A DNA stretch of 64,000 nt from an uncultured SAR86 cluster bacterium (lineage in GTDB: Bacteria; Pseudomonadota; Gammaproteobacteria; Magnimaribacterales; D2472): NCBI GenBank assembly GCA_902528875.1, contig CABZTX010000004.1, positions 1 through 64,000 on the forward strand, written 5' to 3'. Below, one piece after another: positions 1-64,000 of the stretch. The translations under genes and the position numbers were made by a program. The notes under the pieces are model-generated. The model worked only from the letters and a program-made list of their open reading frames with translations. It was not told where the DNA came from and searched no databases. Each line of letters opens with the position of its first letter. Position 1 is the stretch's first letter.

Positions 1-1455
1 ACCCCTGTGAGAGGTTCAATTTTTGATAGAAATAATTTCCCATTAGCGGTTTCCGTAGTCAACTATGATTTATATGCATTAAAGGGATTTAATAAATCTC
101 AATTATTAAAATTATCAGAGATTACTGAAATAGATCCAGATTTCATTAATCAAGAATTTGAAAGAAAAACACTTTTAAAGAAAAGTATTTCAAATAAATT
201 ATTCCTAAGTATTAAAAAATTGAAGTTAAAAAATACAGAGATTGAAATAAGGCACAGCAGGCATTATCCATTGGGAGACCAAATCGCACCATTAATTGGT
301 TTTTATGGAAAAGATATGGCTCAAGAAGGCCTTGAAAAAAGTTATGACAATGTTTTATCAGGAGTAGTTGGAAAACAAAAGTATTTTAAGAATGCAAAAC
401 AAGAAATTATTTCTAAACCGATCGAAGTTTCTAAAACGATTCAAGGAACTGATGTTCATCTTACAATAGATGCAACAATTCAATTTTTTGCTTACAAGTA
501 TTTAGTTGAGGCAATTAAAAATAATAGGGCAAAATCAGGCACGGCAATAATTCTTGATAATAAGAATGGTGAAATTCTTGCAATGGCTAGTTATCCTTCT
601 TATAACCCCAATCATCCACAAAGAAAAATTCAGAAAAATAGAGTACTAGTTGATGCATATGAGTTAGGATCAGTTTTAAAGCCAATAGTGTTATCAAGAG
701 CGTTTGAAAATGAAATTATTGCACCTAATCAACTAATCGATATTCCAAGAAGACTAAGTTTAAATGATAAAGTTATTGTTGATTCAAAAGATCATCAACA
801 GTTAACACCAAAAGAAATAATAGCAGTTTCAAGCCAGATTGGAGCTTCAAAAATAGCTCTTGAACTTGGGTACGAAGAACTAAAAAAGAATTATTATAAA
901 TTTGGATTTACAAAACCAATATCTTTAAATTTTCCTTCTTCAGCGTTTGGTTATATGAATATTAAAGAGAATGTTATGGATAAGGAACTTGCAAGTTTGG
1001 GTTATGGTTATGGCTTAACCATAAGTCCTTTTCAAATTGCATCTGCGTATTCTGTTTTTGCAAATGGTGGAATTTTTAAAGATTTTAAAATTCTAAAAGA
1101 TCAAGAAGTTACCACAAGAAAAGTCATTTCACCTGAAACAGCACTTCATATATTAGACTCTCTTAGCATGGTGACTAAGGTTGGCACTGGAAGGTCTGCA
1201 GACATAAATGGTTTTTCTGAAGGAGGTAAAACAGGCACTGTTCATAGAGTTAGAGGAAGCTCAGGTTACGCAGAAGATTCTTATATGGCTTCATTTGTTG
1301 GGATAACTCCACTTAGTGATAAATCTTTAACAATCTTTGTATCTATTGATGAACCCTCTTTAAACTCCTACTCTGGTGGATCTGTTGCAGCACCAGTATT
1401 TTCAAAAATTGCAGAAAGCACACTTAATTATTTAGGATACTTTAAGGATGAATGA
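1..1455 (+). CDS. ftsI: Penicillin-binding protein 3 / FtsI transpeptidase (5' truncated by window edge)
   Basis: Frame open from base 1 (..TPVRGSIFDRN); SVLKP and KTGT motifs; first gene of dcw order. Confidence 0.93.
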   Translation, partial: TPVRGSIFDRNNFPLAVSVVNYDLYALKGFNKSQLLKLSEITEIDPDFINQEFERKTLLKKSISNKLFLSIKKLKLKNTEIEIRHSRHYPLGDQIAPLIGFYGKDMAQEGLEKSYDNVLSGVVGKQKYFKNAKQEIISKPIEVSKTIQGTDVHLTIDATIQFFAYKYLVEAIKNNRAKSGTAIILDNKNGEILAMASYPSYNPNHPQRKIQKNRVLVDAYELGSVLKPIVLSRAFENEIIAPNQLIDIPRRLSLNDKVIVDSKDHQQLTPKEIIAVSSQIGASKIALELGYEELKKNYYKFGFTKPISLNFPSSAFGYMNIKENVMDKELASLGYGYGLTISPFQIASAYSVFANGGIFKDFKILKDQEVTTRKVISPETALHILDSLSMVTKVGTGRSADINGFSEGGKTGTVHRVRGSSGYAEDSYMASFVGITPLSDKSLTIFVSIDEPSLNSYSGGSVAAPVFSKIAESTLNYLGYFKDE

Positions 1456-2914
1456 ATTAGAGGAAGCTTTAGGCATTAAATTACCTAAAAAAACTAAAAT
1501 TTCTTATGCTACAAACTCAACAAAAAAAATAAAAAAAGATACAATTTTTTTTGGTCTTGAAGGCTCAAATTGTCACGGAAGTGCCTATGCAGAAGAAGCA
1601 ATTAACTTAGGTGCATGCATTGTTGTTCACGATGATATAAATTTAAATGCGAAAAATAAGAAAATTTTTTATGTTAATAATTTAGAAAATAAAATTATTA
1701 ATTTTCTAAATTCCTTTTACGAAATTGATATAAATAAAAATTATTTTTTTACATTCACTGGTACAAATGGAAAAACATCTGTAGCTTACTTGTGTCATCA
1801 GCTGCTTGAAAACAAGAATTTTGAATCAATTTACGTTGGAACTCTTGGAATAAAAAGAAAAAAAAGTAAATTTGATAACTCATTTTCATCAAAAACAACA
1901 CCAGATATCTTTGAGTTATTTGAAATTATTAGCTCACTTAACTTAAATGGTCCAATAAATATATGTATTGAAATTTCTTCTCATGCACTCGACCAAAATA
2001 GACTCAGAGGTATCTCCTATTTGAATTCAGCTTCTATTTTAAATATAACAGGCGATCATTTAGATTATCATAAAAGTATATCTAGTTACATTGATGCAAA
2101 ATTTAAAATTTTTAAGATTAACTCTGCTACAAAACTCATCGATGCTAAGTTTTATAATTTAAAAAAAAATTATGTATATATTAAAGATAACGATTATAAG
2201 ATTACATCTGTCAGTAATAAGAATAATTCTTCAGATATTTTCTTTAATATAAACGAAATATCTCTACTTGAATGTAAATTCAATATTTTGATTAATAATC
2301 CTCCCAATGGCCAAGAGCATTTTAAAGGCAAAATTTTTAAATTTTCATGTTGTCTGTTTCCTGAATTCAATGTCAGTAATCTCGTTTTTGCAATTTGCTC
2401 GCTGGGGTTCGACCATTTTTCAGAAAATGATATTAATGATTTATCTTTTCTAAAACTACCTAAAGGCAGAGTAGAGTTAATAAAGAATATTCCTGCAAAA
2501 ATAATTATAGATTATGCTCATAATAGTAATGCTTTCAAAGTGCTTTTAAATTCAGTTGAACAATATTTTGATAATTTGATTGTTGTTTTTGGATGTGGGG
2601 GTAATAGGGATAAAACAAAGCGACCGAAAATGCTCAGTCAAGCTATAAAAAGTTCTTCCAAAGTAATCTTTACTTCTGATAATTCAAGAAATGAAAGTTT
2701 TAGCGATATTTTTGCAGATTCTAAAGTGGGAAATAAATTAGACAACGTAATTGCTATTGAGGACAGAAAAGAAGCTATTATTTATGGCAGTAAATTATTA
2801 GGCAAAAATGACTGTATGATTATTTTAGGTAAGGGTCACGAAGAAACTCAAGAAATAGCTGGAAAATTTCTTCATTATAGTGATCATGAGGTAGTTAATG
2901 AAATTTATAGCTAA
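1448..2914 (+). CDS. murE: UDP-MurNAc-L-Ala-D-Glu--meso-DAP ligase MurE
   Basis: Mur ligase motifs TGTNGKTS, HALDQNRL, DYAHN; dcw order. Confidence 0.95.
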   Translation: MNELEEALGIKLPKKTKISYATNSTKKIKKDTIFFGLEGSNCHGSAYAEEAINLGACIVVHDDINLNAKNKKIFYVNNLENKIINFLNSFYEIDINKNYFFTFTGTNGKTSVAYLCHQLLENKNFESIYVGTLGIKRKKSKFDNSFSSKTTPDIFELFEIISSLNLNGPINICIEISSHALDQNRLRGISYLNSASILNITGDHLDYHKSISSYIDAKFKIFKINSATKLIDAKFYNLKKNYVYIKDNDYKITSVSNKNNSSDIFFNINEISLLECKFNILINNPPNGQEHFKGKIFKFSCCLFPEFNVSNLVFAICSLGFDHFSENDINDLSFLKLPKGRVELIKNIPAKIIIDYAHNSNAFKVLLNSVEQYFDNLIVVFGCGGNRDKTKRPKMLSQAIKSSSKVIFTSDNSRNESFSDIFADSKVGNKLDNVIAIEDRKEAIIYGSKLLGKNDCMIILGKGHEETQEIAGKFLHYSDHEVVNEIYS

Positions 2915-4238
2915 TACTAAAGATTTAGAAAAATATATTGGTAAAAAGATTCAAAAATATTTTTCCATTAAAGGCATTTCTATTGACTCCAGATCTTTAA
3001 AAAAGGGTTATATTTTTGTAGCTATAAAGGGAAAAAACTTTAACGGTAATGATTATGTTGAGGAGGCTCTAAAAAAAGGTGCAGTCATAGCAATAGTTGA
3101 TGATAAAAAATTTACCAGCTCAAAGAATAACAGGATTATTTATGTGAAAAATTCTATTTTGGCTTTGGGTAAGATAACCAAAAACATTATCAAAGAATAC
3201 AATGGAAAAGTAGTCGCTATAACAGGAAGCAATGGAAAAACATCTACTACAAGCATTATTTCTCAAACTATAAAAGGATCATCAAGCACTATTAAAAACT
3301 ATAATAATGAAATCGGGATGCCTTTAAGCGTTATAAATGCTTCTCCAAAATCAAATTCTTTGATTTTGGAAATTGGTGCCTCTAAATTTAATGATATTAA
3401 TTATTTAAGTAAGATATTAAGTCCAAATATTGGCATTATTACAAATATAGGAAACTCACATCTCGAAGCTTTAAAAAACACTAAAGGTGTTTTCAGAGCG
3501 AAGTCCGAAATTATTCAAAATATTAAAAGCAATGGCTATTTGATAGTTCCTTCTGAAAACAAACAACATATTGATTATTGGAAAAATGTTCGATCTGACA
3601 TAAAAGTATTAACTTTTGGAATGTGTAAGGCAGCAGATTTCTTCCCTACAAAAATAAATATAAATGAAAAAAGGATTAGTTTTTATATAAATTCAACACA
3701 CCTTAAAGCAAAAATATACATCAACACTATTATGGTAGGAGAACATAACATAAAAAATATTTTAGCCAGCTGCATTGCCCACTATTGTTTAAATTTAAAT
3801 CTAGAGAATTTTGCAATGATTATCAATTCAAAAAATTTAAAAAATATCAGATTGACTAAAACGAAATGGATAAGAGGATCAACTTTAATTGATGACTCTT
3901 ACAATGCAAATCCTGATTCAACAAAAAGATCTATTGATTTGCTAAGCCGTTATAAAAAAAGAACATTTTTAATTTTAGGAGATATGCTTGAATTAGGCAG
4001 GTACAGAAAAAAACTTCATAAAAATATTGGTGAATATGCAAATGCAAAAGGAATAGATGTAATGATTGGTTTTGGGAAGCTTACAAAGCATGCAATTGAT
4101 AGTTTTGGAAAAAATGGAATGTATTTTATAAAGGAAGAAGAATTAAAGGTCTATTTAAAAGAAAATATTACTTCAAAAGATGTTATCTTAATAAAAGGAT
4201 CTAGAGGAATGAAAATGGAGAGATTTATAAATGTTTGA
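2898..4238 (+). CDS. murF: UDP-MurNAc-tripeptide--D-Ala-D-Ala ligase MurF
   Basis: TGSNGKTST, NIGNSHLEAL, DDSYNANPDS; dcw order. Confidence 0.95.
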   Translation: MKFIANTKDLEKYIGKKIQKYFSIKGISIDSRSLKKGYIFVAIKGKNFNGNDYVEEALKKGAVIAIVDDKKFTSSKNNRIIYVKNSILALGKITKNIIKEYNGKVVAITGSNGKTSTTSIISQTIKGSSSTIKNYNNEIGMPLSVINASPKSNSLILEIGASKFNDINYLSKILSPNIGIITNIGNSHLEALKNTKGVFRAKSEIIQNIKSNGYLIVPSENKQHIDYWKNVRSDIKVLTFGMCKAADFFPTKININEKRISFYINSTHLKAKIYINTIMVGEHNIKNILASCIAHYCLNLNLENFAMIINSKNLKNIRLTKTKWIRGSTLIDDSYNANPDSTKRSIDLLSRYKKRTFLILGDMLELGRYRKKLHKNIGEYANAKGIDVMIGFGKLTKHAIDSFGKNGMYFIKEEELKVYLKENITSKDVILIKGSRGMKMERFINV

Positions 4239-5316
4239 GTATTTAGGAACAGTTCTTGTATCCTTTGATCCAGGTTTTGATGTATTAAGATACCTTACAG
4301 TTAGAACTATAGGTGGAACTTTGACTGCATTATTGATTTCAATTTTATTGGGACCATTAATAATTAATATCCTTAAATCTATTCAGTTTGAGCAGTTTGT
4401 AAGAAAAGACGGCCCAGAATCTCATTTAAAAAAATCTGGAACACCTACAATGGGTGGGTTATTAATTTTATTTTCTTTAACAATTTCTACTCTCCTTTGG
4501 GCAGACCTTGGAAATAGATATATTTGGGTAGTATTAGGAGTAACTATAGGGTTTTCAATAATTGGTTTCCTTGATGATTTCTTAAAAATTAAAAATAAGA
4601 ACTCAGATGGATTGACTTCAAAACAAAAAATTATATCGCAATCTATGATCGCGTTCATAAGTATGTTTTATTTATATTATTCTGCAGAAATTACTCCAGA
4701 GATTTCTTTCATTGTTCCATTTTTTAAAGATTTTATTATCCCAATGTCTCCATTTATTTTTATTTCTTTTGGAATGTTTGTTCTTATAGGCTCCTCAAAC
4801 GCTGTGAATCTGACTGATGGTTTAGATGGACTTGCTATTCTTCCTTCAGTCTTAATTGGAGGAGCACTAGGCTTGATAGCATATGCAATGGGTAATCAGT
4901 TAATAGCAGATTATTTATATCTTCCTCATCTTCCTTTATCTGGCGAATTGATAGTTTTTTGTGGTGCTTTAATAGGATCTGGAATAGGATTTTTATGGTA
5001 CAACACTTATCCCGCTCAACTTTTCATGGGTGATATTGGTTCGTTAACCCTTGGTGCAGTTTTAGGGATTATGGCAATAATTTTAAGACATGAACTTGTT
5101 TTTGCAATAATGGCAGGTGTTTTTGTAATTGAAACACTCAGCGTTGCAATCCAAGTTATATCGTTTAAAACGAGGGGAAAGAGAGTATTCTTAATGGCAC
5201 CAATTCATCATCATTATGAACTCAAAGGATATGCGGAACCTAAAATAATTGTACGCTTTTGGATAATAACCCTTGTTTTGATTCTTGTTGCTCTTGCTAC
5301 GCTTAAATTACGATAA
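4231..5316 (+). CDS. mraY: Phospho-MurNAc-pentapeptide transferase MraY
   Basis: Multi-TM protein with KKSGTPTMGG, NLTDGLDGL, APIHHHYELKG. Confidence 0.97.
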   Translation: MFEYLGTVLVSFDPGFDVLRYLTVRTIGGTLTALLISILLGPLIINILKSIQFEQFVRKDGPESHLKKSGTPTMGGLLILFSLTISTLLWADLGNRYIWVVLGVTIGFSIIGFLDDFLKIKNKNSDGLTSKQKIISQSMIAFISMFYLYYSAEITPEISFIVPFFKDFIIPMSPFIFISFGMFVLIGSSNAVNLTDGLDGLAILPSVLIGGALGLIAYAMGNQLIADYLYLPHLPLSGELIVFCGALIGSGIGFLWYNTYPAQLFMGDIGSLTLGAVLGIMAIILRHELVFAIMAGVFVIETLSVAIQVISFKTRGKRVFLMAPIHHHYELKGYAEPKIIVRFWIITLVLILVALATLKLR

Positions 5317-5322
5317 ATACTT

Positions 5323-6351
5323 ATGAAATCACTTATTTATGGTTATGGCGAGACCGGAAAATCTTTTGAAAGATATTTAATTAAAAAAAAATTAAAATAT
5401 GATATTTTTGATATAAATATTCCTGAACTTAATAAAAATTATAAACTCAAAAGTTATAATCAAATCTTATGTAGTCCTGGTATTCCAAAAGAAATATTTG
5501 AAAATTTAAAAAAAGCTAATAAGAATGTTTTAACTGACATAGATATTTTTTTTAAAGAAGACAATTCTATTAAAATTGGTATAACTGGCACTAATCGAAA
5601 AAGTACTACAGCATATCATTTGCATCAGTTGTTTAATATCTATAGTTCATCAAACCTTATTGGAAATATTGGAAACACAATGTTGGATAACATTAATAAT
5701 AATAGAGACTACTCTGTGATTGAGTTATCAAGCTTTCAACTAGATAAAATGAAAAAAAATAATTTAGATTATGGGATTTTATTAAATATTGATATTGATC
5801 ATCTGGATTATCACGGGGACTTTGAGTTATACAAACTTGCTAAAGAAAAAATCTTACAAGCAAAAAAAAGTATTTCATTTGAAATGGATCCATATATATT
5901 ATTTAATTGGATAACAAAATCAAAAGCTAAAGAAATTAAACTTAAGAATCTCCCTTATAGATTTGAGTCTATTTCTAATAGAATCATTAATGACTCAAAA
6001 TCTACTAATTCACACGCATTATTTTATGCCTTGAGGAAAGCAAACAAAATATTTGACTCAGACTACATCCTAATAGTTTGTGGAGATCCAAAAAAAGAGA
6101 AGTTCAGAGAGATATTTATTGATGGTCCAAACGAAGTTTTAATTTTTGGCAAACATTTAAATGAACTAAACAAATGTATACAGAATAGTAATAAGCATTC
6201 ATTTGAAACTCTTCAAGAATTACTTATTTTCATTAAAAATAAAAACAAACTACAAAATATTTTATTTTCCCCAGGATATCCCAGCGGAAAAGATTATAAA
6301 AATTTTATTGAGCGGGGTGAGGCCTTTGATTCCTTTGCAAAAAATATATAA
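5323..6351 (+). CDS. murD: UDP-MurNAc-L-Ala--D-Glu ligase MurD, short and divergent (342 aa)
   Basis: Position between mraY and ftsW; ELSSFQLD, NIDIDHLDYHGDFELYKLAKEKI, NDSKSTN; P-loop reads GTNRKST. Confidence 0.85.
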   Translation: MKSLIYGYGETGKSFERYLIKKKLKYDIFDINIPELNKNYKLKSYNQILCSPGIPKEIFENLKKANKNVLTDIDIFFKEDNSIKIGITGTNRKSTTAYHLHQLFNIYSSSNLIGNIGNTMLDNINNNRDYSVIELSSFQLDKMKKNNLDYGILLNIDIDHLDYHGDFELYKLAKEKILQAKKSISFEMDPYILFNWITKSKAKEIKLKNLPYRFESISNRIINDSKSTNSHALFYALRKANKIFDSDYILIVCGDPKKEKFREIFIDGPNEVLIFGKHLNELNKCIQNSNKHSFETLQELLIFIKNKNKLQNILFSPGYPSGKDYKNFIERGEAFDSFAKNI

Positions 6352-7461
6352 ATGAAAATATCTAAAAACGATATTCTAATTATTTTTCCATTATGTTCTT
6401 TAATTATTTTTGGATTGATTATGGTTACTTCCTCTAGTATTTATATAGCGGAAGATATGACATCTAATCCTTTTTATTTCGCACAAAGACAATCATTTTT
6501 TTTGGCCATAGGAATAATTGTTTTGTTAGCATTTTTACTGATCCCATCTGAATATTTATTTAAAACTGATTGGATATTTATGCTACTTAGTATTCTATTA
6601 TTGATAGCCCTGTTTTTACCAGATATCGGTACAAGTGTTAATGGAAGTATTAGATGGATAAGAATTGGACCAATCAACGTACAACCATCTGAAATTTGTA
6701 AACTCAGTTTAATTTTATATATCTCAGGATATTCTGTGAGAAGAATGTCAGAAATTAATTCTTTAAGAAGTTTTTTAAAACCATTAATTCTTTTATTTAT
6801 TATTTCAGTATTAATTATGGGACAACCAGATCTTGGCTCTACTGCGATTATATGTATATTAGTTGTTGGAATTCTTTTTTATGCAGGAATCTCATTTTTT
6901 CAATTAATTTTACTCAGTTTGTTAATAGCACTATTAGGATATCTTGCAATATCAACATCACCAATGAGACTTGCGAGAGTTCTAGCTTTTACTGATCCAT
7001 TTGCTACTGATGTTGTTCAAAACGCTGGATGGCAACTTTCTAATTCTTTAATAAGCATTGGTCAAGGTGGCTGGCTGGGAGTTGGACTTGGAAATAGTTT
7101 TCAGAAGAGTTTTTTCTTGCCAGAAGCTCACACAGATTTCATCTTTGCGATTCTTATTGAAGAGCTTGGCATATTAGGAGGCTTAATTTTGATATCTTTA
7201 TATGTAACTCTTTTTATTGGATTATTATCAATAGCATTCGATTCTTTTAAAAAGAGTAGGCCTTTTCAAGGCTACACGATTTTTGGTATTTTTCTTCTGT
7301 TAGTAATACAAGTTTTTTTTAATATTGCAGTAAATATAGGTTTATTACCCACTAAAGGTTTAACACTTCCGTTTATAAGTTATGGAGGCACAAGTATTAT
7401 TATAATGTTATCTTTAATGGGCATTGTTCTAAGAATTAATAATGAAAATAAGTTACTTTAA
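6352..7461 (+). CDS. ftsW: Lipid II polymerase FtsW (SEDS family)
   Basis: SEDS signatures, PEAHTDFIFAILIEELG, LPFISYGGTS. Confidence 0.96.
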   Translation: MKISKNDILIIFPLCSLIIFGLIMVTSSSIYIAEDMTSNPFYFAQRQSFFLAIGIIVLLAFLLIPSEYLFKTDWIFMLLSILLLIALFLPDIGTSVNGSIRWIRIGPINVQPSEICKLSLILYISGYSVRRMSEINSLRSFLKPLILLFIISVLIMGQPDLGSTAIICILVVGILFYAGISFFQLILLSLLIALLGYLAISTSPMRLARVLAFTDPFATDVVQNAGWQLSNSLISIGQGGWLGVGLGNSFQKSFFLPEAHTDFIFAILIEELGILGGLILISLYVTLFIGLLSIAFDSFKKSRPFQGYTIFGIFLLLVIQVFFNIAVNIGLLPTKGLTLPFISYGGTSIIIMLSLMGIVLRINNENKLL

Positions 7462-7464
7462 AAA

Positions 7465-8505
7465 ATGAAATTATTAATAGTAGCAGCTAAAACAGGTGGC
7501 CACATATATCCTGCAGTATCAGTAGCGAAAGAGCTAATTAAAAATAATCATAAATTAATTCTTCTTGGTACAGGTAATTTTATTGAAAAGAATGCTTACA
7601 ATGAATTAAATTCTAAGCTTTACTCTATACCGATGGAAGGTTTTAGAGGTTCTAGCTTTTTTAAAAAGCTGAAAGTTACTTTTCAGATATTTAAAAATAT
7701 CTTTTATGTAATAAAAATAATTAATAAAGAAAAAATTGATGCAATGATTGGATTTGGAGGATTTATTACTGTTCCTGCTGGCTTTGCTTGCTTTTTTAAA
7801 AGAGTACCTATCTATATTCATGAACAAAACGCAGTTATGGGATCTGCTAATAAATTACTTGCTAAAATTTCTAGAATAAACTTTCTTGGGTTTGATGGAA
7901 TAAATCTTAAAAATTCAATTGCTTCTGGTAATCCTATAAGAGAAGAATATTCAAATAATAAAGATTATCAAGAAAATTCTAAGGAGATTAAAATCTATGT
8001 GACTGGCGGAAGTCAAGGAGCAAAATTTATTAATGAAGATATTCCAAAAGCATTAACGGAACTACCATTTAATTTAAAAATTAAACACCAGTGTGGGATG
8101 AATAATATTGAAATTGTTAATAAATTTTATAGCTCGCATAGACCAAACATTGAAATAGTTGAATTTTATAATAATCCAGCTGAGCAAATATTATGGTCTG
8201 ATTTTGTAATATCTAGAGGAGGAGCTCTTAGTTTGTCTGAAATTTCATCTATGAGGAGAGGCGCCCTAATTGTCCCTTTACCAACATCAATAGATAATCA
8301 TCAATTTAAAAATGCAAAAAGCATCGAAAAAATTGGCATGTGCGTTATACATGAACAAAAAGATGGACAAGGGGAATTAATAAATAAATTAAAAAGTATT
8401 TTAGACAATAAAATTTATGCTGAATGGAAAAAAATAGAAAATAAAAATCACCATCAAGCATCTAAAATAATAGTCACAAATATAGAGAAAGATTTACAAA
8501 TATGA
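7465..8505 (+). CDS. murG: UDP-GlcNAc:lipid I transferase MurG
   Basis: GGHIYPA, GFGGFITVPAG, HEQNAVMGSANK, SRGGALSLSE. Confidence 0.96.
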   Translation: MKLLIVAAKTGGHIYPAVSVAKELIKNNHKLILLGTGNFIEKNAYNELNSKLYSIPMEGFRGSSFFKKLKVTFQIFKNIFYVIKIINKEKIDAMIGFGGFITVPAGFACFFKRVPIYIHEQNAVMGSANKLLAKISRINFLGFDGINLKNSIASGNPIREEYSNNKDYQENSKEIKIYVTGGSQGAKFINEDIPKALTELPFNLKIKHQCGMNNIEIVNKFYSSHRPNIEIVEFYNNPAEQILWSDFVISRGGALSLSEISSMRRGALIVPLPTSIDNHQFKNAKSIEKIGMCVIHEQKDGQGELINKLKSILDNKIYAEWKKIENKNHHQASKIIVTNIEKDLQI

Positions 8506-9896
8506 AACCTTTCAAGAAAGTAAAGAAGATTCATTTTATAGGAATTGGTGGGGCTGGAATGATTGGAATAGCAAAAGTTTTATTGCAAAAAGGCTACAAA
8601 ATTTCAGGCTCAGATATCTTGGACTCAGTCGACCTTAAAAAGCTAAGAAAAGATGGAGCAAAAGTTTTTATTGGTCATTCAAAGAAAAATATTAAAGGCA
8701 CAAATCTAGTTGTAATTTCTTCAGCAATAGATAAAAAAAATCCGGAACTTATTCAGGCCAAGAATGAATCAATAACAATAATACCAAGAGCGGAAATGCT
8801 CGGAAGTATTATGATTGGTTATGAAAGTATTGCTGTTGCAGGCAGTCACGGTAAAACTTCAACAACTAGTATGATTGCAAAAATTATAAGCATGGCAAAT
8901 TTAAGCCCAACATATGTTGTTGGTGGTAAGGTATTAAGTTCTGACAAAAACTCTCATCTTGGAGATGGTAAATATATTGTTGTTGAGGCTGATGAAAGTG
9001 ATGGAACATTCACGCATCTTCAGCCCGACGTTGCTGTTATTACAAATATCAATGACGATCATTTGGTTCATTATGATAATAGTTTTGAAAAACTTTTAGA
9101 TTCATTTGTGATGTTTGCTGAAAATGTTCCCTTTTACGGTTATATGGTTATTAATGGAGATGATAAAAATGTAAAAAAAATCTCAAAAAGAATTTCAAGA
9201 ACTCAAATTACTTTTGGGGAATCTAAAAATAATAACTATAGGATTAATAACATTAATTCAAAAAAAGGAAAACAACATTTTGAAATTTTTGATAAAAGAA
9301 ATAAAAAGTCTCATAAGTTTATTATTAACTTACCAGGTAAACATAATGTCTTTAATGCTGCAGCATCAATTAGTGTTGGACTGGAAGAAGGAATACCAAT
9401 TAATGCTATTAAAAAAGGGATAAGAGAATACTCAGGTGTTGGAAGAAGGTATGAAAAACACTTAATTAAAATTGAATCTAAACAAATAATTCTAATTGAT
9501 GATTATGGTCATCATCCTCTTGAAATTCAGTCAAATATAAATGCGTACAGGGAGGAGTTTCCAAACAAAAAAGTATGTATGATTTTTCAGCCTCACAGAT
9601 TTTCAAGAACTGCACAATTTTTTGAAGACTTTATAAATACTCTTAAAAGAACAGACTTGTTAATATTATTAGACATTTACCCTGCTAGTGAAAAACCCAT
9701 CAAAGGAATTAACTCTAAGATTATTGAAGAAACACTCAAACAAAATGGACACAAAGATATAACTTATGTAAAAAATCATAATGATATTCATAATATAATT
9801 CTCAAGAAAAAAGATGCATTTGATATATTAGTTACGCAAGGTGCGGGAAGTATTTCAAATGTATGCGAATCTTTAAAGAATAAATGGATAAGCTGA
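8502..9896 (+). CDS. murC: UDP-MurNAc--L-Ala ligase MurC
   Basis: GIGGAGMIGIA, GSHGKTSTT, DDYGHHP. Confidence 0.96.
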   Translation: MKPFKKVKKIHFIGIGGAGMIGIAKVLLQKGYKISGSDILDSVDLKKLRKDGAKVFIGHSKKNIKGTNLVVISSAIDKKNPELIQAKNESITIIPRAEMLGSIMIGYESIAVAGSHGKTSTTSMIAKIISMANLSPTYVVGGKVLSSDKNSHLGDGKYIVVEADESDGTFTHLQPDVAVITNINDDHLVHYDNSFEKLLDSFVMFAENVPFYGYMVINGDDKNVKKISKRISRTQITFGESKNNNYRINNINSKKGKQHFEIFDKRNKKSHKFIINLPGKHNVFNAAASISVGLEEGIPINAIKKGIREYSGVGRRYEKHLIKIESKQIILIDDYGHHPLEIQSNINAYREEFPNKKVCMIFQPHRFSRTAQFFEDFINTLKRTDLLILLDIYPASEKPIKGINSKIIEETLKQNGHKDITYVKNHNDIHNIILKKKDAFDILVTQGAGSISNVCESLKNKWIS

Positions 9897-10852
9897 ATAA
9901 AATTGCTGTGTTGTATGGCGGAACTTCATTAGAAAGAGATATATCTATCAAAAGTGGAGAAGCAGTATATCGATCTATATTGGATTTAGGTTATAAATCA
10001 AATTTGATTGACTTCAAAGAACTCAGTTCTGTACATATTCTAAAAAAATATGATTTCATTTTTATAGCTCTTCATGGCTTTGAAGGTGAAGGAGGAGAAT
10101 TACAAAGAAAATTAGATGATCTAAATATTCCATATTCGGGTTCTTCCTGTGAGGCTTGTTTTAATACATGGAACAAAGCACTAACAAAAGAAATTTTAAG
10201 AGAAAAAAATTTAAAAACCCCTAACTGGAAACTGATCGAAGATAATCATAAATTAGAAAGCCTTGATGAAGACTCTAATTTGCTGCCATTTAAAGAAAAT
10301 AAAGACAAAGAATTTTCAAGCACTCTCATTAATACATTTGGAAAAAATGGGTCATTATTTTTGAAACCAATTACTGATGGGTCTAGTTTTGATATCTATA
10401 AAGTTTCTAATAACAAACAATTTTTAGAGTCTATAAAAGGCTCAAGCGATCCCAATAGAACATTTATGATTGAGGAAGCTATTGAGGGAAGAGAATTTAC
10501 TATGACCATAGTTGATGAAAAATGCTACCCTCCAATTGAAATAATCACAAAAAATCAATTTTATGATTATGATGCAAAGTATTTGTCCAATGAGACGCGT
10601 CTCGAAAAAGCACTATTAAGTAATGAAGAAATGAAAAAAATAATGAAAATATCTCTTTCTGCCTTCAAAGCCTTAAATTGCAAAGCATGGGGAAGAGTAG
10701 ATCTTATGCAAAATACAAATGGTGAATTTTACATCATAGAAATCAATACGGTCCCAGGCATGACAAATCATAGTTGTGTTCCTAGATCGGGTCAATTTTT
10801 AGGTCTGTCATTTAATGATGTAGTCAAAAAGATTATAAATGCATCTCTATAA
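9884..10852 (+). CDS. ddl: D-alanine--D-alanine ligase
   Basis: VLYGGTSLERDIS, ALHGFEGEGGELQ, EINTVPGMT. Confidence 0.95.
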   Translation: MDKLNKIAVLYGGTSLERDISIKSGEAVYRSILDLGYKSNLIDFKELSSVHILKKYDFIFIALHGFEGEGGELQRKLDDLNIPYSGSSCEACFNTWNKALTKEILREKNLKTPNWKLIEDNHKLESLDEDSNLLPFKENKDKEFSSTLINTFGKNGSLFLKPITDGSSFDIYKVSNNKQFLESIKGSSDPNRTFMIEEAIEGREFTMTIVDEKCYPPIEIITKNQFYDYDAKYLSNETRLEKALLSNEEMKKIMKISLSAFKALNCKAWGRVDLMQNTNGEFYIIEINTVPGMTNHSCVPRSGQFLGLSFNDVVKKIINASL

Positions 10853-11453
10853 AATATTATTATTAATTATTTGTACCACGAATCTTTTTGCTAAATATAC
10901 AATAAATATTAATTTTGAATCTGGATTTAAATACAAATCTCAGGACAATTTTATTTTAAAACTTGAAAATATAAATTCTAAACATGACATAGAGCAGATA
11001 ATTAAAGATCAAGATTGGATTAAGGATTACATAATAACGCACAAACCTTTTTCAAAAGTAATTTTTTTAACAATCAAAAATAGAGAACCTATTTTTGTTC
11101 TTAATAATGACTTTTTCTATGATGAGGACTTAAGAAAATTTAAATTTTATAAGACTTACCAAAAATTAATTACAGCAAATGGACCAATTCAAAATATTGA
11201 AGACATTCAAAAGATAATTAATGAGGTGAAATTTAGTAAATTTAATTTTGATACTTTTACAATAAACTATAATTATGTAAATGGATGGGATGTTAAAACA
11301 GACATATTTTTAATTAGGTTTGGAAAAGACCTTTCAAAGAATAAATTTAAAAAGTTTCAAGATACTTCAAATTATTTGTACGAGAATACTAAAATACCTA
11401 GTATTATAGATATGAGGTATAAAGATGGAGTCGCTATAAATTATGGCAAGTAA
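10839..11453 (+). CDS. ftsQ: Putative FtsQ (short, divergent)
   Basis: Position between ddl and ftsA; N-terminal hydrophobic segment and POTRA-like size; low sequence recognisability. Confidence 0.65.
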   Translation: MHLYKILLLIICTTNLFAKYTININFESGFKYKSQDNFILKLENINSKHDIEQIIKDQDWIKDYIITHKPFSKVIFLTIKNREPIFVLNNDFFYDEDLRKFKFYKTYQKLITANGPIQNIEDIQKIINEVKFSKFNFDTFTINYNYVNGWDVKTDIFLIRFGKDLSKNKFKKFQDTSNYLYENTKIPSIIDMRYKDGVAINYGK

Positions 11454-12666
11454 AACTAAAAGTTCTAATATTGTTGTTGGCTTAGATATTGGTACTTCTA
11501 AAGTCGTATGTATTGTAGGTAGGTTTGTTGAAGATAAGTTAGAAATAATCGCACTGGGAGCATATCCATCAAGTGGTTTAAAAAAAGGTGTTGTAGTTAA
11601 TATAGATGCTACGACTGATGCAATAAGCAAAGCAGTAGAACAAGCTCAGTCTATGATTGAAGAAAAAATAAAATCTGTATTTGTTGGTATTGCAGGGAAT
11701 CATATTAAAAGTTTAAATTCACAAGGTGCAGTTGGCATAAAAGATAAAGAAGTAACATCTTTTGATATCGACAGAGTAGTAGATTCTGCGCAAGCAGTAT
11801 CTATTCCATCGGATCAAAGAGTTCTTCACGTATTGCCTCAAGAGTTTGTAATTGATGGACAAGAAGTTAGTTTAGATCCTTTAGGTATGTCTGGGGTTAG
11901 GCTTGAAGCAAAAGTTCACTTAGTTACTTGTTCTAACAGTGCAATAAAAAATATAGAAAAATGTATCAAAAATTGTGGACTAGGAGTTCAAGGTTTTGTA
12001 TTAGAACAATTAGCAAGCTCCCATTCGATTTTATCTGATGATGAAAAAGATTTAGGTATTTGTTTGGTTGATATTGGTGGAGGTACTACTGATATTGCAA
12101 TCTTTAATTCTGGTTCAATTGTATTTACTGGCGTTATTCCAATTGCTGGTGATCAAGTAACGAGTGATATTGCTCAAGCCTTGAGGACTCCAACACCTCA
12201 GGCAGAAGATATAAAACAAAAAAATGGTTGCGCTGTAACTGAATTTACAAAAGATGATGAAACAGTAGAAGTTCTTGCTGTTGGTGGAAGACCACCTAGA
12301 GAATTATCTAGAAGTTCTTTAGCAGATATTATACAACCGAGATATTCTGAGCTGTTCGAGCTTATTAAAGCTGAAATAGTAAGAAATGGATTTGAAGATA
12401 ATATTTCTGCAGGCCTTGTATTTACTGGAGGTACATCCAAAATGGAGGGTGTTGTTGAATTAGCTGAATCAATTTTTCAAACTTCTGTAAGACTAGGAAT
12501 TCCAACAAAATTTAAAGGCATGGAAACAATTCTTCAGAATCCGATATATTCAACATCAATAGGTCTTATTGAACATGGTTTTAAACAAATTAATAATCAA
12601 ATGTTAGCTGAAGAAAAACAAGGGTTCTTTTCAAAGATTTTGAGGGTTGTCAAAAACGAGTATTGA
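11443..12666 (+). CDS. ftsA: Cell division protein FtsA
   Basis: VVGLDIGTSKVVCIVG, LVDIGGGTTDIAIF, VFTGGTSKMEG. Confidence 0.96.
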   Translation: MASKTKSSNIVVGLDIGTSKVVCIVGRFVEDKLEIIALGAYPSSGLKKGVVVNIDATTDAISKAVEQAQSMIEEKIKSVFVGIAGNHIKSLNSQGAVGIKDKEVTSFDIDRVVDSAQAVSIPSDQRVLHVLPQEFVIDGQEVSLDPLGMSGVRLEAKVHLVTCSNSAIKNIEKCIKNCGLGVQGFVLEQLASSHSILSDDEKDLGICLVDIGGGTTDIAIFNSGSIVFTGVIPIAGDQVTSDIAQALRTPTPQAEDIKQKNGCAVTEFTKDDETVEVLAVGGRPPRELSRSSLADIIQPRYSELFELIKAEIVRNGFEDNISAGLVFTGGTSKMEGVVELAESIFQTSVRLGIPTKFKGMETILQNPIYSTSIGLIEHGFKQINNQMLAEEKQGFFSKILRVVKNEY

Positions 12667-12743
12667 TTATCAAAATGTAATCAATTAGAATGCATCTTCC
12701 TTGGTTTTTATATTAAGTAAAAATCTTTAACCATAGGGAAATA

Positions 12744-13238
12744 ATGAGAAAATACGAAGCGATTATAATATTAAATCCTAACCTTTCTTCAAGGGTTAAT
12801 GACTTCCATAAAGACTTCGAAAAACTACTAAAGGACAACTCTTTTAATATATTAAAAACAGAAGATATTGGAAGAAGGCAGTTAGCATATTCTATTAACA
12901 ATCACAATAAAGGCCATTATCTGATTTTTAATCTTGAAGGTGACTCTTTAAAGCTTAGTGAGGTTGAAAATAAAATTAAATATAACGAGACTATAATCAG
13001 ATATTTATTTATTTCCGTTAAAGAGCATTCAGGTCAAGATTCTCAATTATTAATAGATTTAAAAAATAAAAATAACGATTCTGAGTCACAGGAAAATTTA
13101 GATAAAAAAGTTCAAGAAAAAGTTAATATTAAATCTGATGAATCTTCAGTTAAAGAAAATGAGGCTTCACAAGCTAAGGAGAATTCTGAAGAAAACTCTT
13201 CAGATCATAATAATGAAACTGAGCAGGATGATGAATAA
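12744..13238 (+). CDS. rpsF: 30S ribosomal protein S6 with long acidic C-terminal tail
   Basis: [14 protein letters not shown] start; rpsF-rpsR-rplI order. Confidence 0.95.
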
Positions 13239-13425
13239 ATATAAGATTCCTAAAAAATTTAGCTACAAGGATATTGATTTTTTAAAACAATTTATTACTG
13301 AAACAGGCAAAATTATTCCTGCCAGGGTAACAGGTATCTCAGCCTCAAACCAGAGAAAAATAACTAAAAGTATTAAAATCGCTAGATTTTTAGCATTAAT
13401 CCCATACACAGATATGCATAAGTAA
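13231..13425 (+). CDS. rpsR: 30S ribosomal protein S18 (start refined from ORF 13138)
   Basis: [59 protein letters not shown]. Confidence 0.95.
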
Positions 13426-13871
13426 TGAAAATAATTTTATTAGACAAAATTCAAAGATTAGGCAATATAGGTGATATTGTTGATGTAAATTCAGGATATG
13501 CAAGAAATTTTTTGATTCCACAAAAGAAGGCTGCTTTTGCCAGTGAAAAAAATATTGCTGAAGTTGAGGCCAAAAAAGACGAACTTGCAGCATTGTCTGA
13601 AGATGCTTTAGTCAAAGCTCAAGAAAGATCTAAAGATCTTGAAGGCGCATCCTGTGAAATAATCGTTCCTGTAACGGAAGAGGGAGCTTTATATGGATCT
13701 GTAGGTACAAGAGAAATTTCTGAAGCTTTTCTTGATAAACAAATCCACATTGATAAAAGTGAAGTTCAATTACCAGATGGTCCAATTAAGGAAACTGGTG
13801 ATCATAATATAATTTTAAATATACACCCTGAGGTCAATGTAGAAATTATTGTAAAAGTATTGCCCGAGTAG
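13425..13871 (+). CDS. rplI: 50S ribosomal protein L9
   Basis: [36 protein letters not shown]. Confidence 0.97.
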   Translation: MKIILLDKIQRLGNIGDIVDVNSGYARNFLIPQKKAAFASEKNIAEVEAKKDELAALSEDALVKAQERSKDLEGASCEIIVPVTEEGALYGSVGTREISEAFLDKQIHIDKSEVQLPDGPIKETGDHNIILNIHPEVNVEIIVKVLPE

Positions 13872-13909
13872 TTGTATATTTTGACATATGATGCAAAAAT
13901 CATAATCCA

Positions 13910-15276
13910 ATGTCAGATTTAAATATTAATCAAAACGAACAAGCTAGGGAAGCTGAAAAAGCTGTTCTCGGTGGCTTGATGCTTGAAACTCAAAGATTTG
14001 ATACTGTAATACAAGTTATCAAAGAAAATGATTTTGATGGTAAAGATCATCAAATAATCTTTCAATCAATGTCTGAGCTTATTGAGGAAAATAAACCTTT
14101 AGATCCGTTAACTGTTTCAGAAAAGCTTACGAACAAAAATTCGTTAAATAAAGTAGGTGGCAAAGAATATTTAATTGAGTTAGCGACTTCGACTCCCACT
14201 GCAGCGAACTTAGAGGCATATGCTGAAATTATTAGGCAAAGATCTATAACTAGGAAGCTTATGAGAGCAAATGCAGATATATCAGAATTGATATCAAATC
14301 CTCAAGGACAAGATGGAGCTTCCTTGCTTGATAAGGCAGAAAGTATGATTTTTGCTCTAAACGATGAAACCAATCAGAACGATCAAAGTATTCAATCCAT
14401 GAAAGATCTAATACCATCTACAATGGATAGACTTCATGAATTATCAAACAAATCTGGTGGACTTATAGGCTCTTCAACTGGTTTTAAAGATTTGGATAAA
14501 AAATTGCAAGGAATCCAAGATGGCGATCTTATTATAGTTGCTGGAAGACCAAGTATGGGGAAAACATCACTTGCTATGAATATTGCTGAAAATGTATTGT
14601 TTGATGATGATACTAAAGGGTCAGTTTTAATATTCAGTCTAGAGATGCCAGCTGAATCACTAACAACTAGGTTGCTCTCTGGAATGAGTAGATTAGATCA
14701 GCAAAATGTTAGATCAGGTATGTTGAAAGATGACGAGTTGAGACTATTATTAAAACAAAGTGACAATCTAAAAAATAAACCTTTATGGATTGACGATAGT
14801 TCAATTATTTCTCCAATGGAATTAAGAGCTAAAGCCAGAAGGCTAGCAAGAACTGAAGAAAATGGATTGTCTTTAATAGTTGTTGACTATTTGCAGTTGA
14901 TGCAACTTCCATTGTCTACAGAAAATAGAGTTAATCAAATATCTGAAATTTCCAGATCATTAAAGTCTCTTGCAAAAGAGTTAAGTGTGCCCGTCGTTGC
15001 ACTTTCACAATTAAATAGGGCTGTTGAGCAAAGACCAAACAAAAGGCCAATAATGGCAGATTTAAGAGATTCTGGTGCAATTGAGCAGGATGCTGACGTA
15101 ATATTATTTATATATCGAGATGAGGTCTACAATGAAGACTCCGAACAAGGAAATAAAGCAGAGATTATAATTGGTAAACAAAGAAATGGACCAATAGGAA
15201 CTGTTAATCTAACTTTCTTAAAAGAACTTACAAGATTTGAAAATTTCTCAAGTGACAGTTTCTACGATACTTTCGA

Positions 15277-15280
<4 letters not shown>
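13910..15280 (+). CDS. dnaB: Replicative DNA helicase DnaB
   Basis: AEKAVLGGLML, AGRPSMGKTSLAMNIA, VDYLQLM, DLRDSGAIEQDADV. Confidence 0.97.
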
Positions 15281-17996
<2,716 letters not shown>

Positions 17997-18004
17997 TAAG
18001 TAAG

Positions 18005-18835
18005 ATGAAGTTAAGAGGTTTTAAAATTGATAATTCGGCTCCAATGACCCTTATGGGCGGTATGAATGTTCTTGAATCAAGAGATTTAGCTATGATGGTT
18101 GCTGAGAAGTTTAGAGAAGTTTCTCAAAAATTAAATATTAGTTACATATTTAAAGGTTCATTCGATAAAGCAAATAGAAGCTCAATAAATTCTTTTAGGG
18201 GTCCAGGAATAGAAGAGGGTCTTAAAATTCTTCAAGAAGTTTCAACAACTTTTGAAGTCCCAGTTATTACTGATATCCATGAACCAGATCAAGCAAAAGC
18301 AGTCAGTGAGGTTTGTGAAGTAATACAAATTCCTGCTTTTTTAGCAAGACAAACTGATCTTGTAAGTTCAGCTGCAAAAACCGACTCAATTATACAATTT
18401 AAGAAACCTCAGTTTTTATCAGCTCCAGAAATGTCTAACATTATTGAAAAATGTTCAGCAGCAGGTAATGATAAAATAATACTATGCGAACGAGGAAACT
18501 CATTTGGGTACAACAATCTAGTTGTTGATACTTTAAATTTTCAAATTCTTAAGGAATTATCTAAGCCGGTTATGTTTGATGTTACTCATTCACTTCAATT
18601 ACCCGGTGGTCTTGGGAGCGCAACTGGTGGAAGAAGAGAATATGTTTTAAGTTTAGCAAAGGCTGGAATATCTCAATCAATTGCAGGGTTGTTTCTTGAA
18701 GCGCACCCTAATCCAGATGAAGCAAAATGTGATGGGCCATGCGCTTTACCTTTGTCAGTTTTAGAAGAATTTTTGAAACAAATTGCAGAGCTCGATGAAT
18801 TTGTTAAAAATCAAGACGATATCGATATAAAATAA
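18005..18835 (+). CDS. kdsA: 2-dehydro-3-deoxyphosphooctonate aldolase (KDO-8-P synthase)
   Basis: [40 protein letters not shown]. Confidence 0.96.
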
Positions 18836-18838
18836 TAG

Positions 18839-20113
18839 ATGCAAAAAATATCTTCAATTAACGCTATTCAAGTATTTGATTCAAGGGGTGTTCCTACAAT
18901 ATCTTGTAAGGTGAGCCTAGAAGATGGAACTTCAGCTTCTGCTATGGTTCCTAGTGGAGCCTCTACTGGCTCAAAAGAGGCACTTGAGTTGAGAGATAAC
19001 GATATTTCATATCATGGAAAAAGTGTGACAAAGGCAGTCAACAATATAAATAATATACTGTCCTCTCTCGTTATTGGTAAGAATCCAAATAACCAAAAAG
19101 AAATTGACGAATTACTCATATCATTTGACGATACAGAGGATAAATCAAAAGTTGGAGCTAATGCAATTTTAGCTATTTCCCTCGCAACTGCCCATGTAGC
19201 TGCAAAAGCCAACAAAGTTTCACTTTATAAACACTTTGCAAAAATATATAAAGATATTACTGGTGAAAATGTAGTTCATTGTATGCCTTTACCTATGTTT
19301 AATATTCTTAATGGCGGCGAACATGCCGATAATAATATTGATATTCAAGAATTTATGATTATTCCTAGCGGTGCAAAAAACTTTGTTCAGGTTATGCAAT
19401 GGGCTACAGAAATTTATCATAATTTAAAGAAAATACTTTTAAAAAACAATTATTCTACAGCGGTCGGTGATGAGGGTGGTTTTGCTCCAAGCCTTGAGTC
19501 TAATAAAGAAGCATTAAGATTAATTGTTGATGCAATAAAAGAGACAGGATTATTACCAGGTAAAGATGTAAATATTGCTCTTGATTGTGCTGCAAGCGAG
19601 TTTTTTGATGACAACAAATATATTTTAAAAGGAGAAAGTAAGAAACTCTCATCTATGCAATTTGTAGATTACTTAGATGATTTAATTCAAAATTATCCTA
19701 TAGTTTCCATAGAAGACGGCATGGACGAGAATGATAAAGATGGCTGGAAGTTACTTACAGAGAGACTTGGATCAAAATGTCAGCTTGTCGGAGATGATTT
19801 GTTTGTTACTAATAAAAAAATTCTTAAAGATGGTATTAATGAAGCAATGGCCAATTCAATACTTATAAAATTTAACCAAGTTGGATCTATAACTGAAACA
19901 ATAGAAACTATTCATTTCGCAAATCAAAATAATTTTGACTCAATTATTTCTCATCGATCTGGTGAGACTGAAGATACTACAATAGCTGACCTTGCTGTAG
20001 GTTTGGGTATTGGGCAAATCAAAACGGGAGCTCCATGCAGATCAGATAGAGTAGCAAAATACAATAGATTGCTTTGGATCGAAGAAGAAAGTAGTAATAT
20101 TTTGCTTAAATGA
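18839..20113 (+). CDS. eno: Enolase
   Basis: AIQVFDSRGVPT, VPSGASTGSKEALELRD, SHRSGETEDTTIADLAVG. Confidence 0.98.
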   Translation: MQKISSINAIQVFDSRGVPTISCKVSLEDGTSASAMVPSGASTGSKEALELRDNDISYHGKSVTKAVNNINNILSSLVIGKNPNNQKEIDELLISFDDTEDKSKVGANAILAISLATAHVAAKANKVSLYKHFAKIYKDITGENVVHCMPLPMFNILNGGEHADNNIDIQEFMIIPSGAKNFVQVMQWATEIYHNLKKILLKNNYSTAVGDEGGFAPSLESNKEALRLIVDAIKETGLLPGKDVNIALDCAASEFFDDNKYILKGESKKLSSMQFVDYLDDLIQNYPIVSIEDGMDENDKDGWKLLTERLGSKCQLVGDDLFVTNKKILKDGINEAMANSILIKFNQVGSITETIETIHFANQNNFDSIISHRSGETEDTTIADLAVGLGIGQIKTGAPCRSDRVAKYNRLLWIEEESSNILLK

Positions 20114-20418
20114 TCAGACTCTATTATTTACTTTTGGGTGTTTTAAGTTTAATTATTATTTTTTTATCAAAGGGTATCTTTTTTGGTGAGAATAGTTACA
20201 ACAAGAGAGCAGAATTAATTGAGGATAACAAAATACAACAAATTAAAAATGAAGAATTGAAGAAACAAAATGAAATTCTTGAATTTGAAATTAAAAATGC
20301 TCAAAACTCAAATGATCATATTGAAAATTTCGCAAGGGAAAAATTAAATCTTACCTACAAAGATGAGGAATTTATTTCTTTTCAAAGAGAAAATGCAAAA
20401 GATGAAAAAAATGAATAA
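20110..20418 (+). CDS. ftsB: Cell division protein FtsB
   Basis: Small TM plus coiled-coil protein between eno and ispD. Confidence 0.85.
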   Translation: MIRLYYLLLGVLSLIIIFLSKGIFFGENSYNKRAELIEDNKIQQIKNEELKKQNEILEFEIKNAQNSNDHIENFAREKLNLTYKDEEFISFQRENAKDEKNE

Positions 20419-21538
20419 TTTATTGGTTATTATTGCAGCAGCTGGAACAGGGAAAAGATTTGGTATTAACGTCCCTAAACAATATAGCAAATTAAATGGA
20501 AAATCAGTTATTGAAAGATCTGTAAGACCATTTATTGACTCAGATAATGTTTCAAAAATAATTATAGCAATTTCCAAACATGACTTAGAAATTAAAAATC
20601 AAGATTTTTATAATTCAAAAAAAATTGAACTTGTTTTTGGGGGAAATACCAGACAGAAATCAATATTCAATGCCCTTATGCATGCTAAAGACAGTTATGA
20701 TTATGTCATAACACATGATGCAGCCCGTCCAAATGTAATTGAGGATGATATCTTAAATTTATTGCATGATATTGAAGAAACTGGAGCAAGTTGTTCCTAT
20801 CTCTTCACTCCGGTATACGATTCAATCAAAGAAATGTACACTAAAGACAAAAATAAATACCATCTAGTTCAAACTCCACAGATATCAAAATTCAAGGATC
20901 TTAAGCTATCTTTAAAGAAATGTATTGACGAAAATATAGAATGTCCAGATGAGTCTTTTGCCATTGAATATTCAAATTTAAAGACTTCTAAGATTAAAGG
21001 CAGAAGATCAAATATTAAGATAACTGAATCCGATGATTTAGATATGTTAAATAAATTTTTAACTAGATCTGGAATTGGTTTCGATTTACATAAATATAAA
21101 GATGGCTCTGGAATAATATTAGGAGGATGTAATATTGATTGTGATTACAAAATAATAGCACATTCAGATGGTGATGTATTGCTTCACTCTATAGCTGATT
21201 CTATTTTAGGTGCATCAGGAATAGGTGATATTGGTAAGTATTTTTCAGATCAAGATGAAAAAAATAAAAATTTAGATAGCACAAAGATTATTAGATTTTG
21301 TCTTGATAAACTAAATGAATTAAATCTTGAGATTTATAATGTAGATAGCATCATTATTTGTGAAGAACCTAAAATTAATCCCCACAGAGATAATATTTTA
21401 AAGAGCCTGTCATTAATTTTAGAAATACCGATAGATAAAATAGGCTTAAAAGCAACAACCTCAGAACAAATAGGTATTATTGGAAAAAATAAAGCAATCG
21501 CTGTTCAAAGTTATGTAAATTTAAGAGAGAAGCAATGA
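20411..21538 (+). CDS. ispDF: Bifunctional IspD-IspF fusion (start refined from ORF 20363)
   Basis: N-terminal cytidylyltransferase (IIAAAGTGKRFG..PKQY, HDAARP) fused to IspF (GIGFDLHKY..GG, HSDGDVLLHSIADSILGA, KATTSEQIG). Confidence 0.94.
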   Translation: MNNLLVIIAAAGTGKRFGINVPKQYSKLNGKSVIERSVRPFIDSDNVSKIIIAISKHDLEIKNQDFYNSKKIELVFGGNTRQKSIFNALMHAKDSYDYVITHDAARPNVIEDDILNLLHDIEETGASCSYLFTPVYDSIKEMYTKDKNKYHLVQTPQISKFKDLKLSLKKCIDENIECPDESFAIEYSNLKTSKIKGRRSNIKITESDDLDMLNKFLTRSGIGFDLHKYKDGSGIILGGCNIDCDYKIIAHSDGDVLLHSIADSILGASGIGDIGKYFSDQDEKNKNLDSTKIIRFCLDKLNELNLEIYNVDSIIICEEPKINPHRDNILKSLSLILEIPIDKIGLKATTSEQIGIIGKNKAIAVQSYVNLREKQ

Positions 21539-22290
21539 AAATATTACTTACAAATGATGATGGGTATGATGCTGTTAATATAAAAAGTTTATACAAACAG
21601 CTTTCTAAAAATCATGAAGTATGGATGATTGCACCTAAAAATAACTGTAGTGGAATGAGCGCAGCTATTTCATATTTAAGTGAAATAGAGGTCACAAAGA
21701 TTGAAGACAGAATTTATGCAGTCGATGGTACTCCAGCAGATTGTACATATTTGGGTTTGTTAAGTATTGTAGACTTTGAGTTTGATATTGTTATTTCTGG
21801 TATAAATCATGGTGCAAATATTGGAAATGATGTTTTATATTCTGGAACTGTAGGTGCTGCAATTGGAGGCAGAAATCTAAAATTTCCACCAGTAGCAATA
21901 TCAGTAGCTTCTTATGATGCAAAAGATTTAAATTTCCTAACAAATAAATCAGTTGAGTTGATTGAAAAAATTTTAAGATATGGTGAAAACCTCAAGGGAA
22001 AAGTTATTAATATTAACTTTCCTGATATTTCAGAGGAAGAATACAAAGGATATGTTGCATCGGGCCTATCTAAAAGAGGTATACCTGCAAAACCTATTCT
22101 TATTGAAGAAAATAAATCACCAAATGATGTATATAAATATAGATATAATGCATCGGGTGAGCCTTTACTAGACAGCTTTATGACAGATGCAGAAGCGGTT
22201 AAAAATGGATTTGTCTCGTTTTCAATTCTTGATTACAGTTTAAACTCTCAGTCTTTTCTTGAAGAAATATCAAAATTTTTAGATGAATAG
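21535..22290 (+). CDS. surE: 5'/3'-nucleotidase SurE
   Basis: MKILLTNDDGYDA, SGINHGANIGNDVLYSGTVGAA. Confidence 0.96.
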   Translation: MKILLTNDDGYDAVNIKSLYKQLSKNHEVWMIAPKNNCSGMSAAISYLSEIEVTKIEDRIYAVDGTPADCTYLGLLSIVDFEFDIVISGINHGANIGNDVLYSGTVGAAIGGRNLKFPPVAISVASYDAKDLNFLTNKSVELIEKILRYGENLKGKVININFPDISEEEYKGYVASGLSKRGIPAKPILIEENKSPNDVYKYRYNASGEPLLDSFMTDAEAVKNGFVSFSILDYSLNSQSFLEEISKFLDE

Positions 22291-22963
22291 CTCTGGTTTT
22301 ACATTCAGGAGAGTCAGAGAAGAAATGATTGAAACCCTTTTAGAGTTGGGTATTAAAGATTTCAGAGTTTTAGATGCAATTTCCCAAGTTCCAAGACACA
22401 TATTCGTTGATGAAGCGCTATGGTCAAGAGCATATGAAAATAGATCCTTAACTATAGGTTATAAGCAAACCATTTCACAACCATATATAGTTGCAAGAAT
22501 GACAGAGTTATTAATTTCTCACACTCAAGGAAGGGGTAAAGTCTTTGAAGACCTTTTAGAGATTGGTTCTGGTTGTGGATATCAATCTGCAGTTCTATCT
22601 TTCTTTAGCGAAAGAGTTGACTCAATAGAAAGAATCAAACCTCTAGTTCAAAAGTCTAGAGAAAATTTAGCAAATCTTAAAATCAGCAATATTTTATTTA
22701 AATACGGAGATGGTTATCAGGATTGGGATAAGGAAAAAAAGTACGATGGTATTTTATGTGCTGCTGCGCCAAGAGAATATCCACAAGATCTTATTAATCT
22801 TCTCAAAAACGATGCAAAATTAGTAATTCCTGTAGGAGGCTCTGAACAAAAATTAAATGTTATCCTAAAAGCAAAAGGAGATGAAATAAAAGAACATGAA
22901 TATGAAGATGTATCTTTTGTGCCAATGCTGGCAGGAAAATCAGATGATGGAAATGATGTATGA
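22283..22963 (+). CDS. pcm: Protein-L-isoaspartate O-methyltransferase
   Basis: VPRHIFVDEALWSRAYEN, TISQPYIVARM, EIGSGCGYQSAVLS; surE-pcm order. Confidence 0.95.
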   Translation: MNSSGFTFRRVREEMIETLLELGIKDFRVLDAISQVPRHIFVDEALWSRAYENRSLTIGYKQTISQPYIVARMTELLISHTQGRGKVFEDLLEIGSGCGYQSAVLSFFSERVDSIERIKPLVQKSRENLANLKISNILFKYGDGYQDWDKEKKYDGILCAAAPREYPQDLINLLKNDAKLVIPVGGSEQKLNVILKAKGDEIKEHEYEDVSFVPMLAGKSDDGNDV

Positions 22964-23700
22964 AAGAGAAAGCTAGATTCTTTATAGCAGGAATTTTTAT
23001 TGGTTTGTCAGAATTACTTCCAGGTATATCTGGAGCCACAGTTGCATTAATGTTTGGTGTTTACGAAAAATTACTAGATTTTTTAAGAAAATTTAAAAAT
23101 TCAAATCTCATACTTCCTCTTTTATTTGGCATGATTTTGAGTGTATTTTTATTTTCTTCTTTAATTGATTTTTTATATCAGAGCTTTACTAATACATTTA
23201 ATATTTTAATTGCCATCCTAATGGTGGGATATGGAATTTTTTTAGTTATAAATACATTCATCAATAGAGACATAAATAAGGGTAAATCATTTTATGTATG
23301 CATTATATTTTCCATATTGATTGGATTTTCATTGAGTGGATTTTATATTTCAGGTGCATATCCTCCTGAAGGTCCTTTTATGCCATCTTCAGTTGCCTTA
23401 ATTTTATTTGGTTTTTTTGCATGTTCATTCCTACTTTTTCCTGGAATTTCAGGGAGCGCTTTTTTATTAGCTGTTGGCATCTACCCACTAATAATTGGAA
23501 GTATTTCAGGTTTAAACATTGAGATTTTATTCCCTTTTTTAATTGGAATGATTATTTCATTAATTCTTATGCCAAGATTAATCAATAAAGCTTACATAAG
23601 ATTTGGAAATATGATGCTAGTATTCTTTGGAGGATTAATCTTTGCTGCAGGCATTGACAGCCTAATATCAATAATAGTGCCTAACTCGGAAGTATATTAG
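22960..23700 (+). CDS. DUF368 polytopic membrane protein (family includes PopT-type undecaprenyl-phosphate translocases)
   Basis: GLSELLPGISGATVALMFGVYEKLLD and FPGISGSAFLLAVGIY repeats typical of DUF368. Confidence 0.88.
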   Translation: MKEKARFFIAGIFIGLSELLPGISGATVALMFGVYEKLLDFLRKFKNSNLILPLLFGMILSVFLFSSLIDFLYQSFTNTFNILIAILMVGYGIFLVINTFINRDINKGKSFYVCIIFSILIGFSLSGFYISGAYPPEGPFMPSSVALILFGFFACSFLLFPGISGSAFLLAVGIYPLIIGSISGLNIEILFPFLIGMIISLILMPRLINKAYIRFGNMMLVFFGGLIFAAGIDSLISIIVPNSEVY

Positions 23701-23712
23701 ATTGTTTTTTTA

Positions 23713-24318
23713 TTATTTTAAAGTTTTGATTTGAACATCCAAGAATTTATTCTTTTGAAGAAATTCCATAATTTTCATTGCCCATTCGTGATATGCCTTT
23801 CCCTCTACGTTAAGATTGACAATATTATCTTTATTAAGATTATCCAAAAGTGTATTTTCAAAAATTATGTTATCCATATTAGAAAGTTCATCAATTTTGA
23901 ATTTTGAATTATTAATAATCATTTCTCCATTATCATAGAGCAATATCGTATTTGAATTTTCACTAGGTGATGTTGTTTCACTTTGATTGTTAATACCAAT
24001 ATTTAAAAATTCTCTTTTGTTCTCTAAATCTTTAAAGTGATCAGCATCAGGAAGTGGTTCTTTAGCCTCGGTTATATTTTCATAAACATCAGCAAGTCTT
24101 GCATTTATTTCAACAAATTCGATTTGGTTTGCTGGTAATTCATCATCCGCAAATATTGCTTCAATAGGACACTCTGGTTCACAAAGACCACAGTCAATGC
24201 ATTCATCTGGATGTATTACCAAAAACTCAGGACCTTCATAAAAACAATCCACAGGACAAACCTCTACACAGTCTGTGTATTTACATTTTATACATGATTC
24301 TGTTACTACGTATGTCAT
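23713..24318 (-). CDS. fdxA: FdxA-type ferredoxin with unusual ~95-aa C-terminal extension (start refined from 24336)
   Basis: [51 protein letters not shown]; canonical FdxA ends near residue ~107. Confidence 0.9.
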
Positions 24319-24399
24319 AATTTCTAAAGAATGCAAGATTTTAACCTACTGATGTTTAAATTTACACAAAACTATTTAAAAAAATGAAAAATTACTATA

Positions 24400-24419
24400 T
24401 ACTGTATAAATATACAGTA
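24400..24419 (+). promoter_or_regulatory. LexA (SOS) box upstream of recA
   Basis: TACTGTATAAATATACAGTA: CTGT-N8-ACAG, 19/20 identical to TACTGTATATATATACAGTA. Confidence 0.9.
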
Positions 24420-24435
24420 AATTAAGGAGTCAATT

Positions 24436-25443
24436 ATGCCTAAATCAAAAGACACTACCTCAAAATCACTTAAGGATACTCTTGCGGATATAGACAACCA
24501 TTTCGGAAAGGGAACCGTTATGAGGATGGGTGATCGAGAAAATTTAGATATACCCTCAATTTCAACAGGATCCTTAGGTCTCGATATTGCCTTAGGGATT
24601 GGTGGTATTCCAAAAGGCAGAGTTACAGAGATATATGGACCTGAATCTTCTGGTAAAACAACATTAACTCTTCAAATAATTGCTCAATGTCAAAAAGAAG
24701 GAGGTACATGTGCTTTCATAGATGCTGAGCATGCTTTAGACCCTCAGTATGCTGAAAAGCTAGGTGTGAACGTAGATGAGTTACTTTTATCTCAACCCGA
24801 TACTGGTGAGCAAGCTTTAGAAGTTGCTGATATGCTTGTAAAGTCTAAAAGTGTAGATTTGGTAATAATTGATTCTGTGGCTGCACTTGTACCGAGAGCT
24901 GAAATAGAGGGCGAAATGGGTGATCATCATGTTGGTCTCCAAGCTAGACTTATGTCACAAGCACTCAGAAAAATAACTGGAAATATTCAACGATCTGGTG
25001 CGACTGTTGTTTTTATAAATCAAATAAGAATGAAAATAGGAGTGATGTTTGGAAGCCCAGAAACAACAACAGGTGGTAATGCTCTTAAATTTTATTCATC
25101 AGTTAGGCTTGATATAAGAAGAATTGGTGCCGTAAAAGAAGGTGATGAGGTGATGGGAAATGAAACACGAGTAAAGGTTGTTAAAAATAAAGTTTCACCA
25201 CCTTTTAAACAAGCAGAATTTCAAATAATTTATGGTCAGGGAATTAATCAAGAAGGTGAAATTCTTGATTATGGAAACAAAATAGGTTTAGTTGATAAGT
25301 CTGGCGCATTTTATAAGTTAGACGGTGAAAGTATTGGACAAGGCAAGGTCAAAGCAAGTTTATTTCTTAAAGAGAACAGCAAAGTTAGAGACAAGTTAGT
25401 TAAAGAAATTCGTTCATCATATATTTCCCCTAAAACTAAGTAA
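24436..25443 (+). CDS. recA: Recombinase RecA
   Basis: [43 protein letters not shown]. Confidence 0.98.
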
Positions 25444-25458
25444 TTAGTTTTTTGATAT

Positions 25459-25494
25459 AATTCCTATTGATATTATATTAATAGGAATTTTTTT
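25459..25494 (+). terminator. Rho-independent terminator-like hairpin after recA, abutting the thiolase ATG
   Basis: AATTCCTATT-gatattatatt-AATAGGAATT perfect 10-bp stem followed by T-tract ending at 25494. Confidence 0.75.
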
Positions 25495-26673
25495 ATGGCA
25501 GATAAAGCATATATTGTAGAGGCAGTCAGAACTGCAGGTGGAAAAAAAGATGGCTTGCTGAGCAAATGGCATCCTTCAGACTTGGGTGCAAAAGTTCTTG
25601 ATGAAATAGTAAATCGTCTTGAAATGGATCCAGCGCTTGTAGATGACGTTATATTTGGATGTGTTGATCAAGTTGGTGCTCAATCTGGTAATGTTGCTAG
25701 GAATGCTGTTTTGTCGTCATCTTTTCCAGAATCAGTTCCTGGGACTTCTGTTGATAGGCAATGTGGTTCATCTCAACAAGCAATACATTTTGCTATACAG
25801 GCTGTAATGTCTGGAACCCAAGATATAGTTATAGGTGGTGGTGTTGAAGTAATGTCTTTAGTTCCTATTGGAGCATCGGTAATCGATGGTATGGATGCTG
25901 GTCATGGTTTTCCCTTTGATTCAAATGGAATAAAGGAGAGATATCCTGGAGTATTTTTTTCACAATTTACAGGTGCTGAACTAGTTGCAAAAAAATGGAA
26001 TTTATCAAGAGAAGATTTAGATCAATTCGCGTTGGAAAGTCATCAAAAGGCTGTAATTGCAACTGAATCAAATTTTTTTGATAAAGAAATACTACCCATC
26101 AAAGCAAAAAATGATAAAGGTATTGAAGACTTGGTAATAGTTGATGAGGGTATAAGATTTGATGCGAGTTTAGACAAATTGGCTGGACTTAAACCAGTTT
26201 CAGATGGCGGAGTAATAACAGCTGGTAATGCCAGTCAAATTACAGATGGAGCTGCAGCTGTTTTAATTTGCAATGAAGAAGGCCTTAAAAAAATTAGTGC
26301 TACACCAAGGGCTGAATTAGTATCAATTTCTGTAGTTGGAGATGATCCAGTTTACATGCTTACAGGACCAATACCCGCATCATTTAAAGCACTAGATACA
26401 GCTGGCTTAAGCATAGATGATATGGATATATATGAAGTTAATGAGGCTTTTGCTCCAGTTCCACTAGCTTGGGCGAATGAATTAAAAGCTGATAGAGCAA
26501 AATTAAATGTTAATGGTGGTGCTATGGCTTTAGGACATCCTTTGGGAGCTACTGGAGCAAAGTTGATGACCACAATGTTGCATGAACTTGAAAGAAGAAA
26601 TGGTAAGTATGCGCTTCAAGCTATATGCGAGGGCGGGGGCACAGCTAATGCAACGATTATAAAAAGAGTTTAA
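25495..26673 (+). CDS. Acetyl-CoA acetyltransferase / 3-ketoacyl-CoA thiolase family
   Basis: DRQCGSSQQAIHFA active-site Cys, GGVEVMS, NVNGGAMALGHPLGATGAK, CEGGGTANATI. Confidence 0.94.
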   Translation: MADKAYIVEAVRTAGGKKDGLLSKWHPSDLGAKVLDEIVNRLEMDPALVDDVIFGCVDQVGAQSGNVARNAVLSSSFPESVPGTSVDRQCGSSQQAIHFAIQAVMSGTQDIVIGGGVEVMSLVPIGASVIDGMDAGHGFPFDSNGIKERYPGVFFSQFTGAELVAKKWNLSREDLDQFALESHQKAVIATESNFFDKEILPIKAKNDKGIEDLVIVDEGIRFDASLDKLAGLKPVSDGGVITAGNASQITDGAAAVLICNEEGLKKISATPRAELVSISVVGDDPVYMLTGPIPASFKALDTAGLSIDDMDIYEVNEAFAPVPLAWANELKADRAKLNVNGGAMALGHPLGATGAKLMTTMLHELERRNGKYALQAICEGGGTANATIIKRV

Positions 26674-26675
26674 TA

Positions 26676-27398
26676 TTATTTTTCCCAATCAAACTTAGGC
26701 AATTCTTTGAATAAATTTCTTAATCCCTCAGACCACTTACTGGAAAGATCTGAGAAAAAAGGTGTCTTGAATTGAAGATGTTCTTCTTGAGAAATTTGAA
26801 TGGTGTCTTTTTTATAGACAATTAGATCTATTGGTGGACCCACAGTTAAGTCACTTTTCATAGTAGAATCAAATGAAACAAGCGCACATCTTGCTGCATC
26901 ACCTAAGGAAGTATCGTTTCTGATTAATCTATCTAAAATTGGCTTGCCGTATTTAGTTTCACCTAGTTGAAAAAAAGGCTTTATTTCTGATGCTCTAATA
27001 TAATTGCCAACAGGATATACCATCATCAAGTCAGGATCTTGTCCTTGAATTTGACCACCAATTATAAAATTAGAACCCAAATGAGTATTAAATGATATGC
27101 CATCAGTTTTTGAATGATTCCATGATATTTGTCCAACATAATCAGCAATATCGTCAAAATTTTTACATATATTTAAACTATTTAAGGGATTATTTGTATT
27201 CAGATCATTTTGTAAAGTTTTATATACATGTTGTGACGTTGATAAGTTTCCTGAGGTAACAATAACTATACATCTATCACCAACCGAATATGAGAACATT
27301 TTTTTATAGGTAGAAACATTATCTAATCCTGCATTAGTTCTTGAATCTGATACCATTACAATACCATCATCCACTTTCATTCCAACACAATATGTCAT
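26676..27398 (-). CDS. Anbu / proteasome-type peptidase (Ntn-hydrolase)
   Basis: MTYCVGMKVDDGIVMVSDSRTNAGLDNVSTYKKMF typical of the Anbu family; adjacent COG2308/COG2307 genes. Confidence 0.92.
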   Translation of the reverse strand: MTYCVGMKVDDGIVMVSDSRTNAGLDNVSTYKKMFSYSVGDRCIVIVTSGNLSTSQHVYKTLQNDLNTNNPLNSLNICKNFDDIADYVGQISWNHSKTDGISFNTHLGSNFIIGGQIQGQDPDLMMVYPVGNYIRASEIKPFFQLGETKYGKPILDRLIRNDTSLGDAARCALVSFDSTMKSDLTVGPPIDLIVYKKDTIQISQEEHLQFKTPFFSDLSSKWSEGLRNLFKELPKFDWEK

Positions 27399-27498
27399 AT
27401 TTTTACTTAATTTATGAAATGACTATTCTATATTTATATAACAAAAAAATACATAATAATCATTATGTTTCCTGAGTGTCTTTGATAAAGTATATGAA

Positions 27499-27548
27499 CG
27501 TTCATCTTTTAATAGAAGACGGAAGTAGGTGAGAGCCGAAGGAACGCG
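27499..27548 (+). ncRNA. Glutamine riboswitch-like RNA (glnA / Downstream-peptide motif)
   Basis: CGTTCATCTTTTAATAGAAGACGGAAGTAGGTGAGAGCCGAAGGAACGCG: P1 CGTTC/GAACG (27499-27503/27542-27546), P2 TCTT/AAGA, conserved CGGAAGTAGG..CCGAAGGAACGC, GAGA tetraloop. Confidence 0.82.
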
Positions 27549-27596
27549 ATTCTTAATCTTATCTTATTCATTTTCTATTAAGTGTATAAATTTGAA

Positions 27597-29027
27597 ATGA
27601 ATAATAAAACTAAAGAAAATAAATTATTTGACGAATATTTAAACAATAAGCGATTACCTCGGCAAGGTTTTGTCAATGCTTATAATTACTTTTCAAAACT
27701 AACACCATCAAAAAAAAGATTTTTAACAAAAACTCGCGATTCAATTATTAGGTCTATGGGAGTTACTTTCAGAGTTTATGACAATAATAAGCTTATTGAT
27801 AGAGACTGGCCGCTTGATTTAATACCCAGAATAATAAAGGAAAAAGAATGGATACAAGTTAAAGAGGGCCTTATACAGAGAATAAAAGCAGTAAATTTAT
27901 TTATTCATGATGTCTATCATAAGCAAGAGTTCCTTAATAAAAATCCTATTTTAAAATCGTTAATCTTAGAATCACCAAATTATTTAAAAGAATGTTCTGG
28001 GATAATTCCAAAAAATAAAATATGGGCAAATATTTCTGGTACTGACTTAATTAAAGATCACCAAGGTAATTTTTTTGTATTAGAAGATAATTTGAGAGTA
28101 CCATCTGGTGTTGCTTATATGCTTGAAAATAGAAATGTAATGAAAAAGGTGGTAACAGATCTTTTTAACAAATACCAAGTTTCACCAGTAGATGACTATA
28201 CTTCTCAACTTTATACATGTTTATCAAATGCAAGTTATAGCAAGGAAAAAAATAAGACTATAGTAATCCTAAGCCCTGGAGTTTTTAATTCAGCTTACTT
28301 TGAACATGCTTATTTAGCTCAACAAATGGGTGTTGATCTTGTTGAATCATCCGATTTATTTTTATCAAAAGATAATTATGTATGTTTAAAAACTATAAAT
28401 GGTCAAAAAAAAGTAGATGTGATTTACAGAAGAGTAAATGATAACTTTTTAGATCCTGAGGTATGGGAAAAAGATTCTGTTTTAGGAGTTCCAGGTATAA
28501 TTAAATCTTGGAAAGAAAGAAAGATCGCTATAGTTAATGCTCCGGGCTCTGGAGTTGCAGATGATAAAGCTGTATATGCCTTTGTTCCAAAAATGATTGA
28601 ATTTTTCCTTGGAGAGAAATCAAAACTCAAACAAGTAAAAACATATTTATGTGCTTTTGAAAAAGATAAGCAATATGTTTTAGAAAATATCAGTAAATTA
28701 GTTTTAAAGCCCGTAAATGAATCAGGTGGATATGGAATTTTAATAGGGCCTGGCGCTACAAAAAAAGAATTAAGTCAATACAAATTAAAAATACAATCCA
28801 ACCCGAGGAACTTTGTTGCACAACCTCTTATAAAACTCTCTACAACACCAACTCTTATAAAAACAAGTATTCAACCAAGGCATATTGATCTGCGTCCTTT
28901 TATTTTGTCGGGCAATAAAACTTTTGTGACTAATGGAGGACTAACAAGAGTTGCTCTAAAAAAAGGATCAACTATAGTAAATTCATCTCAAGGCGGTGGA
29001 AGTAAAGATACATGGATAGTTAATTAA
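27597..29027 (+). CDS. Circularly permuted ATP-grasp family protein (COG2308); alternative GTG start at 27582
   Basis: MGVTFRVYD..WPLDLIPRIIKEKEWIQVKEGLIQRIKAVNLFIHDVYH, GGLTRVALKKGSTIVNSSQGGGSKDTWI. Confidence 0.93.
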   Translation: MNNKTKENKLFDEYLNNKRLPRQGFVNAYNYFSKLTPSKKRFLTKTRDSIIRSMGVTFRVYDNNKLIDRDWPLDLIPRIIKEKEWIQVKEGLIQRIKAVNLFIHDVYHKQEFLNKNPILKSLILESPNYLKECSGIIPKNKIWANISGTDLIKDHQGNFFVLEDNLRVPSGVAYMLENRNVMKKVVTDLFNKYQVSPVDDYTSQLYTCLSNASYSKEKNKTIVILSPGVFNSAYFEHAYLAQQMGVDLVESSDLFLSKDNYVCLKTINGQKKVDVIYRRVNDNFLDPEVWEKDSVLGVPGIIKSWKERKIAIVNAPGSGVADDKAVYAFVPKMIEFFLGEKSKLKQVKTYLCAFEKDKQYVLENISKLVLKPVNESGGYGILIGPGATKKELSQYKLKIQSNPRNFVAQPLIKLSTTPTLIKTSIQPRHIDLRPFILSGNKTFVTNGGLTRVALKKGSTIVNSSQGGGSKDTWIVN

Positions 29028-29028
29028 A

Positions 29029-29919
29029 ATGTTATCAAGCATCGCAGAAAAAACATATTGGCTTTCTAGATATATTGAACGTATTGAAAATACCTCAAGA
29101 TTGATAAATGTAAATTCTGACCTTCTTCTCGATATACCTCATGATGAATCAAACGATTTAAAACATCTAATTAAGATTACAGGACATTTTGATGACTTTA
29201 AAAAAAGCAACTCAAAGGAAAATGTTTTTTTCTTTCTTATAGAAGACGAAAAAAATCCGTCTTCAATTAAATATTCAATTGAGATGGCAAAAATGAATTC
29301 AAGATATCTTTTAACAATGCTTCCTAAATCAGCTTGGGAACAATTCAACAATCTCTACTCTGATTTTAATAATGGCGCAGTAAAGAGAAATAGCGAAGAT
29401 TTGTATCAAATAATTAGAAATTCACAAAGATTTTTTGCAATTATTTCTGATGGAATGCAAAGAAATGATGTCTTTAATTTTATAAAGTTGGGAAGATTTA
29501 TTGAAAGAGCCGACATGCTTTCTAGAATTATTGAAGATCAAATTCTTAGAAAAGAAACTCATGTGAATAAATATTATCAAAATTTACAATGGAGTAGTGT
29601 TCTCAGGTCTATCAATGGATATGAATCTTTTAAAACTATAAATAAAGAGAATCTAAATCAAGAAGTAGTACTTGGTTTTATGATAATGGAAAAATTGTTT
29701 CCAAGATCTTTAAAATATTGTGTTGATAAGCTTGTTGAAGTTCAGAAATTTTTACCGCAGTCTACAAATATTAAAAAAATCACAAAATCTTTATTAAGAA
29801 ACCTTGAGAAAAATAATGTATATAAATACGATAAAAAAATATTAAAACATTTAGATAATTTTCAGTTTGGTTTAATTAAGTTAGATAAAGAAATTAATGA
29901 GAGGTTCTTTTCGTATTAA
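29029..29919 (+). CDS. Alpha-E domain protein (COG2307)
   Basis: MLSSIAEKTYWLSRYIERIENTSRLINVN; immediately follows the COG2308 gene. Confidence 0.92.
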   Translation: MLSSIAEKTYWLSRYIERIENTSRLINVNSDLLLDIPHDESNDLKHLIKITGHFDDFKKSNSKENVFFFLIEDEKNPSSIKYSIEMAKMNSRYLLTMLPKSAWEQFNNLYSDFNNGAVKRNSEDLYQIIRNSQRFFAIISDGMQRNDVFNFIKLGRFIERADMLSRIIEDQILRKETHVNKYYQNLQWSSVLRSINGYESFKTINKENLNQEVVLGFMIMEKLFPRSLKYCVDKLVEVQKFLPQSTNIKKITKSLLRNLEKNNVYKYDKKILKHLDNFQFGLIKLDKEINERFFSY

Positions 29920-31193
29920 TTTTTAAAAAAGTTTAAGATGGTTTTAATATCATCAACTGGATTCATTGATTTATCCCCATTTCTTGCGATTAGCTCTATC
30001 TCTTTATTGTCAATATAATTTTTTCCAATAATTATATTTAACGGAATTCCTATAAGTTCTGAATCTTTGATTTTTGAACCATAACCAACATTTCTGTCAT
30101 CAAGAAGAACTGAGTAATTCATTTTTGTGAGCTGATCATACAAACTGATTGCTGCTTCAGTTATTTCTTTTTCTTTGTTATGGCCGATAGAAATAATATT
30201 TATATCAAAAGGAGATATATTATGAGGCCAAATTATTCCTTTTTCATCATAGTTTTGTTCTATAGCAGCAGCAACTAATCTTGAGACACCGATACCATAA
30301 CAGCCCATGTATAATGTTGAAGCTTTGCCATCAGCATTCAAAACGTTCGTTTTCATTGACTCAGCATATAGTTTGCCCAGTTTGAATATATGACCAACTT
30401 CAATGCCTTTTTTTATCTGAATTATACCTTTACCATCTGGTGATGGTTTTCCTTCTAGTGAGTCTATATCTTCTCCCTCGGAAAGCAAAAGCTCTGTATT
30501 TATTGCAAATTCAGAACCATCACTTATAGCAATTGTATCTTCTCCATTCTCAGCCAATACATGGAACTCTTCTGAGCTATCTCCACCAATTGCACCTGAG
30601 TCTGCTTTTGAAATCTTAAAATCAAGTCCAATTCTGTTAAAAATTTTTTTATATGTCTCCCGCATTAAAATATATGTTTCCTGAAGAGATGATTCATCAA
30701 TATTAAAACTATAAGAGTCTTTCATAAGAAATTCTCTTCCTCTCATGATTCCATATCTTGGCCTCACCTCATCCCTGAATTTAGTTTGTATTTGATAAAT
30801 ATTTAAAGGGAGTTGTTTATAGCTTTTTACATTATTTCTAATAATATCTGTAATAACTTCTTCATGTGTTGGACCTAAACAAAAGTCTCTTTCATGCCTA
30901 TCTTTAATTCTCAGTAATTCAAGACCCATTTTGTCCCATCTTTTAGTTTCATCCCATAATTCTTTTGGTTGAACCATAGGCATGAACACCTCTTGAGCAC
31001 CAGATCCATCCATTTCTTCTCTAATAATATTTTCAATTTTTTTTAAGACTTTTAGTCCCAATGGCAACCAAGTATATATACCTGAAGCAGCTTTTCTAAT
31101 CATGCCAGCACGAAGCATTAATTTATGACTAACTATTTCGGCTTCTTGAGGAGCATCCTTAAGTGTTGGTATTAGTAGATTTGAAAATAACAT
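29916..31193 (-). CDS. proS: Prolyl-tRNA synthetase, short form lacking most of the INS editing domain
   Basis: AGMIRKAASGIYTWLPLG, GPTHEEVITD, FRDEVRPRYGIMRGREFLMKDSYSF, MGCYGIGVSRLV; 425 aa. Confidence 0.95.
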   Translation of the reverse strand: MLFSNLLIPTLKDAPQEAEIVSHKLMLRAGMIRKAASGIYTWLPLGLKVLKKIENIIREEMDGSGAQEVFMPMVQPKELWDETKRWDKMGLELLRIKDRHERDFCLGPTHEEVITDIIRNNVKSYKQLPLNIYQIQTKFRDEVRPRYGIMRGREFLMKDSYSFNIDESSLQETYILMRETYKKIFNRIGLDFKISKADSGAIGGDSSEEFHVLAENGEDTIAISDGSEFAINTELLLSEGEDIDSLEGKPSPDGKGIIQIKKGIEVGHIFKLGKLYAESMKTNVLNADGKASTLYMGCYGIGVSRLVAAAIEQNYDEKGIIWPHNISPFDINIISIGHNKEKEITEAAISLYDQLTKMNYSVLLDDRNVGYGSKIKDSELIGIPLNIIIGKNYIDNKEIELIARNGDKSMNPVDDIKTILNFFKN

Positions 31194-31224
31194 AGTTTAT
31201 AATTTTATCTTTTTTTGAGAACTT

Positions 31225-31515
31225 ATGCCGATTTATGACTACAAATGTTCAATATGCGAATACCAATTAGAATTAATTCATAAAATAAATGATAAACCAA
31301 GTGAAATTTGTCCAAAATGTAATAAGAAATCTCTAAAAAAGTTAGTTTCTGCACCATCTTTTAGATTAAAAGGTGGAGGTTGGTATGAAACCGACTTTAA
31401 AACAGGTAAAAAGAGAAATATTTTGACGAGCGAGCCCTCCAAAGAGCATAAATCAGAAGAAACTTCTAAAACAAACTCCAAGAAAGCCTCTAAACAAGAT
31501 AAAATTAATAAATAG
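31225..31515 (+). CDS. FmdB family zinc-ribbon protein
   Basis: MPIYDYKCSICEYQLELIHKINDKPSEICPKC. Confidence 0.9.
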   Translation: MPIYDYKCSICEYQLELIHKINDKPSEICPKCNKKSLKKLVSAPSFRLKGGGWYETDFKTGKKRNILTSEPSKEHKSEETSKTNSKKASKQDKINK

Positions 31516-31527
31516 ACAGGGAAAAAA

Positions 31528-33294
31528 ATGAAATCTAATTATTGTGGTGAAATTACATCATCAAATTTAAATGAAGAGGTTACTATTTGTGGCTGGATCC
31601 ACAGAAGAAGGGATCATGGTGGAGTAATATTTCTTGATGTAAGAGACATAAAAGGTATATGCCAAGCAGTTGTCAATCCTGATAATCAAAAATCTTTTCA
31701 ATTAGCTGAAACCATAAGAAATGAATTTGTTGTTCAGATCAGTGGAATTGTTCGAAGCAGGCTTGAAGGAACAGTTAACAAAAATATGCATACAGGTGAA
31801 ATTGAAATCGAAGTAAAAAATATAAATATCTTAAGCAAAGCAAATACTCCTGTATTTCCAATAGATGAGTATCAAGAAGTTAATGAAGATGTGAGATTAA
31901 AAAACAGAGTTCTGGATCTCCGAAGGCCTGAAATGAACGAAAGAATTATCACAAGATCTAAAATTACTTCTTTAGTAAGAAATTATTTAGACAAAAATGG
32001 CTTTCATGAGATTGAGACACCAATCTTAACAAAAGCTACACCAGAAGGTGCAAGAGACTACATTCTCCCCAGCAGAGTTCAACCTGGAAGCTTTTATGCT
32101 TTGCCTCAATCTCCTCAACTTTTTAAGCAATTACTCATGATAGGTGGACTTGATAAATATTATCAGATTGCAAGATGTTTTCGAGACGAAGATCTAAGAG
32201 CTGATAGACAGCCTGAATTTACACAAATTGACATTGAGGCATCTTTCATAGATCAAGATGAAATAATTGATATAAGTGAAAAAATGATTAAAAAAATCTT
32301 TAAAGAATTTTGCAATGAAAAACTAGATAAATTTGAGGTAATAGATTGGCATAAGGCAATGCACGAATATGGTTGTGATAAGCCTGACCTTAGAATACCT
32401 TTAAAACTGATAGAGGTTTCTGATCTTGTAAAAGAAGAGGAATTTAAAGTTTTTTCTGAACCAGCAAAAAAATTAAATTCAAGGGTAGTTGCTCTAAAAG
32501 TCCCAAATGGAAATTCTCTATCAAGAGGACAAATAGATGATTACACCAAATTTGTCTCTAAACTCGGAGCGAAGGGTTTGGCATATATAAAAATTAATGA
32601 CATTGATGACTTCGAAAATGGCATCCAGTCTCCAATTTTAAAGTTTTTAAATAATGAAACAGTTAAAAACATTCTTGAAAATTTAGAAGCAGAAACTGGA
32701 GACTTAATATTCTTTGGAGCTGGCTCGTCGACTATTGTAAATTTATCAATGAGCAGCCTTATTAAAAAACTAGGGGAAGATTTAAATTTATATGTAACCA
32801 AGTGGGCACCTTGTTGGATTATAAATTTTCCTATATTTGAATTAAACAATGAAGGTAACCTGACTCCACTTCATCATCCTTTCACATTACCGAAATGCTC
32901 GCAAAAAGAGATTTTGGAAAAACCAGAAGATGCAATTGCTCATGCTTATGATGTTGTATTAAATGGTTACGAAATCGGTGGAGGGTCACTAAGAATATAT
33001 GACAAGAGTATGCAACAGACAATTTTTGATACTTTGAATATTACTAAAGAAGATGCAGAGAATAAATTTGGATTTCTTTTAAGAGCTCTTTCATCCGGTT
33101 GTCCACCACATGGAGGAATTGCTTTTGGGTTAGATAGAATTATTATGTTGGTATCTGACACTACTAATATTAGAGATGTTATAGCATTTCCAAAAACTCA
33201 AAGTGCGACATGTTTGCTAACAGATGCGCCAAGTAAAGTTGAAAAAAAACAACTTGAAGAACTTAAAATAAAAAGCATATTAAAGGAAGAATAA
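31528..33294 (+). CDS. aspS: Aspartyl-tRNA synthetase
   Basis: CGWIHRRRDHGGVIFLDVRD, RCFRDEDLRADRQPEFTQID, GIAFGLDRIIM. Confidence 0.97.
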   Translation: MKSNYCGEITSSNLNEEVTICGWIHRRRDHGGVIFLDVRDIKGICQAVVNPDNQKSFQLAETIRNEFVVQISGIVRSRLEGTVNKNMHTGEIEIEVKNINILSKANTPVFPIDEYQEVNEDVRLKNRVLDLRRPEMNERIITRSKITSLVRNYLDKNGFHEIETPILTKATPEGARDYILPSRVQPGSFYALPQSPQLFKQLLMIGGLDKYYQIARCFRDEDLRADRQPEFTQIDIEASFIDQDEIIDISEKMIKKIFKEFCNEKLDKFEVIDWHKAMHEYGCDKPDLRIPLKLIEVSDLVKEEEFKVFSEPAKKLNSRVVALKVPNGNSLSRGQIDDYTKFVSKLGAKGLAYIKINDIDDFENGIQSPILKFLNNETVKNILENLEAETGDLIFFGAGSSTIVNLSMSSLIKKLGEDLNLYVTKWAPCWIINFPIFELNNEGNLTPLHHPFTLPKCSQKEILEKPEDAIAHAYDVVLNGYEIGGGSLRIYDKSMQQTIFDTLNITKEDAENKFGFLLRALSSGCPPHGGIAFGLDRIIMLVSDTTNIRDVIAFPKTQSATCLLTDAPSKVEKKQLEELKIKSILKEE

Positions 33295-33297
33295 TCT

Positions 33298-34035
33298 ATG
33301 GCTGGTCATTCAAAATGGGCAAATATAAAGCATAGAAAAGCAAGGCAAGATGCCTCCAGAGGGAAAGTTTGGACAAAAGTTATCAGAGAAATCACAGTTG
33401 CAGCCAAAGACGGTCCTGATCCAAACGACAACCCAAGATTAAGATTGGCACTAGAAAAAGCAAATACTGCAAACATGCCTAAAGATAATATTAAAAGAGC
33501 GATTGAAAAAGGTTCAGGTACTGGCGAATCAGGAGCTCTAGAAGAAATTATATTTGAGGGTTATGGTCCTGGTGGGGTTGCAATCTTAGTTGAAACTATG
33601 TCGGACAATAGAAATAGAACAGTTTCAGATGTAAGACATGCCTTCTCAAAGTTTGGTGGTAATCTTGGTACGGATGGATCAGTTTCGTATCTATTTAAAA
33701 AACTTGGAATAATACATATAAGCAAAGACTTTTCTGAAGAGAAACTAATGGAAATAGTCATTGAGTCAGGTGCTGATGATTTTACTGAAGAAGAAGATTT
33801 TTATGAAGTAACTACTGAGTCATCTAACTTCAATAAAGTTTTAGATGTCTTTAAACATTATGAGGTTAATTATATAAATGCTGAGCTAACCCTGAGAGCA
33901 GAAACCTCTATAAATCTTGATGAAGAAATGTCTGAAAAAGTTTTCAATATTATGGAGTTTATGGATAATCTTGATGATGTACAAGAGGTTCATACAAATG
34001 GCGAATTTCCAGAAGACTTTGAGGTTAAAGGTTAA
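33298..34035 (+). CDS. yebC: YebC/PmpR family transcription/translation regulator
   Basis: MAGHSKWANIKHRKARQDASRGKVWTK. Confidence 0.97.
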   Translation: MAGHSKWANIKHRKARQDASRGKVWTKVIREITVAAKDGPDPNDNPRLRLALEKANTANMPKDNIKRAIEKGSGTGESGALEEIIFEGYGPGGVAILVETMSDNRNRTVSDVRHAFSKFGGNLGTDGSVSYLFKKLGIIHISKDFSEEKLMEIVIESGADDFTEEEDFYEVTTESSNFNKVLDVFKHYEVNYINAELTLRAETSINLDEEMSEKVFNIMEFMDNLDDVQEVHTNGEFPEDFEVKG

Positions 34036-34037
34036 TT

Positions 34038-34463
34038 TTGTCAATAAACTCAAGAAATAAAGGTGCTGTATTTGAGAGACAGATAGCTAATGCGTTGATA
34101 GAAGATTTAAATTTAAAAAATCCTGTTAAAAGGATATTAGAGCAAACAAGAACAAAGGAACTGCCAGACCTGATGCTAGGTAGTTGGTGTATTGAATGCA
34201 AGGCTTATGGCACTGGTGCAGAACCTAGACCAGACTGGTGGGAACAGGTTATAGCATCATCCAAGACTAATGGATTAAAACCTGCACTTGTATATAAATT
34301 TAATAATAGACCAATAAAAGTTCGTATTTTAGCTTGCTCAATTAATAGCAGAATAAAGAATGATTTAGTTACAGTTGATCTTTTGTGGCCAGATTTTATT
34401 CAAATTATATTAGAGTTATTTCAAGAGGATATTGAATTACATGAACGAACATATCAAGTGTGA
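34038..34463 (+). CDS. PD-(D/E)XK Holliday-junction-resolvase-like nuclease (phage type), TTG start
   Basis: NKGAVFERQIANALIEDL ... LPDLMLGSWCIECKAYG ... WWEQVIASSKTNGLKPALVYKFNNRPIKVRIL; D..ExK core. Confidence 0.72.
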   Translation: MSINSRNKGAVFERQIANALIEDLNLKNPVKRILEQTRTKELPDLMLGSWCIECKAYGTGAEPRPDWWEQVIASSKTNGLKPALVYKFNNRPIKVRILACSINSRIKNDLVTVDLLWPDFIQIILELFQEDIELHERTYQV

Positions 34464-34851
34464 TGACCTTAAACAAAAAATTTTTATAGAGGATACAGAC
34501 TTTCAAGGAGTTGTATATCACGCAAATTATTTAAAATATTTTGAAAGAGCTAGATCTAATTTTTTATCAAAAGTGGGAGTTTCACAGAAGGAGCTAAGAA
34601 ATCAGGATAAAGCATTCGTAGTAAAAAGCATTGAACTTGATTACCTTAACTCAGCTGGGCTCGGAACTGAAATAATTGTCGAATCTTATGTAGAAAAAAA
34701 ATCAAAAGCAAGAATTGTTTTCTATCAAAAAGTTTTAAATAAAAATGATAATAAAATTCTCGTATCTGGAAGAGTTGAGGTATGTTTTATAAATTTGTCT
34801 ACAAAAAAACCAATAAAATTTCCTGATGAATTATTATCAAATCTCACATAG
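34441..34851 (+). CDS. ybgC: YbgC-type acyl-CoA thioesterase (start refined)
   Basis: IEDTDFQGVVYHANYLKYFERAR hotdog-fold motif; upstream of tolQ. Confidence 0.93.
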   Translation: MNEHIKCDDLKQKIFIEDTDFQGVVYHANYLKYFERARSNFLSKVGVSQKELRNQDKAFVVKSIELDYLNSAGLGTEIIVESYVEKKSKARIVFYQKVLNKNDNKILVSGRVEVCFINLSTKKPIKFPDELLSNLT

Positions 34852-34859
34852 AATAAATC

Positions 34860-35528
34860 ATGGATGAAATATCAGTTTTAAATCTTTTCTTAGAGGCTGG
34901 CTTAGTTGTAAAAATTGTTATGACATTACTTTTTGTTGCGTCAATTCTATCTTGGATAGTTATTATTGAAAGATACAATTTTTTTACAAAAATAAAAAAT
35001 CTTAATAACGAATTTCTTAAAAATTTTTGGAACAATAAAGACCTTACTTTGCTTTATAATGACTTGTCAGACAATAATTTTCTGTATGGCTCTATGAATT
35101 TATTCAAGAATTCTTATGATGAATTCCAAGATATAAATACAAACAAAACAATTTCAGAACTTGATCTTGAAGGTATTAATAGAATAATGAGAGTTTCAAT
35201 TGCATCTGATGAGGAAGAAATGAATAAGCATTTATCATTCCTTGCTAATGTTGGTTCTGTTAGTCCCTATGTTGGTTTGCTTGGAACAGTTTGGGGAATT
35301 ATGACTTCATTTCAAGGATTATCTGATGCAACACAAGCTACTATTAATGCTGTTGCTCCAGGTATTTCTGAAGCCTTAATTGCCACTGGTATGGGTTTAT
35401 TTGCAGCAATTCCTGCAGTCGTGGCATTTAATAAATTTACTTCAGAATCAGAGTCTATTAGTCAAAGTACAATGATTTTTGCAGAAGAACTAGCCAGTAT
35501 TTTTTATAAGCAATCAATTAAAAAATAA
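34860..35528 (+). CDS. tolQ: TolQ proton channel
   Basis: VGSVSPYVGLLGTVWGIMTSF, APGISEALIATGMGLFAAIPAV. Confidence 0.96.
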   Translation: MDEISVLNLFLEAGLVVKIVMTLLFVASILSWIVIIERYNFFTKIKNLNNEFLKNFWNNKDLTLLYNDLSDNNFLYGSMNLFKNSYDEFQDINTNKTISELDLEGINRIMRVSIASDEEEMNKHLSFLANVGSVSPYVGLLGTVWGIMTSFQGLSDATQATINAVAPGISEALIATGMGLFAAIPAVVAFNKFTSESESISQSTMIFAEELASIFYKQSIKK

Positions 35529-35950
35529 TGATTTATAGGCTTGCAAAAAAGAAAAATCTTAAAGCTGAAATAAATGTAGTTCCATACATAGATGTGATGC
35601 TTGTTCTTTTGATTATATTTATGGTTTTATCACCTCTTTTAATTCAAGGAATTGAAGTTAATTTACCTCAAACAGACACAACAAAAATGTCAGTACAAAA
35701 TGAACCGTTAGTAATATCGATTGATAAAAATGGAAATTATTTTATTAATGTTGGGGATGAATCGCTTTCAATAGACTTAGAAGAGCTAAAAAGAAAATCA
35801 AAAGTAATCTATGATGCAAATCCAGAAGTAGAAGTAGTTTTTCAAAATGATAAAAATGTAGCATTTGAGTCTGTAGCAAAAGCAATGGCATCAATTCAGA
35901 GTATTGGAATTTCTAATATAGGAATCGTAACTTCTGGTTATGAGAATTAA
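35528..35950 (+). CDS. tolR: TolR
   Basis: AEINVVPYIDVMLVLLIIFMVLSPLL. Confidence 0.95.
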   Translation: MIYRLAKKKNLKAEINVVPYIDVMLVLLIIFMVLSPLLIQGIEVNLPQTDTTKMSVQNEPLVISIDKNGNYFINVGDESLSIDLEELKRKSKVIYDANPEVEVVFQNDKNVAFESVAKAMASIQSIGISNIGIVTSGYEN

Positions 35951-36566
35951 TAAAACTTATTTTGAAGCCTCTTTTGTCTCATTTTTAATACATGCCTTAA
36001 TTCTTTTATATCTTCTTGGTTTCTTTTATTCTGAGTCTAAACAGACATCAATATTAACCAAGCCGATAAACGTAAGTTTGATTTATAAAGATCAATCCGG
36101 AGTAAAAAAAAATAAATCTATCAACAAGATTATCGAACCACAAAAAATTGAGTTATCAGAGGCAATTAACAAAAATGAGACTTCTACAGAATCTATCTCA
36201 TTCGATTCGCTTTTAACCTCAATTGATTTTGATGAGCTTTTAAAAGAAGACAACCTAATCTCTGAGAGAATAGAACAAAATGAAATTGATTTATACTCTT
36301 CCTTGATAGTAAAAAATATCGAAGAAGCTTGGCGAAAACCAATTAATATTCAAGAGGGATTAATCTGTAATTTAAGACTTACAATTAACAAAAGTGGCAG
36401 AGTTCTTAACGTTAACCTTATAAAAAGTAGTGGGAACATAAGGTTTGATAATTCTGCGATTAAAGCAGTTCAAAGAGTTGAGACTTTTAGTTTCTATAAT
36501 CAAATTTCAGCTAGTCTTTTTGCATCTAACTTTAGAACAGTAATTCTAAAATTCAATCCATCATGA
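35940..36566 (+). CDS. tolA: TolA-like protein (short)
   Basis: N-terminal TM; C-terminal TonB/TolA-like domain (VKNIEEAWRKP, RLTINKSGRVLNVNLIKSSGN..FDNSAIKAV); tolR-tolB context. Confidence 0.82.
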   Translation: MRINKTYFEASFVSFLIHALILLYLLGFFYSESKQTSILTKPINVSLIYKDQSGVKKNKSINKIIEPQKIELSEAINKNETSTESISFDSLLTSIDFDELLKEDNLISERIEQNEIDLYSSLIVKNIEEAWRKPINIQEGLICNLRLTINKSGRVLNVNLIKSSGNIRFDNSAIKAVQRVETFSFYNQISASLFASNFRTVILKFNPS

Positions 36567-37819
36567 ATAGAATAATTTTTTTACTAATATTTTCTAATAT
36601 CTTAATTTCTGAACTTATCTTAGAGGTTACTCAGGGTACAGATGATCCTTATAGGGTCGCATTAGTAACGTTTAATGGAGACGCCAAAATAGTTAATGAG
36701 ATAAATTCAGTTATTAGAAATAACCTTATGAGATCTGGCGAGTTTAATATTTTTGAAGATGATGATTTGTTATCAGTACCTAAAAATGAAAATGAAATAA
36801 TTTATAACGATTTTAAGATTCTTAATATTGATTATCTTGTTTTTGGAGAGGTTTTTATTGATGGAAATAGCAATTCAGTAGAATATAAAGTTTTTGATAT
36901 TAAAAGGGGTACTCAGATAAGAAACTCAACTGTTTTTGGAATTCCAAATAGAAACAGACAATTAGCACATTATGTTGCCGATGGTATTTATGAAGAAATA
37001 ACTGGTATAAAGGGAATATCAGCTACAAAAATTTTATACGTTACTGAGAAAGATAATTTCAATCTAGTTATTTCAGATGCTGATGGAAAGAATGAACAAC
37101 TATTGCTTTCAAGCTCTGAGCCAATAATTTCACCAACATGGTCTCCTGATTCGAAAAAGGTAGCATATGTATCATTCGAAACTGGTATGGCTAAAGTGTA
37201 TATTCAAGATATAGCTTCTGGTGAAAGGGAGGTCGTGATAGAAAACTCAAAGCAAATAAGTTCACCAGCATGGTCTCCAGATGGAAAATTTTTATCTTTA
37301 ACAATGTATCAGGATGGAAATGCTGAAATTTATATATTGAACTTAAAAAATAAAAACCTTACTAGATTAACAAATCATTATAGTATTGATACTGAATCAG
37401 TATGGTCACCAAGAGGAACCAAAATTATGTTTACTTCAGGTCGATCAGGATCTCCTCAATTATATGAAATAAATTTAAGAAAATTTAATTCAAAACCAAA
37501 GAGGATTACTTTTGATGGAAATTACAATGCTAAAGGATCTTATTTACCTAATAATGAAGGGATAGTTTTTGTGCATAGAAGCAAAGATCAGTTTCAGATT
37601 GCACTTAAATACTTTAATGAAAATTTTGTTAGAACTTTAACAAACTCAATGATGGATGAATCACCTAGTATTTCTCCTAACGGAAATGTTATAGTTTATG
37701 CAGTAAAAATTAATGGTACTGGGATGCTCGCTGGTGTTACTTTAAGTGGAGCAAAATTTATTTTACCTGCTTCTGAAGGTGCTGTTCGTGAACCATCTTG
37801 GTCAAGTTTTTTGAGATAA
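36563..37819 (+). CDS. tolB: TolB beta-propeller
   Basis: SPTWSPDSKKVAYVSFE, SPAWSPDGKFLSL repeats. Confidence 0.95.
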   Translation: MNRIIFLLIFSNILISELILEVTQGTDDPYRVALVTFNGDAKIVNEINSVIRNNLMRSGEFNIFEDDDLLSVPKNENEIIYNDFKILNIDYLVFGEVFIDGNSNSVEYKVFDIKRGTQIRNSTVFGIPNRNRQLAHYVADGIYEEITGIKGISATKILYVTEKDNFNLVISDADGKNEQLLLSSSEPIISPTWSPDSKKVAYVSFETGMAKVYIQDIASGEREVVIENSKQISSPAWSPDGKFLSLTMYQDGNAEIYILNLKNKNLTRLTNHYSIDTESVWSPRGTKIMFTSGRSGSPQLYEINLRKFNSKPKRITFDGNYNAKGSYLPNNEGIVFVHRSKDQFQIALKYFNENFVRTLTNSMMDESPSISPNGNVIVYAVKINGTGMLAGVTLSGAKFILPASEGAVREPSWSSFLR

Positions 37820-37834
37820 TTTAAGGAGGAATTT

Positions 37835-38320
37835 ATGCAGTATACGAGAATTAATTTTCATTTTTTATTTTTTTTAATTTTTTTAAGCTCATGTTCAAGT
37901 ATGAATGTTTCTCAGGAAAAAGTTTATCCTGATGATGTGAGAACTGTTAAAGCATCATTGAGCAGTTCTGAGGTTAGTTATGATAGTGAGGCAATTTTTG
38001 CTAATGCAATAATTTATTTTGAGTTTGATAAATCAAACCTTACAACTAAATCTCTTCAAACATTGAAAAGCATTGTTAATGCATTAGAAGAAAATTCTGC
38101 AATTGGATTAACTTTATCTGGTCATGCTGATGAAAGAGGCACTCGTGAATATAATTTAGCTTTAGGTCAAAGGCGTGCAGAAACCGTAGCTGAATACTTA
38201 ATACTAAATGGTATTAATAAGAGCAGAATCACTGTAAAAAGCTATGGTGAAGAAATGCCTGCAATGTTGGGTCAAAATGAGAAAAGTTATGCAAAGAATA
38301 GAAGAGTTGAGATAAATTAA
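37835..38320 (+). CDS. pal: Peptidoglycan-associated lipoprotein Pal
   Basis: Lipobox LSSCSS; OmpA-like LSGHADERGTREYNLALGQRRAETV. Confidence 0.95.
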   Translation: MQYTRINFHFLFFLIFLSSCSSMNVSQEKVYPDDVRTVKASLSSSEVSYDSEAIFANAIIYFEFDKSNLTTKSLQTLKSIVNALEENSAIGLTLSGHADERGTREYNLALGQRRAETVAEYLILNGINKSRITVKSYGEEMPAMLGQNEKSYAKNRRVEIN

Positions 38321-38323
38321 TTA

Positions 38324-38977
38324 ATGAATATTAAATTTTCTTTGTTATTTCTATTACCTATTATTTTTTTTCACATTGCTGTTCAAGCTGATGATAATGA
38401 AGATATAAAAACTGATATTTTATTTTTAAAAATACAGGAGCTTGAGACAGAAATCGCAGAATTAAGGGATAGAGTTGAGTCTCAGAATTATTTAATTGAA
38501 AAATTAATCAATGAATCTTTAGAAGTCGCTGAAAATAACTCTTCAAACATTGATGACCTTAATTTAGGGTCAGATATTAAATTTAAAGGTATTGAAGATC
38601 CTAAAAGCGAAGACCAAATTTATAATGGAGCAATTACATCATTAGAAAATCAAGAATATGATAGAGCTTATAATCTTTTTAACTTTTTTATAAGTAATTT
38701 TGATAATCAAGAAAAAAAGCCATTAGCATATTTTTGGTTAGGTGAAATTTCTTTTATTAATGATGATCTAGAAAATGCAAATAAGTTTTATTTGGAGCTA
38801 ATAAATTCATTTCCAAATCATTATAGAGTTCCACTGTCACACAAGAAGATAGGCGACATCTACATGAAAAAAGGTGAAACTAATATGGCTTCAAATAAAT
38901 ATAATTTTGTTATTCGACAATATCCTAATAATACTGCATCTTCTTTAGCCTTGCAGATATTGAAAAATATGGAATAA
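38324..38977 (+). CDS. cpoB: CpoB/YbgF TPR protein
   Basis: Signal peptide, coiled coil, TPRs; follows pal. Confidence 0.9.
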   Translation: MNIKFSLLFLLPIIFFHIAVQADDNEDIKTDILFLKIQELETEIAELRDRVESQNYLIEKLINESLEVAENNSSNIDDLNLGSDIKFKGIEDPKSEDQIYNGAITSLENQEYDRAYNLFNFFISNFDNQEKKPLAYFWLGEISFINDDLENANKFYLELINSFPNHYRVPLSHKKIGDIYMKKGETNMASNKYNFVIRQYPNNTASSLALQILKNME

Positions 38978-39004
38978 TCACCATCTTTATTTATGTATTA
39001 CCCT

Positions 39005-39080
39005 GGGTCGCTAGCTCAGCTGGTAGAGCAGTTGGCTTTTAACCAATTGGTCACAGGTTCGAATCCTGTGCGACCCACCA
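39005..39080 (+). tRNA. tRNA-Lys (TTT)
   Basis: GGGTCGC...CTTTTAA anticodon loop...GGTTCGAATCC...GCGACCCACCA; 76 nt with encoded CCA. Confidence 0.96.
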
Positions 39081-39101
39081 TTTTTGGGGCATAATACTTT
39101 A

Positions 39102-40358
39102 ATGTTTTTCTTAAGAAATCTCTTTCTTAATTTAAGAACTTCCTTCACTGTTGATGCATTTAAAGGAGGTTTTTTGTTCTTTTTAGTTCTATCTTCTTGG
39201 TACATCTTGCGGCCTGTTAGAAATGAAATGGCTGTTTCAAATGTTAATGAACTTCCATATCTCTTAGGTGCTGGAGCGCTAACAATGTTGTTACTAAATC
39301 CATTGTATTCATGGATTGCAAGCAGAGCTAATCTAAAAAAAATTGTATTTTATTGCTACTCATTTTTTATAACTAATTTAATTTTCTTTATGTTGTCTTG
39401 GAGAGTTCTTGATCTAGGAAATTCAGTTTGGTTAGAGAGAGTTTTTTATGTTTGGAGTAACGTATTCGCATTCTTTATAGTATCAATTTTTTGGGTTGTA
39501 ATTATTAATTTATTCAGAGACTTTAAAACAAGAAATTTCTATGGAGTAATTATGGCTGGCGGATCTTTAGGAGCATTCTTCGGATCCTCAATAACCAAGG
39601 AAATGTCAGGATCTTTTAATGAGTTTGGTCTTGAGCTTTTTAGTATTTTTTCAGCTACATTTTTATTTTTAGCAATGATATTTGCAATTCAAATGATAAA
39701 CAAATCAAAGTCTCTTAATAAATTAGAGCTTAAAAATGTTGGTGGAGGAAGTCTTGATGCCATAGCTAACTCTATTAAGAAGAGCGAAATAAGAAACATC
39801 TCTTTATATGTTTGGATTTGGACTGGGCTTATGACTGTTCAATGGATTACTGCTGCTCATATAGTTGAATCGTGGTCACAAGATCCTCAAGAAAGAATAG
39901 AGTTTTTTTCTCTCATTGAGCAAATTATTTCTCCACTGACCTTTATATTTCAGATTTTTTTAACAAATATAATTATTAAGCATATTGGGATAAAAAATAT
40001 TTTGATGATGTATGGATTTATATTTATCTTAGCTTTCATGTCCTATGGATTTATTCCATCTATAACTGTTGTTGCAATTATTCAAATAATTCTTAGAGTA
40101 TTTGAGTATGCAATTAACAAACCAACAAGAGAGATAATTTTTAGTTCATTTAAAAAAGATGATAGATATAAATCATCAGTTTTCATTGACACTTTTATTT
40201 CTAGATTTGGTGACTTGACTGGAAGCAGCATAATTGAAATTGGGAAATTAACAACAGTTGCATTAAACATGCTCCCTCTATTTACTATTCCTATAGCTGC
40301 ATGTGTGTCTTTTTTAGGTATTAAAATTTCTAAACAGACTAAACTTAAAGGCCCCTAG
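39102..40358 (+). CDS. NTP/NDP exchange (ATP:ADP antiporter)-like MFS membrane protein
   Basis: SWYILRPVRNEMAV, polytopic, GVIMAGGSLGAFFGSS; ATG refined from ORF 39084. Confidence 0.7.
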   Translation: MFFLRNLFLNLRTSFTVDAFKGGFLFFLVLSSWYILRPVRNEMAVSNVNELPYLLGAGALTMLLLNPLYSWIASRANLKKIVFYCYSFFITNLIFFMLSWRVLDLGNSVWLERVFYVWSNVFAFFIVSIFWVVIINLFRDFKTRNFYGVIMAGGSLGAFFGSSITKEMSGSFNEFGLELFSIFSATFLFLAMIFAIQMINKSKSLNKLELKNVGGGSLDAIANSIKKSEIRNISLYVWIWTGLMTVQWITAAHIVESWSQDPQERIEFFSLIEQIISPLTFIFQIFLTNIIIKHIGIKNILMMYGFIFILAFMSYGFIPSITVVAIIQIILRVFEYAINKPTREIIFSSFKKDDRYKSSVFIDTFISRFGDLTGSSIIEIGKLTTVALNMLPLFTIPIAACVSFLGIKISKQTKLKGP

Positions 40359-41781
40359 ACGCATTTAGAATTTCTTTAATATCTACAATTTTCGTCATAA
40401 TCCTCTCAGATACTTGAAAGTTATTTTGTGTAAGTTGAAGCGCAAATTCTAATTGGTTTAGAGCTTTTTCATTTTGTCCTAAAAGTAGGAAATATTCAGC
40501 TCTACTTTGATGATACCCAACTATATTTTGTCCAGTTCTTTGAATTTCAGATAATAGTAACCATAGCTCAGGGTCTCTATTTTTTCTTATTAGCTGATCT
40601 CTAATTATTTCTTCCGCCTCAAATTTCTTATTAATTTGTAAAAGAATCTTTGATTTTGAAATAGATAATGGATAATTCCTAGGAGAAATTTCTAAAAATT
40701 TATTTACTAATTTTAGAGCATCATCATATCTGCTAGCAGCATTTAAAACATCAACTTTAGTATTATTTAAAACAAGATTTTTTGGATATTTAGCTATAAG
40801 CCTATCAAGAAGTTTGATGCTTTCTGTGTAGTTATTATTATTACTATGCGCAAGGGCTAATCCATAAAAATTAGAATCTGAAGGATTATTCTCTACTCTT
40901 GCTTTAAAGATTCTTATTGAGTTTGAGGGAATAGTTTCATAATAGACTTCAAGTCTTGACTTCATGAACGAAAATTCAAGACTATCTTTTTTAGTATTTT
41001 CACTTGAAATATTTTCCGCTGCATTAAATGCATCACTGATTCTTGATGATGACAAAGGATGAGTTAATAAGAATTCCGGGGGAAGATCTCCAGAAAGTCT
41101 TCTTAGATTATTCATATTTTCAAACATTTCGCCCATTGACTTTGGATCATATCCTGCATTTACAAGATTCATAAAACCAACTCTATCAGCTTCTTTTTCA
41201 AATAATCTGCTGTACCGTAAATTTTGTGATTGAAGGATAGCAGGACCAACTGCCATGGCATTTGGATTATTGCTTATTAGTGCAATCGCAATTGATGAGA
41301 CCATGACAAGGGTTGATGCAAGATTAGTATCCTTTGATTTAAGAACATTTCTTGCAAAGTGTCTTTGGCTTAGATGTGCAAGTTCGTGAGCTAAAACTGA
41401 AGAAAATTGTCCTTCATTATCTGAATTAAGGAACAATCCTCCATTGATACCTATAATTCCTCCAGGTGCAGCAAATGCATTTAGAGAATCATCATCAATA
41501 AGCAATATTGAAAAATATCTATCTTCAACTTGGCTGTATTCAGATAATCTATATATGAGATGCTCAGTATAATCAAAGATAATTGGATCTGATATCAAAG
41601 GCGCTTGAGAGTAGACTTGCTTAAGAAACATTTCACCAATTGCTTTTTCTTGAGCTGCTGAAACTGCTCCTGAAACTCTATCTCCCAGAATTGGTAATTT
41701 TGTGTTGTTTGCACCAGTCTCGTCTGATGAAGCAAGACCAGAAATAAAAATTATTAATATTATAAATATTTTTACTAACAT
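40345..41781 (-). CDS. bepA: BepA/YfgC family M48 metalloprotease with TPR
   Basis: LAHELAHLSQRHFAR (HExxH), signal peptide, C-terminal TPR. Confidence 0.9.
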   Translation of the reverse strand: MLVKIFIILIIFISGLASSDETGANNTKLPILGDRVSGAVSAAQEKAIGEMFLKQVYSQAPLISDPIIFDYTEHLIYRLSEYSQVEDRYFSILLIDDDSLNAFAAPGGIIGINGGLFLNSDNEGQFSSVLAHELAHLSQRHFARNVLKSKDTNLASTLVMVSSIAIALISNNPNAMAVGPAILQSQNLRYSRLFEKEADRVGFMNLVNAGYDPKSMGEMFENMNNLRRLSGDLPPEFLLTHPLSSSRISDAFNAAENISSENTKKDSLEFSFMKSRLEVYYETIPSNSIRIFKARVENNPSDSNFYGLALAHSNNNNYTESIKLLDRLIAKYPKNLVLNNTKVDVLNAASRYDDALKLVNKFLEISPRNYPLSISKSKILLQINKKFEAEEIIRDQLIRKNRDPELWLLLSEIQRTGQNIVGYHQSRAEYFLLLGQNEKALNQLEFALQLTQNNFQVSERIMTKIVDIKEILNASRGL

Positions 41782-41903
41782 ATTAATCCAATTATAAGCT
41801 TAAATATTAGAACAAATTAATCAGAATAAGTTTAATCTTCTTTTTACAAAAATTGTCTAAAAATTCTTTTTTTTAACAAATCTTATATAATGTTGATCTT
41901 TAT

Positions 41904-42968
41904 ATGATAGAACATTTAAGCAATTTCTTTAAACGCATTTTTAGTAATGAGGAAACAGTCATTTTTGCTTTAATAATAATTTTTACGTTAATCATATTTA
42001 GTTTCTTTGCAGCTGTTCTTACTCCATTCATAGTAAGTATTATTGTTGCTTATTTATTGGTTGGTCTTCAGAAAAACATAGTTGCATTTGATCTCTCAGA
42101 ATCTACTGCAAATATAATATCTTTTTCAATTTTTATAGTTGTTGGCGCAGCAATGTTTACTTGGTTAATTCCTCTTCTTTACGTGCAACTCCAATCTTTT
42201 GTTCTAGACATACCAAGACTTTTTAATGATTTTCTAAACTTTGTGTCAACAATGCCCGCAGCGTTCCCCGAACTTGTTAATTCTGACCAAATTTCATTAT
42301 TTTTCCAAGCAGTTTCTTCTGAATTATCTTCTATCACTCAAAATATTGTAAAGTCTTCAATTGCTGGAATTCAAAGCACGATTACAGTTCTCTTATATGT
42401 TATTTTGTTTCCTATTCTCGTCTATTTTTTTCTTTTTGATCGAAAAAATATTATTGAAGGGTGTTTAAAAATAATACCTGGGAATAGAGAAATGTTATCT
42501 AAAGTATGGGTGGAGATGGATATTCAATTAAGTAACTATGTTCGAGGAAAAGTTCTTGAAATAATTATTGTTGCAATTGCTGCAGCAATATTATTTTTTT
42601 TATTTGATTTAAATTATGGTGCTCTACTCGCAGTATTAGTCGGTTTATCTGTTTTAATACCTTTTGTTGGAGCATTTTTGGTCACAATTCCAATTGTGAT
42701 AATTGGATTGTTGCAGTTCGGTTTGGGAACTCAGTTTTATTTATTGATAGGTTTATACATGCTTCTTCAATTCATAGACGGTAACTTGCTCGTACCTTTA
42801 ATTTTTTCTGAAGCAGTGAAGTTACATCCTATAATAATAATTCTTGCTGTATTTATATTTGGTAGTATGTTTGGATTCTGGGGAGTATTCTTTTCAATAC
42901 CACTTGCAACATTTATTAAAGCAGTTTGGAATGCGTGGCCAGGACTATCTTTTAAAAATGAAAAATAA
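41904..42968 (+). CDS. AI-2E family transporter (PerM-like)
   Basis: Polytopic; LSVLIPFVGAFLVTIP, LPLATFIKAVWNAW region. Confidence 0.88.
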   Translation: MIEHLSNFFKRIFSNEETVIFALIIIFTLIIFSFFAAVLTPFIVSIIVAYLLVGLQKNIVAFDLSESTANIISFSIFIVVGAAMFTWLIPLLYVQLQSFVLDIPRLFNDFLNFVSTMPAAFPELVNSDQISLFFQAVSSELSSITQNIVKSSIAGIQSTITVLLYVILFPILVYFFLFDRKNIIEGCLKIIPGNREMLSKVWVEMDIQLSNYVRGKVLEIIIVAIAAAILFFLFDLNYGALLAVLVGLSVLIPFVGAFLVTIPIVIIGLLQFGLGTQFYLLIGLYMLLQFIDGNLLVPLIFSEAVKLHPIIIILAVFIFGSMFGFWGVFFSIPLATFIKAVWNAWPGLSFKNEK

Positions 42969-43914
42969 GCTATGCCTTTTAGTATTAGTTTCATTTAATA
43001 TAATGGCCAACGAAAATTTTGGAATAGCAGTCCATGGTGGTGCAGGTGTTTTATCAGGATTAAGTTCAGAACAACAAAAAATTATTGAACAACAAGTTTC
43101 TAAGACGCTTTTGTCAGCATATAAAATTCTTGAACAAGGCGGATCAAGCATTGATGCGGTTGAATTTGCTGTATCAGAATTTGAAGACTCTCCTTTGTTT
43201 AATGCTGGCAAGGGATCTGTATACAATGCTGACGAAGTCCAAGAAATGGATGCGTCAATAATGCATGGTAAGGATAGATCCGCTGGAGCAGTAGCTTCTG
43301 TTAAAAGAATTAAAAACCCTATAAAGCTCGCTAGAAAAATTTCAGAAAACACTGAACATGTTTTTTTAGTTGGAGATGGTGCAGAATCTTTTGCCGAGTT
43401 AATTGGCGAAACTATTGTAGATCCCAGTTACTTTTATTCTGAAAAAAACTTAATTCGGTTAAGAAAACAAAAAAATCTTGTTGCTAGTGAAACCAACATA
43501 AAAAATAAAATTGGGACAGTAGGTGCAGTTGCGCTTGATAGGATGGGAAATATTTCAGCTGGAACTTCTACAGGAGGTATGACTAATAAGATGCCTGGAA
43601 GAGTTGGTGATTCACCTATTATAGGTTCTGGTACCTGGGCACAAAACAATTTTTGTGGAGTTTCATCAACAGGCCATGGCGAATTTTTTATTAAATATCA
43701 AGTTGCTAAAGAAGTTTGCACAAGAATTGAATATTTAGGACAATCATTAGAGGATGCCTCCTCTAAAATAATCAGAGAACTCGATGATATTGGTGCTTCA
43801 GGAGGGTTAATTGCAATTGATAAGTTTGCAAATGTTGCTATGCCTTTTAATACGAAAGGGATGATAAGAGGCAGTTTAACCAACAAATCAGATATAAATG
43901 TAAAAATTTATTAA
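42958..43914 (+). CDS. Isoaspartyl peptidase / L-asparaginase, signal-peptide bearing
   Basis: IAVHGGAG, NAGKGSVYNADEVQEMDASIM, GTVGAVALDRMGNISAGTSTGG nucleophile Thr. Confidence 0.94.
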   Translation: MKNKLCLLVLVSFNIMANENFGIAVHGGAGVLSGLSSEQQKIIEQQVSKTLLSAYKILEQGGSSIDAVEFAVSEFEDSPLFNAGKGSVYNADEVQEMDASIMHGKDRSAGAVASVKRIKNPIKLARKISENTEHVFLVGDGAESFAELIGETIVDPSYFYSEKNLIRLRKQKNLVASETNIKNKIGTVGAVALDRMGNISAGTSTGGMTNKMPGRVGDSPIIGSGTWAQNNFCGVSSTGHGEFFIKYQVAKEVCTRIEYLGQSLEDASSKIIRELDDIGASGGLIAIDKFANVAMPFNTKGMIRGSLTNKSDINVKIY

Positions 43915-44378
43915 AGTTCTTCTACAGAGCTAAGGACTTCGTCTACATGTCCTTTCACTTTCACAGACCTCCATTCTTTTACAACCATTCCTTTGTCATT
44001 AATTAGAAAAGTTGACCTATCCACGCCGATGTATTGTTTTCCATACATTGACTTCATTTTCATTACATCAAAAGCTTTGCACATCTTTTCATCTGGATCC
44101 GACAATAATTCAAAAGGAAAAGATTGTTTTTCTTTGAAATTATTATGTGATTTTACGCTATCTCTTGAAACACCAAGAATAGCAGTATTAAGTTTTTTAA
44201 ACTTTTTAAAATTATCTCTAAAATCTTGACCCTCTAAAGTGCAACCAGGAGTACTATCTTTTGGATAAAAATATACTACTAAATTTTTTCCAATAAAATC
44301 TGTATTTGATAACTTAATATCACCAGTGCAGTCGCCTGAAAATTTTGGACATTTTTTGCCAACAAGTTTTTTTTCCAT
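43911..44378 (-). CDS. bcp: Thioredoxin-dependent peroxiredoxin Bcp
   Basis: VVYFYPKDSTPGCTLEGQDFRD. Confidence 0.95.
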   Translation of the reverse strand: MEKKLVGKKCPKFSGDCTGDIKLSNTDFIGKNLVVYFYPKDSTPGCTLEGQDFRDNFKKFKKLNTAILGVSRDSVKSHNNFKEKQSFPFELLSDPDEKMCKAFDVMKMKSMYGKQYIGVDRSTFLINDKGMVVKEWRSVKVKGHVDEVLSSVEEL

Positions 44379-44440
44379 TATTTTTCCTTACTTATAAATT
44401 TATACTATAGTGTATAGTCTTATTTTTACTTATTTATAGA

Positions 44441-45331
44441 ATGATGCAAGTCTTAAATGGAAGTTTAGTAGCTCTTATTACACCCATGTTAAAAAATGGA
44501 GAAGTAGACTTTATATCATTAGGAAAACTAATAGATTGGCATATTGATGAAGGTACAAATGGAATAGTGTCTGTTGGAACAACTGGCGAATCGGCAACAG
44601 TAAATGTAAACGAACATATTAAGATTATCGAGCATACAGTCAAACATGTGAATAAAAGAATACCTGTTATTGCCGGTACTGGGGCCAACTCTACTAGTGA
44701 AGCGATAGATCTTACTAAAGAAGCATCTGATCTTGGGGCAGACTTTTCTCTAATAGTTACTCCATATTATAATAAGCCAACTCAAAAAGGCTTAATTGAA
44801 CATTATTTTAAGCTAGCTGATTCAGCTGCTATACCTCAAATACTTTACAATGTGCCATCAAGAACTGCATGTGACTTATTGCCTTCAACTGTGAAAGTTC
44901 TGTCCGATCATGAAAATATCGTTGGAATCAAAGAAGCTGTAAATGAAAATGAAAGAATTAAAGAATTAATAGATATTGGTAAATCAAAACAGAATTTTAA
45001 AATTTTTTCTGGTGATGACCCTACATTTTTTGATTTTCTTAAAATGGGAGGTGATGGCGTTATTTCAGTTGCAGCAAATGTAATTCCAAGATCAATTTCT
45101 AGTATTTGCAGACATGTAAGTGAAAATAACATTAGCCAAGCAAAAAAGTTAAATGAAGATAACAATAATCTATATGAATTGCTATTTGTAGAATCAAATC
45201 CAATACCGGTTAAGTGGATCGCCTACAAAATGGGCTTAGTTGAAAACTCTATTAGGTTACCATTGACTATACTAGACGAACAATATCAAGAAAACATCAT
45301 TTCAGAAATGTTAAAATTAGAGATGATATGA
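44441..45331 (+). CDS. dapA: 4-hydroxy-tetrahydrodipicolinate synthase
   Basis: GTNGIVSVGTTGESATV, ILYNVPSRTACDL, VGIKEA, FSGDD. Confidence 0.97.
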   Translation: MMQVLNGSLVALITPMLKNGEVDFISLGKLIDWHIDEGTNGIVSVGTTGESATVNVNEHIKIIEHTVKHVNKRIPVIAGTGANSTSEAIDLTKEASDLGADFSLIVTPYYNKPTQKGLIEHYFKLADSAAIPQILYNVPSRTACDLLPSTVKVLSDHENIVGIKEAVNENERIKELIDIGKSKQNFKIFSGDDPTFFDFLKMGGDGVISVAANVIPRSISSICRHVSENNISQAKKLNEDNNNLYELLFVESNPIPVKWIAYKMGLVENSIRLPLTILDEQYQENIISEMLKLEMI

Positions 45332-46311
45332 AAATATTTTTAGTATTTTTGTTTTTTTTACCCTCATGCTCATTTATAAATGGACCAGAAGGTTATTTCC
45401 CGGACAAAAAGAATGAATTTTTGAAAGATAAAATTGAAGAGGACATAGCTTTACCAAGCTCTTTATCAGAACCAAGCACTGAAAACCATTACCCAGTAAC
45501 TGATCTCGAGCCGATTGAGGAGAGTTTAGAAGTTCCTAAACCTAGACAAATTTTTGCTTCATCTGGAAATAGTTCTGTCCAACTCCGAAGACTTGGTGAA
45601 TTGATGTGGATTTATATTGAAACTTTGCCTTCTACCTCATGGCCAATTTCAAAAAACTACTGGGAAACCTCTGTTTATGATGTAACAAAAGCTGATCCTA
45701 ATTTAGGTGAAATTATTATTGATTTTGATCAAAATAATAATTTGCTAATGAAAGTTGAACATGGAATAAAGGAAGCATCTACAGAATTATTTCTATATCA
45801 AGTAAATAAAAAAAATCAGACTATTGAGAGTAATCCAGAATTCATTCAAGCTGAAATGGAAAAAATTGTAGAATATTTTGCTGAGTCTGTAAGTACATTC
45901 TCTGGAACGTCTTTAGCTGCACAAAATCTAAACGAAATGAAAAAAGCTAGTATTTTTACTGAGGATGGAAAGACGGTTATTGCATTAGATCTTACCTATG
46001 ATAGAGCATGGTCATCAGTTAATAAGGCATTAAATGAAGCAAACATTGTCACTAATGACAAAGACAGAAGCAGAGGTATTTTTTATGTAAGTTACGCCAA
46101 AGAAGAGGAGAGTCGTTTTTTTGGTTTATTTGGAAGAAACAATAAAGATAACGCTCTATCAAACGAACAAATTGCATTTGGTGAAGAATCACAGTTTGAA
46201 ATTTCAATATCTGAAGAAAATAATAAAACTTTTGTGAGAGCAGTTTCAAAAAGTGGTAATATTGAAGAGTCTGAACAGCTTTTATCAAAAATCAACGAGT
46301 CTTTAAGTTAA
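45328..46311 (+). CDS. bamC: Outer membrane assembly lipoprotein BamC
   Basis: Lipobox LPSCS; dapA-bamC-purC order; tandem C-terminal domains. Confidence 0.88.
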   Translation: MKIFLVFLFFLPSCSFINGPEGYFPDKKNEFLKDKIEEDIALPSSLSEPSTENHYPVTDLEPIEESLEVPKPRQIFASSGNSSVQLRRLGELMWIYIETLPSTSWPISKNYWETSVYDVTKADPNLGEIIIDFDQNNNLLMKVEHGIKEASTELFLYQVNKKNQTIESNPEFIQAEMEKIVEYFAESVSTFSGTSLAAQNLNEMKKASIFTEDGKTVIALDLTYDRAWSSVNKALNEANIVTNDKDRSRGIFYVSYAKEEESRFFGLFGRNNKDNALSNEQIAFGEESQFEISISEENNKTFVRAVSKSGNIEESEQLLSKINESLS

Positions 46312-47027
46312 TGAATAAATTAAAAGAAATTACAAAAGGAAAAGCTAAATCAATGTTTACTACTGATAATAGTGAACACTTGGTAATGCATTTTAGTGAT
46401 GATACTTCTGCTTTTGATGGAAAGAAAAAAGAGGCACTTTTAGGAAAGGGAGCCGTCAATAATCAGTTCAATGCTTTCATTATGGAACATTTAGAAAATA
46501 ATGGAATTGAGACTCATATGGTTGAAATTATCGATAGCACTGATTCATTAGTTTATAAACTTGATATGTTTCCAATAGAATGCGTAATAAGAAATAGAGC
46601 AACTGGATCAATATGCAAGCGTTTAGGCACAGAAGATGGCTTAGTTCTCGAAAAACCATTATTTGAATTTTTTTTGAAGAATGACGAGCTTGGAGATCCA
46701 TTAATTAATGATGAACATATAATTTCATTTGGATGGGCAAAAAATGATCACATTACAAAAATGAAAGAAATTACATATAAGGTAAATGAAATTTTATCCA
46801 AATTGTTTATAGAATCTGGACTAATTTTAGTAGATTTTAAAGTTGAATTTGGTCTATATAAAAACAAAATACTACTTGCTGATGAGTTTACTCCAGATGG
46901 ATGTAGGCTTTGGGATTCCAAAACATTAAAAAAAATGGATAAGGATAGATTCAGACAAGGTCTTGGTGGAGTAGTGGAGTCTTATCATCAAGTAGCAGAA
47001 AGATTAGGTATGAAAATAGAAACTTGA
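46311..47027 (+). CDS. purC: SAICAR synthetase
   Basis: ITKGKAKSMF, DDTSAFDGKK, FKVEFGLYKNKILLADEFTPDGCRLWD. Confidence 0.96.
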   Translation: MNKLKEITKGKAKSMFTTDNSEHLVMHFSDDTSAFDGKKKEALLGKGAVNNQFNAFIMEHLENNGIETHMVEIIDSTDSLVYKLDMFPIECVIRNRATGSICKRLGTEDGLVLEKPLFEFFLKNDELGDPLINDEHIISFGWAKNDHITKMKEITYKVNEILSKLFIESGLILVDFKVEFGLYKNKILLADEFTPDGCRLWDSKTLKKMDKDRFRQGLGGVVESYHQVAERLGMKIET

Positions 47028-47044
47028 CTAAAATAGTCAGGTAT
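47020..47044 (+). promoter_or_regulatory. Putative IscR type 1 binding site in the iscR promoter
   Basis: AAACTTGACTAAAATAGTCAGGTAT matches 24/25 of the remembered consensus ATASYYGACTRWWWYAGTCRRSTAT; overlaps -35 TTGACT with -10 TATAAT at 47046-47051. Confidence 0.8.
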
Positions 47045-47057
47045 TTATAATTCATTC

Positions 47058-47492
47058 GTGAAATTAACTACAAAAAGCAGATATGCAGTTAGTGCACTTG
47101 CTGAATTAAACTTTTTGCAGTCTTCTGGACCCGTATCTTTAAGTGATATTTCTTTAAGTCAAAATATAGATATCTCTTATTTGGAACAGATCTTCAGAAA
47201 ACTAAGAATAGCTGGAATCGTTAAGAGCATTAGAGGTAGAAATGGTGGATACTTGTATGCCAAGGATCCGTCTAGTGTTTCAATAAAAGAAATAATGCAT
47301 GCAGTTGATGAGATACTTGACGCTACTAAATGCAACGGTTCGTCTTCATGCCATAACGGCAAGAAGTGTAACTCTCATGATTTATGGGATCAACTTAATA
47401 ACATAGTAGAAGATTACCTTGAAAAAATAACGATTAACAGTCTTGTAGAATCAAATAAATGCCCATATATTAAGGTTAAAGAGATAAATTAG
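47058..47492 (+). CDS. iscR: Fe-S cluster regulator IscR (GTG start)
   Basis: Rrf2 fold: [44 protein letters not shown]; Cys cluster. Confidence 0.95.
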
Positions 47493-48713
47493 ATGAGCAC
47501 ACAATCAACAATTTACCTAGATTACGCATCAACTACTCCTGTTGACCCAAGAGTTGCGTCAAAAATGATGGAATTTTTAACTCCTGATGGTGAGTTTGGT
47601 AATCCTGCTTCAAGATCACATAGATTTGGATGGAAGGCTGATGAAGCTGTTGAAGAAGCAAGGTCTCATGTTTCAGGTCTTGTAAACTGTGATCCACGAG
47701 AAATTGTTTGGACATCTGGTGCTACTGAAGCTGATAATCTTGCAATCAAAGGTGTTGCAAGGTTTTATAAATCAAAAGGCAATCATATTATTACATCTAA
47801 GATTGAGCATAAAGCTGTCTTAGATCCTTGCAGACAATTGGAAAGAGAAGGGTTTGAAGTTACTTATCTTGATCCAAATGAAAAAGGTGTTATAACTCCT
47901 GAAGTTATAAAATCTGCAATTCAAGAAAATACAATACTTGTGTCTATTATGCACATCAATAATGAGCTTGGCACAGTGAATGACATTGAAAAAATTGGAA
48001 ACATCACCAGAGATAACGGAATTCTTTTTCATGTTGATGCTGCACAAAGCACAGGAAAAATAAATATAGACTTAAAGAATTTGAATGTTGATTTAATGTC
48101 TTTTTCTGCTCACAAAACATATGGTCCAAAAGGTATTGGAGCTTTATATGTTAGAAGAAAACCTAGAGTCAGGTTAGAGGCACTTATTCATGGTGGTGGT
48201 CACGAGAGAGGAATGAGATCTGGCACTCTTGCAACTCATCAAATTGTAGGTATGGGTGAAGCATTCAGGATTGCTAACATTGAAATGGAAAGTGATTGTG
48301 AAAAGGTTTCTGAATATCATGAACAATTCCTTAAAAAAGTTCAAGAGATTGACCATGTATATATAAATGGTGATCTTAAAAATAAAGTTCCTAACATTTT
48401 AAATGTGAGCTTTAATTTTGTTGAAGGAGAGTCGTTAATCATGGGCCTAAAAGATATTGCGGTTTCTTCTGGCTCGGCGTGTACATCAGCTAGTCTTGAG
48501 CCGTCTTATGTTTTAAGAGCTTTAGGAAGAAAAGATGAGCTTGCTCATAGCTCTATAAGGTTTTCATTTGGAAGATTTACAAATGATGATGATGTGAATA
48601 ATACTTTAGAAATTTTAAGTAATGTAGTTCACAGACTAAGAGAATTATCTCCATTATGGGAAATGCATTTAGATGGAATTGACCTTGATACAGTAGAGTG
48701 GAAACTTCATTAG
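47493..48713 (+). CDS. iscS: Cysteine desulfurase IscS
   Basis: [52 protein letters not shown]. Confidence 0.98.
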
Positions 48714-48722
48714 GAGAATAAT

Positions 48723-49127
48723 ATGGCATATAGCAAAAAAGTTGTAGAAAAATTTGAAAATACTATCAACAATCCTGAAGCTTTTAAGGTTGGCAGATTT
48801 GATCCAAAGGAATTAAATGTTGGTACTGGTATGGTCGGTGCACCAGCATGTGGCGATGTAATGAAACTTCAAATCAAATGCGAACCAAAAGGAAATACGC
48901 ATATTATTAAAGATGTTAAATTTAAAACATATGGTTGTGGTTCAGCAATTGCATCTTCAAGTGAGTTAGTTGAAATGCTAATTGGGAAAACTCTTGAGGA
49001 AGCAAAAGCAATTAAAAATATTGAAATTGTTGAGGCTTTAGAACTACCTCCAATTAAAATTCATTGTTCTGTTCTTGCAGAAGACTCTATAAAACAAGCG
49101 ATAGAAGATTACGAGTCAAAACAATAG
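48723..49127 (+). CDS. iscU: Fe-S scaffold IscU
   Basis: GMVGAPACGDVMKLQIK, YGCGSAIASSS, LPPIKIHCSVLAEDSI. Confidence 0.97.
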   Translation: MAYSKKVVEKFENTINNPEAFKVGRFDPKELNVGTGMVGAPACGDVMKLQIKCEPKGNTHIIKDVKFKTYGCGSAIASSSELVEMLIGKTLEEAKAIKNIEIVEALELPPIKIHCSVLAEDSIKQAIEDYESKQ

Positions 49128-49131
49128 TTTT

Positions 49132-49476
49132 ATGGATAGTATTAACGCTAATGCACTAAACTTTTCTGAGAGTGCTATAAATCACTTCAATGATGCTTTA
49201 ATGCAAAGAGGTAAAGGCAATGGTGTCAAACTTGGCATCAAAAAAGCGGGCTGTTCTGGCTATGAATACACTTTTGAATATGTTGATAATATTGATGAAA
49301 CTCTTATTAATGTAAATGCAAATAGTGATCTTAATATATATGTTGATTCAAATAGTATGCCATTCCTCAAAGGAAGTTTGATTGACTACGTCGACGATGG
49401 CCTCAATAAAGGTATAAAATTCATAAACCCAAATGCTAAGGCGGTTTGTGGATGTGGCGAAAGTTTTACTTTATAA
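49132..49476 (+). CDS. iscA: Iron-sulfur assembly protein IscA
   Basis: LGIKKAGCSGYEY, CGCGESF. Confidence 0.95.
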   Translation: MDSINANALNFSESAINHFNDALMQRGKGNGVKLGIKKAGCSGYEYTFEYVDNIDETLINVNANSDLNIYVDSNSMPFLKGSLIDYVDDGLNKGIKFINPNAKAVCGCGESFTL

Positions 49477-49479
49477 ATT

Positions 49480-49821
49480 ATGGCAAAAATAAAAATCTGG
49501 CCTCATGAGGAAATCTGCCCCAATGGAGTAGAAATAGAATCACGTCCGGATGAAACTATTTGTGAAGCTGCTCTTAGAAATAACATAAAAATTGAGCATG
49601 CTTGCGAAATGTCATGCGCATGCACAACATGTCATTGTATTATAAGAAAGGGTTTTGAGAGTTTAGACGAGGCAAGTGATACGGAAGAAGATTTGCTTGA
49701 TAAAGCATGGGGCCTCGAACAAACCTCCAGATTAAGCTGTCAAGCCATTCCTCCAGTAGATGAGGATATTGAAATCGAGCTTCCAAAATATAACATTAAT
49801 ATGGTTTCTGAAGATCATTAA
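49480..49821 (+). CDS. fdx: ISC-system 2Fe-2S ferredoxin
   Basis: ACEMSCACTTCHCI, EEDLLDKAWGLEQTSRLSCQA. Confidence 0.96.
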   Translation: MAKIKIWPHEEICPNGVEIESRPDETICEAALRNNIKIEHACEMSCACTTCHCIIRKGFESLDEASDTEEDLLDKAWGLEQTSRLSCQAIPPVDEDIEIELPKYNINMVSEDH

Positions 49822-50030
49822 TGAACAAAATTGACTGGGTAGATGTAATCGATATTTCAATTGAACTATTTGAAAAATTTCCTGATATTGATCCACAGTG
49901 GATTAGTTTTCCAGATTTACATAGTAAAGTGTGTGCATTGGATAATTTTATTGGCGATCCAAAGAAATCAAATGAAAAAATACTTGAAGCTATTCAGATG
50001 CATTGGATAGAAGAATATCAAGAAGTCTAA
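49821..50030 (+). CDS. iscX: IscX
   Basis: DWVDVIDISIELFEKFPDIDP..SNEKILEAIQMHWIEE. Confidence 0.92.
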   Translation: MNKIDWVDVIDISIELFEKFPDIDPQWISFPDLHSKVCALDNFIGDPKKSNEKILEAIQMHWIEEYQEV

Positions 50031-50060
50031 TATAATACTGCATATTTTTTATATTAAGCT

Positions 50061-50486
50061 ATGAGCATTGAAAAAACATTGTCAATAATTAAACCTGACG
50101 CAGTTAGCAAGAATATTATTGGAAAAATTATAACTAGGTTTGAAGATAACGGATTATATCTTGTAGCTGGTAAGCTCTTACATCTTTCCGATGATGATGC
50201 AGGTGGTTTTTATCAAGAGCATAAAGGTAAACCCTTTTATGAAAATCTTATTAAATTTATGACATCAGGACCGGTTTTTATCCAAGTTTTAAAGGGAGAG
50301 GATGCAATTACAAAAAATAGAGAATTAATGGGTGATACCGATCCTACAAAGGCAAAAAAAGGAACAATTAGAGCTGATTTTGCCAATAGCATAGATGCAA
50401 ATGCAGTCCATGGGTCTGATTCTCAAACAAGTGCTATCAGGGAGATTGAGTACTTCTTTAAAGCTGAAGAAGTATTGAATAAATAA
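50061..50486 (+). CDS. ndk: Nucleoside diphosphate kinase
   Basis: [35 protein letters not shown]. Confidence 0.97.
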
Positions 50487-50487
50487 A

Positions 50488-51567
50488 TTGTCTCAAAAAA
50501 AGAATCTTTTAGGCCTGTCTCAAGATTCGCTAGAAAAATTTTTTCAAAAAATAAATGAACCAAAATTTAGAGCTAAACAGCTCACAAAATGGGTTCATCA
50601 AAAAGGAATTTTAGATTTTGATCAAATGACTGACTTTAATATTGGCCTTAGAGAAAAGTTAAAAGAAATTTCATCACTTCAAATTCCAAAGGTATACAAA
50701 TCTTTTGAGTCTAATGATGGCACTATTAAGTATCTAATCCTACTTGAATCAGGATCAATGATTGAAATGGTAGAAATTCCAGATAAAAAAAGAAGAACAC
50801 TTTGTATTTCATCACAAGCAGGTTGCGCATTACAGTGTACTTTTTGTGCAACTGGCGCTCAGGGGTTTGATCAAAATTTATCTAGTCATGAAATTGTTGG
50901 TCAATTATGGATATCCAATTTCTACAAAAATAATAAAAAAACTATTACTAATGTAGTTTTCATGGGTATGGGTGAACCACTTTTAAATTTTGAACCAGTT
51001 ATTGAAGCTGCAAAAATAATGAAAGACCAATTTGCATATGGTTTATCTAGAAAAAGAATTACGATAAGCACTTCTGGCATTGTTCCAAATATTGATCAAC
51101 TTTCAAAAAATATTGATGTGTCTCTTGCAATATCTCTACATGCTGCTGATGATAAGTTAAGGGATGAGATTGTTCCAATTAATAAAAAATATCCAATCAA
51201 ATTACTTATTGAATCATGCAGAAATTACTTGAAAAGCTATGAAAATAAGAGAAGTATAACTATTGAATATATTCTAATTAAAGATATCAATGACTCATTA
51301 AAAGACGCAGCAAAGGTTTCAAAACTGCTATCAAATATTTCTTGTAAGATTAATTTGATACCATTTAATAGCTTTAACGGGTCTTCATATGAAAAACCCT
51401 CAAATAACAAAATCCATGTTTTCAAAGAGTTCTTAATGAATAAAGGATTTATCACTACTCTAAGAACTACGAGAGGAGATGAGGTATCTGCAGCCTGCGG
51501 TCAGCTTGTTGGCAATTTAGCAAGACCAATAAAAGGCAAGAAATTAATATCACATAAATCATTATGA
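50488..51567 (+). CDS. rlmN: 23S rRNA/tRNA methyltransferase RlmN (TTG start)
   Basis: CALQCTFCATGAQGFDQNL radical SAM motif, FMGMGEPLLN. Confidence 0.96.
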   Translation: MSQKKNLLGLSQDSLEKFFQKINEPKFRAKQLTKWVHQKGILDFDQMTDFNIGLREKLKEISSLQIPKVYKSFESNDGTIKYLILLESGSMIEMVEIPDKKRRTLCISSQAGCALQCTFCATGAQGFDQNLSSHEIVGQLWISNFYKNNKKTITNVVFMGMGEPLLNFEPVIEAAKIMKDQFAYGLSRKRITISTSGIVPNIDQLSKNIDVSLAISLHAADDKLRDEIVPINKKYPIKLLIESCRNYLKSYENKRSITIEYILIKDINDSLKDAAKVSKLLSNISCKINLIPFNSFNGSSYEKPSNNKIHVFKEFLMNKGFITTLRTTRGDEVSAACGQLVGNLARPIKGKKLISHKSL

Positions 51568-52310
51568 GTAGTAATATCCTCAAATCAGCAGCTTCTGCAA
51601 AGACTGGTAAAGTTTTTTTAAACAAGAGAAATGAAATTGGGCTCTCGCATGAGGAAATTAAGGAAACACTGGGAATCAATAAAGATTATATTCTTGCAAT
51701 TGAGTCTGGTAATTATCAAATTTTTCCCAGCGAATTTTTTGCAAGAGCTTATTTCAAAAAATATAAAGAATTTTTAGGCGTTGACGCTTCATTTCCCGTC
51801 CTCTACAAGGACATTGATAAGAAAAGAATTGTTAAGAGAAGAAGTTTTAGCTATATAAAAATTATTGATAAAAGAACCATATCTCTCATTACATTAGTAA
51901 GCATATTTTCACTTTCATTTTTATTCATAATTAACTTTTTTTCATTTTCAAATAATTCAAATCAAATAAATAATACTGAATTTGAAGTAAGTAGTGAAAG
52001 TTATAATAGTATCGAAATGCAAATAAAACAAAATAACGAAATAAAAGAGTCTAAAATTTTGTTATCTAACAAATTAATATTGGATTTTAGTGACGAATGT
52101 TGGATTGAAATATATGAGAATAATGAAATTCTTGAAACAAAATTATTTTTTCCTGGTGACATATATGAAAGAGTTATTGAGCAACCATTTAAAATAGTAG
52201 TTGGAGATTATGAAGCTTTAAAAGGTTCTTATAATAAGAAGGAGATTGATTTTCTTGTTAATGCTAATAGACTAACAAAGGTTAATACTATTTATTTTAA
52301 TAATGAGTAA
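51564..52310 (+). CDS. rodZ: RodZ-like HTH/TM protein with C-terminal DUF4115-like domain
   Basis: N-terminal HTH_25-like, central TM, C-terminal region [16 protein letters not shown]; position between rlmN and ispG. Confidence 0.82.
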
Positions 52311-53406
52311 TTGGATTAAGAGAAAGAAAACTAAAACACTTAATGTCGGTGGAGTTATGGTTGGAGGAAGCAATCCAATTTCTGTTCAGTCAATGACAAA
52401 TACGAATACTTGTGATGTTGTTTCTACAGTCAAACAAATAAATGATCTTGTATCTGCTGGTGCCGATATTGTTAGAGTTTCGGTGCCTGGATTTGATGAG
52501 GCAAAAGCATTTAAAGAAATCAAAAAAGCAACCTCTGTCCCATTGGTAGCAGATATTCATTTTGATTATAAAATTGCCTTAGAGGTTGCAGATACTGCAG
52601 ATTGTCTTCGAATTAATCCAGGAAACATTGGTAAGGAAGATAGAGTACGACAAGTAATTAGTGCAGCAAAAGATAATAATGTTCCTATTAGAGTTGGAGT
52701 AAATGCTGGATCTCTTGAAAAGGATTTACAAAAAAAATATGGTGAACCTAATGCAGATGCATTAGTAGAGTCTGCAATGAGACATGTTGAAATTTTAGAT
52801 AAGCATAATTTTGACAATTATAAAATGAGTTTGAAAGCCTCAAATATAGAGATGACAGTAGAATCATATAGAAAAATATCAAAGTTAATAACTCAACCTC
52901 TTCATTTAGGAATTACAGAAGCTGGCAGCTACAGAGCAGGTGCTGTGAAATCCTCTATTGGTGTAGGGATGCTTTTATCAGAAGGAATTGGCGATACAAT
53001 TCGTATTTCACTTGCATCTGATCCTGTTGATGAAATTAAGATAGGTTGGGACATACTTAAGAGTTTAAATCTAAGAAGTCGAGGATTAAAAATAATTGCA
53101 TGTCCTAGCTGCTCAAGACAAAATTTTGATGTTATTAAAGTTGTAAATGAGCTTGAAGAAAGATTAGAGGACATAGTTGATGATATTGAGGTCGCGATTA
53201 TTGGATGTTATGTAAACGGTCCCGGTGAAAGCAAGGCAGCAAATATTGGATTGACAGGAGCAAGCCCAATGAATCTTATGTATATTAATGGATCACCAAA
53301 TAAAAAAATAAAAAATGAAAATATAGTTGATGAGCTAGAAGATCAAGTTCGTACAAAAATTATAAATATGAAAAATAATTCTGAAAAAATTATTTTGAGG
53401 AGCTAA
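52303..53406 (+). CDS. ispG: 4-hydroxy-3-methylbut-2-enyl diphosphate synthase
   Basis: [45 protein letters not shown]. Confidence 0.97.
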
Positions 53407-53407
53407 G

Positions 53408-54676
53408 TTGGAAAAAATTAATTCCCTTTCTGGAATGCTAGATTTGATTTCTAATAAAGCCAAGAAATCTGAGTTCGCAGATAAAATATTTTTAACTGAA
53501 AAGTACTTAAAAAAAATCTTTCAAAACTATGGGATGTCTGAAATAAGAACTCCAGCATTAGAGGACACAAGCCTATTTAAAAGATCAGTTGGTGATGCAT
53601 CTGACATAGTAAATAAGGAGCTTTACTCTTTTAATGATAAAAATGACAAGAATATTGTCTTAAGACCTGAGGGAACTGCAGGAGTAATAAGGGCAATTAT
53701 TCAAAAAAAAATTGACTTAGAAGCTCATAAATTCTGGTACATGGGTCCAATGTGGAGGTACGAAAGACCACAGAAAGGAAGATACAGGCAATTTTATCAA
53801 GCAGGTGTTGAAATTCTTGGTCATCATGAGGGTTTGCCTGAATTTGAAATGATTTCTTTGATATGCTCAATTAATCAGTATTTACTAATAGATAAACCTT
53901 TAATCAAAATTAATCATCTTGGCGATAATAAAATTAAAGAATTGTACTGTGAGGATTTAGTAAAATATTTAAGTCCATTAAAATCAAAATTAGATGAGAA
54001 AGATAAAAATAGATTGAAAAATAATCCACTTAGGATTTTGGATTCCAAAAGTGAAATAACTCAGAATATATTAAAAGATGCTCCAAAAATAAATAACTAT
54101 ATTTCAAATAGCTCTAAAGTGTTGCTTGATGAAATTATGAAAACTTTTTCTTCTGAATGCAACATTCAAATTGATTCAAGTCTTGTTAGAGGGCTTGATT
54201 ATTATACTGGTTTTGTTTTTGAAGCTATTTCAGATGACCTAGGCGCCCAAAATGCGTATTTAGGAGGAGGTAGATACGATAATCTTTGTAGCCAGCTTGG
54301 AGGAAAAAATCTTCCAGCTATTGGCATGGCCATTGGCTTAGAGCGATTATCAATTCTGATCAATGCTGAAGAAGCATCTGTCAAACTCATTTCTTTTATA
54401 ATATTATCAGAGAAAATTAATCCAAAAGCATATAAAATAGCTCACGATATTAGGTTACTTAATGAAAATGTAAAGATTGACATCCAGTTATCAGAAGGTA
54501 GCTTAAAGTCTAAGCTTAGAAGAGCAAGCAAAGATAATGCAGATTACGCTATTATATTGGGAGATCAAGAGTTGGAATCAGAGACTGTTATAGTTAAATC
54601 TTTAAAAGAAAGTAATTCTGAACAAAAATCTATGAGTATCGATGAATTAAATGAGTTTATCTCAGCAATAAGTTAA
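53408..54676 (+). CDS. hisS: Histidyl-tRNA synthetase (TTG start)
   Basis: LRPEGTAGVIRA, RYERPQKGRYRQFYQAGVE, GGGRYDNL. Confidence 0.97.
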   Translation: MEKINSLSGMLDLISNKAKKSEFADKIFLTEKYLKKIFQNYGMSEIRTPALEDTSLFKRSVGDASDIVNKELYSFNDKNDKNIVLRPEGTAGVIRAIIQKKIDLEAHKFWYMGPMWRYERPQKGRYRQFYQAGVEILGHHEGLPEFEMISLICSINQYLLIDKPLIKINHLGDNKIKELYCEDLVKYLSPLKSKLDEKDKNRLKNNPLRILDSKSEITQNILKDAPKINNYISNSSKVLLDEIMKTFSSECNIQIDSSLVRGLDYYTGFVFEAISDDLGAQNAYLGGGRYDNLCSQLGGKNLPAIGMAIGLERLSILINAEEASVKLISFIILSEKINPKAYKIAHDIRLLNENVKIDIQLSEGSLKSKLRRASKDNADYAIILGDQELESETVIVKSLKESNSEQKSMSIDELNEFISAIS

Positions 54677-54687
54677 AGGCATTTTTT

Positions 54688-55332
54688 ATGAATAATATCT
54701 ATGAAAATAATATAAGATTTTTGCCTTTATTTAAGTTTATAGATAAGTATAAAAAATTGTTGATAATTATGATTACTTTAATTGTGCTGTCTGCAATATC
54801 ATTATTTATATTTTTCCAAATTAAGAATACTAATAATATTAAAGCTGCAGAGTTTTACAGTCAATGGGAGGCAGAATCATCAAAAAGTGAACCAAATATG
54901 AAAATACTTGATGAAATTTTTACCAATATTGAGACCAAATATTCAGGAACTGGATATTATAAAACTGTTTTGCTTAATAAAGCCAATTTGGAACTGAATC
55001 AAGAAAAGCTTGAAAATGCCTTAGAAAGTTTCAATAAATTAATCAAAATCACTGATGGTTTCAATGGAAACAAGATCTATAATAAAATTTCACGTATCAG
55101 CGCCGCAAGAATTTTATTAACCAATGAAAGATATGATGATGCTCTAAAAATGATTAGTTCTTACTCATCATCTGATACTAATGCATTTATTCATGAGCTG
55201 ACAGGGGATATTCTTTTAAAGCAAAATAAAATTCAATTAGCAATTGATCAATATCAAATTGCATCACAAAAGTATTCAGATGAGTCCTCAAGATCTATTG
55301 TTGAAATTAAAATTGCAAATATTGGCGAATAG
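54688..55332 (+). CDS. YfgM-like membrane-anchored TPR protein
   Basis: N-terminal TM plus TPR; hisS-yfgM-bamB-der order. Confidence 0.83.
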   Translation: MNNIYENNIRFLPLFKFIDKYKKLLIIMITLIVLSAISLFIFFQIKNTNNIKAAEFYSQWEAESSKSEPNMKILDEIFTNIETKYSGTGYYKTVLLNKANLELNQEKLENALESFNKLIKITDGFNGNKIYNKISRISAARILLTNERYDDALKMISSYSSSDTNAFIHELTGDILLKQNKIQLAIDQYQIASQKYSDESSRSIVEIKIANIGE

Positions 55333-55333
55333 C

Positions 55334-56494
55334 ATGAAATCTAACAATATATTCTTTTCAGCAATAATTTTAATGCTCTTAACTTTAAGCGCTTGCTCTT
55401 CTATGGATAGATTAAAATTTTGGGAATCTGATGAGATTGATCTTGATGAACCTGCGAAGCTTGTAAGTATTTCTGAAGATAAAACCATTGAATTATTATG
55501 GAGTAAATCTTTTGATGGCATAAATGATCTAGGAAACTTTCAGCCAGCTTTCAATTCCCAGGATATATTTTTTGCTAGTTCTGATGGAACAGTAATATCT
55601 ATGGATATTACTAATGGTAATGAAAATTGGAAAACTGAACTCAATTTTTTAGCTTCGGGAGTTGCTTCAGGTTTTGGTATTGTTGTTATTTCTGATATCG
55701 ATGGAAATGTCATTGCACTAGATCAAGAGAATGGATTTGAGTTATGGAAGACAAATGTTAAGGGTGAAGTTCTGAGCAGTGTTGCAATTGATCCAAGAGC
55801 TGTTGTTGTTAAAACTGGCTCCGGTGAACTTTTTGGACTTGATAAAGACGATGGTTTAACTAAATGGTCTTATAGGTCAAAACTACCATCTCTTACAATA
55901 AGAGGAAGTAGCAGCCCAATCATTGTTGATGATAAAGTTTATGTAACTTTTGACAGTGGTAGACTGGGAGTCTTTCAAATTGAGTCAGGATTCCCTCTTT
56001 GGGATGGAGCAATTTCATATGTTACAGGTTCTTCAGAATTAGAGAATTTGATTGATTCAGACGCCAATCCTGTAATCGAGGGAGGGTTAGTTTTTACGAC
56101 TAATTATCAAGGAAATTTAAACATATTTGACTTAGCACAAAAAAGATCAATTTGGTCATCTCCAATATCTTCTTTCTTTTCTCCGTTAATTACCAGAGGT
56201 ATAATTATTGTAATTGCATCTAGCTCTGAAATAAAAACATTTTCTTCAAAGACCCTTATTGAGTCATGGAGTTCTTCTGATTACCTTAATAGAAGCTTAT
56301 CTAATCCAGTAAGCTTTAAGGGCAATGTTGTGGTTGGAGATTTTGAAGGGTTTGTTCATGTAATCAATCCAATAAATGGTATTACCATAGGCAGAAAAAA
56401 AATATCTAGAAAGCCAATAAAAACTATTATTGGGAGAAGTAATAATTTATTTGTTATTGATGAGGCATTTAATTTATATTCACTTAAAATATAA
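55334..56494 (+). CDS. bamB: Outer membrane assembly lipoprotein BamB (start refined)
   Basis: Lipobox LSACSS; PQQ-like repeats FASSDGTVISMDITNGNENWKTEL. Confidence 0.93.
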   Translation: MKSNNIFFSAIILMLLTLSACSSMDRLKFWESDEIDLDEPAKLVSISEDKTIELLWSKSFDGINDLGNFQPAFNSQDIFFASSDGTVISMDITNGNENWKTELNFLASGVASGFGIVVISDIDGNVIALDQENGFELWKTNVKGEVLSSVAIDPRAVVVKTGSGELFGLDKDDGLTKWSYRSKLPSLTIRGSSSPIIVDDKVYVTFDSGRLGVFQIESGFPLWDGAISYVTGSSELENLIDSDANPVIEGGLVFTTNYQGNLNIFDLAQKRSIWSSPISSFFSPLITRGIIIVIASSSEIKTFSSKTLIESWSSSDYLNRSLSNPVSFKGNVVVGDFEGFVHVINPINGITIGRKKISRKPIKTIIGRSNNLFVIDEAFNLYSLKI

Positions 56495-56507
56495 ATGATA
56501 AAAAATA

Positions 56508-57890
56508 ATGTTTACTTCTTTAGCAATAATAGGGCGTCCAAATGTTGGAAAATCAACCCTTTTTAATAAATTAACAAAATCAAGAAATGCAATTGTATCT
56601 GACATTCCTGGCTTAACAAAAGACAGGAACTATGGTTTCATAAATTTTAGAAATAAAAAATCATTAATTATTGATACAGGTGGAATCCTAGAAAATCAAA
56701 AAAATGAGAAATTAAAAGACTCAATAACTAAACAAGCATGGATAGCTGTTGAGGATTCAACAATTATAATTCATGTTTTCGATGGCTCAGAAGAACTTAG
56801 TAATGAGGATATAAATATTATTTCTAAACTAAGAAAATATAATAAAGATGTTATTACTGTTTTAAATAAATCTGATAAAAAATCCTTAACATCTATTAAA
56901 GACGATTTGAGTAGATATGGAATAAGTGATTTTATAGAAATTAGTTCTGAGCATTCATTAAACTTAGATGCATTAAGAGCAATTTTAAAAAGTAGGATTC
57001 CAGATAATAATTCTATTGATCACTCTGGAAAAAGGGTAGCCATTCTGGGAAGACCGAATGCTGGCAAATCAACTTTTATTAATAGCATCATTGATGAAGA
57101 TAGATTAATTGTAAGTGAGCAAGCTGGAACGACAGTAGACGCCATAGATATACCTTTTAAATTTAATAATGAGGAATATATTTTCATTGACACAGCTGGA
57201 ATTAGAAAAGGATTCAAGAGAAATCATAAAACTGAATATTTTTCTTATGTAAAAGCTATTCATGCAATTGAAGAAAGTAATCTTGTCATATTTATGTGTG
57301 ACGCAAATCAGGGTTTGGTTGACCAAGATTTAAAAATATTAAATATAATAATAACATCAGGCAAACCTCTACTTATTGCACTAAATAAGATAGATTTAAT
57401 ATCTAAATCTAATCTAGAAAAATTATATAAATCTAGAAACATGCAACTAAGTTTTATAAAGAATATGTTTACAGTCGAAATCTCAGCAACAAAAAAGAAG
57501 GGCTTTAGAGCTTTATTCAAACATTCAGAATATTTAATTAAACAGTCTCAAAAAAAGTTCAGCACATCACAATTAAATAGAATGATGAAAAAGTTTGTTG
57601 ATTCAAGTTCCCCTCCATCAATTAATGGAAGAAGTATAAAATTCAAACATGTTCACTTTGGTGGTATTTATCCAACTACTTTAATAGTTAATGCAAATCA
57701 AGATAAAAAAATTCCAAACAATTACAAAAAATATTTAGAAAATTCTTTTAAATCAAGCATGAACCTTCAAAGTATTCAGCTAAATCTAATATTTAGAAGA
57801 TCTTCTAATCCTTATGAAGGTAAAAAAAATAAACTTTCTGAACGACAGATCAAAAAAAGGAAGAGACTTATCAAGCACGTAAAAAAATAA
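56508..57890 (+). CDS. der: GTPase Der (EngA)
   Basis: Tandem G domains: IIGRPNVGKSTLFNKL and ILGRPNAGKSTFINSI; KH-like C-terminus. Confidence 0.97.
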   Translation: MFTSLAIIGRPNVGKSTLFNKLTKSRNAIVSDIPGLTKDRNYGFINFRNKKSLIIDTGGILENQKNEKLKDSITKQAWIAVEDSTIIIHVFDGSEELSNEDINIISKLRKYNKDVITVLNKSDKKSLTSIKDDLSRYGISDFIEISSEHSLNLDALRAILKSRIPDNNSIDHSGKRVAILGRPNAGKSTFINSIIDEDRLIVSEQAGTTVDAIDIPFKFNNEEYIFIDTAGIRKGFKRNHKTEYFSYVKAIHAIEESNLVIFMCDANQGLVDQDLKILNIIITSGKPLLIALNKIDLISKSNLEKLYKSRNMQLSFIKNMFTVEISATKKKGFRALFKHSEYLIKQSQKKFSTSQLNRMMKKFVDSSSPPSINGRSIKFKHVHFGGIYPTTLIVNANQDKKIPNNYKKYLENSFKSSMNLQSIQLNLIFRRSSNPYEGKKNKLSERQIKKRKRLIKHVKK

Positions 57891-57967
57891 TCATAATCCA
57901 ATATTTTAAAAAGGTTTAAATTTCTGCTGTATAATCTTCAATAAATCTTTTTTAAAACTAGCACACA

Positions 57968-58354
57968 ATGCAAGAAAGACCGGTATATCTTGATCTAACA
58001 AAAATTAGACTACCATTAACTGCTTTAATGTCGATTACCCATCGATTATCAGGTATGTATATTTTTTTCGTTACACTTCCTATCAGTCTTGTCTTAATCA
58101 ATAAATCCGTCTCATCTAAATCAAGTTTTGAAAATCTTTTAACAGCAATGTCATCAATTTCATTTTTTTCTCTTACAGTTTTTATAAGTTTTTTAATTCT
58201 TTGGTATCATGTTTTGACAGGTGTAAGGCATTTAATAATGGATTTTTTTCATTTTGGTGAGTCACTAAATGGATCTTACTATTCTGCAGTTTTTACAATA
58301 GCTATTTGGTTTTGTTCTTTAGTAATATTTTTTGGATATATGTTTGTCTTATGA
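57968..58354 (+). CDS. sdhC: Succinate dehydrogenase cytochrome b subunit
   Basis: RPVYLDLTKIRLPLTALMSITHRLSGMYIF, WYHVLTGVRHLIMD heme His. Confidence 0.95.
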   Translation: MQERPVYLDLTKIRLPLTALMSITHRLSGMYIFFVTLPISLVLINKSVSSKSSFENLLTAMSSISFFSLTVFISFLILWYHVLTGVRHLIMDFFHFGESLNGSYYSAVFTIAIWFCSLVIFFGYMFVL

Positions 58355-58710
58355 AAGGATCAATTATATGGAACCTACAAAGATATAGCTCATTAATTAT
58401 ATTATGTTATTTAATATATGTTGCGTATTTTATCTTATTTACTGAAGATATTAATTTTTTCTCTTGGTCGAATTTCTTTTTATCATTTCAAGCAAGATTT
58501 ATAACATCAATTGTTTTTTTAATGATAATTACTCATGCATTTATAGGCCTATGGACCGTTGGAACAGATTATCTTACAAAGAGAACTTTAGGTTTTTTGA
58601 GTAAATCAATTGCAAAAAGGGCTAGTATTTTAAGGAATTTGTATTTTTTAATATTTGGTCTTACAGGAATCCTTTATTTAATCAGTATTTTATATATAAT
58701 ATGGTTATAA
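58351..58710 (+). CDS. sdhD: Succinate dehydrogenase membrane anchor subunit (start refined)
   Basis: Three-TM protein between sdhC and sdhA; ATGA overlap. Confidence 0.87.
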   Translation: MKGSIIWNLQRYSSLIILCYLIYVAYFILFTEDINFFSWSNFFLSFQARFITSIVFLMIITHAFIGLWTVGTDYLTKRTLGFLSKSIAKRASILRNLYFLIFGLTGILYLISILYIIWL

Positions 58711-58738
58711 CAATTAATGATATATAATTATAAATATT

Positions 58739-60523
58739 ATGAATAATATTTTTACTAGAAATATTAAGACTATTAGGTTTGATGCTCTAATAGTTGGTGG
58801 CGGTGGTTCAGGCATGCGAGCATCTTTAGAGCTTGCTAAGTCTGGACTAAAAACTGCTGTTGTTTCAAAAGTTTTTCCAACAAGATCTCATACTGTATCC
58901 GCTCAAGGGGGTATTACATGCGCAATCGCAAGTGCAGATCCAAATGATGATTGGAGATGGCACATGTATGATACTGTCAAAGGCGCTGATTTTATTGGTG
59001 ATCAAGATGCAATTGAGTACTTATGTTCTGAGGGCCCTCAAGCTGTATTTGAGCTTGAACACATGGGGCTACCTTTTTCAAGATTTGATAATGGACGTAT
59101 CTATCAAAGACCATTTGGAGGACAATCAAAGGACTTTGGAAAGGGCGGCCAAGCTGCAAGAACATGTGCTGCAGCTGATAGAACAGGCCACGCCCTTCTC
59201 CATACTCTATATCAAAATAATGTTAAAGAGGGTACCAATTTTCTAAATGAATGGTTCGCTGTAGATTTAGTTAAAAATTCGAAAGATGAAGTTACTGGAG
59301 TCATAGCATTTTCAATTGAAAATGGTGAAGTGGCATACCTTAAAGCTCAATCTACGGTTCTTGCAACAGGTGGAGCTGGTCGCATATACGCATCCACAAC
59401 TAATGCACTTATAAATACGGGCGATGGTCTGGGAATGGCGCTAAGAGCAGGATATCCTGCACAAGATATGGAAATGTGGCAATTTCATCCAACAGGAATA
59501 TATGGAGCAGGCTCACTTGTAACTGAAGGATGCAGAGGTGAAGGAGGTTATTTGGTAAACAAGGATGGCGAGAGATTCATGGAAAGATATGCTCCAAATG
59601 TTAAGGATTTAGCTGGTAGGGATGTTGTAGCAAGATCTATGGTTTTAGAGATTCTAGAAGGAAGAGGTTGTGGAGATAAAAACGACCATATTTATCTAAA
59701 ATTAGATCACTTGGGAGCGGATGTCTTAAATTCAAAATTACCTGGAATTTGTGAACTATCTAGAACCTTTGCACATGTTGATCCAATTTATGAACCTATA
59801 CCAGTTGTACCGACCTGTCATTACATGATGGGTGGAACACCAACAAATATTAATGGCCAAGCTTATAAAAGGATTAATAATGGAGACAAGTTAATATCTG
59901 GTCTATACTCTGCGGGTGAGGCAGCATGTGTTTCAGTTCATGGTGCAAATAGACTTGGCGGAAATTCTTTACTTGATTTGGTTGTTTTTGGAAGAGCAAC
60001 CGGTAAATTTATACAACAAGAAATTAAATCAGGTGGAGGAGTAACTCCTTCAACTTCTAGCGATATTGATAATGCTCTCGAAAGGCTTAATAAATTAAAT
60101 GAGTCATCCTCTGGGTTTGATACAGCAGAAGTTAAAAAAGAACTTCAAGAATGTATGCAGAATTATTTTGGCGTATTTAGAAGAGGTGAGTTTATGAAGA
60201 AAGGCTTAGATGATCTTGCTGAAATTAAGCATAAAGTTGATAACCTCCATTTAAAAGACAAAAGTGATGCATTCAACACAAGTCGTGTAGAGGCTATTGA
60301 ATTACAGAACCTTTTTGAGGTAGCTGAGGCAACAGCAATTTCAGCTTTTGAAAGGAACGAAAGCAGAGGCGCTCATGCAAGAGATGATTTCCCGGACAGA
60401 GACGATGAAAATTGGCTGTGTCATAGTTTATTTGATCCTGAAACAAAAAAAGTTTCAAAAAGAGAAGTTAACTTTCAACCGACACAAATGGAAGCATTTC
60501 CTCCTAAAATAAGGACTTATTAA
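58739..60523 (+). CDS. sdhA: Succinate dehydrogenase flavoprotein subunit
   Basis: [30 protein letters not shown]-like flavin motif, [19 protein letters not shown]. Confidence 0.98.
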
Positions 60524-61263
60524 TGTTTGATAATAAACTACATATCAGCATGTATAGATATAATCCTGAGGAGGATAAGTTTCCCTATATGAAAGAGTAT
60601 AAAATTGATAAGCCAAAAAAAGACATAATGGTTTTAGATTTACTGAATTTACTCAAAGAAGAAGATCAATCAATATCATACAGACGATCATGCAGAGAAG
60701 GAGTATGTGGTTCTGATGGCATGAATATAAATGGTAAAAATGGATTAGCATGTATTACACCTATATCGACAGTGATTAAAAGAAATAAACTAGAATTAAG
60801 ACCTCTACCTGGACTCCCTGTAATAAGAGATCTAGTTGTAGACATGACAGAATTTTATGCACAATATGAAAAAATAAAACCTTTCTTACAAAATGAAACA
60901 ACTGCACCAGAGCAAGAAAGACTTCAATCACCTGAAGAAAGGGAAAAACTTGATGGATTATATGAATGTATTTTGTGCGCATGCTGTTCTACAAGTTGTC
61001 CATCATTTTGGTGGAATCCAGATAAGTTTGTTGGTCCAGCTGCTCTTCTTCAAGCCTATAGGTTTTTAGCAGATTCTCGTGATTTAAAAACTAACGAAAG
61101 ATTAGAAGATCTCTCAGATCCCTTTAGTGTTTACAGGTGTCATGGAATAATGAATTGCGTTAATGTCTGCCCAAAAGGTTTAAATCCAAATAAGGCTATT
61201 GGTGAAATAAAATCGATGTTACATAAAAATAAAAAGGATATAATTGCTACTGATGGAGTATAA
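60523..61263 (+). CDS. sdhB: Succinate dehydrogenase iron-sulfur subunit
   Basis: [56 protein letters not shown]. Confidence 0.97.
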
Positions 61264-61279
61264 AATATAGTATAAAAAA

Positions 61280-64000
61280 ATGAATTCATCGATGAAAGAG
61301 CTATGGGGTAGCTCGCATATATCATCTGGGCACGCAGCATATCTTGAAAGCCTTTACGAAGTATTTCTCAATAATCCTACAGAATTAACTGAAGATTGGA
61401 GAGAGTTTTTTTCTAACCTTTCTGAAGGAGATTTATCAAAAGACATTTCTCACAAAGAAATTATTGATCGATTTAAAAACTTACCACGTGTTACTCAATC
61501 TTTATCAAAGAATTCATTTTCTATTGATGAAAGACAAGGAAAAGTAATAAGATTAATTCAAGCCTACAGAAATAGAGGGCATCAAAAAGCTAAATTAGAT
61601 CCACTTGGAATGATGGAAAGAAATATTGTTGAGGATCTAAATTTAGAATTTCATGGTCTCTCAACAACAGACCTCGACGAAGAGTTTTATACAGATACGC
61701 TTGCTACTAAAAAAGAAAAACTAACTTTAAGAGAAATAGTTCAGCATTTAGAGGATATTTATTGTGGATATATCGGCATAGAATGCAATCATATTATTGA
61801 ATCTTCGGAAAGAAGATGGTTTCAAAGAAAATTTGAGACTAAGTTACAAGATTACAAAATTGATAATGAACAAAAAACTCATATTTTTGAACGTCTTTGC
61901 TCTGCTGAGGGTCTAGCAAAATATTTGTCTGCTAAATATCCTGGTATGAAAAGATTTGGAATTGATGGTGCAGAAGCAATGGTACCTTTGATTGATAGCG
62001 TTATCCAATATTGTGGTGAAATGGGTGCCAATCAGATATGTTTTGGAATGGCTCATCGGGGAAGACTTAACTTGCTCGTTAATGTTTTAGGTAAACTTCC
62101 ATCTGAGCTATTTACATCTTTTGATGAAGATTTTGAACTTGAGGGAGCTAGCACAGGAGATGTTAAATACCATTTAGGTTTCTCGTCTAACTTTAAAACT
62201 CCTGGAGGAGAAGTTCATGTTTCTTTAGCTAACAACCCTTCACATTTAGAGATAGTTGATCCAGTTGTAATTGGATCCGTAAGGGCTAGGCAGGATAGAT
62301 TAAATGATAATGAAAGGACTAAAGTTATTCCAGTGTTAGTTCATGGTGATGCATCTTTCTCTGGACAAGGTGTTGTAATGGAGTCACTGCAGATGTCGCA
62401 AACAAGAGGTTTTGGTGTCGGTGGAACTATTCATATAATTGTAAATAATCAGATTGGTTTTACAACAAGCAATAAACTCGATGCTAGATCGACAGACTAT
62501 TCAACTGATGTAGCTAAAATGATTCAAGCTCCAATAATACATGTAAATGGAGACGACCCTGAAATGGTTGTCAATGCTACAAGGATAGCTTGTAAGTATA
62601 GAAATAAATTTAAAAAAGATATTGTTATTGATTTATTTTGCTATAGAAGAAGAGGTCATAATGAAGCCGATGATCCTTCAGCAACGCAACCTTTGATGTA
62701 TGAAAAAATTAAAGGTCATGAATCTGTGCTAAAACAGTATGAAGAAAAACTTGTTTCAAATAATGTTATATCTTCAGATCAAGCTAAAAAAATTAAATCT
62801 GAATACAGAAAATCTCTTGAATCAGGCAAAAGTGTTGCAAAGAATCTTGCTTCAAAATCAAGCAATGATTTATGGTTTGATTGGGATCCATATATGAACA
62901 TTAAATGGTGGCCAAAAGTTAGTACAAAATTCAATAGAAAAATATTCAATAAATTAGGTAAACAAATTTGTCATGTTCCAGACTCTTTTAGTTTGGGCAC
63001 CCAAGCAAAAAAGATATTTGCGGATAGACTTAAAATGAATAAAGGAGAGCTAAAAATCAATTGGGGTTTTGCAGAAACAATGGCCTATGCAACTCTTCTT
63101 CAAGAAAAATATCCAATAAGAATAAGTGGTCAAGATGTGAGAAGAGGGACCTTTTCACACAGACATGCATGTGTTTTTGATTCGAAAAACGGTCTAGGAT
63201 TTATCCCTTTGTCAGATATTGCAAACGAATATAACTCAAGATTTGACATATATGACTCGCTTTTGTCTGAAGAGGCTGTTTTAGGTTTTGAATATGGATA
63301 TTCAGCAACTTGGCCAGAAGGCTTAACAATTTGGGAAGCCCAATTTGGTGATTTTGCGAATGGTGCGCAAGTTGTAATTGATCAATTCATTGTCTCTGCT
63401 CAACACAAATGGGATAGACTTTCTGGTTTGGTTATGTTGCTTCCTCATGGATATGAAGGTCAAGGACCTGAGCATAGTAGTGCAAGAATTGAAAGATTTT
63501 TACAATTATGTGCATCAGAGAATATTCAGGTTTGTGTTCCAAGTACACCCTCTCAAATTTTTCACCTTTTAAGAAGACAAGCAATAAGAAAAATGCGAAC
63601 ACCATTAGTTGTCATTTCACCAAAAAGCCTATTAAGAAATCCTGATGCAGTTTCATCTATTGACCAATTAACTGATGGAGAATTCTCATGTGTTATTGAT
63701 GATAATATTGCTAAAAAAAATCAAGTAAAAAAAGTGATAATGTGTTCAGGTAAAGTTTTTTACGATTTAGTTAATAGACGAGATGAAAAGGATGTAAAAG
63801 ATACTGCTATTATTAGAATTGAGCAGTTATATCCATTTCCATATGATGATCTTGAAGAAGTGTTATTAAAGTATCAAAATGCTCAAGAATATATTTGGTG
63901 TCAAGAAGAGCCTTTAAATCAAGGAGCATGGTTTAGCCACAGACATAGAATTCAAAGAGTTTTAGACAGACTTAGTAATGGACTTGATGTAAAATTAGTC
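61280..64000 (+). CDS. sucA: 2-oxoglutarate dehydrogenase E1 component (3' truncated by window edge)
   Basis: Open frame of 907 codons to window end: MNSSMKELWGSSHISSGHAAYLESLYEVF, GMAHRGRLNLLVNVLGK, HGDASFSGQGVV, CYRRRGHNEADDPSATQP. Confidence 0.96.
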   Translation, partial: MNSSMKELWGSSHISSGHAAYLESLYEVFLNNPTELTEDWREFFSNLSEGDLSKDISHKEIIDRFKNLPRVTQSLSKNSFSIDERQGKVIRLIQAYRNRGHQKAKLDPLGMMERNIVEDLNLEFHGLSTTDLDEEFYTDTLATKKEKLTLREIVQHLEDIYCGYIGIECNHIIESSERRWFQRKFETKLQDYKIDNEQKTHIFERLCSAEGLAKYLSAKYPGMKRFGIDGAEAMVPLIDSVIQYCGEMGANQICFGMAHRGRLNLLVNVLGKLPSELFTSFDEDFELEGASTGDVKYHLGFSSNFKTPGGEVHVSLANNPSHLEIVDPVVIGSVRARQDRLNDNERTKVIPVLVHGDASFSGQGVVMESLQMSQTRGFGVGGTIHIIVNNQIGFTTSNKLDARSTDYSTDVAKMIQAPIIHVNGDDPEMVVNATRIACKYRNKFKKDIVIDLFCYRRRGHNEADDPSATQPLMYEKIKGHESVLKQYEEKLVSNNVISSDQAKKIKSEYRKSLESGKSVAKNLASKSSNDLWFDWDPYMNIKWWPKVSTKFNRKIFNKLGKQICHVPDSFSLGTQAKKIFADRLKMNKGELKINWGFAETMAYATLLQEKYPIRISGQDVRRGTFSHRHACVFDSKNGLGFIPLSDIANEYNSRFDIYDSLLSEEAVLGFEYGYSATWPEGLTIWEAQFGDFANGAQVVIDQFIVSAQHKWDRLSGLVMLLPHGYEGQGPEHSSARIERFLQLCASENIQVCVPSTPSQIFHLLRRQAIRKMRTPLVVISPKSLLRNPDAVSSIDQLTDGEFSCVIDDNIAKKNQVKKVIMCSGKVFYDLVNRRDEKDVKDTAIIRIEQLYPFPYDDLEEVLLKYQNAQEYIWCQEEPLNQGAWFSHRHRIQRVLDRLSNGLDVKLV

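Follow-up and report, generated by a model that had tools for sequence, protein, structure and literature searches.

A phage-type PD-(D/E)XK nuclease at the ruvCAB position of SAR86 bacteria as a probable replacement for RuvC

Introduction

What resolves Holliday junctions in a bacterium whose ruvCAB position is filled by another gene? Bacteria mainly rely on RuvABC for this step, and the gene order aspS-yebC-ruvC-ruvA-ruvB-ybgC-tolQRAB-pal was verified in many loci read from diverse Gammaproteobacteria; in E. coli yebC and ruvC are adjacent and ruvAB lies further along. The window (the whole 64,000-nucleotide stretch of DNA analysed here) comes from SAR86, a lineage of the Gammaproteobacteria, and carries one short gene between yebC and ybgC. 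A first-pass annotation had cited the order from aspS to tolQ for Pseudomonas-like gammaproteobacteria and proposed that a phage-like nuclease had replaced the chromosomal resolvase. The order holds across diverse Gammaproteobacteria, the organism here being SAR86 and not Pseudomonas-like. We found no paper naming both SAR86 and ruvC, and reports elsewhere are possible.

The nuclease gene and its locus

The features of the window that bear on the question are listed below.

31225..31515, + strand: fmdB-like zinc-ribbon protein, a conserved neighbour (Pfam Zn_ribbon_8, 8.4e-14; order conserved)
31528..33294, + strand: aspS, conserved upstream (NCBIfam NF001750, 6.2e-251)
33298..34035, + strand: yebC, marker upstream of the ruvC slot (NCBIfam NF001030, 3.7e-100)
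34038..34463, + strand: PD-(D/E)XK nuclease, Pfam PDDEXK_15, proposed chromosomal Holliday-junction resolvase (TTG start, 141 aa, E13/D44/E53/K55)
34441..34851, + strand: ybgC, marker downstream of the slot (TIGR00051 passes its cut-off; TIGR02799, at 1.5e-36, does not pass its own)
34860..38320, + strand: tolQ-tolR-tolA-tolB-pal, conserved downstream block (ORFs; kept across the order)

The gene order in the window is proS, fmdB, aspS, yebC, nuclease, ybgC, tolQRAB and pal. The tolQRAB-pal block is also found class-wide, there with ruvCAB occupying the slot. The TTG of the nuclease gene lies 2 nt past the yebC stop, and its 3' end overlaps the start of ybgC, which has an ATG at 34441 whereas the ORF call begins at TTG 34432. 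Coordinates and neighbours thus agree with the earlier placement of a TTG-start, 141-aa ORF in the ruvCAB slot; the sequence motif quoted for the protein is exact, and ruvA and ruvB are indeed gone from the locus, where the nuclease is followed by ybgC. The ORF at 34038-34463 is a genuine gene, with homologues in the genus and the order and a dN/dS of about 0.05. It is under strong purifying selection, with a median dN/dS of 0.047 across the 266 pairs within the genus that have finite dS, an approximate value because synonymous sites are near saturation. No methylase partner gene adjoins the nuclease among the ORFs of the window.

Absence of RuvABC and distribution of the nuclease

Pfam RuvC (PF02075) is present in 347/369 genomes of the class sample and in none of 151 genomes of the SAR86 order, including 40 good ones (at least 90% complete); nor was it found in the window's own genome, which is 74% complete. 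RuvA_N gave no match over cut-off in 61 genomes of the order, and its RuvB_N matches are all weak, at 31.4 bits or less. A relic RuvB behind those matches was considered and rejected, given their weakness and the identity of the two loci inspected, which are DnaX and ClpX. A tblastn search with E. coli RuvA, RuvB and RuvC returned nothing convincing from G038, a single-contig genome from a different genus within the window's family. RuvABC therefore appears to be missing throughout SAR86. The first-pass annotation had spoken of loss or relocation of the branch-migration motor; of these, loss looks the likelier.

The nuclease is found in 138 of the 151 genomes of the order, in 22/22 genera and in 38 of the 40 good genomes (29/34 genomes in the window's genus), and is single-copy in all matching genomes but one. 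It directly follows yebC in all 19 loci examined, which span four families, and ybgC comes next in 16 of them. In SAR86, then, the ancestral gene is absent, a substitute is present and the two distributions are complementary, which is the pattern of non-orthologous displacement of RuvABC. The replacement goes back to the ancestor of the entire order, and the earlier proposal of such a replacement gains support from the search for an intact ruvABC elsewhere, which met with none.

In loci L046, L049 and L050 of SAR86 family f4, ybgC was not detected behind the nuclease, and in L049 no tol gene was detected downstream either.

Family, active site and predicted fold

The window protein matches the Pfam family PDDEXK_15 (PF24608, "phage putative PDDEXK endonuclease") at 39.4 bits (cut-off 27), and a member from family f4 matches it at 33.6 bits. 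It also matches PHROG 244 (E 5.7e-13), whose "RusA-like" label is an annotation, a Pfam RusA match being absent. PDDEXK_15 is the sole Pfam match at E<=1 and NCBIfam gives none; models for RecU and RusA are unmatched, as are archaeal-type Hjc (PF01870 / NF040854; Pfam, NCBIfam) and Pfam RuvC (PF02075). In an order-wide alignment of 24 sequences E13 (in KGxxFER), D44 (in PDL), and E53 and K55 (in ECK) are invariant, and the motifs WWxQV and PxLxYKF likewise. The window protein thus has the catalytic E...D...ExK set of PD-(D/E)XK nucleases, and the annotation was right to call it a phage-like enzyme of this superfamily that is not RuvC-like. RuvC has an RNase H-like fold, unrelated to PD-(D/E)XK.

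The AlphaFold model (pLDDT 82, pTM 0.80) has the alpha/beta, restriction-endonuclease-like fold of PD-(D/E)XK enzymes, with a mixed order of helices and strands. A structural check had been suggested as a way to expose an unrelated fold, and the fold proved not to be unrelated: in Foldseek the closest PDB structures are the archaeal Hjc/Hje resolvases 2wcw, 1ob8, 1gef and 2eo0 (E about 2e-3 to 1e-2), with a probability of 0.94-1.00 for most of the top Hjc/Hje matches and TM about 0.4-0.5. The restriction enzyme 3ndh is also among the matches (E 6e-3), and some other PD-(D/E)XK enzymes approach the Hjc range. In a viral structure library the best matches are phage proteins with TM 0.76-0.78; further down, at weaker scores, several carry the name Holliday junction resolvase. 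PDB sequence searches with the window protein or the family profile returned nothing credible.

Comparison with known resolvases

Membership of PDDEXK_15 above the Pfam cut-off and a common E-D-ExK pattern tie the SAR86 protein to the phage proteins of PDDEXK_15 and PHROG 244, whose homologues are carried by marine Roseobacter phages and by a phage-like island of SAR86. In contrast to those phage members, the SAR86 nuclease is a fixed chromosomal gene, kept in the ruvC slot across the whole order. The archaeal Hjc/Hje enzymes (PF01870) are also small PD-(D/E)XK nucleases and give the best folds for the model, but there is no membership at the sequence level, and identity is about 13-18% in most structural alignments.

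Cleavage of four-way junctions has been demonstrated for Hjc_15-6 of Thermus phage Tth15-6 (PDB 7bgs, 7bnx), with catalytic residues Glu10, Asp40, Glu53 and Lys55 (PMC8805305). These correspond to E13, D44, E53 and K55 in SAR86, although the SAR86 protein is too distant for a sequence match and carries the invariant WWxQV.

The likeness to E. coli RuvABC is one of genomic position, from yebC to ybgC-tolQ in most loci of the class that were read; unlike RuvC, the SAR86 nuclease has no RuvA or RuvB partner. RecU is another PD-(D/E)XK enzyme. In Firmicutes it is an established stand-in for RuvC, occurs with RuvAB and is encoded away from ruvAB (PMC3403352), whereas SAR86 has lost RuvAB as well and has its substitute in the ruvC slot.

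A second replacement in family f42

A class-wide profile search recovered a distant homologue in two genomes of about 1.1 Mb, G205 and G451 of family f42, which are also RuvC-less. The f42 nuclease is 104 aa long and lies between yebC and ybgC. Within the same order as f42, RuvC is found in 0/12 genomes of f42 and 8/8 of the sister families, and the f42-type nuclease in 9/12 and 0/8, respectively. The protein lacks the WWxQV motif, reaches Pfam Hjc weakly (18.5-19.9 bits, cut-off 21.1) and matches Hjc_15-6 by sequence (E 2e-4). The absence of RuvA and RuvB in f42 was read from the slot and from about two thirds of one genome (G205), in which RecG is present.

When phage homologues are included in the tree, the SAR86 and f42 chromosomal sets group with different phage lineages; forcing the two together is rejected (p-AU 0.002, on a tree with long branches), and f42 and SAR86 are not neighbours in a species-marker tree. 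One shared capture by SAR86 and f42 is rejected on the AU test and on the retention of RuvC in the sister families of f42. We conclude that f42 is an independent repeat of RuvC displacement, partly checked there for RuvA and RuvB. The best reading of the two lineages is that phage Hjc-like resolvases twice, and independently, took the place of RuvABC at its own locus. This second swap is beyond the first-pass annotation, as are the order-wide ancestry of the first and the loss of RecG described below.

Genome G239 is RuvC-less and has kept yebC, but its slot (L238) is rearranged or broken up. It was considered as a third replacement and set aside, the broken slot holding no comparable nuclease.

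Phage relatives and source

Roseobacter phages CRP-821 and CRP-823 encode a SAR86-type and an f42-type nuclease, respectively, at equivalent positions. Both genes adjoin those for a PD-(D/E)XK exonuclease (RecE/exonuclease VIII-like in CRP-821), an SSB and a primase-helicase. Among the related Roseobacter phages of loci L138, L140 and L275, equivalent positions are occupied by one or the other of two distinct PD-(D/E)XK nuclease types. This swapping among related phages suggests that the SAR86 and f42 types are functionally equivalent.

A phage-like island in SAR86 genome G056 (L040:3485-8081) houses the genome's second PDDEXK_15 nuclease, a diverged copy, next to genes for a RecE-like exonuclease and a primase/helicase, with a 199-aa protein of no family match where the Roseobacter phages have SSB. 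Together with the Roseobacter phage nucleases, this island makes phages infecting these bacteria a plausible source of the nuclease; we infer the direction of transfer.

RecG and the remaining recombination genes

Within the window's family, genera g5 and g6 encode full-length RecG, as do SAR86 families f2, f3 and f4. Strong RecG matches in g2, g3, g4 and the window's genus are confined to Mfd-length frames of about 1,000-1,100 aa, and the window genome's own strong match sits in a contig-end fragment. The window's clade (genera g1-g4) thus appears to be without RecG on top of the order-wide loss of RuvABC. In E. coli, double-strand-break repair needs branch migration by RuvAB or RecG, and loss of RecG in a cell without RuvAB is hard to reconcile with those genetics (PMC4125073).

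By tblastn, G038 has RecA, RecF, RecO, RecR, UvrD, PriA, XerC, XerD, FtsK and YqgF. RecN gave a weak partial match only, and the RecB query matches only inside the UvrD gene. No convincing match was obtained in this genome for RadA, RarA, RecQ, RecJ, RecC, RecD or RusA, or for RecG beyond an Mfd one; for RadA, RarA and RecQ, absence refers to tblastn in this single genome. YqgF, a RuvC-fold protein, is shared with bacteria that do have RuvC, E. coli among them.

Proposed function and alternatives

Fold, active site and context point to a resolvase function, and we put at about three in four the probability that the 141-aa protein came from a phage, is an endonuclease like archaeal Hjc and, by a predicted junction-cleaving activity, took over RuvC's job as chromosomal resolvase in the SAR86 ancestor. 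On this model, which draws on established knowledge of Hjc, RecU and RecG, the nuclease gene would have entered the locus just after yebC, where ruvC had been, with loss of ruvC, ruvA and ruvB. RecFOR would load RecA to form joint molecules; a dimer of the nuclease, as in Hjc, would bind the four-way junction and make paired nicks through a metal-dependent E13/D44/E53/K55 active site, and ligase would seal the products. RecG may move the junction where it survives. In the RecG-less clade of the window, branch migration would have to come from RecA itself, from spontaneous migration or from UvrD.

Several points count against this model: the protein itself matches neither Pfam Hjc nor, credibly, any PDB chain by sequence, its Foldseek scores to Hjc are approached by some other PD-(D/E)XK enzymes, YqgF is present, the RecG loss fits poorly with E. 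coli genetics, and junction selectivity in phage resolvases is often lower than in RuvC. The protein could instead be a general debranching nuclease acting on flaps, forks and Y-structures, with intermediates mostly cleared by replication or by RecA and UvrD. The replication and recombination modules that surround its phage relatives would suit such an enzyme. It is also favoured by the loss of RecG in the window's clade which, with no RadA, RecQ or RecBCD in one relative (G038), suggests a reduced recombination programme, and by the typically greater promiscuity of phage resolvases compared with those of bacteria (PMC3864405). We nevertheless consider a debranching role unlikely, as the gene sits at the exact ruvC position in two independent lineages that lost RuvC and the nearest solved folds are four-way-junction enzymes.

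Less probable again, and in our judgement very unlikely, is a restriction, repair or defence endonuclease that has nothing to do with junctions and occupies the slot by chance, leaving resolution to RuvX/YqgF or to nothing. PD-(D/E)XK is a very broad fold, which accords with the 3ndh match, and YqgF is there to be invoked in G038. However, PADLOC gave no match for the window protein and no methylase gene lies alongside; the gene is retained almost universally across the order, nearly always in single copy, the slot was filled likewise and independently in f42, and YqgF coexists with RuvC in other bacteria.

That RuvABC is present and was missed, in incomplete genomes or as genes too divergent, is hardly credible: the window's genome is incomplete, and elsewhere in the class the absence of RuvC is mostly due to assembly gaps, yebC being missing as well, but in SAR86 and f42 assembly incompleteness is rejected as the reason, with yebC and the slot present, and in SAR86 the slot is sequenced and filled, RuvC is missing even from the good genomes and the single-contig genome yields none of the three genes.

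Returning to the resolvase reading, the evidence tips slightly towards a wider picture, in which the ruvCAB locus was twice emptied and refilled by different phage Hjc-like nucleases in genome-reduced Gammaproteobacteria, and the window's clade recombines via RecFOR and RecA, has the 141-aa protein as its sole resolvase and keeps no dedicated branch-migration motor (RuvAB, RecG, RadA, RarA and RecQ being undetected). If true, a single small phage gene can replace a core resolution step in an abundant ocean lineage, and the two independent captures make the replacement idea directly testable. The captures also matter for our view of recombination in streamlined bacteria, and of phage recombination modules as suppliers of housekeeping genes.

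A further observation concerns proS, at the upstream end of the locus. E. coli-type prolyl-tRNA synthetase is longer than the enzyme encoded here and has an inserted editing domain. In the window (29916-31193, - strand) the Pfam scan gave no editing (YbaK-like) domain, and the synthetase is only 425 aa long.
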